This document shows, in pieces, positions 1 to 33,224 of a stretch of 33,224 nucleotides of DNA. Position 1 is the first letter of the stretch, and the number at the start of each line of letters is the position of its first letter. The notes under the pieces are model-generated. The model was not told where the DNA came from and did no database searches. It saw nothing but the letters and a program-made list of their open reading frames with translations. The stretch lies in the NCBI RefSeq assembly GCF_000423425.1, contig NZ_AUHY01000031.1, positions 1 to 33,224 of the forward strand, read 5' to 3'. A program made the position numbers and the translations under genes. The stretch comes from Meiothermus rufus DSM 22234. GTDB taxonomy: Bacteria; Deinococcota; Deinococci; Deinococcales; Thermaceae.

Positions 1-323
1 GGCCGTGCAGCAGGCCACCCAGCAAAACGTCGAGCTGGCTTACGTGGATGCGGGCTACACCGGCGAGCGAGCCCGACAGGATGCTCAGGCGCAAGGTATC
101 CACCTGGAAGTGGTCAAACTGCCCCAGGTCAGGAAGGGCTTCGTATTGCTACCCAGAAGGTGGGTGGTAGAGCGTTCGTTCGGCTGGGTGGCGAGGTTCC
201 GACGGCTCGCCAGGGATTACGAACGTCTGCCACAAACCTTGGCGGGCCTGCACTTCCTGGCTTTCGCCATCCTGCTCCTGTCCCGTTTCGTCAATCTCAT
301 GTCCCAATGTGCCTAACACCCTC
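1..323 (+). mobile_element. 3' end of an IS5-type insertion sequence (left part outside window)
   Basis: The window opens inside an insertion sequence that carries the C-terminal third of an IS5-type DDE transposase. Just after the transposase stop codon the sequence GTGCCTAACACCCTC (309-323) reads, from the outside inward, GAGGGTGTTAGGCAC. That looks like the terminal inverted repeat of IS5-family elements, so I place the right end at about 323. The next bases are TAG within CTAG; TNA/CTAG targets are known for IS427/IS1031-like elements. The left end and the target duplication are not visible, so the exact boundary is inferred. Confidence 0.65.
2..316 (+). CDS. IS5-family DDE transposase, C-terminal fragment (5'-truncated by window edge)
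   Basis: The visible 104 or so residues end an IS5-like transposase. The motif YVDAGYTGE carries the second catalytic Asp of the DDE triad. [18 protein letters not shown] carries the catalytic Glu in the characteristic arrangement of Arg, three residues, Glu, six residues and a basic residue. The C-terminus is the usual hydrophobic helix ([12 protein letters not shown]). Reading is open to the left edge in this frame, so the start codon lies outside the window; the GTG at 5 is not the real start. The stop TAA at 314-316 is followed in the same frame by remnants of the interrupted host gene. The family assignment rests on these motifs only. Confidence 0.9.
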
Positions 324-1236
324 TAGCTCTAGCTTTTGTACTGGCTCAAGGGCAGGAGTTGCGCGCGCTGCGTATGGCCACCTTGCCCAGTGGGCCGGAG
401 GACGCCATCTGGACTCGAGTACAGGGCGTCAAGACCACCCTGTTTGGCCTGGGGGATGTAGGCGGGAAGCAGCTCGAGCTTGAGATGAAAGCCTTACATA
501 ACGGGCAGGAGCTGGCCCTCTACTTCCGCTGGCCCGATAAAGAACCCAGCCTGACCAAAGACGCCTGGCGCTTCGACGGCACAACCTGGAAACGCCAGGG
601 CGGCGACGAGGATCGGCTGGCGCTGTTCTTCCCCATCGGGGAGTACCCGGCCTTTACGGCGGGCGGCTGTGCCGCCATGTGCCATGCCACCGATAAGGGC
701 GGGTACATGGCCACCAACGCCCCCACCGAAAAAGCCGACCTGTGGCACTGGAAGTCGTACCGCAGCAACCCGCTAAACTTCGCCGATGATGGCTACGCCA
801 CCATGAAACCGGCCAACGCCGACACCGGCCGGATGAACGACCCCGGCACCGGCGGCGACCGGCGCAACCAGACCACCGACGGCAGCAAGCCCCTCTACAT
901 GCAAGACCCAGCCAAACAGCCCACCGCACCGGGCTTCCTGCTAGACGACGAAAAGGTGGAAATCAAAGACTATAGCATCTTCAAGGCCGGCGACACCCCC
1001 CCTACCGCATCCTGACCAGGCCCAGCGGCGACCGGGGCGACATCTGGGCCCGGGGCGTATGGAAGGATGGCTACTGGACGCTAATGCTCAAACGCAAGCT
1101 GAACACCGGCTCAGGCAACGATGTGGTGTTTGAACCGGGCCGGAGCATTACCATGTCACTGGCGGTATACGACAACGCGGGCGACAACAACAAATACGCC
1201 AGCCTGGCTCCTTTGCGACTGACGCTGGCCCGATAG
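324..1236 (+). pseudogene. EB_dh-like haem-binding exported protein, interrupted by IS and frameshifted
   Basis: The main frame runs from the IS end to a stop at 1013 and continues in another frame from about 1000 to a stop at 1234-1236. The first part has CAAMCH (a CxxCH haem c motif) and the Trp/Tyr-rich WHWKSYRSNP segment typical of ethylbenzene dehydrogenase gamma-like (EB_dh, PF09459-type) haem domains. The second part carries the family's RPSGDRGDIWARGVWKDG and LKRKLNTGS segments. The break lies in a C7 run (996-1002); eight Cs would restore one frame. Directly downstream of the IS, still in frame, the residues LALAFVLAQGQE look like the end of a signal peptide, so the IS landed in the signal sequence and removed the start codon and promoter. 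The product would have been a periplasmic cytochrome-like electron-transfer protein. The TTG at 359 is the nearest possible start but would lack export information. Confidence 0.8.
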
Positions 1237-1248
1237 GCCCTGGATTTG

Positions 1249-1285
1249 AACCCCACCCTGGCCCAAGCGGGGTGGGGTTATGTTT
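1249..1285. terminator. Bidirectional intrinsic terminator between the haem-protein pseudogene and folA
   Basis: A perfect 10-bp inverted repeat, AACCCCACCC (1249-1258) and GGGTGGGGTT (1270-1279), with an 11-nt loop is followed by ATGTTTT on the plus strand. It lies between two converging genes and overlaps the last codon of folA. Confidence 0.75.
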
Positions 1286-1763
1286 TACGCTGTAGATCCA
1301 GGTAAGTAAAAGCAAAGGCGTGCCGGGTATCGGCGGGGTGGTGTTGGCGGTAGACCTCGAGCCACTCTGAAGGCTCCCAGGGCGGGAAAAAGGCATCAGC
1401 ATCGGGTACTTCGGTCTCGACCAGGGTCAGGTAGAGGTGGGTGGCTTGGGGTAGGGCCTGGCGGTAGACCTCGCCCCCCCCAATTACCCAAAGCTCCCCC
1501 TCGCTTGGCAGGGCTTCCTCCAAAGATGGCACCACCTCCACCCCTTCGGCCCGAAAGCTGGGGTTCTGGGTGAGCACCAGGTTGCGCCTGTTGGGTAGGG
1601 GCCGCCCGATGCTCTCGAAGGTTTTGCGGCCCATCAGCACGGTCTTGCCCAGAGTGAGGGCGCGGAAGCGCTTGAGGTCGTCGGGCAGATGCCAGGGCAA
1701 AGCCCCACCCCGGCCAATAGCACGCTTCCGGTCGATGGCGGCAATGAGGGCGATTTTTTTCAT
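1278..1763 (-). CDS. folA: Dihydrofolate reductase
   Basis: This 161-aa protein reduces dihydrofolate to tetrahydrofolate with NADPH in the cytoplasm, regenerating the cofactor consumed by thymidylate synthase next door. It has the DHFR signatures in order: AIDRKRAIGRGGALPWHLPDD near the N-terminus (Met20-loop region with the substrate-binding acid), GKTVLMGRKTFESIGRPLPNR (NADPH-binding), LWVIGGGEVYRQ and a C-terminal DADAFFP. Length is normal for chromosomal FolA. The ATG at 1763 is 13 bp downstream of the thyA stop, so the two are almost certainly cotranscribed. The conserved GGG is encoded across a C8 run on the plus strand (1474-1481), which is in frame here. Confidence 0.97.
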   Translation of the reverse strand: MKKIALIAAIDRKRAIGRGGALPWHLPDDLKRFRALTLGKTVLMGRKTFESIGRPLPNRRNLVLTQNPSFRAEGVEVVPSLEEALPSEGELWVIGGGEVYRQALPQATHLYLTLVETEVPDADAFFPPWEPSEWLEVYRQHHPADTRHAFAFTYLDLQRKT

Positions 1764-1776
1764 ATTTCGGCCCAGA

Positions 1777-2580
1777 TTACACTGCCACCGGCGCGGGGAT
1801 GCGCGGGTGGGGCTGGTAGTCTTTTAGCTCGATGTCCTGGTAGGTGAAGGCAAACAGGTCGTTCACCTCGGGGTTGAGTACCACCTTAGGCCAGGGGCGT
1901 GGCTCACGGGAAAGCTGCAAGCGGGCCTGCTCGAGGTGGTTTTGGTAGAGGTGCGCATCCCCCAGGGTGTGGATGAACTCCCCCGGCTTCAGGCCGGTCA
2001 CCTGAGCTACCATCAGGGTCAGGAGGGCATAGGAGGCGATATTGAAGGGCACCCCCAGGAAGATATCGGCGCTGCGCTGATAGAGCTGGCAGGACAGCCG
2101 GCCATTGGCCACGTAAAACTGAAAGAGGATATGGCAGGGGGCCAGGGCCATTTTGGGCAGGTCGGCCACATTCCAGGCACTCACCACCAGCCGGCGCGAA
2201 TCGGGATTCTTCTTGATCTCCTCCACCACCCAGCCAAGCTGGTCGATGGGGCCATCCGGCCCCTGCCAGCTTCGCCACTGCTTGCCGTAGACCGGCCCCA
2301 GCTCGCCCTCTGGACTGGCCCACTCGTCCCAGATGCTCACCCCGTGGGCTTTGAGGAAGGCGATGTTGGTCTCGCCCCGCAAAAACCAGAGCAGCTCGTA
2401 GACGATACTTTTCCAGTGCAGCTTTTTGGTGGTGAGGAGAGGAAAGCCCTCTTCCAGGTCGAAGCGCATCTGCCAGCCAAAAACCGAGCGGGTGCCCACC
2501 CCGGTGCGGTCGGTCTTGGGGGTGCCGTGCTCGAGCACGTAGCGCATGAGTTCAAGGTACTGGTACTCGGGGTGCCGCAT
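1777..2580 (-). CDS. thyA: Thymidylate synthase
   Basis: A 267-aa ThyA converts dUMP and methylene-tetrahydrofolate to dTMP and dihydrofolate. Family motifs are in place: [19 protein letters not shown] (phosphate-binding Arg), [14 protein letters not shown], the catalytic Cys at about residue 149 in [35 protein letters not shown], and [12 protein letters not shown]. The start is the ATG at 2580, giving [12 protein letters not shown] as in other ThyA proteins; the frame stays open upstream to 3423 only as a shadow of the next gene. It follows the FAD oxidoreductase stop by 5 bp and precedes folA, forming a dTMP/folate unit. Confidence 0.98.
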
Positions 2581-2585
2581 GCCGC

Positions 2586-3470
2586 TTAGTTTATCTGCTG
2601 CAACAGCCGGTGTGCATAGAGGGGGGCGTAGAAGTAGGCCGCCGAGCCAAACCCGGTAAGAGCATAGCCCCCCGGGATAGGCCGCAGGTAGTGCCGATCC
2701 AGTCGGTAACGCACCCCCGCCCAGGAAGTATCCCACCTGGGGCGGTAGCCTAGAAGTTTTTCGGCCTCGGCCAGAAGCCACTCCACCTCGGCGGGCTGGG
2801 TCTGGTGGGGGGTATAGCTGGACTGGTGGGGCAGGTAGCTCCCGCCCAGGCTGTGCCCGGCCACATACACCCCGTAGGCGCAGGCCTGAGGGAAGTGCTC
2901 GAGGGTGTGCAACACCGAGCCCGGGGTAAAGCGCCCACCCAGCCCCACCAGGTGGGCCCCACTGGCCCCACCGGCATAGATCACCAGGCCCGCAGATAAG
3001 GTCGCCAGGGTCGGGGTACGTAGATGGAGGGTGCGGCCCTCGAGGCGTTCCACCTCGGCGTAGGTTATCTCCAGGCCCTGGGCCAAGCGGTGGAGCAGGG
3101 GGGTGGTCTCGAGCCAGCCCGCGCTTTCCAGGTAAAGCCCTTCCTCGAGCCACTGGTGGGGAATGCCCCGGCCCTTTAGCTTCTCCTTCCAGGCAGGCCG
3201 ATGGGCCGGGGGCACAGGGCGCAGAATCCCCTGCCGCACAGGCACAAAGCGGGGGTAAAAGTCCCACAGGGCAGCCAGGGCCTCCTCGGCCTCGGGGGCC
3301 ACGCTTCCCCGCTTGCCCCGCACCGGGTTCAACAGAGCCTCGGGCACCCGGCTGGCCTCGCCCAGCTCGCGGGCCACAACCCGTACTTCTTTTCCGGCCT
3401 CGTGCAACACCCTGGCCACGCAAAGCCCGGCAATCCCCGCCCCGATGACCACCACCTCTGCGGCAACCAC
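2586..3470 (-). CDS. FAD-dependent oxidoreductase (DAO family, MnmC-C/ThiO-like)
   Basis: The N-terminus has a textbook dinucleotide-binding fold, [21 protein letters not shown] (GxGxxG), so FAD binding is secure. The 294-aa length and the later [18 protein letters not shown] and [16 protein letters not shown] segments match the D-amino-acid oxidase (DAO) superfamily. The [11 protein letters not shown] segment resembles the FAD half of MnmC, the tRNA wobble-uridine modification enzyme, but substrate cannot be set from sequence. The open frame runs on to 3704, but that part overlaps the subtilase gene and has no protein-like character. I chose the GTG at 3470, just after GAAGGG; GTGs at 3455 and 3452 are alternatives. 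It lies 22 bp after the subtilase and 5 bp before thyA, suggesting cotranscription. Confidence 0.82.
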
Positions 3471-3492
3471 CCCTTCATTTTGCCGGGTAGAC

Positions 3493-5649
3493 CTAGCGCC
3501 GCAATACTTGCCGCAAGCGGGGCAGTAGCGAGACCTCCGAGCCAGGCAGGCGCAGGCTACCGGTGCCCGAGAGCACCCCCAGCGGCACATCAATCCCCGA
3601 GCGCGTGGGGCGCACCAGCAGCAGGTTACCGCTGGCATCGGTGTAGCCCCCCAGATAGTCGCCGGGGGTAATCTCGTCGTCGCCATCCACGTCTTTCCAG
3701 GCAATCACCACATAGTCGCCCGGCACCAGGTCGGGGATGCTATAGGGCGCTCTAAGGCCCGCCTGGCTCACGATGCTAACCCCAGAGCGACTGGCGTCAA
3801 TGTCGTTTCCGGCTACGAAGAGCGCGACCACCGCAGTACCCTGCACGCTAGGGGGCGGGGGTGGCGCGGCCACCTGCAGGGGCAGGCCCACCGTGCGGGT
3901 AAGGCTGCCGCCACTGCCGCTAAGGGTGAGGGTATAGCTCCCCTGGGCCGGGGTGCTATCCACCTGCAAGCGCAGGGTGCTGCTGTTGCCCGAAGCGGGG
4001 TTGGGGCTCAACGTGTGACTAACCCCAGCCGGCAGACCGCTCAGGCTCAGGCTGACCGGGTCGGCAAAGCCGGCAATCCGGGCGATGTTGACCGTAATCT
4101 CCACGCTGCTACCCACAGCAGGGCTGAGGCTGGCTGTGGCTGGGCTCAGCTGCAAGGTGAAGCTGGGGGTTAGGCTACCGGCGGCGCTCACCGCGGCCTG
4201 AGCGTTCACCAGACCGGCCCCGCAGTCGCTCCCCTGAAGGGTGGGAAAGCTAGAGGGAATCCGATCCGAAGGGCGGCCCGTACACTGGCTCGAGTTCAGC
4301 GGAGCAGCCGTGCCCTTGAGGATGTCCAGGGCCTCGGCCAGGGTCAGGTCGGGCCGCCGGGCCTTCATCAGGGCGACCACCCCCGCCACGTGGGGCGCGG
4401 CCATGGAGGTGCCCTGATAGAAAGCGTAGACAAACTGAGCAGCCCCCGTTTCTCTGTCGTCCTTGAGCAAGCTCAGCACCCCATCGGCATACCCATCCCC
4501 ATTGCGGTCAACGGTGACATCCCCCCCAGGGGCCATCACATCGATGCGGGCCCCGTAGTTGGAGTAGTAGCTGCGCAAGCCCCGGGTCTCGGTGGCCCCC
4601 ACCGTAATCACCCCACTGCAGCTGGCCGGGGTAAAACCGGCGGCGTTTTCCGCACTGTTGCCCGCGGCCACCACCAGGATGGGCTTTTGCGGCTGGTTGT
4701 TGGCCTGATTAATGGTGTCCTGCCAGGCCGGGCTACAGGCTCCTCGTCCGCCCAGGCTCAGGTTGACCACCTGGGCCGGATAGGGGTTGGGGGGCACCCC
4801 GGAAACCGAAAGCCCCACTGCCCAGCGCAACCCGGCCAGGATGTCGGCATCGCTGCCGCCGCCCACCCCCAGGGCGCGCACATGCACCAATCGGGCCCCC
4901 CAGCTCACCCCGGCTACCCCCAGGTTGTTGTTGCTGCGGGCGGCGATGGTGCCGGCCACGTGGGTGCCATGGTACCCGCTGAGGGCCTCAGGAGGCGCTC
5001 CCGGGGCCACGTTGCCGGTGTCCTCGGGGTTATTGTCCCGCCCATCCCCATCGTTGGCGATGCGGGGGTCGGAGATGAAGTCGTAGCCCAGCACCGGGGT
5101 GGGCAGGTCGGGGTGGGCGCTCACGATGCCGGAGTCGATCACCGCCACCGTAATGGTTCGGCTGGTACCGTCTTCGATCTCCCAGGCCTGGGGCAGGTGG
5201 ATGGCCGGATAATGCCATTGATATTCGTAGAACTCATCGTTGGGGGTTTTGAAAAGCTGGCGGATGTAGTTGGGCTGGGCATAGAGCACATCAGGCCGGC
5301 GGGCCAGGGCCGCCACCGCAGCCTGGGTCTGGGCCTTGTCGGCCACCCCCCGGTAGAGGGCCAGGCCACCCGGCTCGAGCTCCTCCTCCCGTTGCAGCGC
5401 AACCCCGCCCGCCTGGAGGCTTTCCACCCGCTGCAGGCTTAGGCCCGGGCGAAACTTCAGCAGCACCTCGCCGGGCACGAAGTCGTCGGGCTGGCTTTGG
5501 GCAAAAAGGCGCTCGGAGGTGCGAATGGATGGGGCGCTGCTGCTTGAGAAAAACCCCACCTCCCCCGAGATGCTGCCCGGCCCACCCCCGTCACAGGCCA
5601 CCAGGCTCACCGCCAACCAGAGAATCCCCAGCTTGTATGCTCGCACCAC
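3493..5649 (-). CDS. Subtilisin-like (S8) serine protease lipoprotein with C-terminal Ig-like domains
   Basis: A 718-aa exported protease. The N-terminus is a lipoprotein signal (hydrophobic stretch, then LVAC with the lipobox Cys near residue 19), so the mature protein should be anchored on a membrane. A fervidolysin/thermitase-like propeptide follows (VPGEVLLKFRPG ... LYAQPNYI). The S8 catalytic triad is complete: Asp172 in VAVIDSGI, His227 in GYHGTHVAGT, Ser415 in GTSMAAPHVAG, with the oxyanion Asn in AAGNSAENA. The C-terminal 250 residues hold an Ig-like module and, after a Pro-rich linker, a segment with an Asp-rich WKDVDGDDEITPGD loop that may bind calcium. Starts are two tandem GTGs (5649, 5646) after AGGAGG; spacing favours the second. 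A Pho-box-like direct repeat lies upstream. Confidence 0.93.
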   Translation of the reverse strand: MVRAYKLGILWLAVSLVACDGGGPGSISGEVGFFSSSSAPSIRTSERLFAQSQPDDFVPGEVLLKFRPGLSLQRVESLQAGGVALQREEELEPGGLALYRGVADKAQTQAAVAALARRPDVLYAQPNYIRQLFKTPNDEFYEYQWHYPAIHLPQAWEIEDGTSRTITVAVIDSGIVSAHPDLPTPVLGYDFISDPRIANDGDGRDNNPEDTGNVAPGAPPEALSGYHGTHVAGTIAARSNNNLGVAGVSWGARLVHVRALGVGGGSDADILAGLRWAVGLSVSGVPPNPYPAQVVNLSLGGRGACSPAWQDTINQANNQPQKPILVVAAGNSAENAAGFTPASCSGVITVGATETRGLRSYYSNYGARIDVMAPGGDVTVDRNGDGYADGVLSLLKDDRETGAAQFVYAFYQGTSMAAPHVAGVVALMKARRPDLTLAEALDILKGTAAPLNSSQCTGRPSDRIPSSFPTLQGSDCGAGLVNAQAAVSAAGSLTPSFTLQLSPATASLSPAVGSSVEITVNIARIAGFADPVSLSLSGLPAGVSHTLSPNPASGNSSTLRLQVDSTPAQGSYTLTLSGSGGSLTRTVGLPLQVAAPPPPPSVQGTAVVALFVAGNDIDASRSGVSIVSQAGLRAPYSIPDLVPGDYVVIAWKDVDGDDEITPGDYLGGYTDASGNLLLVRPTRSGIDVPLGVLSGTGSLRLPGSEVSLLPRLRQVLRR

Positions 5650-5690
5650 ACCACCTCCTAAGTCGGGCTCCTTTACATGGTATCTTGGGG

Positions 5691-5707
5691 ATTCAGCGTT
5701 ATGTCAG
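5691..5707 (-). promoter_or_regulatory. Two-unit Pho-box-like direct repeat upstream of the subtilase
   Basis: On the gene's strand the sequence reads CTGACA, five bases, CTGAAT, an exact 11-bp period (plus-strand units 5702-5707 and 5691-5696). The surrounding TAACGCTGA is itself duplicated at 11 bp. This spacing is that of OmpR/PhoB-type sites and resembles the repeats before pstS at the other end of the window. A weak -10 (TACCAT) follows about 14 bp downstream. Function is inferred. Confidence 0.4.
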
Positions 5708-5788
5708 CGTTAAAAAGTCCCAAAACCGTAAACTAAAGGGTCAGTTTGGGCCAACGCTGGCCTGCACGAGGCACCCGACCAGGAAATG

Positions 5789-8700
5789 CTAGCCCTCACT
5801 CCATGACTGGCGGATGACCAGGCCACCGGCCCGGGCCGCCTCGAGCACAGCCCGGCTGAGGGGGTTGTGCTCTAAAAAGCTGGAGCGCAGCTGGGGAGGA
5901 ACGTGGTGAAGGGCAATCTCTTCTAAGGCGTGCAGAACCTCCTGGAGCGAGGCCTGGCCCACCCGGCCCAAAGCGGCCTGGGCCTGGTGGTGCACCCAGC
6001 GCACCTCGAGCCGGGTGCAGCCCGTGGGCCAGCAGGTTTCCAGCCCGGCCATGGCCGCCTTGCTGCGGTATAGAGCCTCCTCCAGATGGCCCGGGGTGAG
6101 CCCGGGCTGCTCCAGCAAGACCCTGGCCCAGAGGGTCTGGGCGGCTATGCCCAGGGAGGGCCAGTCATTCTGCTGGGCCAGGGCCAAAGCTTCCTGGAGG
6201 CAGGGGAGGGACTGCTCGGGGGGGGTCAGGCGGGCTCGAGCCAGCAGATACCGGCCATAGGCCAGCCCCTGCCGTTCGGCAAACAACGCCTCCAGGCGCT
6301 CCAGCAAAGGAGCGACCGCCTGGCCTTGCCGGTGGGCCAGCAGGGCTTCCAGGATGCGGTAGGTGGCCTCGTCGCGCCGGGGCAGGTCGGGCGTGCCCAG
6401 GGCCTTGCCCAGCCAGTCGGTGGCCGGCCCCCACGCCCCCCATACCCAGTACAGACGGGCCATCTGATACTGGCTAAAAGCCCGCGTCCAGCCCCACTCC
6501 TCGGGCACCAAAGCCAGGGCCTCTTCCAGCACCTGCTGGGCTTCGGCGTAGCGCTCGAGGTCGTAGTAGCGCAGGGCCAGGTTGTTGAGGTGGTGCACCC
6601 TGCGGCCCAGCACGCCCTGCATCCCCTCGAGCAGGCGCTGGGCCTCGAGCTGGGCCTCCAGGGCCGCCTCGGCGTAGCCCAAAGCCGCCAGGCAGACCGC
6701 GCGGTTGTGGTGGAAACCTACCTGCACCAGGCGGTCGGCCGAGTGCCTCAGGGTGGGTTCGGCCTCCTGGTAAAAGGCCAGGGCCTGGCGGTGGCGCTCG
6801 AGCTGGTCGAAGGCAATGCCCAGCCTCGAGGTAGAGATGGCCACCTGCAATTCGTCGCCCTGGACCCGATGCATATCCCTTAGCTGCTCTAAGGCCGCAA
6901 TCAGATCGGGGGTTTTGCGCTGTACAAATAGCGACTGGGCCAGCGCATCCAGCAAGCGAACCCGCAGCTCGGGCGCCTCGGCCTGCTGGATGTATTCCAG
7001 CCCCTTGCGCGCCGCCGCTTCGGCCTCGGCCCCGAAGGCATGCTCCCCCAGGCGGATGGCCTCGCGCAGCCAGGCCCGGCCTTGTTTCTCGGGTGTATCG
7101 GCCAAGGCCAGCATTCGCTCGACCAAAGCCGCGTGGCGCTGGCCGGTATCGAAGCGAATCATGACCTGGCTCAGTGCCTCCAACAAGGCAAAAGCCTGCT
7201 CGCGCTCTCCCCCGGCTTCGGCGACCTCGAGGGCCTGCTGGTAAAACCCGGCCGCTTCGGAAAACTGGTAGGTGGCCTCGGCCTGCCGGGCCGCCTGAAG
7301 TAAGTAGGGAATGGCCCGCGAAGGCTCGCTCTCCAACCAGTGGCTGGCCATGCGGGCCGGGTGGGCCTGGCAGGTCTCCAGGAACTGCGCCACCTGGCGG
7401 TGCAGGTAAGCCCTAATGGGCGCGGGCAGCATCTCGTGAACGGCTTCGAAGAGCAGGTCGTGGGCAAAGCCGCTGCCATGGAGGATCTGGGCTCCCTCGA
7501 GTTCGGCCCAGGGCCCGGTCAGGGCCAGCAGGCTGGCCTGCATCACCGCAGCCGCCAGCTCAGGGCCGAGGTCGGTACCAGCTACGGCAGCCAGGCGAGC
7601 CAGGTTGAGCGCCGGAGGCGAGAGCCGTTCCAGGCACCGGGTGATAAGGGCCTTGACCTTGCCGGCCAAGGGCAGCCGCTCGAGCCTTCCACCCCTGATG
7701 CCTCCGGACTCCCAAAGGCTTTTGAGGGTCTCGAGCACAAAAAAGGGATTGCCCCCGGTGTAGCGTATCAGGGCCGGGGAAAGCGACTGCACCCCCTCCA
7801 CCTCGAGGCTGGCCAGCAGAGCTTCGACCTCGGCGGGCTGCAACGGCTCCACATCCAGCAACACCGCCAATCCCGCTTCGACCAGGGGAAAAAAGATGCC
7901 CTGCTCGATCTCGGCAGCCACCTCGCCGCGCCGGTAAATCTGGATGGTGAAGGGCGGCTGCCCCTTTCCCCCCACCGCGCCGTATTTGTTGAGCTGGTAG
8001 AGCATGGCCTCGAGGCTGGCCCGGTCGAGGTACTGGGCATCGTCGCTAACCTGAACGCTGGGCAGGTCGCCGCTGTGCGAGAGCAGGGTAATCTCGGCCA
8101 GCGCATCGTAAAAGCGCAATTTATCGGCTTCGGAAAGCATGGGCGGGGGGGGCATCCTGCGCCAGTTCTGGCAGGATGCGGGCCGCTTCGCAGCGCACCC
8201 AGGCTGGCAGGTTTTGCAGCAGCTCGGGCCGCTCGGCAAAGGATTCACGCAGGCTACGGGCGTAGCTCGAGTAGGGTATGGCCATGTCGCCCTGCCGGGC
8301 CGCCAGCAACACCACCCGTCCCTTGGATGCCGCAAAATCCATCGCCAGGCGGGTCTTGCCCACCCCCGGCTCGCCCCGCAAAAACACCACCTGGCCCTTC
8401 TGAAAGGCCTCTTCCATCTCTGCCCAGAGCCTTTCTCGCCCCACCAGAACCGGGGGGCGCAACAAGCTGAGGGGAATGGAAGGGCGCCGGGGGGCCACGC
8501 TTTGCCCCAGCCGCTCCCCCTGGGCGATTTGCTTGGCCAGGGCCTGGGTCTCGGGCAGCGGGGCTACCCCTAGCTCACGCTGCAAAAGTGCTTTGCAGCG
8601 ATGGTAAGCCCTGAGGGCTGCAGGCCGATCCCCACGCAGATACAAAAGCCGCATCACCCGGCGGTGGGCCACCTCCGAAAGCAGGTCCTGCTCCAGCAGC

Positions 8701-9215
8701 CGTTCGGCATAGGCCAGCGCCCTGGGGTACTCTCCGGCCTGCTCGAGCTGCTCGACTAGCGCAGCCAGCGAGACCCGTCGCATCTCGGCCAGCCTTTCTC
8801 GCTGCATCAGGAGCCAGTCGTCGTACTCGGGACAATCGTCGTAGTCGGAGCTCTCCAGCAAAGTCTGGTCGGTTTCGGCCACCTCCTGGTGACGCCTCGC
8901 AAAATGGGCCACCTCGAGGGCTGCCACATCCACCTCCAGCCCCTGTAGCCCCAGCACATCCCCACCCCACACCAGCTCGACTCCCGCGAGCTGCTTGAGC
9001 CGCCTCAAGGCCTGGGCCAGGTTGTTGCGAGCGGTGGCCTCGGGCGAGTTGGGCCAGAGCAGACCGGCTAGTTTGGAGCGACTGGAAGGGCCTTCTAGAG
9101 CCAGGTAGGCCAGCAAGCCCGCCGTCTTGCGCTCCAATGGCTGCACCCTACGTTCCGGGAGGTGTAGGGCAGGCAGACCCAATAGTTGCAGGCGTTTGCG
9201 GCTTTGCCCTGGCAT
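5789..9215 (-). pseudogene. SARP/BTAD-type transcriptional activator with AAA ATPase and TPRs, split by a C8 frameshift
   Basis: Two overlapping frames together encode one regulator of about 1141 residues. The first (9215 to 8121) has an OmpR-like winged helix (residues 1-100, with LLAYLALEGPSSRSKLAGLLW), a bacterial transcriptional activator domain (BTAD, about 105-235) and the P-loop GEPGVGKTRL (about 281-290). The second frame, from about 8150 to 5789, carries the rest of the ATPase (DDAQYLDRASLE as a degenerate Walker B, ALIRYTGGNPFFV) and a long TPR array. On the coding strand the break falls in a run of eight Cs (8145-8152 on the plus strand, seen as G8). Seven would give the continuous DAPPPMLSEADKLRFYDAL. 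The ATG at 9215 lies 6 nt after a TAGAAT -10 box, implying a leaderless message. Whether the cell makes full-length product by slippage is unknown. Confidence 0.85.
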
Positions 9216-9221
9216 TTTCCC

Positions 9222-9227
9222 ATTCTA
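9222..9227 (-). promoter_or_regulatory. -10 box for the first SARP-type regulator (leaderless)
   Basis: TAGAAT on the minus strand, 6 nt upstream of the ATG at 9215, with no Shine-Dalgarno between. No convincing -35 hexamer is seen. The same 6-nt geometry occurs at the second SARP-type gene and at psuG. Confidence 0.6.
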
Positions 9228-9307
9228 GAAAAAACCGCGCAGCCCCAAAGGTCGTTGAGCACAGTCTTCCTCTAAACCCGGCTCCTTACCCCAATAAAGC
9301 TTTTTCC

Positions 9308-9326
9308 CCGGCAAGCGCCGGTTTTT
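9308..9326 (+). terminator. Intrinsic-terminator-like hairpin in plus orientation, with no plus-strand gene before it
   Basis: CCGGC, AAGC loop, GCCGG, then TTTTT: a compact terminator shape whose U-tract is on the plus strand. The flanking genes are both on the minus strand. Read on the minus strand the hairpin is followed by GGGGAAAAA, so it would not terminate the 9362-9997 transcript. It could end an antisense RNA or be fortuitous. Confidence 0.5.
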
Positions 9327-9361
9327 CCCAGGGCAAAGCTGGCCTTATCCACCTTCCCTGC

Positions 9362-9997
9362 TTACAAGCCAAACCAGGTAAAGGGGTAGTAGCGCAAAAG
9401 CTCAGCCCCAAAAGGCGCTACCCGCTCGAGGTTGACCTCGGAAGCCTCGGCCCTCAAGAGGGCCACCCTGGGGTTGAAGTCGCGCACGGCAATCTGGCGC
9501 AAAATCGCCTCGAGGTCTAGCTGGGGCAGGCCGTAGCCCAAAGCGGCGTAGACCTGTTGGCGCACCCAGGCGTACTCCTCCCGGGAAAACCCCTGGGCCC
9601 GAAGGGCCTCCACCTGGAGCCGTTTGGCCTCCGGCAACAAAGCCCCCGTACCGCGGAACAGATCCAGCACCGCCCGGTAATCTAGGGTGGTCTGTCCTGC
9701 GTACTGCCGGGCCAGCTGCTCTAGCCGGGCCTCGAGCTGCGGGTAACGCGGGCCTAGCCCCTGCTTAACCTCGCGCTGTACTGCCAAAAAGCGCTCTAGT
9801 TGCCCCGGGCTGAGCCGTCCATCCGCCGGCGGGGTGAAGCTGGGGTCTGCCCTGACCCCGGCCTCGAGGGCGATCACCTGGCGAAAACCCTCCACCAAGG
9901 TCTGGGCCGGACGGATCAGGAACTGGTAGGCCGCCCAGCCGGTCAACCCCAAAAAAAGCCCTATAGCCAGAAGAAGCCACATCCACCATCGCACCAT
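9362..9997 (-). CDS. Hypothetical single-pass membrane-anchored protein
   Basis: A 211-aa protein I do not recognise. It starts MVRWWMWLLLAIGLFLG, a single N-terminal transmembrane helix or uncleaved signal anchor; the remaining 180 residues look soluble and mostly helical, probably outside the membrane. A segment RLSPGQLERFLAVQREV resembles a motif found in various uncharacterised exported proteins. I chose the ATG at 9997 because it begins directly with the membrane helix; the frame is open to 10108, but the extension would overlap the start of the divergent cyclase gene. No strong ribosome site is seen. It is divergent from the TPR-GGDEF gene with 100 bp between them. Confidence 0.75.
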   Translation of the reverse strand: MVRWWMWLLLAIGLFLGLTGWAAYQFLIRPAQTLVEGFRQVIALEAGVRADPSFTPPADGRLSPGQLERFLAVQREVKQGLGPRYPQLEARLEQLARQYAGQTTLDYRAVLDLFRGTGALLPEAKRLQVEALRAQGFSREEYAWVRQQVYAALGYGLPQLDLEAILRQIAVRDFNPRVALLRAEASEVNLERVAPFGAELLRYYPFTWFGL

Positions 9998-10048
9998 AAG
10001 CGTCAGGATGCCACAAGGCAAACCATCCGACTGCGGTTTTTCGTCCAA

Positions 10049-10078
10049 TTGCTCGTACAACTGCTGCCAAGCTATGAT
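10049..10078 (+). promoter_or_regulatory. Promoter of the TPR-GGDEF gene
   Basis: TTGCTC (10049-10054), an 18-bp spacer and TATGAT (10073-10078) form a good sigma-70-type promoter. The expected start falls near 10085, about a dozen bases before the ATG at 10098, so the leader is very short and has no Shine-Dalgarno. Confidence 0.7.
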
Positions 10079-10097
10079 AAAGCCCAAGATTGCAGCT

Positions 10098-11948
10098 ATG
10101 AACCCCACCGTCCAGGCCCTCGAGGCCCAGCTAAGGCAGACCCAGACAATCCCTGAGAAATTTGTCCTTTTGGACCGGCTTTATCGCTTTCTGAGCCTGA
10201 GCTACCCCCAGCAGGCCCGGCAGATCGTGGAAGAGATGCTGATTTTATCGCAAAAAGCCGCCTACCCTGCTGGGCGCGGCCTGGCCCTCAAAAACCTAGG
10301 TGACTACCACTTGCGCCAGGGCCATCTACCCGCCGCCCAGGGCTGCCTCGAGGAAGCCCGGGCCATTTTGCGTAAAGTTGGCGAGACCGCAGCCGAGATA
10401 GAGGCCCAAAACGCCCTGGGGAGCTTCTACTACTTGCAGGGGCAGTTTCCTAAAGCTTTGGAATACTACCTAGAGGCCCTAGAGGAAAGCCGAAAGTACG
10501 GGTTCAAACTCCAGGAGTCCAGCGCCTTACATGGGATTGGCCTGGTCCAGCACACCCTGGGCAACTACCCCGAAGCCACCAAGTACTTGCTGCGTAGCCT
10601 GGCCCTCAAGCGGGAAAGCGGCGACCGCCCCAGCGAGTCGGATGTCCTCAACGATTTGGGCCTGATCTACCTCGAGGTGGGCGACCACGCCGGGGCAGCA
10701 GAACTTTTCCGCGAAAGCCTGAGCATAAAACAAGCCCTAGGCGACCACCATGGCGAGGCTAGCGCCCTCTCCAGCCTGGGCCTGACCTTCTACCGCTTGG
10801 GTCGCATCCAAGAAGCCCTGCACTACCACCGTCAAGCCCTGGAAATGGCCGATAGTCTGGGCAGCCTCCAGATAAAGGCGCTTTGCCTGGAAAACCAGGG
10901 CCTCTGCCAGGCCCGCCTGGGCCACCTCGAGCAGGCTTTAGAGTTATTCCAGGCCGCTATGGCCCTTTACCAAGAGCTGCACAGCCGCCCGGGCGAGTTG
11001 CGGGTCTTGTTGCAGGTAGGACTGGCGCAAAGCCGGCTGGAACAGAGCGAAAATGCCATCCACTCCCTGCAGCAAGGGCTTAGCCGCGCGGAAAAGCTGG
11101 GCCTACAAAAAGCGCTGTTCGAGTTCCACCAGGCCCTTTCCCAGGTCTTCGAGCAAACCCACAAGCCCGCGTTGGCCCTGCACCACCTCAAGCAAGCCCT
11201 GGAAATTGAGCGCAAGCTGCAGCAAGAACAGCAAACCCAGCGAACCGCCGCGCTTTTGGCTGGGTTTCAGGTGGAAAAAGCCCGTCAAGAGGCTGAAATC
11301 GAGCGTCTGCGCAACATCGAGCTAGCCCGTGCCAACCGCGAGCTGGCCCAGGCCATCGAGAACCTCAAGGAAGCCGATGCGGAAAAGACCCGGCTACTGG
11401 AGATGCTCCGTCGGCAGTCTAAAGAGCTCGAGCGGCTGGCCCGCCAGGACCCCCTCACCCGGCTATACAACCGCCGTTACCTGGAGGAAAACCTCGAGCG
11501 CGAATTCGCCGCCTCTAAACGCTACGGCTTCCCCCTTAGCGTGGCCATGGTAGACATCGACCACTTCAAGCAAATCAACGACACCTTCTCTCATCAGGTA
11601 GGGGACGATGTTCTGCGGCTGGTGGGGCAGATTCTCGAGTCGAGCTGCCGTGGGGTGGATTTTGCCGCCCGCTACGGTGGAGAGGAGTTCGTGCTGGTCT
11701 TTCCCCAGACCGACCTGACTGGGGCCCTGATTGCCTGCGAGCGCCTACGACAGCGCATTGAAAACCACCGCTGGGGCGACCTCCACCCCCAGCTTCGGGT
11801 TACCGTCAGTATCGGCGTCTGTAGCGACCCTGACCTGCCCAACCACGAGAAGCTGCTGGCTGCCGCCGACGCCCAGCTCTACGCCGCCAAGCAGGCCGGG
11901 CGCAACCGGGTCTACCCCCAAGCCCATAACCTGGTAGGTGGCCCCTGA
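10098..11948 (+). CDS. Diguanylate cyclase with N-terminal tetratricopeptide repeats
   Basis: The 616-aa protein should make c-di-GMP from two GTP in the cytoplasm. About 400 N-terminal residues are tandem TPRs (for example ALEYYLEALEESRKYG, DVLNDLGLIYLEVGDHAGAAELF, ALHYHRQALEMADSLG). A heptad-rich coiled coil with many Leu/Glu/Arg follows, then the GGDEF domain begins at DPLTRLYNRRYLEENL. The active-site loop is intact (GGEEF), preceded five residues earlier by RGVD, which matches the RxxD inhibitory I-site, so product inhibition is expected. No transmembrane or ligand-sensing domain is present, so input probably comes through TPR-mediated protein contacts. I chose the ATG at 10098 because the upstream ATG at 10074 lies inside the -10 box. 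The TPR style resembles the two SARP-type regulators in the window. Confidence 0.95.
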   Translation: MNPTVQALEAQLRQTQTIPEKFVLLDRLYRFLSLSYPQQARQIVEEMLILSQKAAYPAGRGLALKNLGDYHLRQGHLPAAQGCLEEARAILRKVGETAAEIEAQNALGSFYYLQGQFPKALEYYLEALEESRKYGFKLQESSALHGIGLVQHTLGNYPEATKYLLRSLALKRESGDRPSESDVLNDLGLIYLEVGDHAGAAELFRESLSIKQALGDHHGEASALSSLGLTFYRLGRIQEALHYHRQALEMADSLGSLQIKALCLENQGLCQARLGHLEQALELFQAAMALYQELHSRPGELRVLLQVGLAQSRLEQSENAIHSLQQGLSRAEKLGLQKALFEFHQALSQVFEQTHKPALALHHLKQALEIERKLQQEQQTQRTAALLAGFQVEKARQEAEIERLRNIELARANRELAQAIENLKEADAEKTRLLEMLRRQSKELERLARQDPLTRLYNRRYLEENLEREFAASKRYGFPLSVAMVDIDHFKQINDTFSHQVGDDVLRLVGQILESSCRGVDFAARYGGEEFVLVFPQTDLTGALIACERLRQRIENHRWGDLHPQLRVTVSIGVCSDPDLPNHEKLLAAADAQLYAAKQAGRNRVYPQAHNLVGGP

Positions 11949-11960
11949 CATAAAGGGGCC
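11940..11960 (+). terminator. Hairpin over the stop codon of the cyclase gene (weak terminator candidate)
   Basis: GGCCCC (11940-11945) and GGGGCC (11955-11960) form a 6-bp stem around the stop codon, but no T-tract follows. It may be only a pause or protective structure. Confidence 0.3.
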
Positions 11961-11969
11961 CCGGGCAGG

Positions 11970-11999
11970 GTGACCACCCCGGGCTGCGTGGCGTATGCT
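11970..11999 (+). promoter_or_regulatory. Promoter of psuG (leaderless)
   Basis: GTGACC (11970-11975), an 18-bp spacer and TATGCT (11994-11999), followed 6 nt later by the ATG. This geometry predicts transcription starting at or next to the start codon, and it decides the psuG start. Confidence 0.6.
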
Positions 12000-12005
12000 G
12001 TTCCT

Positions 12006-12893
12006 ATGCGTCTGCACCCCGAAGTGGCCCAGGCCCTGCGCGAAGGGCGGGCTGTGGTAGCCCTGGAGTCTACGGTAATTACCCACGGCCTTCCCCGGCC
12101 TTTGAACCTCGAGCTGGCGCAAACCCTCGAGGCTACCGTGCGCCAATCCGGCGCTATCCCTGCCACCATCGCCATCCTGAAAGGGCAGGTGGTGGTGGGC
12201 CTTCAACCCGAGGAGCTCGAGTTCATCGCCAACGACCCTTCCGCCGACAAGGCCAGCCTGTGGAACCTGGGGGCTTTGTTGGCCCAGGGCCAGAGCGCAG
12301 GCACCACCGTGGCCGCCACCACCTTCCTGGCCCACAAAGCGGGTATCCAGGTCTTCGCCACCGGCGGCATCGGTGGGGTACACCCCCATCCTTACGACGA
12401 GTCAGCGGATCTGCTCGAGCTGTCCCGCACCCCCATTCTGGTGGTCTCGGCCGGGCCCAAAAGCATCCTCGACCTGGCCGCCACCCTAGAGCGCCTGGAG
12501 TCGCTAGGGGTGGCCCTGCTGGGCTTTCGCACCCAGCACCTCCCCGCCTTTCACAGCCCCACCAGCCCTTACCCCCTGCCAGCCCGGGTCGACTCGGCCC
12601 AGGAAGCGGCCCAGGCCTTCCGGGCTGCCCAGGGGCTGGGCCTCCCTGGGGCTACCCTGGTGCTCAACCCTATCTCTCAGGGCTTACCCTTTGAACAGGT
12701 ACAACGCTGGGTAGAACAGGCCACCCAGGAAGCCGCCCGGGCCGGTATCGGCGGCAAAGCCCTGACCCCCTACCTGCTGCGCCGGCTATCCGAACTTAGC
12801 GGGGGTCAGACCGATGCCGCCAACCTCCGGCTGCTGGAAGAAAACGCTCGCCTGGCCGCGCAGATTGCCTTGGCGCTGACCGATACCCACTGA
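12006..12893 (+). CDS. psuG: Pseudouridine-5'-phosphate glycosidase (PsuG / IndA family)
   Basis: A 295-aa enzyme that splits pseudouridine 5'-phosphate reversibly into ribose 5-phosphate and uracil, part of pseudouridine salvage. Typical family stretches are present: ALESTVITHGLPRPLNLE near the N-terminus, IPATIAILKGQ, and ATGGIGGVHPH with the catalytic and metal-site region, then DLLELSRTPILVVSAGPKSILD and LVLNPI. Length fits family members of about 300 residues. The ATG at 12006 gives the canonical N-terminus and is 6 nt after a -10 box; the in-frame extension to 11970 reads through the promoter. No psuK kinase gene is adjacent, so pseudouridine phosphorylation must be encoded elsewhere. 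Confidence 0.93.
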   Translation: MRLHPEVAQALREGRAVVALESTVITHGLPRPLNLELAQTLEATVRQSGAIPATIAILKGQVVVGLQPEELEFIANDPSADKASLWNLGALLAQGQSAGTTVAATTFLAHKAGIQVFATGGIGGVHPHPYDESADLLELSRTPILVVSAGPKSILDLAATLERLESLGVALLGFRTQHLPAFHSPTSPYPLPARVDSAQEAAQAFRAAQGLGLPGATLVLNPISQGLPFEQVQRWVEQATQEAARAGIGGKALTPYLLRRLSELSGGQTDAANLRLLEENARLAAQIALALTDTH

Positions 12894-12919
12894 GGCCTAG
12901 CAAAGCAGCAGGATGGCGC

Positions 12920-12925
12920 TAGAAT
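12920..12925 (+). promoter_or_regulatory. -10 box of the RodZ-like gene
   Basis: TAGAAT 10 nt upstream of the ATG at 12936. It overlaps the upstream candidate ATG at 12924, which therefore cannot be the start. Confidence 0.5.
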
Positions 12926-12935
12926 GGGGGTGCCA

Positions 12936-13808
12936 ATGTGCGAGCTGGGGAAGCGGCTGAGGGAGGCCCGCGAAGCAAAGGGGCTGGAAATAGCCCAGGC
13001 AGCGGAGTTTCTTAAGGTACGCCGAGCTGTTTTGGAAGCGCTGGAGGAGTGCCGCTTCGACGAGTTACCCGAGCCTGCTTTGGCTCGAGGCTACCTGCGG
13101 CGCTATGCCCAGCTCCTGGGCCTCGACCCCACTCCCCTGCTCGCGCTGTACCCCATGGCCGTGGCCCCAGAGCCACCGCCCATTCCGGCCCCTTCCCGTC
13201 CGGCCTGGCTCTGGCTGCTCCCTTTACTGGCGCTGCTGGCCTTGCTAAGCTGGCTGGCCTTTCGGGGCCTAGGCCCCTCCAGCGCCCCCGCCCAAGCCCA
13301 GCCCGCCCCGGCCAGCCCCCCACCCCCTCAGCAGGTCAGCCTGCGCATAGCCACCCAGCCCCCAGGGGCCCGGGTCTATCTGGATGGCTTCCTGCTGGGC
13401 CAATCCCCCCTCGAGGTTCGGGTCGAAGCGGGAGAGCGCACCCTGCGCATCGAGGCCTCGGGTTACCGCAAACACGAGCAGGTGCTCAACCTGCAAACCG
13501 ACCGCAACCTGAGCGTGGCCCTAACCCCACTCCCCCCTGCCCCCACCCCTCCGACCCAGCCTGCCCCAGCCACCCCCGCCAGCGGTCTGGTGTTGCGCTT
13601 CGAGGGCACGAGCTGGGTTCGGGTCACCGACCCACGCTCCGGGCGAGCGCTGTACGAGGGCACCGTTTCTAGCGGAGCCCAGCTTAGCTACCCCCTGCCG
13701 GTCTCGGTACGGGTTGGCAACGCGGGGGTGGTGCGGGCTATCGTCAACGGACAGGATCGGGGCCTGCTGGGCCGGGTAGGTCAGGCCCTCACCCTGCGCT
13801 TTGAGTAG
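12936..13808 (+). CDS. RodZ-like membrane protein: HTH, TM helix, PEGA domain, C-terminal beta domain
   Basis: A 290-aa protein with the RodZ plan. A cytoplasmic Cro/Xre-type HTH (LGKRLREAREAKGLEIAQAAEFLKV, then LPEPALARGYLRRYAQLLGLD) spans about residues 1-70. One transmembrane helix follows after a Pro-rich linker (AWLWLLPLLALLALLSWLAF). The outside part has a Pro/Ala linker, a PEGA domain (IATQPPGARVYLDGFLLGQSP to about ALTPL), a second Pro linker, and a C-terminal RodZ (DUF4115-like) domain. RodZ links MreB to the cell-wall elongation machinery. The inserted PEGA domain, a surface or peptidoglycan-associated beta module, is unusual for RodZ. The start is set by the promoter; alternatives are GTG 12930 and ATG 12924. 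Its end overlaps the convergent yqeK by 20 bp. Confidence 0.85.
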   Translation: MCELGKRLREAREAKGLEIAQAAEFLKVRRAVLEALEECRFDELPEPALARGYLRRYAQLLGLDPTPLLALYPMAVAPEPPPIPAPSRPAWLWLLPLLALLALLSWLAFRGLGPSSAPAQAQPAPASPPPPQQVSLRIATQPPGARVYLDGFLLGQSPLEVRVEAGERTLRIEASGYRKHEQVLNLQTDRNLSVALTPLPPAPTPPTQPAPATPASGLVLRFEGTSWVRVTDPRSGRALYEGTVSSGAQLSYPLPVSVRVGNAGVVRAIVNGQDRGLLGRVGQALTLRFE

Positions 13809-14367
13809 GGCGCCCCTGCTGTAGCACCGCCTGATAGGCGGCCAGGGTGCGGGGATGGGGTTCTATGCCCTTCTTTCGCAGGTACCTCACCTTACAGACC
13901 ACCGCCTCGCGGTAGGCCTCCTCGAGCTGGCCAGCCAAGGCTTTCTGGCGTATCTCGTGGTTCACCCCCCGGGCGGGCTCGGATACATCGGCCACGTAAA
14001 GGGCCATGCCAACCTTGTGGGCCGGACTAACCCCGTACACATGCCCCTCGATAGCCTCGAGGATTTCCTCATCCTGAACACCCCAGTCCTGGGCTAAGCG
14101 GCGGGCCACCCGCCCATGCAAGGCTAGAGGGTGCCGGCGCTCGATCTCGTTTTCCGGGGGGGCCAGTTGCAAAAGTTGCTCGTCGGTAAAGTCTCGCGCA
14201 GCATCATGCAAAATGGCTGCTAGATAAGCTTTTTCTACATCCAGGCCGTTGGCCTTGGCAATGGCCGCAGCCAGTTCGGCTACTCGCTGAATATGCGCGT
14301 AACGCTCGGAGCTGACCTGCTGGCGCACTTTTTCCGCTAGGCCAGCGACAGAGATAACACGGGTCAA
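13789..14367 (-). CDS. yqeK: HD-domain nucleotide hydrolase (YqeK-like)
   Basis: A 192-aa HD phosphohydrolase of the YqeK family, whose members cleave diadenosine tetraphosphate symmetrically to ADP. Key residues: His in YAHIQRVAELA, the HD pair in AAILHDAARDF, and later LHGRVARRLAQDWGV and DEEILEAIEGHV, which complete the metal-binding set. The gene starts at a TTG (14367), chosen because it has GGAGG six bases upstream and because upstream residues in the longer open frame are a shadow of rplU. YqeK is commonly encoded beside rsfS; here rsfS is 2 kb away on the other strand with rplU-rpmA-obgE between. The 3' end overlaps the RodZ-like gene tail to tail. Confidence 0.88.
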   Translation of the reverse strand: MTRVISVAGLAEKVRQQVSSERYAHIQRVAELAAAIAKANGLDVEKAYLAAILHDAARDFTDEQLLQLAPPENEIERRHPLALHGRVARRLAQDWGVQDEEILEAIEGHVYGVSPAHKVGMALYVADVSEPARGVNHEIRQKALAGQLEEAYREAVVCKVRYLRKKGIEPHPRTLAAYQAVLQQGRPTQSAG

Positions 14368-14449
14368 GTTTGGCCTCCGTCGAGGGCGGGCAGCGGCCCT
14401 ACCCATCCGCAAAACAAAGCCTACCATATTCCCCAGGCCCTGCCAGCCC

Positions 14450-14478
14450 TTGAAACAATTGGCCTCAGCCGCTATAGT
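14450..14478 (+). promoter_or_regulatory. Promoter of rplU-rpmA(-obgE)
   Basis: TTGAAA (14450-14455), a 17-bp spacer and TATAGT (14473-14478) form the best sigma-70-type promoter in the window. Transcription would start near 14485, leaving a leader of about 75 nt before rplU. Confidence 0.8.
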
Positions 14479-14484
14479 TGTCAG

Positions 14485-14559
14485 TTGGCTGGGCCCAAAG
14501 GCCCAAGCCGTTTGCTGGATTGCGCCTGCATCCCGAACGGCTGACTGGAGAGTGTGGTC
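14485..14559 (+). promoter_or_regulatory. Structured 5' leader of rplU (candidate r-protein autoregulatory element)
   Basis: The leader holds two perfect inverted repeats: TGGGCC/GGCCCA (14490-14495, 14500-14505, 4-nt loop) and AGCCGTT/AACGGCT (14506-14512, 14536-14542), stacked directly on each other just ahead of the Shine-Dalgarno GGAG. L21 leaders that bind the protein are known in Firmicutes. Similarity to those was not tested, so regulation is an inference from the structure and position. Confidence 0.45.
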
Positions 14560-14865
14560 ATGTACGCGATAATCAAAAGCGGTGGCAAGCAGTACCGCGC
14601 AGAGGCCGGAAGCAAGCTGCGCGTGGAGAAGCTCGAGGCCAACCCCGGCGATACCGTAGAGTTCGATGCCTTGATGATCGGCGGTGAAAAGGTAGTGCTG
14701 GGTACGCCTACTGTGCCGGGGGCCAAAGTGGTGGCCGAGGTGGTGCAGCACGGCAAAGGCAAGAAAGTCGTGGTGGCCAAGTTCAAAGCCAAGGTGCAGT
14801 ACCGCCGTAAGCGGGGCCACCGCCAGCCCTACACCGAAATTGTGGTGAAGGAGATTCGCGCCTAG
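14560..14865 (+). CDS. rplU: 50S ribosomal protein L21
   Basis: A 101-aa L21 beginning [20 protein letters not shown], the signature of this protein, with the conserved basic C-terminal [17 protein letters not shown] that contacts 23S rRNA. The ATG at 14560 is preceded by GGAG at suitable spacing; the in-frame GTG at 14554 is less likely. It is followed after 9 bp by rpmA in the conserved rplU-rpmA-obgE order. Confidence 0.98.
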
Positions 14866-14874
14866 GAGCAGGCT

Positions 14875-15144
14875 ATGGCACACAAAAAGGGACTGGGTTC
14901 AACCAAAAACGGGCGGGACAGCCAGGCTAAGCGTCTGGGGGTCAAACGCTTTGAAGGCCAGGTGGTGCGGGCTGGGCATGTGCTGGTACGCCAGCGGGGC
15001 ACCAAGTTCCGCGCCGGTGCCGGTGTGGGTCAGGGCCGCGACTACACCCTCTTTGCCCTGATCGACGGGGTGGTGGAGTTTGCCGACAAGGGTCGCTTGG
15101 GCCGCTACGTGCGGGTCAGACCCCTCGAGGCCGGTCAGGTCTAA
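14875..15144 (+). CDS. rpmA: 50S ribosomal protein L27
   Basis: An 89-aa L27 starting [20 protein letters not shown], which includes the flexible N-terminal tail that reaches toward the peptidyl transferase centre, then [10 protein letters not shown] and [24 protein letters not shown]. There is no Firmicutes-type cleaved N-terminal extension. GGAG lies just upstream, 9 bp after rplU. Confidence 0.98.
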
Positions 15145-15156
15145 CCTTATCTCCTA

Positions 15157-15204
15157 GGCTGAAGGCCAAAGGCCGCGCGCCTTAGCTTTCAGCCTTTTGT
15201 ATTT
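15157..15204 (+). terminator. Intrinsic terminator/attenuator between rpmA and obgE
   Basis: GGCTGAAGGC (15157-15166) pairs with GCTTTCAGCC (15185-15194) with a single G-U pair, and TTTTGTATTT follows. A smaller GGCC-AAA-GGCC hairpin sits inside the loop. It probably separates highly expressed ribosomal genes from obgE, either by partial termination or by full termination with obgE having its own start. Confidence 0.65.
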
Positions 15205-15222
15205 AGAGCGGTAGCTTGGCAT

Positions 15223-16473
15223 ATGTTCAGAGATGTCCTCGAGATCAGCGTAAGCGCAGGCCGTGGCGGCGACGGCTGCATCAGCTTTTGGCGGGAGAAG
15301 TACATCGCCAAAGGGGGCCCCGACGGAGGGGATGGGGGCGATGGCGGCTCCATCCTCCTGCGGGCTTTGGGCCAAGTAGACTCCCTCTCTAAGCTATCCA
15401 AGCGGGTCTACAAGGCCGAAAATGGCCAGCACGGCATGGGCAAGGGGCTGTTTGGCCGCGCCGGTAAGGACCTGGTCATCGAGGTGCCCCGGGGCACCCG
15501 GGTCTACGACGCCGAGACCGGGGAACTCTTGGCCGACCTGGTGGAGGAGGGGCAAACCTTCGTGGCCGCTCGAGGGGGCAAGGGAGGCTGGGGCAACGCC
15601 CGGTTTGTAACCCCTACCCGCCAGGCCCCTCGCTTTGCCGAGGCCGGGGAGGAAGGCGAGAAGCGCCGGCTGCGCCTCGAGCTGATGCTGCTGGCCGACG
15701 TAGGGCTGGTCGGCTACCCCAACGCCGGAAAGAGCAGCCTGCTGGCCGCCCTCACCCATGCGCAGCCCAAAATCGCCAGCTACCCCTTCACCACCCTCTC
15801 CCCCAACCTGGGGGTGATTGAACAGGGCCTGGAGCGCCTGACCATGGCTGACATCCCCGGCATCATCGAAGGGGCCGCCCAGGGCCGGGGCCTAGGGCTG
15901 GAGTTCCTGCGCCACATCGCCCGTACCCGGGTCTTGCTGTATGTGCTCGATGGGGCCGATCAACCCGTTCAGGCCCTGCGTACCCTCCAGGCCGAGCTAC
16001 GGGCCTACGATCCTGCGCTTCTCCTTCGCCCGGCCCTGATCGCGCTCAACAAGTGCGACCTACTTACCGCGGAAGAGACCCGTACCCTGGAGCACCAGCT
16101 GAGCCAAAGCGGCCTGCCGGTGCTGGCTATCTCCACCCAGACCCGTCAGGGCCTTCCTGCACTGGTAGAGGCCCTATTTGCCCTGGCGCCCTCGGCCCCC
16201 AAACCCACCCTTCCCCAACCTCAGCCCAGGCCCGAGTCTGCCGATTCCATCAAGGTTCACCAAGTGGAAGAAGGGGTCTTCGAGCTCGAGGCGCCCCACC
16301 TCGAGCGGCAGCTAAATCGGCTCAAGGGCGACCTAATGGAGGCCGCAGGCTACCTGCAGGAACTGTTCAAACGCCACCGGGTCGAGCCAGCCCTCAAGGC
16401 CCACGGGGTGCGGGCTGGCGACACGGTGCGCCTTGGCCCCCATGAGTTTGAGTACATCCCCGAGGTGCGCTAG
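15223..16473 (+). CDS. obgE: GTPase Obg (ribosome assembly)
   Basis: A 416-aa Obg GTPase acting in late assembly of the 50S subunit and growth control. Domains in order: the glycine-rich Obg fold (about 1-158; [31 protein letters not shown]), the G domain with the P-loop [11 protein letters not shown], switch [11 protein letters not shown] and NKCD, and a C-terminal OCT domain (about 345-416; [21 protein letters not shown]). Length and domain set are normal for Thermus-type Obg. The ATG at 15223 has no strong Shine-Dalgarno. It follows rplU-rpmA in the widely conserved order and precedes rsfS by 26 bp. Confidence 0.97.
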
Positions 16474-16485
16474 AAGCCTTTGGGG

Positions 16486-16491
16486 TAGAAT
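16486..16491 (+). promoter_or_regulatory. -10-like box directly before rsfS
   Basis: TAGAAT, 8 nt before the rsfS ATG, in the 26-bp gap after obgE. GGAGG lies 3 nt before the ATG, too close for good ribosome binding, so an internal leaderless promoter is possible alongside readthrough from obgE. Confidence 0.4.
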
Positions 16492-16499
16492 GGAGGCGA

Positions 16500-16841
16500 A
16501 TGGTCAAAACCACCGATACCCTTAGGCTCATCGCCCAGGTCAAAGAGGCGCTGGAAGACAAAAAGGCCGAGAACGTGGTGGCGCTGGATCTAACCGGCGT
16601 TTCGGATACGCTGGATTATTTTGTCATCGCCACCGGAACCTCTCAACCGCATCTTCAGGCCCTCGAGCGGGCGGTGCGGGAAAAGCTAGAGGAGCAGGGC
16701 ATCCGCGCTAGAGGTGTCGAAGGGCCCAGTCCCCGCTGGGTGCTCTTGGACTACGGCGCGGTGTTGGTCCATCTGATGAGCCCCGAAGCGCGCGAGTACT
16801 ACGACCTAGAGGGCTTCTGGGCCGATGCTAAGCGGCTTTGA
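16500..16841 (+). CDS. rsfS: Ribosomal silencing factor RsfS (Iojap/YbeB)
   Basis: A 113-aa RsfS protein that binds L14 and blocks joining of ribosomal subunits during starvation. Family features: KAENVVALDLTGVSDTLDYFVIATGTSQPHLQALERAV, GVEGPSPRWVLLDYGAVLVHLMSPEAREYYDLEGFWADA. The ATG at 16500 is the natural start. It ends the obgE-rsfS plus-strand group; the next gene is convergent. Confidence 0.97.
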   Translation: MVKTTDTLRLIAQVKEALEDKKAENVVALDLTGVSDTLDYFVIATGTSQPHLQALERAVREKLEEQGIRARGVEGPSPRWVLLDYGAVLVHLMSPEAREYYDLEGFWADAKRL

Positions 16842-16873
16842 GGCCACCCCACAGGCGTAAAAGCTCCCCAAGG

Positions 16874-17167
16874 CTACTTGGTCTTAGGGGGGGGGTTGGG
16901 CGCTGGGCGGTAGTTGCGAATGGGGGCAAAGATAAAACGGTTGAAGATAACATAGGCCGCTAGGTAGACCCCCATCTGCACCCAAAAATCGTTGAACAGG
17001 GTAACCCCGTTGCTACCCAAAAGGGTCATGAGCAAGGTTAACGGGGTGACCACTATAAAAGCCCGCAGCACCAGGCTGGGAAAGACCTTGAGCATGTCCC
17101 GCCCCGAAAGCGGAGGGCGCTGTTGCGCCTTGCGCTTGAGTTTTTCTTCCCGGCGTTTCTTACCCAT
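16874..17167 (-). CDS. Small two-TM membrane protein of unknown function
   Basis: A 97-aa protein with a very basic N-terminus (MGKKRREEKLKRKAQQR) followed by two probable membrane helices (about residues 30-50, VLRAFIVVTPLTLLMTLLG, and 62-80, FWVQMGVYLAAYVIFNRFIF) and a Pro-rich tail. Both termini should face the cytoplasm by the positive-inside rule. I do not recognise a named family. The Pro tail is encoded across a run of nine G on the plus strand (16887-16895), in frame here but only a few codons from the stop, so slippage would barely change the product. Confidence 0.75.
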   Translation of the reverse strand: MGKKRREEKLKRKAQQRPPLSGRDMLKVFPSLVLRAFIVVTPLTLLMTLLGSNGVTLFNDFWVQMGVYLAAYVIFNRFIFAPIRNYRPAPNPPPKTK

Positions 17168-17273
17168 TGGGCTACATTAAGCCACCTGGCCCAGGGCTTG
17201 TCAAACCAAGGCGGCTTTGGCCCAGCCATCCGCTGGTGGTTTATTTAGGCGCATAGGCCCTGGCGGTATGCCC

Positions 17274-17407
17274 TATACTCTTCATGGGCTGGCGAAGAAC
17301 CGGAACGCCGGGCCGGGTCCATAAGGCAACCGCCGCAATTATTTTCAATAGACCGGCCCGACCGACCCACCGGCTTTGTCCCAGGCCCCAGCGCAAGGGA
17401 GCCGCCT
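17274..17407 (+). promoter_or_regulatory. pilT -10 box and structured leader
   Basis: TATACT (17274-17279) is a good -10 box, without a clear -35. The roughly 120-nt leader that would follow contains a long-range stem, CGGGCCGGGTC (17309-17319) with GACCGGCCCG (17351-17360), ten pairs with one bulged G, enclosing an A/T-rich loop. I compared it by eye with c-di-GMP-I and c-di-GMP-II consensus cores and found no match. The 17168-17273 stretch before it holds nothing I can identify. Confidence 0.4.
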
Positions 17408-18508
17408 ATGAGCACAACCCAGACCCCTACCCCCATCGCGGAGATGCTGCGCAGCATGGTGCAGGCCCGGGCCTCCGACATTCACCTGCAGGCCGGAGCC
17501 CCTCCCACCGTGCGCATAGATGGGAAACTGAAGCCCTTCGGCAGCAAGGTGCTCTCGCCAGCCGAGGTCGAGGCCATTGTGCGCAGCCTGCTGAACCCCC
17601 TACAGCAGGAGGAGCTCGAGTACAAAAAAGAAATGGACTTCGCCTACACCATACCCGGCCTAGCCCGCTTCCGCTGCAACCTGCTGCACCAGCGGGGCAG
17701 CCTGGGTCTGGTGATGCGGGTGGTCTCCGAGGCCATCCCCAGCTTCGAGGCGCTGGGTCTGCCTCGAGGGGTAATGGAGGAACTCGCCTCCAAGGAACGC
17801 GGGCTGGTTCTGGTAACCGGCCCCACCGGCTCGGGCAAGAGCACCACCCTGGCCGCCCTGATCGATCACATCAACCTACACTACCCCAAAAACATCGTCA
17901 CCATCGAGGACCCCATCGAGTACTTGCACAAGCACAAAAAGAGCCTGGTGGTGCAGCGCGAGGTAGGGGTAGATACCGACTCCTTTGCCTCGGGGCTAAA
18001 GTACGCCATGCGCCAGGACCCCGATGTGATTCTGATTGGGGAGATGCGCGACCGCGAGACGGTGGAAGCGGCCATCATGGCCGCCCAGACCGGGCATCTG
18101 GTCTTCTCAACCCTGCACACCCTCGACGCCATCCGCACCATCAACCGCATCATCGACTTCTTCCCCCTGCACGAGCACCAGCAGATTCGCATCCTTCTGG
18201 CCGAGTCGTTGCTGGGCATCCTCTCCCAGCGCCTATTACCCCGGGCCGACGGCCAGGGCCGGGTTCTGGCTCTGGAGATTCTGCTCGCCACCCCCTTTGT
18301 GCGCGAGCTCATCAAGGATGAAAACAAGACCCCCCAGATCAAAGACTCCATGATGGAGGACAACCTGCGCGGGATGCGCACCTTCGACCAGCATCTGGTA
18401 GAACTCTACACCCAGGGCCAGATCAGCTTAGAGGACGCCGAGACCTCGGCCACCAGCCCCCACGAGCTCAAGCTGATGCTGACCAAGCACACCGGGCGGG
18501 GGTTTTAG
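17408..18508 (+). CDS. pilT: Type IV pilus retraction ATPase PilT
   Basis: A 366-aa hexameric ATPase that powers pilus retraction for twitching motility and DNA uptake. Motifs: the N-terminal ASDIHLQAGAPPTVRIDGKL, Walker A GPTGSGKSTT, Asp box TIEDPIEYLH, Walker B DVILIGEMRD, His box TGHLVFSTLHT, and the C-terminal TPQIKDSMMEDN region in the place of the PilT AIRNLIRE signature. It is shorter than PilB and lacks its N-terminal extension, which supports PilT over PilB. It stands alone with its own promoter and no other pilus genes nearby. Confidence 0.95.
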   Translation: MSTTQTPTPIAEMLRSMVQARASDIHLQAGAPPTVRIDGKLKPFGSKVLSPAEVEAIVRSLLNPLQQEELEYKKEMDFAYTIPGLARFRCNLLHQRGSLGLVMRVVSEAIPSFEALGLPRGVMEELASKERGLVLVTGPTGSGKSTTLAALIDHINLHYPKNIVTIEDPIEYLHKHKKSLVVQREVGVDTDSFASGLKYAMRQDPDVILIGEMRDRETVEAAIMAAQTGHLVFSTLHTLDAIRTINRIIDFFPLHEHQQIRILLAESLLGILSQRLLPRADGQGRVLALEILLATPFVRELIKDENKTPQIKDSMMEDNLRGMRTFDQHLVELYTQGQISLEDAETSATSPHELKLMLTKHTGRGF

Positions 18509-18521
18509 GCCTTAGGCAAAG

Positions 18522-18550
18522 GAGGGCCCTTTCGGGCCCTCTGGTTTGCT
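18522..18550. terminator. Bidirectional terminator between pilT and the second subtilase
   Basis: GAGGGCCC (18522-18529) and GGGCCCTC (18534-18541) form a perfect 8-bp stem with a TTTC loop in the short gap between two convergent genes. The T-tract after it is weak on the plus strand (TGGTTTG). Confidence 0.65.
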
Positions 18551-18562
18551 CGAGTCAAGCGG

Positions 18563-21086
18563 TTAGTCTAAAGTGCACTGGTATACCTTGATGTCCGGCA
18601 GGCTACGGCTGCTCTCGTTACCCAGCGAGTCCCGGGCAATCAGGGTGAGGCGCACCACCTGGCCCTGGAAGCAGTCGTTGCCAAAATCGGCAAAACCACC
18701 GATCAGGTTGCTGGGGTTGTTCTGGCTGGGCGTCCAGTCCAGGTTGCCGCTGGTGGTGCTGGTGCTGAGGGTAACATTGCTGCGCCAGATCGCGGTGCTG
18801 CCAGGACGGAAGGAGGTAGCCCGCCAGATGTAGGTGATGGGGGTGTTGCCCTCGGGGTCGGTGGCGCTGGCGGGGGCGGTCAGGCGGGTGGTCCATCTGT
18901 ATCCGTCAGTGTAGTTAGGCGTGCTGGGGGACAGGCTGCCCAGGGTGATGCTGGGGGGCAGGTTGGCCGGGGCCGGGTTGATGGTAATGCTCACGCTGGC
19001 CGAGGCAGTAAGCCCCTGGGGGTCGGAGGCGCTAAGGGTCAGGGTGCGGGGGCCGGTGCTGCTGAAGGCAACCTCGGTATTGCAGCCCGTGCGGGGGAAG
19101 CCGGGGTCGCTGGGGTTGCTGCTGGTCCAGCGGCAAGCGATGGCGCCGGGGCCAGGGTCGGGGCCTTCGTTGAGGTCGGTGGCGCTGCCCAGCAACTGCA
19201 CGGTCTGCCCCACGAAGAAGGTGGCCCCGGCCGTGGGCTGGGAGATGGAGACCACCGGGGGCGTGTTGATGACGTTCACCGTCCGGCTCGTGCTACCCTC
19301 GCGGCCCAGGAGGTCGCGGGCCGTCACCCGCACAGTGCGGAGGCCTGCGGTGTTGAAGCGGTAGAAGGCGGTGTGGCCTGAAACCCGGCTGGGGGCGGGT
19401 TCCCAGGTCAGGGAGCAGGAGACCGGGGGGCAGTTGCTGCCGGCGAAGTCGGTCACGTTGGCGGTGACCGTCCACTCGCGGTTCAGGTCGGCGTTTTCAT
19501 GGGCGCTCAGGGCGATGCTGGGGCCGCTCTCGCCCACGGCCAGGGCCCTGGATACCGCTGCAAAGGCATTGACCCGGCGCTGATGGCCCGAGACCCCCAC
19601 GCCCCCCACATGGGCGGTGTCGCGCAGGATGGCCCAGACCTCGTTGGCCCTGAGCGAGGGGTTGGCAGCCCAGACCAGGGCGGCCACACCCGCCACAAAG
19701 GGCGAGGAATAGCTGGTGCCAGCCCGCAGACGGGCCTGGTTGTCGCGGTTGTCGGGGTCGTAACCGGTCCACAGCCAGAACGGCCCGTAGATGTCCACAC
19801 TGTTGTCGTCGCGCTTGCTGCCAAAGTTGGAGAATGGGTCGCGGGCGGTGGCGTCGTGGGCCATTCCACCCACACAGATCACGGAGCGCGACTCGCAGGG
19901 GATGTGGGTGGAACCCTCGATACCCCCCCCCCCCGTTGTCCACGTTTTTGCCTGCGTTTCCGGCTGAGGCAAAGAGAAGCTTGCCAGTGGCTGCAACCAT
20001 GGCGGTGAAACCATCCACCACCTCGCTGGGGGCGGGGCAAAGGAAAAGGCAGGCCGCCTTGACCGCAATGTCCCAGCCCAGGTCGAGCTCGAAGCCAAAG
20101 CTCATGTTGATGATTTTGGGGTTGCCAAAGACGGTAGCGGTGACGATGCGCTCGAGGGTGGAGATGATGCCGATGAAGTCTCCCTGAAAGGGCACCGCCA
20201 GAAGCTCGCCGACCGGGCCGGCGGGGCCTGCCACACCAAAGCCGTTGTCCGGGCGGCCCATGGCCGAGGTGGTGACGTGGGTACCGTGCCAGGGGCAGGG
20301 ACGGCCATCACTGCAGCTGAGCGCGTTGGGCTCGTTCCAGCTTCCCACGACCTCCCGGGTTTCGGGGAAGTCGCCGCTGGGGGCGAATCCTCCGTCCAAA
20401 ATCATGATGCGCACCCTGTTGCTAAGGCGTCCGGCCCGCTCGAGCAGCCGCCAGGCGTCGCCCACCCCAATATCCTGGGCGCTGCCCCGGCTCATGTAGG
20501 TCCACTGGAAAGCATCGGGGCTGTAGGCCACGTCGGGGGTCGCCGAGGAGGGGGCTTCGCTGGTGCTTCCTGTTGCAATAGCCCCAGGGGTGAACACAAA
20601 GTTGGGGGTGACGGTCATTTTTTCCTGGTTGGCCTCGGCCAGCGCCACTGCCAGCAGTTGGGCCGCCGCCGGGCTCGAGGTGCTAAAGCGGCCCTTCAGG
20701 TCGGGCAGGCTCTGGTTGAGGCGCTGCAGGATGGCCTCCACCTGGGCTGCCGAGGGGTCGAGCTGCACCTGGTAGGTTTTGGGGGCATCGCCTGCTTCGG
20801 TCTGAGAGATGATGCGCCCCCCCCAACGGGCCAGGAAGTTGTTGAGCTTGGTTTCATCGTTGGTGCTGACCACCAGCTCGCCCAGCACGAAGTCCATGGG
20901 AATACCGCTCTCGCCGACCATGCGGGCCAGGGGGCGGGGGGTTCCATCGGGGCCGGCCAGGCTGGGCTGGGCTGGGGTGAGGCTGCTATCCACCGGGATT
21001 TGCAGGGTTCCGCTGGGCTTGACCGAACCACAGGCAGCCAGCAAAAGTAGCGAGCTTACAAACAGGGCTTTCCAAAGGTGTTTCAC
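18563..21086 (-). pseudogene. Subtilisin-like (S8) protease lipoprotein, frame broken at a G12 tract
   Basis: Joined across one shift, this is an 840-aa exported protease. The start is the GTG at 21086, eight bases after AAGGAGG; the lipobox is LAAC (Cys19). A propeptide region follows, then the S8 domain: Asp231 in RIMILDGGFA, His267 in PWHGTHVTTS, Asn in ASAGNAGKN, and Ser458 in AGTSYSSPFVAG. After that come Ig/PKD-like repeats (for example PPVVSISQPTAGATFFVGQTV). Asp, His and Asn lie in the first frame and Ser in the second. The frames meet at a run of twelve G on the coding strand (19923-19934). Eleven G would read NGGGGIEGSTH continuously; with twelve the first frame runs 142 codons further to a stop at 19497. 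As read, no active protease is made without slippage. It is the last gene of the SARP-led run. Confidence 0.88.
19923..19934. repeat. 12-base C/G homopolymer inside the protease catalytic domain
   Basis: Twelve Cs on the plus strand (G12 on the coding strand). It is the longest homopolymer I see in the window and sits exactly where the reading frame of the S8 protease breaks. Tracts of this length are classic slipped-strand sites. Confidence 0.95.
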
Positions 21087-21164
21087 GGTCTTCCTCCTTA
21101 GGTCTCCGGGTGTTGTGCCCAAAGGTAGAAGCTGCGGGTTGAACGAGGTATGAACGCAATATGC

Positions 21165-21794
21165 CTACGGGCCCCTCAGGGCGACGCGGAAATGGGGCAG
21201 GGCCGGCTTACCCCCGCTGGGTCGGAAGAGCAGCAGCAACTTGGCGGGGGAGCCGGGGGTCTGGTTGTGGTCGCGCAGGCCAAAGCGCAGCACCACCGCG
21301 GCCCCGCCGCCAGGGGGAATCTTGTCGTACCTCTGGGTCCAGTCGGCAGCCTCCAGGATGTTGCCCTGGGCGTCCAGGAGCTGGACCTTATCCAGGCCGG
21401 TGGTGAGCAGGCTCTCGGGGGTGCGGGCCAGGTTGCGGAACTCCAGGCGCAGGCTGTAGCCGGGCCGGGAGGCAAAGAAGGGGTTGGGGGCAGGGGCCAC
21501 TTGCGAGGCCCGCACCCGCCAGACCCCATTGCTGAGCCAGTCGTCTTGCAGTCCCTCCACGGCCTCGACCCGCATCCGCCCCCCCACCGGCACGAACTGC
21601 ACCGACCAGCCGTCGGGCCGGCGGCTCACCTCGGCCCCGGCTTTTTGCAGGGCCTCGAGGGCCACGTAAACCTTGCCCTGGATCACCACCACCTCGGTGG
21701 TGCGGGCCCCGTTCAGGTAGACCGCCGGGATGCTGGCCGCCAGGCCCAGCAGGAGGGCCAAAGAAAGCCCCAAAAGGGTTAGGGTTCTTTTCAT
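21165..21794 (-). CDS. Exported protein with copper-amine-oxidase-N-like domain, function unknown
   Basis: A 209-aa protein with a clear signal peptide (MKRTLTLLGLSLALLLGLAASIPA). The next 45 residues, VYLNGARTTEVVVIQGKVYVALEALQKAGAEVSRRPDGWSV, have the layout of the copper-amine-oxidase N-terminal-like domain found in secreted proteins of Gram-positives and Thermus relatives. The remainder looks like a beta-sandwich with no recognised motif. It has GGAG a few bases before the ATG at 21794. It lies between two other exported-protein genes in the SARP-led run, 78 bp before the protease start. Confidence 0.82.
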   Translation of the reverse strand: MKRTLTLLGLSLALLLGLAASIPAVYLNGARTTEVVVIQGKVYVALEALQKAGAEVSRRPDGWSVQFVPVGGRMRVEAVEGLQDDWLSNGVWRVRASQVAPAPNPFFASRPGYSLRLEFRNLARTPESLLTTGLDKVQLLDAQGNILEAADWTQRYDKIPPGGGAAVVLRFGLRDHNQTPGSPAKLLLLFRPSGGKPALPHFRVALRGP

Positions 21795-21818
21795 ATCCTA
21801 CTCCTTAGGCAGCCATTG

Positions 21819-21847
21819 CGGGGTGGAGCTATCCAGGAAACACCCCG
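21819..21847 (-). promoter_or_regulatory. Intercistronic hairpin in the SARP-led run
   Basis: CGGGGTG (21819-21825) and CACCCCG (21841-21847) form a 7-bp stem just after the stop region of the 222-aa protein gene, with no U-tract. It may protect or partially terminate the transcript. Confidence 0.35.
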
Positions 21848-21850
21848 ACT

Positions 21851-22519
21851 TCAGTAAGCGGTGGGGAAGAAGGTCGCGGAGAGGCGTACCCGGTTGTACT
21901 CGACGGTGCCAAATGGGCCTCTTGCACCCATAAAGTAAAAGGTGTTGTTGCCAGCCACCACCGATAGCCGGGTCTGAACAGTCGTGGTGTGCCAATAAGA
22001 ACCCGTTGGAGCAGCGCTGGGGATCGAATCGATCTGTGCTATGCCTACGGCAACGGAGGTATTGACGGTGTTTATGCTGGTATAAGCGGTGGTGGGGTTC
22101 CCGCTGGTGTGTTTGAGTTCCAACGAAACCGTGCCGATAACCAGCACAAAGCCGCTGGCAGGGGCGTTAATTGTAATCGCTAGCATCTCGGTGGGGCTGG
22201 TGTCGAAGGCCCCGAGGGTGCCTCCGGTGTTGCTTTCGGTAAAAGCTACCCCTGGCTCGTCAACAATTTTGGCTGCACTGACGCTGTTGCTGGCCAGCTT
22301 GCTACTGGTGACGGCGTTATCGGCCAGTCGGGAGGCGCCTATGGGTGCCTCGAGGGCCTCTATCGCGCTACGCAGTGTGCTGAAATTACTGTTCACTTCG
22401 CTGGACTTAATTGGGGTGCCTGGTGCGAAGGTGGTAAGGCTGCCAACGCTTAGCGCATAGAGGCCAGTAGCGGCCAGGGTGAAGCCAAGTACTAGATATT
22501 TGAGGTTTTTGCCGTTCAT
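21851..22519 (-). CDS. Exported protein with fibre-like repeat segment, function unknown
   Basis: A 222-aa protein beginning with a signal sequence (LKYLVLGFTLAATGLYALSVG). Residues about 60-90 contain LADNAVTSSKLASNSVSAAKI, a spaced xNAVTSSKLA-type pattern common in phage tail-fibre-like and surface collagen-like proteins. The C-terminal 130 residues are Thr/Ser/Val-rich and probably a beta-sandwich of the kind seen in adhesin or tail-tip domains. There are no catalytic motifs. AGGAG precedes the ATG at 22519, which follows the 42-aa lipoprotein stop by 18 bp. A surface role is an inference from signal peptide and context. Confidence 0.82.
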   Translation of the reverse strand: MNGKNLKYLVLGFTLAATGLYALSVGSLTTFAPGTPIKSSEVNSNFSTLRSAIEALEAPIGASRLADNAVTSSKLASNSVSAAKIVDEPGVAFTESNTGGTLGAFDTSPTEMLAITINAPASGFVLVIGTVSLELKHTSGNPTTAYTSINTVNTSVAVGIAQIDSIPSAAPTGSYWHTTTVQTRLSVVAGNNTFYFMGARGPFGTVEYNRVRLSATFFPTAY

Positions 22520-22537
22520 GGGATTCTCCTGTCTGGC

Positions 22538-22666
22538 TTACTGCCAGGTGCTCTCGTCCCACTTGCTGTTGTCCCAGGTACCGCCCTGGGATCCACTGGG
22601 GCTCGAGCAGGCGCTGAAGGTAAGGCTCAGGATGAGGGCCAGTAAAACCCAAACACGCTTTCTCAT
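22538..22666 (-). CDS. Very small lipoprotein (42 aa) with W-D repeats
   Basis: The 42 codons from the ATG at 22666 encode MRKRVWVLLALILSLTFSAC, a complete lipoprotein signal with lipobox Cys20, and a mature part of only 23 residues. This contains GGTWDNSKWDESTWQ, with Trp every five residues. It starts 8 bp after the stop of the beta-propeller gene and ends 18 bp before the next start, so it sits tightly inside the operon. The signal sequence and its spacing argue that it is real despite its size. Function is unknown; it could be a membrane-bound partner of the adjacent secreted proteins. Confidence 0.72.
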   Translation of the reverse strand: MRKRVWVLLALILSLTFSACSSPSGSQGGTWDNSKWDESTWQ

Positions 22667-22674
22667 GGCCGTTC

Positions 22675-24015
22675 CTAGGGAAGCTTATGGAACAGCGGGA
22701 GGCCTGCTGGGGCCGGATAAAGGGCCAGGCCTCCAGCACTGCCAATGCTGGTGCTGGTAATAATCCGCTCGGGGGTGGTGGGGCTTCCTGAGGTGCTGCT
22801 GGTGGTGAGTTGTGTGGAGGAAAGCCGAGCGAACTTGCCCATAGAGTAGGTAATCCACAGCCCACCTCCTTCGTCGAAGGCCATGCCTTCCAGCAGGGCC
22901 GAGACTGGAACGCTGACCTGGATGGCTGGAGTAAGGGTCTTGGTGCCGCTGCCGCCCTGGTCGCTGGAGGTGAGCCGGTAGATGACATTGGCACCGAAGG
23001 CCATGCCCCACAGGTTGCCGGAGGCATCGAAGGCCAGCAGGTTGGCATCCAGGGTACTGATAACCGGGCTTGGGGTCTGGGACTGGATAGTCAGGTCGGG
23101 GCCGCTGGTGCTGGCGTTCAGACGACTGGCATTGAATTTGACCACACGCTTGGCGCCGGCGTTGGCAATCCAGAGGTTGCCCGCGCTGTCGAAGGCGAGG
23201 CCCTGTGGCCCATTCAGTCCGGTAATTTCCACCGCCGGTGTAACCGAACCCGAAGCGCCAAGCTGGGCCGTACTGACGCGCACAACCTTGTTGGCACAAG
23301 GCACGCTAACCCAGAGGTTGCCGCTGGCGTCGAAGGCCAGCCGGCTGGCCCCAGGCAAGCAGCTTATGCCAGAGATATTGATGCTACGGTCGCGGGTTTT
23401 GCTACCCGAAGCGCCCAGAACGCTGGCAGGGTAGCGGGCTAGGGTGGGGTCTACCGTAGTGCCCCCGATGCCCCAGAGGTTGCCATCTTGGTCGAAGGTG
23501 ATGTCGCGCATGCCGATGGTGCCGGCGCTCACGCTGGGGCTTTGGGTAGCGCTGCTGCCCAGCAGCGAGGCCGCAAAGCCCAGCAAGGGCGAGGCCCCAC
23601 TGGGCGGGTTGCCGTTGTCCATCCAGAGCTTGTTGCTGCTAGGGATCGGGGTGTAGCTAACATTGACCGTGGTGGCCTGGCCGTCCCGCACACAGGCTGG
23701 GCTGCCGGAGGCGCTGCCGCTGTAAGCCGTGCGGATGAGGGGGTCGCTATCGGCCACCTTTTTGACCACCACATCGTGAATTCCGGCAGCTTGACCGGTG
23801 AGGGTTTGCGTCGCTGTCAGGGTCTGGGTACCGCTGGGGCCTGTAACCTCTACGGCTGCATTGACCCCATCCGGCAGGCCCGAGATATTGACTATCAGAG
23901 TGCCCTGGCCTGTTGGGCTACAGCCGCCCGTCCCCCCAGAACCGCCGCCGGTTGGCCCGCCACAAGCCGCCAGCAGCCCAGCTACTGCTAAAAACCCGAA
24001 CCACGCTTTGTTCAT
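22675..24015 (-). CDS. Lipoprotein with NHL/SMP-30-like beta-propeller
   Basis: A 446-aa exported lipoprotein (MNKAWFGFLAVAGLLAAC, lipobox Cys18), then a Gly-rich spacer, a beta domain of about 100 residues containing LIVNISGLPDGVNAAVEVTGP, and a propeller. At least five blades are visible through the recurring phrase I/LAFDASGNLW (ITFDQDGNLWGIG, LAFDASGNLWVSV, LAFDSAGNLWIAN, LAFDASGNLWGMA, MAFDEGGGLWITY). Such propellers act as binding scaffolds or lactonase-like enzymes; no metal-site set could be assigned, so a binding role is more likely. The ATG at 24015 has GGAGGT before it. It lies in the SARP-led run, 24 bp after the 60-aa gene. Confidence 0.88.
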   Translation of the reverse strand: MNKAWFGFLAVAGLLAACGGPTGGGSGGTGGCSPTGQGTLIVNISGLPDGVNAAVEVTGPSGTQTLTATQTLTGQAAGIHDVVVKKVADSDPLIRTAYSGSASGSPACVRDGQATTVNVSYTPIPSSNKLWMDNGNPPSGASPLLGFAASLLGSSATQSPSVSAGTIGMRDITFDQDGNLWGIGGTTVDPTLARYPASVLGASGSKTRDRSINISGISCLPGASRLAFDASGNLWVSVPCANKVVRVSTAQLGASGSVTPAVEITGLNGPQGLAFDSAGNLWIANAGAKRVVKFNASRLNASTSGPDLTIQSQTPSPVISTLDANLLAFDASGNLWGMAFGANVIYRLTSSDQGGSGTKTLTPAIQVSVPVSALLEGMAFDEGGGLWITYSMGKFARLSSTQLTTSSTSGSPTTPERIITSTSIGSAGGLALYPAPAGLPLFHKLP

Positions 24016-24039
24016 TCCGCACCTCCTCTGCGCCGAGGT

Positions 24040-24222
24040 CTAGCACAGGCCGGAGGAACCCGGGGACCTTGGGGCAGGTGGGATCTGGCTCACCCGTTCC
24101 AGGTGGCGGATGAGGGAGGGCCAGTCGTGAAAGTAGCGAACCCGCTGGCTGTCCTTTAACTCAATCCGCAGTTGCCCCTCAGGGCTTTGTTCCACCTTGA
24201 GCAGGTAGACTCCCCGGCGCAT
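24040..24222 (-). CDS. Small protein (60 aa) coupled to the SARP-type regulator
   Basis: The start at 24222 lies 9 bp after the stop of the large regulator, suggesting translational coupling. The sequence reads as a short beta-beta-alpha unit: GVYLLKVEQSPEGQLRIELKD, then RVRYFHDWPSLIRHLERV, and a Pro/Ser tail. I do not recognise a named family. No signal peptide is present, so it is cytoplasmic. The position invites a role as a modulator of the regulator, but that is speculation. Confidence 0.65.
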   Translation of the reverse strand: MRRGVYLLKVEQSPEGQLRIELKDSQRVRYFHDWPSLIRHLERVSQIPPAPRSPGSSGLC

Positions 24223-24231
24223 ACCCGGAGG

Positions 24232-27200
24232 CTAGCGGGGGGGCGTTGCAAAAAGCGTTGCAAGAGTTTGGCGTTGAAGTTGGTAGAAGGCCTCGAGGGC
24301 AGGGTGGAACTCTGGGGGAAGCTCGGCCTTCTCCGCCTCGAGCCGCTGGGTAGCCCACTCGGCCAGGCCCGCCTCCCCCAGAACCTGGGCCCCGATCCAA
24401 AGGACCAGCTGGGGCCAGGGGCCAGTGTACCCCTCGAGGCCTTCCAAGGCCTCCTGGGCCCGCGCCCGGGCCTCAGCCAGCCTGCCCTCCCGCAGGGCTA
24501 GGGCAGCCAGCCAGGCGGCATCCAGGGGCCAGTCGGGCCGGTGGGCCTGGAGGGCCTCCTCCAGGAGGGGCCGGGCCTCGGCCAGCCGGTTTTGGAAGAG
24601 GAGGGCCACCCCGAGGTCGGCCTGGGCCTCGAGGCGGGTCTGGGGGAGGGCTTTGGTCTCGGCCAGGGCCTGGCGGAAATACCCCTCGGCCCGCCCAGGC
24701 TGGCCCTGCCAGAGCCAGACCTGGCCCAAAGCCATAGCCGACTCAGCCAGCCCCCGGGGCTCTTGGATGGCCTGGAAAACCTCGAGGGCCTCCTTAGCCC
24801 GCTCAGTGGCCTGGGCCAAGGCCCCAAAGCGCAGATACAGGCCCGCCAGGTTGATGGCCACCCCGGCCCGGAAGTGAACCCGGCCCAGCTCGGCGAAGTA
24901 GGCGTAGGCCTCCTGGTAGGCCAGGAGGGCCTGGGCGGGTTGCCCAAGCCGGGCATAGGCTAGGCCCAAGAAGTTCTGGTAAACCCCTAAAATCTCGCGA
25001 TAGCCCAGGGCCTGGGCCTCCCGGTAGGCCTGGGCCGCCACCGCCACCATCTCCTGGAGGGCCCCCTTGCGCAATAGCGCGGCGCAAACCATCTGCTTGA
25101 GGCGCACCTCGGCCAGGCCCGGGCTGCCCAGGCGGCGCAGATGCCCCAGCCACGCCTCTAAGGCCTCGTAGTCCTCCCGTAGCAAGGCCAGCTTGGCCAA
25201 GAGGTAGGCGGCCTCGGCCCGCAGGTTCCAGTCTCGCGTCCCTTCCCAGACCGCCAAGGCCTCCTCCCAGGCCCCGGCCTGGCCTAGGTTGGCCCGGGCG
25301 TCGGCCCGGTAGAGGCGGAGCCGGGGATGGGGCTCTAGGGCCAGAACCTCCTCAGCCAGGGCCAAGGCCTCGGCCCAGCGGCCCTGCATGGCTAAAAACC
25401 GCACCCGGCGGAAAGCCACCTCGGCCTGCTCTGCCGGGGTGAGCAGGGGGGCCAAGGCCTGGAGGCGCTCCAGCAGGGGGGCTTGCTCGGCGGGCCGGCT
25501 AAGGAGCATCCGGGCCTGCTCCAGGAGCAACAAAAGCCCAGCCTCCTCCGAGGCCCGGCCCGGGGCCTGCTGAAAGGCCTCCAAGGCCCGTCGGGCGTAC
25601 CCCTCGGCCTGAGCGAAGGCCTGCCGCCCTAAAGCGGCTTCAGCCAGCCCTTGGGCCAGGGGCCAGGCCTCCTGGAAGAGATGGGCGGCCTCGAGGTGGT
25701 AAAGCCGCTCCTCTTTTTCCCCGTTTTGGGCCAGGAGGAGGTGGAGGCCTGTCCTTTCTGGGCCTAAAGTGCCCAATACGGCCTGGCGGAAAAGCTCGTG
25801 GCCCAGGCGGTACCCCTCGAGGTCGGCGGCCACCAAGCCAGCCCGGACCAAGGCGTCCAACCTAGCCTGCAAGCGGAGGAGCTCCTCGCCTAGGAGGCTT
25901 TGAAGCCGGGCCAGGGGCAAAGGCCGGGGGGAGAGGGCCAGAAGCCGGGCCACCCCCAGGCCCTCCAGGGCCTCGAGGCGGCGCACCACCTCCTCCTGCA
26001 AGCTTTGCGGCAGGGGCAACTCGCGGTAGTCCTCGGTCTCTTGGTCGAAGGGGGTGTGCCAGCCCTGGGTGTCAGCCCAGAGCAGGCCCTCGGCGAAGAG
26101 GGATTCCAGAACCTTGACCAAAAACAAAGGATTCCCTCCAGTAGCCCGGTGTAGCCTTTGGGCAAAGCGCACCCCACCGCTGGGCATCCCCGAGGCCCGC
26201 CGGATGAGCTCGAGGGTAGCCGCCTCATCCAAAGGGGTCAGGCTGAGCCGCTCCAAGAGGCGATCCCGCTCGAGGTCCTGGAGCCAAGGCCCAAGGCGGG
26301 GTTCGGCCTCGGGGCGGGCGGTGAGGAGGAGGCGCACCCCCTGGGCCTGGGCCCGGCGCACCAGATAGGGCAAAAACTCTAGGCTGGCCGCATCGGCGTA
26401 GTGTACGTCTTCCCAGACCAGCCAGCCCCCCTTGAGTCCGTGGAGCAGGGCCTGGGCAAGCCCCTCGCGGAAGCGAGCCGGGGCCAGGGGGGCCTCGGCC
26501 TCGCTCAGGTTTGGGGGGGCTTCAGCCAGCTCGGGCACCAGCCGGGCAGCCTCCAGGCGCCAGGCCTCTGCGAGTCCCACGAACCTTTCCCCTTCCTCCC
26601 AAAGCCGCCTGAGGCTGGCCGCCAGGCCGCCGTAAACCACTTTTTCGTCCTGGGGCACCTGGTTGAGGAAGCGATAGACGGGCTGAGTCTGGACGAACTC
26701 CTGGACAAGCCGGCTCTTGCCCACCCCGGCCTCACCCAACAGCAGCACGGCTGGGGCGGTAGCCCAGGTCAGGGCCCGCCAGGCCGCCCCTCGCCCCACT
26801 AGGGGAGGGTGCCCCAGGGCTACCCGGGGCTGGCCTGGCAAAGGGGGAAGGGGCCGGCCCTCCTGGATGGCCCGGACCAACCCGGCCATCCCCGCCGAAG
26901 GGGCCAAGCCCAGTTCAGCCTTAAGCCCCTTGGCGTAGGCTTGGTAGCGCCGCAGGGCCTCGGCAGGTTGCCCGAGCCCCGCCAAGGCCCTGAGCAGGCC
27001 GCCTAAGCCCTCCTCGTTCCAGGGGTCACGCTGCAGAAGGGTGGAGAGGGGCGCTATGGCCTGGGCCAAAGCCCCAGCTTGAAGGAGTTCCAAGCCCCTT
27101 TGTAGCAGGGCCTCCTCGTACTGGGCCTCCAGCCGGGCCCGGGTCAGCTCGAGCCACTCCTCTAGGGGAGGCTCGGCAAAGGTCAACCCCTCTAAAAGGA

Positions 27201-27528
27201 TTCCCCGCCACAAGGCCAAAGCCTGGGCGTAACGCTGGGCGGAGAGGTGCTGTAAAAACTCAGCGACATCGCTTTGCAGGCTGAACCTGAGCTGGCCCTC
27301 TACCTCTTCCAACTCTAGGCCCGTCTGGCGCAATCGCACCAGCTCCCGCCGCAGGTTGGCCCGGGCCCGCTCCCCTTCCCAAAGCAGTCCAGCCAAGGCC
27401 TCACGATCCTGGGGGCCTTCCAAGGCCAGATAGGCCAGTAAGGCCCAGAGCTTGCGGGTAGGCAGCTCGAGGGCCCTCCCATCTTGCCAAAGCTCCGGGC
27501 AACCCAGCAACCGCAGGCGGAAGGACAC
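24232..27528 (-). CDS. SARP/BTAD-type transcriptional activator with AAA ATPase and TPR array
   Basis: An intact 1098-aa regulator in the style of the one broken at 5789-9215. An OmpR-like winged helix opens the protein (residues 1-90; LLAYLALEGPQDREALAGLLW), followed by BTAD (about 95-235), then the ATPase with Walker A GEAGVGKSRL (about 265) and Walker B-like WLVWEDVHYADAASLEF (about 370), TGGNPLFLVKVLESL, and about 500 residues of TPRs. This MalT-like architecture suggests ATP-dependent assembly with the TPRs sensing a partner or ligand. The GTG at 27528 is 6 nt downstream of TATACT, so the mRNA should be leaderless; the open frame to 27756 reads unlike protein. It heads the run of exported-protein genes and presumably controls them. 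Confidence 0.92.
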   Translation of the reverse strand: MSFRLRLLGCPELWQDGRALELPTRKLWALLAYLALEGPQDREALAGLLWEGERARANLRRELVRLRQTGLELEEVEGQLRFSLQSDVAEFLQHLSAQRYAQALALWRGILLEGLTFAEPPLEEWLELTRARLEAQYEEALLQRGLELLQAGALAQAIAPLSTLLQRDPWNEEGLGGLLRALAGLGQPAEALRRYQAYAKGLKAELGLAPSAGMAGLVRAIQEGRPLPPLPGQPRVALGHPPLVGRGAAWRALTWATAPAVLLLGEAGVGKSRLVQEFVQTQPVYRFLNQVPQDEKVVYGGLAASLRRLWEEGERFVGLAEAWRLEAARLVPELAEAPPNLSEAEAPLAPARFREGLAQALLHGLKGGWLVWEDVHYADAASLEFLPYLVRRAQAQGVRLLLTARPEAEPRLGPWLQDLERDRLLERLSLTPLDEAATLELIRRASGMPSGGVRFAQRLHRATGGNPLFLVKVLESLFAEGLLWADTQGWHTPFDQETEDYRELPLPQSLQEEVVRRLEALEGLGVARLLALSPRPLPLARLQSLLGEELLRLQARLDALVRAGLVAADLEGYRLGHELFRQAVLGTLGPERTGLHLLLAQNGEKEERLYHLEAAHLFQEAWPLAQGLAEAALGRQAFAQAEGYARRALEAFQQAPGRASEEAGLLLLLEQARMLLSRPAEQAPLLERLQALAPLLTPAEQAEVAFRRVRFLAMQGRWAEALALAEEVLALEPHPRLRLYRADARANLGQAGAWEEALAVWEGTRDWNLRAEAAYLLAKLALLREDYEALEAWLGHLRRLGSPGLAEVRLKQMVCAALLRKGALQEMVAVAAQAYREAQALGYREILGVYQNFLGLAYARLGQPAQALLAYQEAYAYFAELGRVHFRAGVAINLAGLYLRFGALAQATERAKEALEVFQAIQEPRGLAESAMALGQVWLWQGQPGRAEGYFRQALAETKALPQTRLEAQADLGVALLFQNRLAEARPLLEEALQAHRPDWPLDAAWLAALALREGRLAEARARAQEALEGLEGYTGPWPQLVLWIGAQVLGEAGLAEWATQRLEAEKAELPPEFHPALEAFYQLQRQTLATLFATPPR

Positions 27529-27534
27529 GGTCTC

Positions 27535-27540
27535 AGTATA
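27535..27540 (-). promoter_or_regulatory. -10 box of the second SARP-type regulator (leaderless)
   Basis: TATACT on the minus strand, 6 nt before the GTG start at 27528. No clear -35 is visible. It is likely the promoter for the whole downstream run to 18563. Confidence 0.6.
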
Positions 27541-28091
27541 GGAAAAAGTGCGGCTCCCTCCTGTGCATAAGCCCATCCACCGCCACGGGTCTTCCCTCGT
27601 TGCCTCCGGGAACACACCGACGGCCCAGGTGGGGTTTCTCCCAAAGCAGCGGCCTGTGTAGAAAGCCGGGTCTATACAACTCATGAGCGCAGGCCGGGGG
27701 TACTGCTGCACCCCGAATCGCCCCTCGAGGCGCCACACGGGGGACGTGCTGCCCACCGGCCAGTCTGCGGCTTCTGCCGTGAATAGCCCCTACTGCTTCT
27801 AGCCTACCTAACCATGAAAGGCCCCAAGCCGCGGCACTTCCCGACCGAGATGCCCTGTCCTAAGGCTGCCGAGCCCATGAACCCGCTGGCGGTGGCCTTG
27901 AGCAAGTTAGGAACGGTGTGTGGCTCAAACCCCAGCCCCTGCGCCAAGCGCTCATCCCCTGAATAGACACCTGGCGGCAGGGCCAGCCAGAACGGGCCAC
28001 GGCAAGCCACTGGCAGAACAAGAGACTGGCCATCTGAGAAGGCTATAGCACAAAACACCATCGAGATCCTGCTGTACCTGCGCCAGACCCC
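27541..28091. other. 551-bp gap with no recognised gene
   Basis: This stretch separates the second SARP-type regulator from prs. I see no tRNA, convincing gene or terminator. An 85-codon minus-strand frame (27804-28061) has no recognisable motif. On the plus strand, MKGPKPR at 27813 matches the usual first residues of IS630-type transposases but the similarity stops there, so a degraded element is only a faint possibility. Confidence 0.5.
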
Positions 28092-29084
28092 CTAGATCAG
28101 CACGCTTACCGACTGGTTGGTGTGCACCCGCCGGATGGCCTGGGCCAGCAAGGGAGCGGTGGGCAGAATGGTGTAGCCCAAGGCCGGGTTGAGCGCGATG
28201 GTATCGGTAAAAACCACCTCGCGGATAGCGGGGTGGGCCAGGTTCTCGCGGGCATTGCCCACCAACACCGCGTGCGAGGCCATCACGATCACCTCCGGCA
28301 GGGCCCCGGCGGCCAGCAGCGCCTCCACCCCCCGGCGGATGGTGCCGCCGGTGGAGATGATGTCGTCGATGATAATGGGCCGCTTCCCGGCCACATCGCC
28401 GATCACATAACTCACCTGGGTCTCGCGTGGCCCGATTCGGCGCTTGGCCAACAGGGCTAAGGGCAGATTCAGGCGCTCAGAAAGGCGGCGGGCTTGCTCA
28501 GCCCGGCCCGAATCCGGCGAAACCACCACCGCGTTCTCGGTTAGACCCTGACCTTCCAGGTACTCGGCAAAAAGCCGCACCGCCGAGAGCTCGTCCACCG
28601 GGTAGTAGAAAAACCCCTGAATCTGGGGAGCGTGTAGGTCTACCGTAATAACCCGGTGGATGCCCACGTGCTCAAGCAGCCCCGCTACCAGCCGGGCGGT
28701 GATAGGCTCGCGCCCCTGGGTCTGCTTGTCCTGCCGGGCATAGCCGAAGTAGGGGATCACCGCGTTGATACGGGCCGCGCTACTGCGACGCACCGCATCG
28801 GCCAGAACCAGGAGTTCCATCAGGTGGTCGTTGACCGGCGGGGCAGTGGGTTGGAGCAGATAGACATCGTCGCCCCGGATACTCTCCAAGAGGCGCACCC
28901 GTACCTCGCCGTCGGGAAAACGCTCCACCGTGGCCTGGCCTAACCTGATTCCCAAGGCTTTCGCCACCGCCTCGGCCAAAGGCCGGTTGGCGTTGCCGGA
29001 AAAGAGCTTGACCTGCCCGCCGCTAGTGTGCTCGAGCTCTTTCGCCTCTAGGCCCAAATGCTCGCCCACCGGTGCGCCCACCAT
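28092..29084 (-). CDS. prs: Ribose-phosphate pyrophosphokinase (PRPP synthetase)
   Basis: A 330-aa cytoplasmic enzyme making PRPP from ribose 5-phosphate and ATP for nucleotide, His and Trp synthesis. Motifs: KLFSGNANRPLAEAVAKALG, ERFPDGEVRVRL, YFGYARQDKQTQGREPITARLVA (ATP-binding), VDLHAPQIQGFF, VVVSPDSGRAEQARRL, and the PRPP loop IIIDDIISTGGTI. The ATG at 29084 follows GGAGGA; about 15 residues precede the usual family start, so the N-terminus is slightly extended. It has its own promoter and is separated from pstB by a 111-bp gap. Confidence 0.97.
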   Translation of the reverse strand: MVGAPVGEHLGLEAKELEHTSGGQVKLFSGNANRPLAEAVAKALGIRLGQATVERFPDGEVRVRLLESIRGDDVYLLQPTAPPVNDHLMELLVLADAVRRSSAARINAVIPYFGYARQDKQTQGREPITARLVAGLLEHVGIHRVITVDLHAPQIQGFFYYPVDELSAVRLFAEYLEGQGLTENAVVVSPDSGRAEQARRLSERLNLPLALLAKRRIGPRETQVSYVIGDVAGKRPIIIDDIISTGGTIRRGVEALLAAGALPEVIVMASHAVLVGNARENLAHPAIREVVFTDTIALNPALGYTILPTAPLLAQAIRRVHTNQSVSVLI

Positions 29085-29114
29085 CTTCCTCCTCCCCCAT
29101 ACCTTCCGATGCCT

Positions 29115-29126
29115 CCAGTATACTGG
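29115..29126 (-). promoter_or_regulatory. prs promoter -10 within a 12-bp palindrome
   Basis: CCAGTATACTGG is a perfect palindrome containing TATACT as the minus-strand -10 box. GCGTTG lies 17 bp upstream as a poor -35. The palindrome could also be an operator. Confidence 0.5.
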
Positions 29127-29195
29127 TGCTTCCCGGTGGCAACGCAAATCGCCTGGGGCCTGGCCCTACGGCCAGACCCCAGAAGTGGCCTGCCC

Positions 29196-30023
29196 CTATC
29201 CGAAACGGCCCGTAATGTAGGCTTCGGTGCGCTTGTCCTTAGGGGTAGTAAAGAGCAGGTTGGTGGGGCCAAACTCCACCAGATCGCCATTCAAGAAAAA
29301 TCCGGTGAAATCCGACACCCGCCCAGCCTGCTGCATGTTGTGGGTTACAATGACGATGGTCACGTGGTTTTTGAGCTCGGTCAGCAGATCCTCGATGGAC
29401 TGGGTGGAAATAGGGTCGAGGGCGCTGGTGGGCTCATCCATCAGCAGCACCTCGGGCTCTACCGCCAGCGCCCGGGCGATGCACAACCGCTGCTGCTGCC
29501 CCCCCGAAAGGCTCATGCTGGGGGCGTGCAAGCGGTCTTTGACCTCGTCCCACAAGGCGGCCTGGGTTAGAGCCCGCTCCACCGCCTCGTCCAGCAAAGA
29601 CTTTTTGCGGATACCCACCAGGCGCAAGCCGGCCACCACGTTGCCGTAGATGGACAGGGTGGGAAAGGGGTTGGGCTTTTGGAAGACCATCCCGATCTTG
29701 CGCCGCACCTCCACCGGGTCCACCCCGGGGGCGTACACGTTCACCCCGTCCAGCAGCACCTCTCCTGTAACCCGGGCCGAAGGGGTCAGGTCGTGCATCC
29801 GGTTGAGCGCACGCAAAAAGGTGGTCTTACCGCAGCCTGAAGGCCCGATCAGCGCGGTAACTTTGTGGGTATAGATGGGCATGTCCACATCCTTAACCCC
29901 CGCTTTTTGGCCGTACATCACGGTCACCCGCCGGGCCTCGAGGCGGGTCTTTAGGCTAGGGTCCAGGGTCAGAATCTCGGTATGCCCGGTCTGGGGATTA
30001 GCGCTGGCTTCAAACTCACTCAT
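29196..30023 (-). CDS. pstB: Phosphate ABC transporter ATP-binding protein PstB
   Basis: A 275-aa ATPase that drives the Pst high-affinity phosphate importer at the inner face of the membrane. Walker A is [10 protein letters not shown], the Q-loop region is [10 protein letters not shown] (diagnostic for PstB), the signature is LSGGQQQRL, and Walker B/D-loop is [12 protein letters not shown], with the switch His in [10 protein letters not shown]. The ATG at 30023 has GGAGT before it, 12 bp after pstA. No phoU follows; the next gene, prs, is separately promoted. Confidence 0.98.
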
Positions 30024-30035
30024 CGCGTAGCACTC

Positions 30036-30869
30036 CTAAAGCCGCCCGCGGGTAAACCAGCGGGCCAGCAGGCTGGTCATCACAATAAGCCCCAGCAAAA
30101 CCACCGCCGCTGCCCAGGCCTGGCGGTGCCAGTCCTCGTAAGGGCTGATGGCATAGGCGTACAGGCGTAGGGGCAGAGCATCCATCGGCTGGCGCAGATC
30201 GAGGGTGAGAAGGGTGTTGCCAAAGGCGGTAAAAATAAGGGGGGCGGCCTCCCCCGCCGCCCGGGCCGTGGCCAGCAGCAATCCGGTCACCACCCCACCC
30301 CGGGCCGCCGGCAAAACCAGCGACAGGATCACCCGCCAGCGGGGCAGGCCTAGGGCTAGCCCAGCCTCGCGGATGTGCCAGGGCACCAGCTTCAGCACAC
30401 TTTCCGTGGTCTTGGCGATGATGGGCACCATGATAAAAGCCATGGCCAAGGCCCCAGAAAGGCCGGAGAAGGAACCCTGGGTCTTGACCACCAACACGTA
30501 GGCCAGAAGGCCCTTCAGGATGGCGGGCATTCCGTTGAGGGTGTCGGAAAGCGGGCGCAAGGTGGGGTTGAGCCGGTTATCGGGGTACTCGGCCAGCAGA
30601 ATGCCCGCCCCGATACCGAAGGGCATGGCGATGAGCAAACCCGTACCGGTGATGACCAAAGTGCCCACGATGGCTGGGGCCATCCCCCCCCCCAGTTCGC
30701 CGGGAGGCTTGGGGCCCTTGGTGAAGAAGTCCCAGTTGAGGGAGGAAAAACCATTGACCAAAGCATAGCCTAGCACCAAAGCCAGCGGCAAAGCGGCCAG
30801 AATGGTGCCGATGACAACCACCAACAGGATCAGGCGGTCGCGGGCGTAGCGGGCTTGCAGGCTGCGCAT
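30036..30869 (-). CDS. pstA: Phosphate ABC transporter permease PstA
   Basis: A 277-aa membrane permease with about six helices; the binding-protein-dependent transport core is seen in IVGTLVITGTGLLIAMPFGIGAG and the EAA-type loop in IREAGLALGLPRWRVILSLVLPAARGGVVTG. It pairs with PstC to form the channel. The ATG at 30869 has AGGAG before it; the open frame to 30896 overlaps only the Shine-Dalgarno and the end of pstC. The conserved LGGGMAPAIVG is encoded through a run of ten G on the coding strand (30684-30693), in frame here but a possible slippage site. Confidence 0.97.
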   Translation of the reverse strand: MRSLQARYARDRLILLVVVIGTILAALPLALVLGYALVNGFSSLNWDFFTKGPKPPGELGGGMAPAIVGTLVITGTGLLIAMPFGIGAGILLAEYPDNRLNPTLRPLSDTLNGMPAILKGLLAYVLVVKTQGSFSGLSGALAMAFIMVPIIAKTTESVLKLVPWHIREAGLALGLPRWRVILSLVLPAARGGVVTGLLLATARAAGEAAPLIFTAFGNTLLTLDLRQPMDALPLRLYAYAISPYEDWHRQAWAAAVVLLGLIVMTSLLARWFTRGRL

Positions 30870-30879
30870 AGGCTCTCCT

Positions 30880-31866
30880 CTAGGCCCGCTGCTCACCCAC
30901 CTTGAGCTTATGCAAAAGGTAGCTAGCCACGGCGTTGACGATAAAAGCGATCAAAAACAGGTAGAAACCCACCCCGATGATGGCCGAGTAGTGCAGGTCC
31001 TCTACCGCTTCCTTGAGCTCGAGGGCAATCACCGCCGGCATGGTGGAGGCCGGGCCAAAAAGGGTGTAGGGCAGGATGTTACCGTTGCCGATAACCATAG
31101 CCACCGCCATAGTCTCGCCCAAAGCCCGGCCCAAAGCCAGCATAGCCCCGGCGAAGATACCCCCCCGGGCGTAGGGCAGGATCACCATCTGCATAACCTC
31201 CCAGCGGGTAGCCCCCAAAGCGTAGGCCCCCTCCCGCTGGGCTGCGGGTACGAGTTGAATGACATCGCGCGACAATGCCGCAGTAAAAGGGATAATCATG
31301 CTGGAAAGAACCACCACCGCGGTAAACATGCCGTAGCCTGAGGGATTGCCTAAATAGGGAGCGAGCCAGGGTGCGTTTTCTGAAGCCCAGAGAAAAACCG
31401 GTAAGTAAAGAACCTGCCGCAAAAAAGGGGCCAGCACAAAAATACCCCAGATACCATAGACCACGCTGGGCACCGCGGCCATCAGGTCCACCAGGTAGTT
31501 GATGAAACCCGCCAGCCAGCGGGGTGCGTACTCGGCGGCAAAAATGGCTGCGGCTAGGGCCACCGGCACCGACAGGAACAAGGCGGCCATGCTGGTGATG
31601 AGGGTACCCACCACATAGGGCCAGATGCCGAACTCGAGTTTCAGCGCCGGGTCCCAGGTAGTACCGGTAAGAAAGCCCCAGAACCCTTCCTTTTGAATGG
31701 TCTGCGAGCCGCCCAGGTAGAGGTAGTAGCCCAACCCCAGGGTTAGAGCCACAATGGAGAGAGCCAAAAGCAAGATCACCGCAAAGAAAATCCGGTCGCC
31801 GAGCAGGCGGTAGAGCGCCGAGGGCGGTCTTTTTATCCGTGAGGGTTGGACAGGGGCCTGTTGCAT
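30880..31866 (-). CDS. pstC: Phosphate ABC transporter permease PstC
   Basis: A 328-aa permease partner of PstA, with an N-terminal basic stretch, a first helix (RIFFAVILLLALSIVALTLGLGYYLYL), and FWGFLTGTTWDP, typical of PstC. The transport loop has YALGATRWEVMQMVILPYARGGI. The ATG at 31866 was chosen; the GTG two codons upstream (31872) is equally possible, and neither has a Shine-Dalgarno. It follows pstS after 63 bp that include a strong hairpin. Confidence 0.97.
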   Translation of the reverse strand: MQQAPVQPSRIKRPPSALYRLLGDRIFFAVILLLALSIVALTLGLGYYLYLGGSQTIQKEGFWGFLTGTTWDPALKLEFGIWPYVVGTLITSMAALFLSVPVALAAAIFAAEYAPRWLAGFINYLVDLMAAVPSVVYGIWGIFVLAPFLRQVLYLPVFLWASENAPWLAPYLGNPSGYGMFTAVVVLSSMIIPFTAALSRDVIQLVPAAQREGAYALGATRWEVMQMVILPYARGGIFAGAMLALGRALGETMAVAMVIGNGNILPYTLFGPASTMPAVIALELKEAVEDLHYSAIIGVGFYLFLIAFIVNAVASYLLHKLKVGEQRA

Positions 31867-31889
31867 GTGCACGGGTTAAGTTTACAGAA

Positions 31890-31918
31890 GGGGTGGGCGT
31901 CGGCTAGACCCCCACCCC
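31890..31918 (-). promoter_or_regulatory. Hairpin between pstS and pstC
   Basis: GGGGTGGG (31890-31897) pairs with CCCACCCC (31911-31918), a perfect 8-bp GC-rich stem in the pstS-pstC gap, followed on the minus strand by TTCTGT. It could be a leaky terminator or stabilise the pstS message, giving more binding protein than permease. Confidence 0.55.
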
Positions 31919-31929
31919 CTAAAGCTTGT

Positions 31930-33009
31930 TTACTGGCCGACGATCTCCTTGCCCAAAGGCTTGCCCTGGTAGGTGATGCGGGAGATCAGGGCCAGAGCGC
32001 GGGCCTGGGCCACCTCGGTAATGCGGGCGTAGGTCAGGGGTTCGTTAAACTTCTGCCCCTCGGTTACGATCCACTTGAGGAGCTGCACAAAAGCCCGGGC
32101 CTCGGCCTCGCTCTTGAAGGCCTTGTTCTTATCGAGCTGCTCGTAGACCAGGATGTAAGCGAAGCTGGAAACGGGGTAGCCGTCCGGGGCTGCGGTGTTG
32201 GTGAGGGAGACGCGGGCATCCCCTGGCAGTACCACATTGGCCGCCGCGGTGATCGAGGCTAGGTCGGCCACGATAGCCCGGCCTGCCCGGTTGATCACTG
32301 CACCGTACTGGATGCGGTTTTGTATGGCATAGGTCACCTCGTTGTAGCCGATGGCCCCAGGGGTGTTGCGCACCACCCCGGCCACCCCCTCGTTGCCCCG
32401 GCCACCCACCTTGTTGGGGGCCAGCCAGTTGACCGAGTTGCCCCGGCCCACCTTCTGGGCCCATTCCGGCGAGACCTTGGTCAGGTAGTCGGTCCAGACG
32501 AAGGTGGTTCCCGAGCCGTCAGAGCGGTGCACCACGGTAATGGGCAGGGCCGGCAAGCGTACTCCAGGGTTTAGCGCAGCAATGGCGGGGTCGTTCCAGG
32601 TCTTGATGTTCCCCAGGAAGATATTGGCCAGCACCTCCCCACTAAAGGTCAGGCGCTGGGTCACCCCAGGCAGGTTGTAGGTCGGCACCACCGCCCCTAG
32701 CAAAAAGGGGATGTTGAGGGCTGGCGAGCCGGTGTTGCGCCGGATGTCGGCCATCTGCTGGTCGTTAAAGGGGTTGTCGGAGACGCCAAAGTGCACGGTT
32801 TGCTCGATGAACTGGCGCTGTCCGCCCCCCGAGCCAATGGACTGGTAGTTCACCCGCACCTGGTTATTCGTCACCTTGAGGTACTCGTCGAAGTACTTGG
32901 CCAGCACCGGGAAGGGAAAGGTAGCCCCTGCGCCGGTCAGGCTCACCTGGGCCAAGGCCAGGTTGGCTATGCCCAGCAGGGCGGTAGCGGCGATCAGTAG
33001 TTTTCTCAT
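31930..33009 (-). CDS. pstS: Phosphate-binding periplasmic protein PstS
   Basis: A 359-aa binding protein that captures inorganic phosphate outside the membrane and delivers it to PstCA. A signal peptide of about 20 residues (MRKLLIAATALLGIANLALA, cleaved before Q) precedes VSLTGAGATFPFPVLAKYF, the family opening. The phosphate site is visible in YQSIGSGGGQRQF, FGVSDNPFN and VHRSDGSGTTFVW, and the FxxYL is followed by the usual PNKVGGRGNEGVAG. It lacks a lipobox Cys, so it should be soluble in the periplasmic space. AGGAGG precedes the ATG at 33009. It heads the pst operon behind a Pho box. Confidence 0.98.
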   Translation of the reverse strand: MRKLLIAATALLGIANLALAQVSLTGAGATFPFPVLAKYFDEYLKVTNNQVRVNYQSIGSGGGQRQFIEQTVHFGVSDNPFNDQQMADIRRNTGSPALNIPFLLGAVVPTYNLPGVTQRLTFSGEVLANIFLGNIKTWNDPAIAALNPGVRLPALPITVVHRSDGSGTTFVWTDYLTKVSPEWAQKVGRGNSVNWLAPNKVGGRGNEGVAGVVRNTPGAIGYNEVTYAIQNRIQYGAVINRAGRAIVADLASITAAANVVLPGDARVSLTNTAAPDGYPVSSFAYILVYEQLDKNKAFKSEAEARAFVQLLKWIVTEGQKFNEPLTYARITEVAQARALALISRITYQGKPLGKEIVGQ

Positions 33010-33057
33010 GTAACTCCTCCTTTTGTGCAGGGCAGGGCCCTGGCTACGCCGATAGCT

Positions 33058-33085
33058 TGGCAGTTTCGTGTCAGAAGATTGTCAG
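33058..33085 (-). promoter_or_regulatory. Three-unit Pho box upstream of pstS
   Basis: On the minus strand, reading toward pstS, the units CTGACA, CTGACA and CTGCCA start exactly 11 bp apart (plus-strand 33080-33085, 33069-33074, 33058-33063). This matches PhoB-type sites, whose units are CTGTCA at 11-bp spacing. It places the pst operon under phosphate-starvation control. Confidence 0.8.
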
Positions 33086-33102
33086 GCCCAGGGCAAAAAC
33101 CA

Positions 33103-33224
33103 GTAGGAGTTACGCAGTTGCAGTTGACTGGACATTCTTCTGTGTGCTAGGAGGAGAGTGCTTAGCCAAGCTTCTCCAAAGGGGGTGATGCCCATGAACC
33201 CACCGAAGTGCGATGACCTGGACT
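33103..33224 (+). mobile_element. Left end of an insertion sequence
   Basis: GTAGGAGTTACGCAGTTG at 33103-33120 resembles the terminal repeat of a group of IS4/IS701-like elements and related MITEs common in cyanobacteria and Meiothermus (from memory, not searched). The first codons of a transposase follow 74 bp later. The right end is outside the window. Confidence 0.6.
33194..33224 (+). CDS. Transposase N-terminus (3'-truncated by window edge)
   Basis: Only MNPPKCDDLD is visible, in frame to the window end. This start is typical of DDE transposases whose proteins begin MNPPKCDDLDYI or similar. The ATG at 33194 is preceded by GGGGGTGATG; an ATG two codons earlier (33188) is also possible. 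Family assignment is tentative given the short stretch. Confidence 0.55.
   Translation, partial: MNPPKCDDLD

Follow-up and report, generated by a model that had tools for sequence, protein, structure and literature searches.

The window analyzed here, i.e., the whole stretch of 33,224 nucleotides from Meiothermus rufus DSM 22234, is one entire contig of a draft assembly (2.74 Mb, 121 contigs). On its minus strand, it carries a gene for a lipoprotein subtilase (S8) that is split by a run of 12 Gs (G12) (Table 1). By direct reading, C12 on the plus strand, corresponding to G12 on the coding strand, occupies exactly positions 19923 to 19934, and the flanks on the coding strand are GTGGACAAC and TATCGAGGG. 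The start codon is a GTG (21086 to 21084) preceded by an AGGAGG Shine-Dalgarno sequence. The open reading frame that includes this start (19497 to 21122, minus strand) stops 423 nt beyond the tract, and the assembled product ends about 141 codons past the tract. The downstream open frame (18563 to 20098, minus strand) reaches the natural C terminus, and no internal stop was present over the 453 codons of the out-of-frame 3′ half.

Table 1. Features of the split subtilase gene, with positions in the window
Feature	Position	Strand	Basis
Upstream frame: lipoprotein signal (LAAC), propeptide-like region, 5′ half of S8 domain, out-of-frame tail; about 529 aa	19497..21086	-	Start from AGGAGG and orthologue-start alignment
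Catalytic Asp231 codon (ILDGGF)	20394..20396	-	D invariant in orthologue alignment
Catalytic His267 codon (HGTHV)	20286..20288	-	H invariant in orthologue alignment
Oxyanion-hole Asn377 codon (SAGN)	19956..19958	-	N invariant; aligns with AAGN of subtilisin BPN′
G12 homopolymer: four Gly codons in upstream frame; frame-change point	19923..19934	-	Sequence read
Predicted RNA hairpin: 11-bp stem, -31.6 kcal/mol; matched by 1.8% of synonymous recodings	19850..19922	-	Folding
Downstream frame: 3′ half of S8 domain (catalytic Ser), followed by beta-rich C-terminal domains; 453 codons with the stop	18563..19921	-	Sequence; C terminus from orthologue model
Catalytic Ser458 codon (GTSYSSP), downstream frame	19712..19714	-	GxS invariant in orthologue alignment

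The original prediction for this locus was that a 12-G tract divides an S8 protease, with Asp231, His267, and the oxyanion Asn upstream and Ser458 downstream in another frame. Both the coordinates and the frame split proved exact, and the residue numbers are correct when counted from the GTG start; the numbering of the triad was also confirmed on the 840-aa full-length protein given by read-through. A truncation at G12 without the catalytic Ser had likewise been predicted and is present in the assembly; with the GTG as the first codon, the product size is corrected to about 529 aa.

The two halves of the gene share the Peptidase_S8 profile of Pfam (PF00082; profile positions 39 to 155 in the upstream half and 162 to 278 in the downstream half), and both scored above the curated cutoff of 21.8 bits (25.0 and 46.9 bits, respectively). 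In common with PF00082 subtilisins, the Meiothermus gene has the Asp/His/Ser order, the oxyanion Asn of SAGN, and the GTS motif, and the orthologue profile matched subtilisin BPN′ at 2.9e-18. In contrast to those proteins, it adds a lipoprotein signal, a long propeptide-like region, and beta-rich C-terminal domains, and the copy as assembled is unable to make a complete triad: Asp, His, the oxyanion Asn, and Ser lie in one open frame in six full-length orthologues but not here. The window also contains a second S8 subtilase gene (3493 to 5649, minus strand), which is intact and has a fervidolysin-type prodomain.

A scan of the 2.74-Mb genome identified G12 as its longest G run. Runs of at least nine Gs numbered 20 (16 G9, 3 G10, no G11, and 1 G12), compared with about 390 expected under a first-order composition model; thus, long runs are strongly depleted. 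The same model (64% G+C sequence) gave about 20 runs of at least 12 in a genome of this size. Given the depletion of real long G runs, G12 is an outlier of this genome, though within the naive composition model. Runs of at least 11 Gs are also rare in the genus, any being present in 8 of 18 genomes.

Clear orthologues were available from eight genomes of Meiothermus and relatives, with identities of 78 to 84% upstream and 72 to 82% downstream (except for one short contig-end piece, 92%). None of the eight has a homopolymer at the tract position; all have interrupted glycine codons and are in frame there. The site is nine bases long in seven orthologues (GGCGGCGGC, i.e., (GGC)3, in four and GGTGGTGGC in three) and twelve in the remaining one (L008, GGCGGCGCCGAC), compared with 13 bases, counting the T, in the window. 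It follows that the G tract arose by substitutions together with a net gain of four bases relative to the common form; substitutions are needed because a length error alone cannot turn GGCGGCGGC into a G run.

The glycine codons lie in a loop that aligns with the subtilisin BPN′ loop following AAGN, and in alignments of more distant relatives, this loop has different residues and different lengths. As judged from these alignments, G12 grew out of a run of three Gly codons in this lineage alone, in a loop of variable length adjoining the oxyanion Asn. An AlphaFold model of one orthologue (L029) was rejected for loop placement (mean pLDDT, 65.8); the model was poor in the protease domain, and the BPN′ sequence alignment was therefore used. 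A search for a second copy of the tract in viral_contigs yielded one exact 21-base match, on an unrelated contig (L099) with no homology to the window, which we attribute to chance.

In one genome (G017), the orthologue is interrupted upstream of the tract site by an insertion sequence with an ISAs1-like transposase (assigned to this family by eye); the gene is thus dispensable in another species and open to loss. This element lies at about 1970 to 3080 of L021 (G017:C12), and the frame of its transposase changes near a minus-strand A6G6 run, a possible slip site.

Substitution patterns show that both halves of the gene continue to be under purifying selection. Pairwise dN/dS values between the 3′ half and intact orthologues were 0.19 to 0.30, compared with 0.17 to 0.31 when the intact genes were paired with one another. 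Codon changes specific to one lineage, counted over the 3′ half by a parsimony-like triplet method, had nonsynonymous-to-synonymous (N:S) ratios of 26:48 on the window branch and 15:35 on the sister branch (Fisher P = 0.57); the neutral expectation is about 2.9:1. Under a simple mixture model, the best estimates of the unconstrained share of the window branch were 0 to 12% (95% upper bounds, 16 to 27%; these bounds are approximate, given the few sites in the triplet method). An open frame over 453 codons combined with normal purifying selection implies that the break is recent or intermittent or that the tract length was miscounted. A constrained 3′ half is compatible with a fresh slip, with a miscounted length, and with phase variation private to this genome.

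Our leading explanation, to which we assign a probability of roughly 0.45, is a recent out-of-register slip of a lineage-private G run, with switching not indicated as selected. In one lineage only, three consecutive Gly codons in a loop that tolerates length changes would have become an uninterrupted G tract through wobble-base changes and expansion, and slipped-strand mispairing would readily occur at such a run. The clone that was sequenced would then carry a tract length that is out of register, so that translation stops soon beyond the tract and the protein lacks the catalytic Ser; the break would be recent and probably reversible through the same slippage. Given that replication slippage at G runs is established elsewhere (PMC5084427), a genuine tract of 12 Gs would be expected to be unstable in vivo. 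In this explanation, the assembled tract length is inferred to be correct. A one-lineage recent slip or a length misread is most likely, rather than an evolved on/off switch, and the first two are nearly equally likely.

A sequencing or assembly miscount, in which the true tract length is in frame and the protease is intact, is thus a serious competitor. The assembly is a draft, every orthologue is intact at the site, and constraint on the 3′ half is undiminished; with both half-genes looking so healthy, it is quite possible that the gene is intact in the living strain. Pyrosequencing and semiconductor platforms are worse than short-read platforms at homopolymer lengths. On short-read platforms, homopolymer length calls degrade with length, already at 8-mers (PMC11140927), and calls worsen as the homopolymer lengthens (PMC8808543). 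Internal controls weigh on the other side. Twelve of the 20 runs of at least nine Gs had a coding signal (codon usage) on both sides, and the other 11 of these (9 to 10 Gs, including all three G10 runs) keep the frame; the remaining eight runs were at gene ends, intergenic, or ambiguous. Only at G12 among the 20 did strong same-strand coding signals switch frame from one side of the run to the other. Gross homopolymer error is thus not evident at 9 to 10 Gs, although these controls do not test accuracy at 12. In addition, a miscount alone leaves the existence of a G run at this site unexplained.

Two length controls occur on the same contig, i.e., a C10 run (30684 to 30693) within a PstA-like permease gene whose 286-aa frame is intact, and a G9 run (16887 to 16895) in a noncoding stretch. 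Elsewhere in the genus, a G20 run (L088 [G013:C21], 2018 to 2037) breaks the frame of a P1 peptidase gene that is present in all 18 genomes; the run is absent from all compared relatives and is probably an artifact of that assembly, an example that lends some weight to a miscount in the window.

The suggestion that the tract is slippage-prone was right in principle: G12 is of slippage length and lies at the frame junction, and a change in its length switches the frame. A conserved on/off switch was not borne out. No tract is kept at this locus across species (0 of 8 orthologues with a homopolymer), which is the outcome that the original prediction had named in advance as refuting a conserved contingency locus. 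We also consider it unlikely that G12 is a real but private poly-G switch, i.e., a selected contingency locus at which replication slippage toggles a surface subtilase on and off in populations of this Meiothermus thermophile. In Neisseria, G tracts this long outnumber every other class of strong phase-variation candidate, and homopolymers of at least 8 are mostly variable (PMC5084427). The window shares with the G/C contingency loci of Neisseria and Campylobacter an intragenic G tract longer than 9, a frame shifted by a change of one base, and a surface protein as the product (here a lipoprotein), and both frames are maintained. Unlike at those loci, the tract is found in no orthologue, the eight orthologues encoding the same Gly residues by interrupted codons, and the length comparison drew on one genome per species. 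Mismatch-repair genes are present (two MutS_V proteins), and six further S8 subtilase loci in the genome are complete, so toggling one protease would not be an obvious phenotype.

A search of the available literature returned nothing relevant on phase variation or slippage in Meiothermus, and to our knowledge, homopolymer phase variation has hardly been looked at in this phylum. If the tract varies in living cells, G-tract phase variation would extend to nonpathogenic hot-spring thermophiles. If it does not, the locus cautions against taking a frameshift at a homopolymer for a switch when it is seen in one draft genome and in none of the orthologues.

It is highly improbable that RNA polymerase slippage or ribosomal frameshifting yields a little full-length protease. 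A precedent exists in the same phylum, since the polymerase of Thermus slips at T9 in dnaX (PMC5009743), where a homopolymer also lies at a frame junction, and the hairpin 3′ of the tract is predicted to be stronger than 98% of synonymous recodings. However, documented sites of polymerase slippage are A/T runs (PMC5009743, PMC6260861), and the full-length product of Thermus thermophilus dnaX is in the zero frame, whereas the protease has a G run and its full-length protein is out of frame. Restoring the frame requires the loss of one G or the gain of two in the RNA, but insertion of one is the favored error in the A/T reporters studied (PMC6260861); the ribosomal route requires a +1 shift. Unlike a slip site conserved where its product is needed, the run is missing from orthologues that are full length in one frame. 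The hairpin was rejected as a frameshift stimulator because it is also present in the tract-less L006 and absent in most other orthologues; it is probably incidental. Productive polymerase slippage, a further part of the original prediction, thus found no specific support. Overall, the predicted gene anatomy and slippage-proneness stood, and the conserved switch and transcriptional slippage did not.

An old pseudogene can practically be dismissed: the assembly does show an interrupted S8 domain, and an insertion sequence breaks the G017 orthologue, but neither half has further stops or frameshifts, and the N:S ratios of the 3′ half are normal, with no sign of relaxed constraint.

A G tract of 6 to 15 Gs precedes a different, small lipoprotein gene in five Meiothermus genomes, about 43 to 54 bases 5′ of the start codon. 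Its lengths are 15 in L100 (G018), 9 in L101 (G017), 6 in L102 (G009), 8 in L103 (G016), and 9 in L104 (G005), and the second G016 copy (L131) has 10 Gs at the same place. The order is a TGTA-N8-TACA dyad and CATT, the G tract, and then a -10-like hexamer, with a spacing from dyad to hexamer of 13 to 20 across these loci. This tract could be a length-tunable promoter and is, on sequence grounds, a better phase-variation candidate than G12 of the window; a position-conserved, length-varying G tract in a promoter region is the better place to look in the genus. A related lipoprotein gene in L105 (G020), L106 (G007), and L107 (a second copy in G018) also has a G run upstream, but this one, of 4 to 9 Gs, differs from the tract above and follows an AAAAAGT motif.

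Follow-up and report, generated by a model that had tools for sequence, protein, structure and literature searches.

A seven-gene locus of Meiothermus rufus headed by a SARP regulator as a candidate member of a multi-copy surface-fibre family in Thermaceae

Seven consecutive genes of Meiothermus rufus DSM 22234, headed by a large SARP-type regulator, raise the question whether these neighbours belong together and what they may do at the cell surface. The window (the whole stretch of DNA that was analysed) comprises 33,224 nucleotides, in which the following features were delineated.

24232..27528, minus strand: SARP/BTAD-STAND-TPR regulator, 1098 aa, GTG start; Pfam matches to BTAD, AAA_16 and TPR_12
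24040..24222, minus strand: p60, 60 aa, without signal peptide; aligned family linked to SARP genes, its genome matches clustering at BTAD genes
22675..24015, minus strand: NHL/beta-propeller lipoprotein, 446 aa; Pfam match to NHL
22538..22666, minus strand: lip42, 42-aa lipoprotein with the C-terminal GTWDNSKWDESTWQ; family alignment
21851..22519, minus strand: x222, exported fibre-like protein, 222 aa; N-terminus common with Peptidase_S74 or collagen-repeat fibres
21165..21794, minus strand: x209, exported protein, 209 aa, fold unknown; relatives 3' of S8 and x222 genes
19923..21086, minus strand: 5' part of the S8 protease lipoprotein, with Asp and His of the triad; Peptidase_S8, 6e-6
18563..19933, minus strand: 3' part of the S8 protease in another frame, with Ser of the triad (motif positions) and Ig-like domains; Peptidase_S8, 2.8e-12
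19923..19934, minus strand: run of 12 G on the coding strand, frame switch and candidate slippage site; whole-genome G-run count
18522..18541, minus strand: 8-bp GC-rich hairpin, candidate terminator; fold z -2.96

Gene order and conserved blocks

An earlier note on this DNA had described a seven-gene run on a single strand. Rechecking of the coordinates gave the same order, on the minus strand, and the six gaps of 9, 24, 8, 18, 56 and 78 bp were reproduced exactly. The domain calls of that note agree with Pfam (BTAD, AAA_16 and TPR, NHL, Peptidase_S8). Its count of three lipoproteins also stands, with lipobox-like signals, as judged by eye, in the NHL protein (LLAAC), in lip42 (FSAC) and in the S8 protease (LAAC). 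The protease is however not one open reading frame, since its Asp/His and Ser halves lie in different frames. The candidate terminator hairpin (18541-18522), a stable one, is located beyond the last stop codon, as revealed by strand folding, and was not picked up by a T-run-based terminator scan.

Several other candidates were set aside. A search of the stretch in Rfam gave no match, which disfavoured a riboswitch or structured RNA leader; the tRNA scan found no tRNA for a tRNA-linked island, and PADLOC returned only weak matches for a defence system. One sigma-70 promoter was predicted inside the run vs 0.8 expected.

The neighbourhood is conserved as blocks, namely SARP-p60, lip42-fibre and propeller lipoprotein-S8. 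These blocks recur in many loci of relatives, indicating that the locus is beyond chance and that the neighbours belong together, as the earlier note held. The order SARP-p60-NHL is kept in four of the five loci of the closest SARP orthologues (L044, L133, L134 and L136, not L135), and the order SARP-p60-lip42-x222-x209 in 11 other loci, which is a count and not a frequency since the loci examined were picked for having matches. In one genome (G002), all seven families stand side by side in one run, in a different order (L039/L127). The outcome that the earlier note had named as refuting, an order kept by no relative, was thus not observed.

We give an even chance to the reading that the seven genes form one locus of a multi-copy, SARP/p60-controlled surface-fibre family in Thermaceae, in which the micro-lipoprotein serves the fibre while propeller and protease act on the surface. 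The earlier note had proposed a self-regulated extracytoplasmic complex with the protease as processing enzyme. The conserved linkage bears out that the neighbours form a set, and a named system of such composition was not found in the literature either; the role given to the protease found no direct support, and the sequenced allele is frameshifted. p60 and lip42, the two small proteins that the earlier note had passed over, proved the most informative of the set.

The SARP regulator and its 60-residue companion

The BTAD domain of the regulator (PF03704) was matched with an E value of 6e-20 and 72.5 bits, the cut-off being 22.1, and the STAND/NOD ATPase (AAA_16, 6e-12) and TPR (TPR_12, 2e-14) parts are both above cut-off. 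Residues 1-95 gave no Pfam DNA-binding match; their length and position fit an OmpR-type N-terminal domain. Full-length relatives with 51-60% identity are found in four genomes (G020, G007, G011 and G014). Upstream of the gene, the best pair of direct repeats reaches 76% at a distance of 43 nt; an operator at this place was set aside, as no clear direct repeats of the SARP type, which lie one or two helical turns apart at the target promoter, were found there. A second SARP gene within the window is broken.

No Pfam family matches p60. Its predicted fold is beta-beta-beta-alpha (pLDDT 78.5), for which Foldseek gave no significant match. The best VIA-align hit (Z 4.3, 47 residues, 2.6 A) ties with many unrelated small domains, and no fold family is therefore claimed. 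By sequence, no solved structure was significantly related to the SARP, p60 or x222. Out of 101 p60 rows, 19 served as profile seeds and 82 were tested; at least 40 of these 82 independent matches have a listed BTAD match at a distance of 4 kb or less, vs 1.7 expected. Such BTAD adjacency counts are lower bounds because 150 of 205 BTAD matches are listed, and the expected numbers assume independent rows while many rows are orthologues, so that the p values overstate the significance.

Across 27 non-redundant loci, the sequence distances of p60 and SARP correlate with r = 0.80, a value that none of 5000 permutations reached; for 27 pairs of paralogues from the same genome, r is 0.85. Between linked genes, such co-divergence is evidence of a common history and not of contact. 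In the preferred reading, the regulator, with its DNA-binding/BTAD part, STAND ATPase, TPR sensor and AfsR-like build, would activate its own transcript in response to a signal perceived by the TPR part. Through contact with the regulator or with the transcription complex, p60 would set this switch, and the genes behind the pair would supply a set of envelope-exposed proteins.

The pair resembles AfsR-AfsS of Streptomyces coelicolor, where a SARP, NOD/STAND and TPR regulator of about 1000 aa goes with a protein of about 60 aa (excerpts of PMC6988585 and PMC10936776). According to the same excerpts, AfsR (993 aa, SARP-NOD-TPR) activates afsS, the product of which has 63 aa. By analogy, the SARP could mainly drive p60, which as a second, small regulator would in turn control unlinked genes in trans, with the surface genes as passengers. 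Such a cascade would fit the constancy of p60 in front of varying genes, but we consider it improbable. AfsS carries three 12-aa repeats (excerpt of PMC2267785), whereas by inspection p60 has none and is predicted to adopt the fold given above. Moreover, the exported genes stay beside the SARP far above chance. The locus also departs from AfsR-AfsS in that the neighbours of the SARP are exported proteins and lipoproteins rather than antibiotic genes, and in that many paralogous copies exist per genome.

In the literature surveyed, large SARP regulators are studied almost wholly as antibiotic switches of Streptomyces. In the present loci, the regulators of one such family share an unvarying small partner and stand in front of sets of surface genes. 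A known biofouler, M. silvanus, belongs to the same genus and is said to adhere via thread-like organelles (excerpt of PMC3035272). p60 may offer a handle on the tuning of STAND-SARP activators.

The micro-lipoprotein and the fibre-like protein

Alignment of the lip42 family revealed an invariant WD.S.WD...WQ tail. To our knowledge, a 42-aa lipoprotein partner is part of no known fibre family. From 35 rows covering the C-terminal half at E <=1e-6, 14 were seeds and 21 were tested. In 17 of these 21 independent matches, spread over five families of the order, the lip42 gene is located 11-85 bp 5' of an x222-type gene, and in two of the four exceptions (L224 and L226) a profile search also detected an x222-type gene. 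In the stretches read, lip42-x222 pairs outside Thermaceae mostly have no SARP nearby.

Within the genus, at least 20 of 27 x222 rows have a same-strand BTAD gene no more than 6 kb to their 5' side, vs 0.95 expected; the 27 were taken from 40 rows, the 13 omitted being second copies or fragments in counted loci. When only the three near-closed genomes were considered, at least 7 of 11 x222 genes were found near BTAD vs 0.42 expected.

No Pfam domain was detected in x222. Its N-terminus is common to homologues with Peptidase_S74 chaperone domains (3 of 9) or collagen repeats (1 of 9), as in chromosomal fibres of these types, but x222 itself carries neither domain. Weak matches to phage tail fibres were obtained (phrog tail fibre, 2.6e-5; tail-fibre-like protein of phage S-TIP37, E 3e-3). 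The single-sequence model was poor (pLDDT 42.8) and was set aside. Relatives of x209 occur 3' of S8 genes and 3' of x222 genes in many loci.

With regard to these matches, the locus could be the remnant of a phage tail or extracellular contractile injection system (eCIS), with x222 as fibre and the SARP gene as regulator, and BTAD and Peptidase_S74 are indeed given as shell domains of eCIS loci in an excerpt of PMC8213781. The tail-tube family PF06841 is however missing in 17 of the 18 genus genomes searched, including that of M. rufus itself (it is present in 5 of 37 genomes overall), while lip42/x222/SARP loci are abundant in the genus, and no ORF of the window stood out as a structural tail gene. 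This origin was set aside as highly improbable.

In the reading as a surface-fibre locus, lip42 would be exported and lipid-anchored, and its tail would dock x222 at the surface or help to assemble it, x209 being a further exported factor. A wider proposal is put forward tentatively and is on the whole unlikely to hold in full. It would define a new class of bacterial surface-fibre system, in which a mature micro-lipoprotein of about 20 residues ending in the conserved tail would serve as a general means of docking or assembling phage-tail-like fibres across this order of Deinococcota. In Thermaceae, the fibres would come from many paralogous loci, each with its own STAND-SARP sensor and p60 modulator, and a slipping G tract would switch a surface-processing protease in the strain. 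The lip42/fibre pair would provide a short, testable peptide for the question how such fibres hold to the cell.

The propeller lipoprotein and the split protease

The propeller lipoprotein (NHL, 1.3e-6 in Pfam) has orthologues up to 83% identical. The first frame of the S8 gene (21086-19497) encodes a 529-aa product with the Asp (ILDGG) and His (HGTHV) motifs and without the Ser motif. The latter (GTSYSSP) and the Ig-like C-terminus, in which a weak Big_7 match was obtained besides Peptidase_S8, follow in another frame ending at 18563. All three triad motifs of subtilases are hence present, but not in one polypeptide. Like subtilases with an N-terminal prodomain, the protein shows a Fervidolysin-type prodomain match, which is weak and under cut-off; unlike them, it is a lipoprotein whose coding sequence changes frame at a G run in this genome.

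The switch sits on the run of 12 G (19934-19923), the sole run of at least 11 G in the 2.74-Mb genome. Orthologues up to 84% identical each have a single open frame, and those examined at this site display a short glycine stretch with GGC or GGT codons and no G run. A long homopolymer that sets the frame within a coding region is a feature of contingency genes. In pilus clusters of Bifidobacterium breve, too, a long intragenic G run in a surface gene decides the frame by slippage (excerpt of PMC9187656); in contrast to that case, the run is known here from one genome sequence and seen in no orthologue, and the switch is therefore a proposal only. The protease of the sequenced cells is out of frame at a run that can be expected to slip, so that it may have lost its activity or be able to turn it on and off.

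Poor assembly is disfavoured as cause of the frameshift by the finding of two candidates in a 396-kb sample of the genome, neither at a long run (8 in 676 kb of relatives), although the detector would not reveal whether the 12 G of the run had themselves been miscounted. It is also blind to switches whose first frame soon stops, missing one near 8140.

Of 20 loci, 12 have the NHL gene 5' of the S8 gene, and in 10 of these 12 (the exceptions being L039 and L044) the two stand together without same-strand SARP or lip42/x222 genes, suggesting that the SARP/fibre and NHL/S8 blocks may be functionally separate. It is thus conceivable, if rather unlikely, that two units adjoin here: a fibre block SARP-p60-lip42-x222-x209 and an independent NHL-S8 pair split around it by chance. 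The protease would then stand outside the fibre system, as a pseudogene in decay or as the result of a homopolymer counted wrongly. The broken frame, as well as the likewise broken second SARP gene, is in line with this possibility. On the other hand, G002 also joins both blocks in one run, and L044 consists of SARP-p60-NHL-S8 with a protease 80% identical. In addition, both protease halves stay open and resemble relatives outside the G run, and frameshift candidates are rare, as described above. In the three near-closed genomes alone, at least 4 of 22 S8 genes lie near BTAD vs 0.77 expected; for genomes G000-G015, 103 S8 rows were entered from 150 listed (165 matches in these genomes).

If the seven genes act as one locus, propeller lipoprotein and protease would form a second block for the binding and cleavage of proteins at the surface, among them perhaps the fibre. 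A plasmid of Meiothermus taiwanensis WR-220 carries a full SARP-p60-lip42-fibre locus; in an equivalent locus on a plasmid of this species, the five genes behind the regulator are publicly annotated as 'hypothetical protein'.

Gene run and its recurrence in relatives

The seven genes of the run occupy positions 27528 to 18563 of the minus strand, with the intergenic gaps of 9, 24, 8, 18, 56 and 78 bp that the earlier note had reported. In order, they encode a SARP/BTAD-STAND-TPR regulator (SARP), a 60-aa protein (p60), a beta-propeller lipoprotein (NHL), a 42-aa lipoprotein (lip42), a fibre-like 222-aa protein (x222), an exported 209-aa protein (x209) and an S8 protease. The Pfam domains of the first protein were BTAD, AAA_16 and TPR; the third contains NHL repeats, and the last gene gave Peptidase_S8 as two separate pieces. 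No Pfam family was obtained over the cut-off for the 222-, 209-, 60- and 42-aa proteins. Two further features were located in the last gene and behind it:

19934-19923, minus strand: run of 12 G, site of a frame switch in the S8 gene
18541-18522, 3' of the last stop codon: GC-rich hairpin of 8 bp (z -2.96)

The neighbourhood is conserved: block order recurs in relatives, and the outcome named in the earlier note as refuting, an order conserved in no relative, did not occur. The succession SARP-p60-lip42-x222-x209 was present in 11 other loci (L117, L118, L121-L128, L230) of nine genomes, the fibre gene adjoining lip42 in L230 looking incomplete. In genome G002 (L039, L127), all seven families form one run, NHL-S8-SARP-p60-lip42-x222-x209. 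The families are identical to those of the window but their order differs, as the window has NHL between p60 and lip42 and the S8 gene last. Full-length relatives of SARP with 51-60% identity were detected in G020, G007, G011 and G014, and a relative with 51% identity in G036. In four of these five loci (L044, L133, L134 and L136; not L135), p60-type and NHL genes follow the regulator. L044 shows the order SARP-p60-NHL-S8, with a protease 80% identical to that of the window. Of the 20 loci collected around relatives of S8, 12 have NHL upstream of S8 in the same orientation. In several of these loci x209-type genes come after S8 genes; elsewhere they come after x222 genes. S8 matches as a whole were enriched near BTAD genes (21 of 103 within 6 kb; 2.9 expected). 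The arrangement is real and conserved.

In the open-licence literature, no paper on such a system in Meiothermus, Thermus or Deinococcus was found (SARP/BTAD/AfsR, subtilisin-like lipoprotein, tail fiber). p60 has no name in Pfam, NCBIfam, PHROGs and PADLOC, and lip42 gave only matches of signal-peptide type in Pfam, NCBIfam and PHROGs. The run is probably an unnamed system, made of parts of known kinds and of two small protein families that are nameless in the libraries used. M. taiwanensis WR-220 has an equivalent locus on its plasmid pMtWR-220, where the public annotation gives a BTAD regulator and, behind it, five hypothetical proteins. This locus (L233) reads SARP-p60-lip42-fibre, with an S8 peptidase gene and a PhoX phosphatase gene upstream. 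Since one of them is plasmid-borne, loci of this kind may move.

Small proteins and fibre-like protein

Many other SARP genes have a gene for a p60 relative of 50-70 aa behind them. A p60 profile built from 22 small proteins matched no Pfam family and gave 101 matches in 21 of 25 genomes. After exclusion of the seeds, 82 matches remained; 40 of them had a BTAD match, among the 150 listed, no more than 4 kb away (1.68 expected), and 50 had one within 10 kb (4.2 expected). A search of the phylum, covering 111 genomes and 31 genera, detected p60 in 56 genomes and 19 genera. The distance matrices of p60 and SARP were correlated over 27 non-redundant loci (r = 0.80; none of 5000 permutations as high). 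The species tree does not explain this correlation, because 27 same-genome paralogue pairs gave r = 0.85. Shared inheritance of the linked pair suffices to account for it, and no contact is implied. The AlphaFold2 model of p60 from a single sequence predicted a beta-beta-beta-alpha fold (core pLDDT near 90), with which a structural search returned no significant match.

Relatives of lip42 of about 38-50 aa occupy the equivalent position in other loci. The tail WD.S.WD...WQ, which is the C-terminus of the protein, was invariant in 14 aligned members. A profile search of 61 genomes yielded 35 strong matches covering the tail region. Among the 21 non-seed matches, 17 precede, by 11-85 bp, an x222-type gene that had been found independently, and for two of the remaining four (L224, L226) such a gene was also located by profile search. 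The lip42-x222 pairs span five families of the order. In pairs from beyond Thermaceae, the tail is variable (e.g. WN.S.WN...WK), with the tryptophan pattern kept in most.

An N-terminus of roughly the form FxxGxxIxxxxVNxNF is common to the x222-type proteins, which are divergent in the rest. Nine homologues displayed Peptidase_S74 (three), collagen repeats (one), DUF7452 (one) or no Pfam domain over the cut-off (four). x222 of the window, for which the Pfam scan gave no domain, matched a tail-fibre phrog (2.6e-5) and, at E 3e-3, a cyanophage protein of tail-fibre-like type. We infer that x222 is a surface fibre. In the genus, 20 of 27 x222 matches have a BTAD gene no more than 6 kb away, x222 being in each case the downstream gene on the same strand (0.95 expected). 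The fibre-like proteins appear to be modular, with a common base and exchangeable heads. In L224, L227, L216, L218, L225 and L232, the x222 N-terminus is joined to differing heads, whether an S74 chaperone, collagen repeats or a long region unnamed in Pfam. In L229 (G013:C2), a lip42 gene (2807-2923) stands behind SARP-p60, after a gene for a 317-aa lipoprotein-like protein; no x222 gene was detected in the stretch read.

Proposed working of the locus

AfsR, which has the same layout as SARP of the window, is reported in the accessible text of two papers to bring RNA polymerase to the promoter that serves a gene for a 63-aa protein (PMC10936776, PMC6988585). By analogy, the TPR part of SARP may sense a signal upon which the regulator would switch on its own locus. 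p60 is without the AfsS repeats as described in the accessible part of PMC2267785 and was therefore not filed as AfsS; a modulator binding SARP is the preferred guess. lip42 might keep the fibre in place or assemble it; surface proteins may be the target of the propeller/protease pair.

Frame switch in the protease gene and second SARP locus

The S8 protease was present as the last gene where the earlier note had placed it, but in two frames and not in one. The frame from 21086 carries the lipobox and the Asp and His motifs, giving a product of 529 aa without the Ser motif, which lies with the Ig-like tail in a different frame. Relatives have a single open frame; at the site of the 12-G run they show either a short glycine stretch encoded as GGC or GGT or a stretch unrelated to it. 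Open frames of 839-925 codons are present in the nearest relatives (79-84% identical), with the exception of G015, where the contig ends, and G012, where the gene is interrupted. Slipping at the run could turn the protease on and off, as a G tract switches pili in Bifidobacterium breve according to the accessible text of PMC9187656, or the run may mark decay. Alternatively, it may be a homopolymer miscounted in the assembly. A whole-genome scan of both strands revealed no other run of at least 11 G. A frameshift detector gave two candidates in a 396-kb sample of the own genome, neither at a long run, versus eight in 676 kb of relatives; overall, the assembly is thus not of poor quality. A ten-C run at 30684-30693 lies in a pstA-like gene open in one frame; long runs in the window therefore do not always disturb a gene.

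A second SARP gene of the window (9215-5789, minus strand) is directly followed by another S8 gene (5649-3493, minus strand). In Meiothermus relatives, this second locus type (L119, L120, L137, L140, L144, L147, L148) consists of a second-type SARP, behind which come S8, a long propeller-like protein or both; a p60-type gene is located far downstream (about 5-9 kb), beside further lipoprotein genes. Its rear half (p60-type gene, lipoproteins, YVTN-like protein) was recognized in L202 (G000:C16, 2768-9261) of the own genome; the 16-kb stretch read there yielded no SARP gene. The coding sequence of the second SARP of the window falls into two frames, with the break near 8140 at a C run; in relatives it is a single gene encoding about 1112-1145 aa. 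Thus, both SARP/S8 loci of the window contain a frame switch at a homopolymer.
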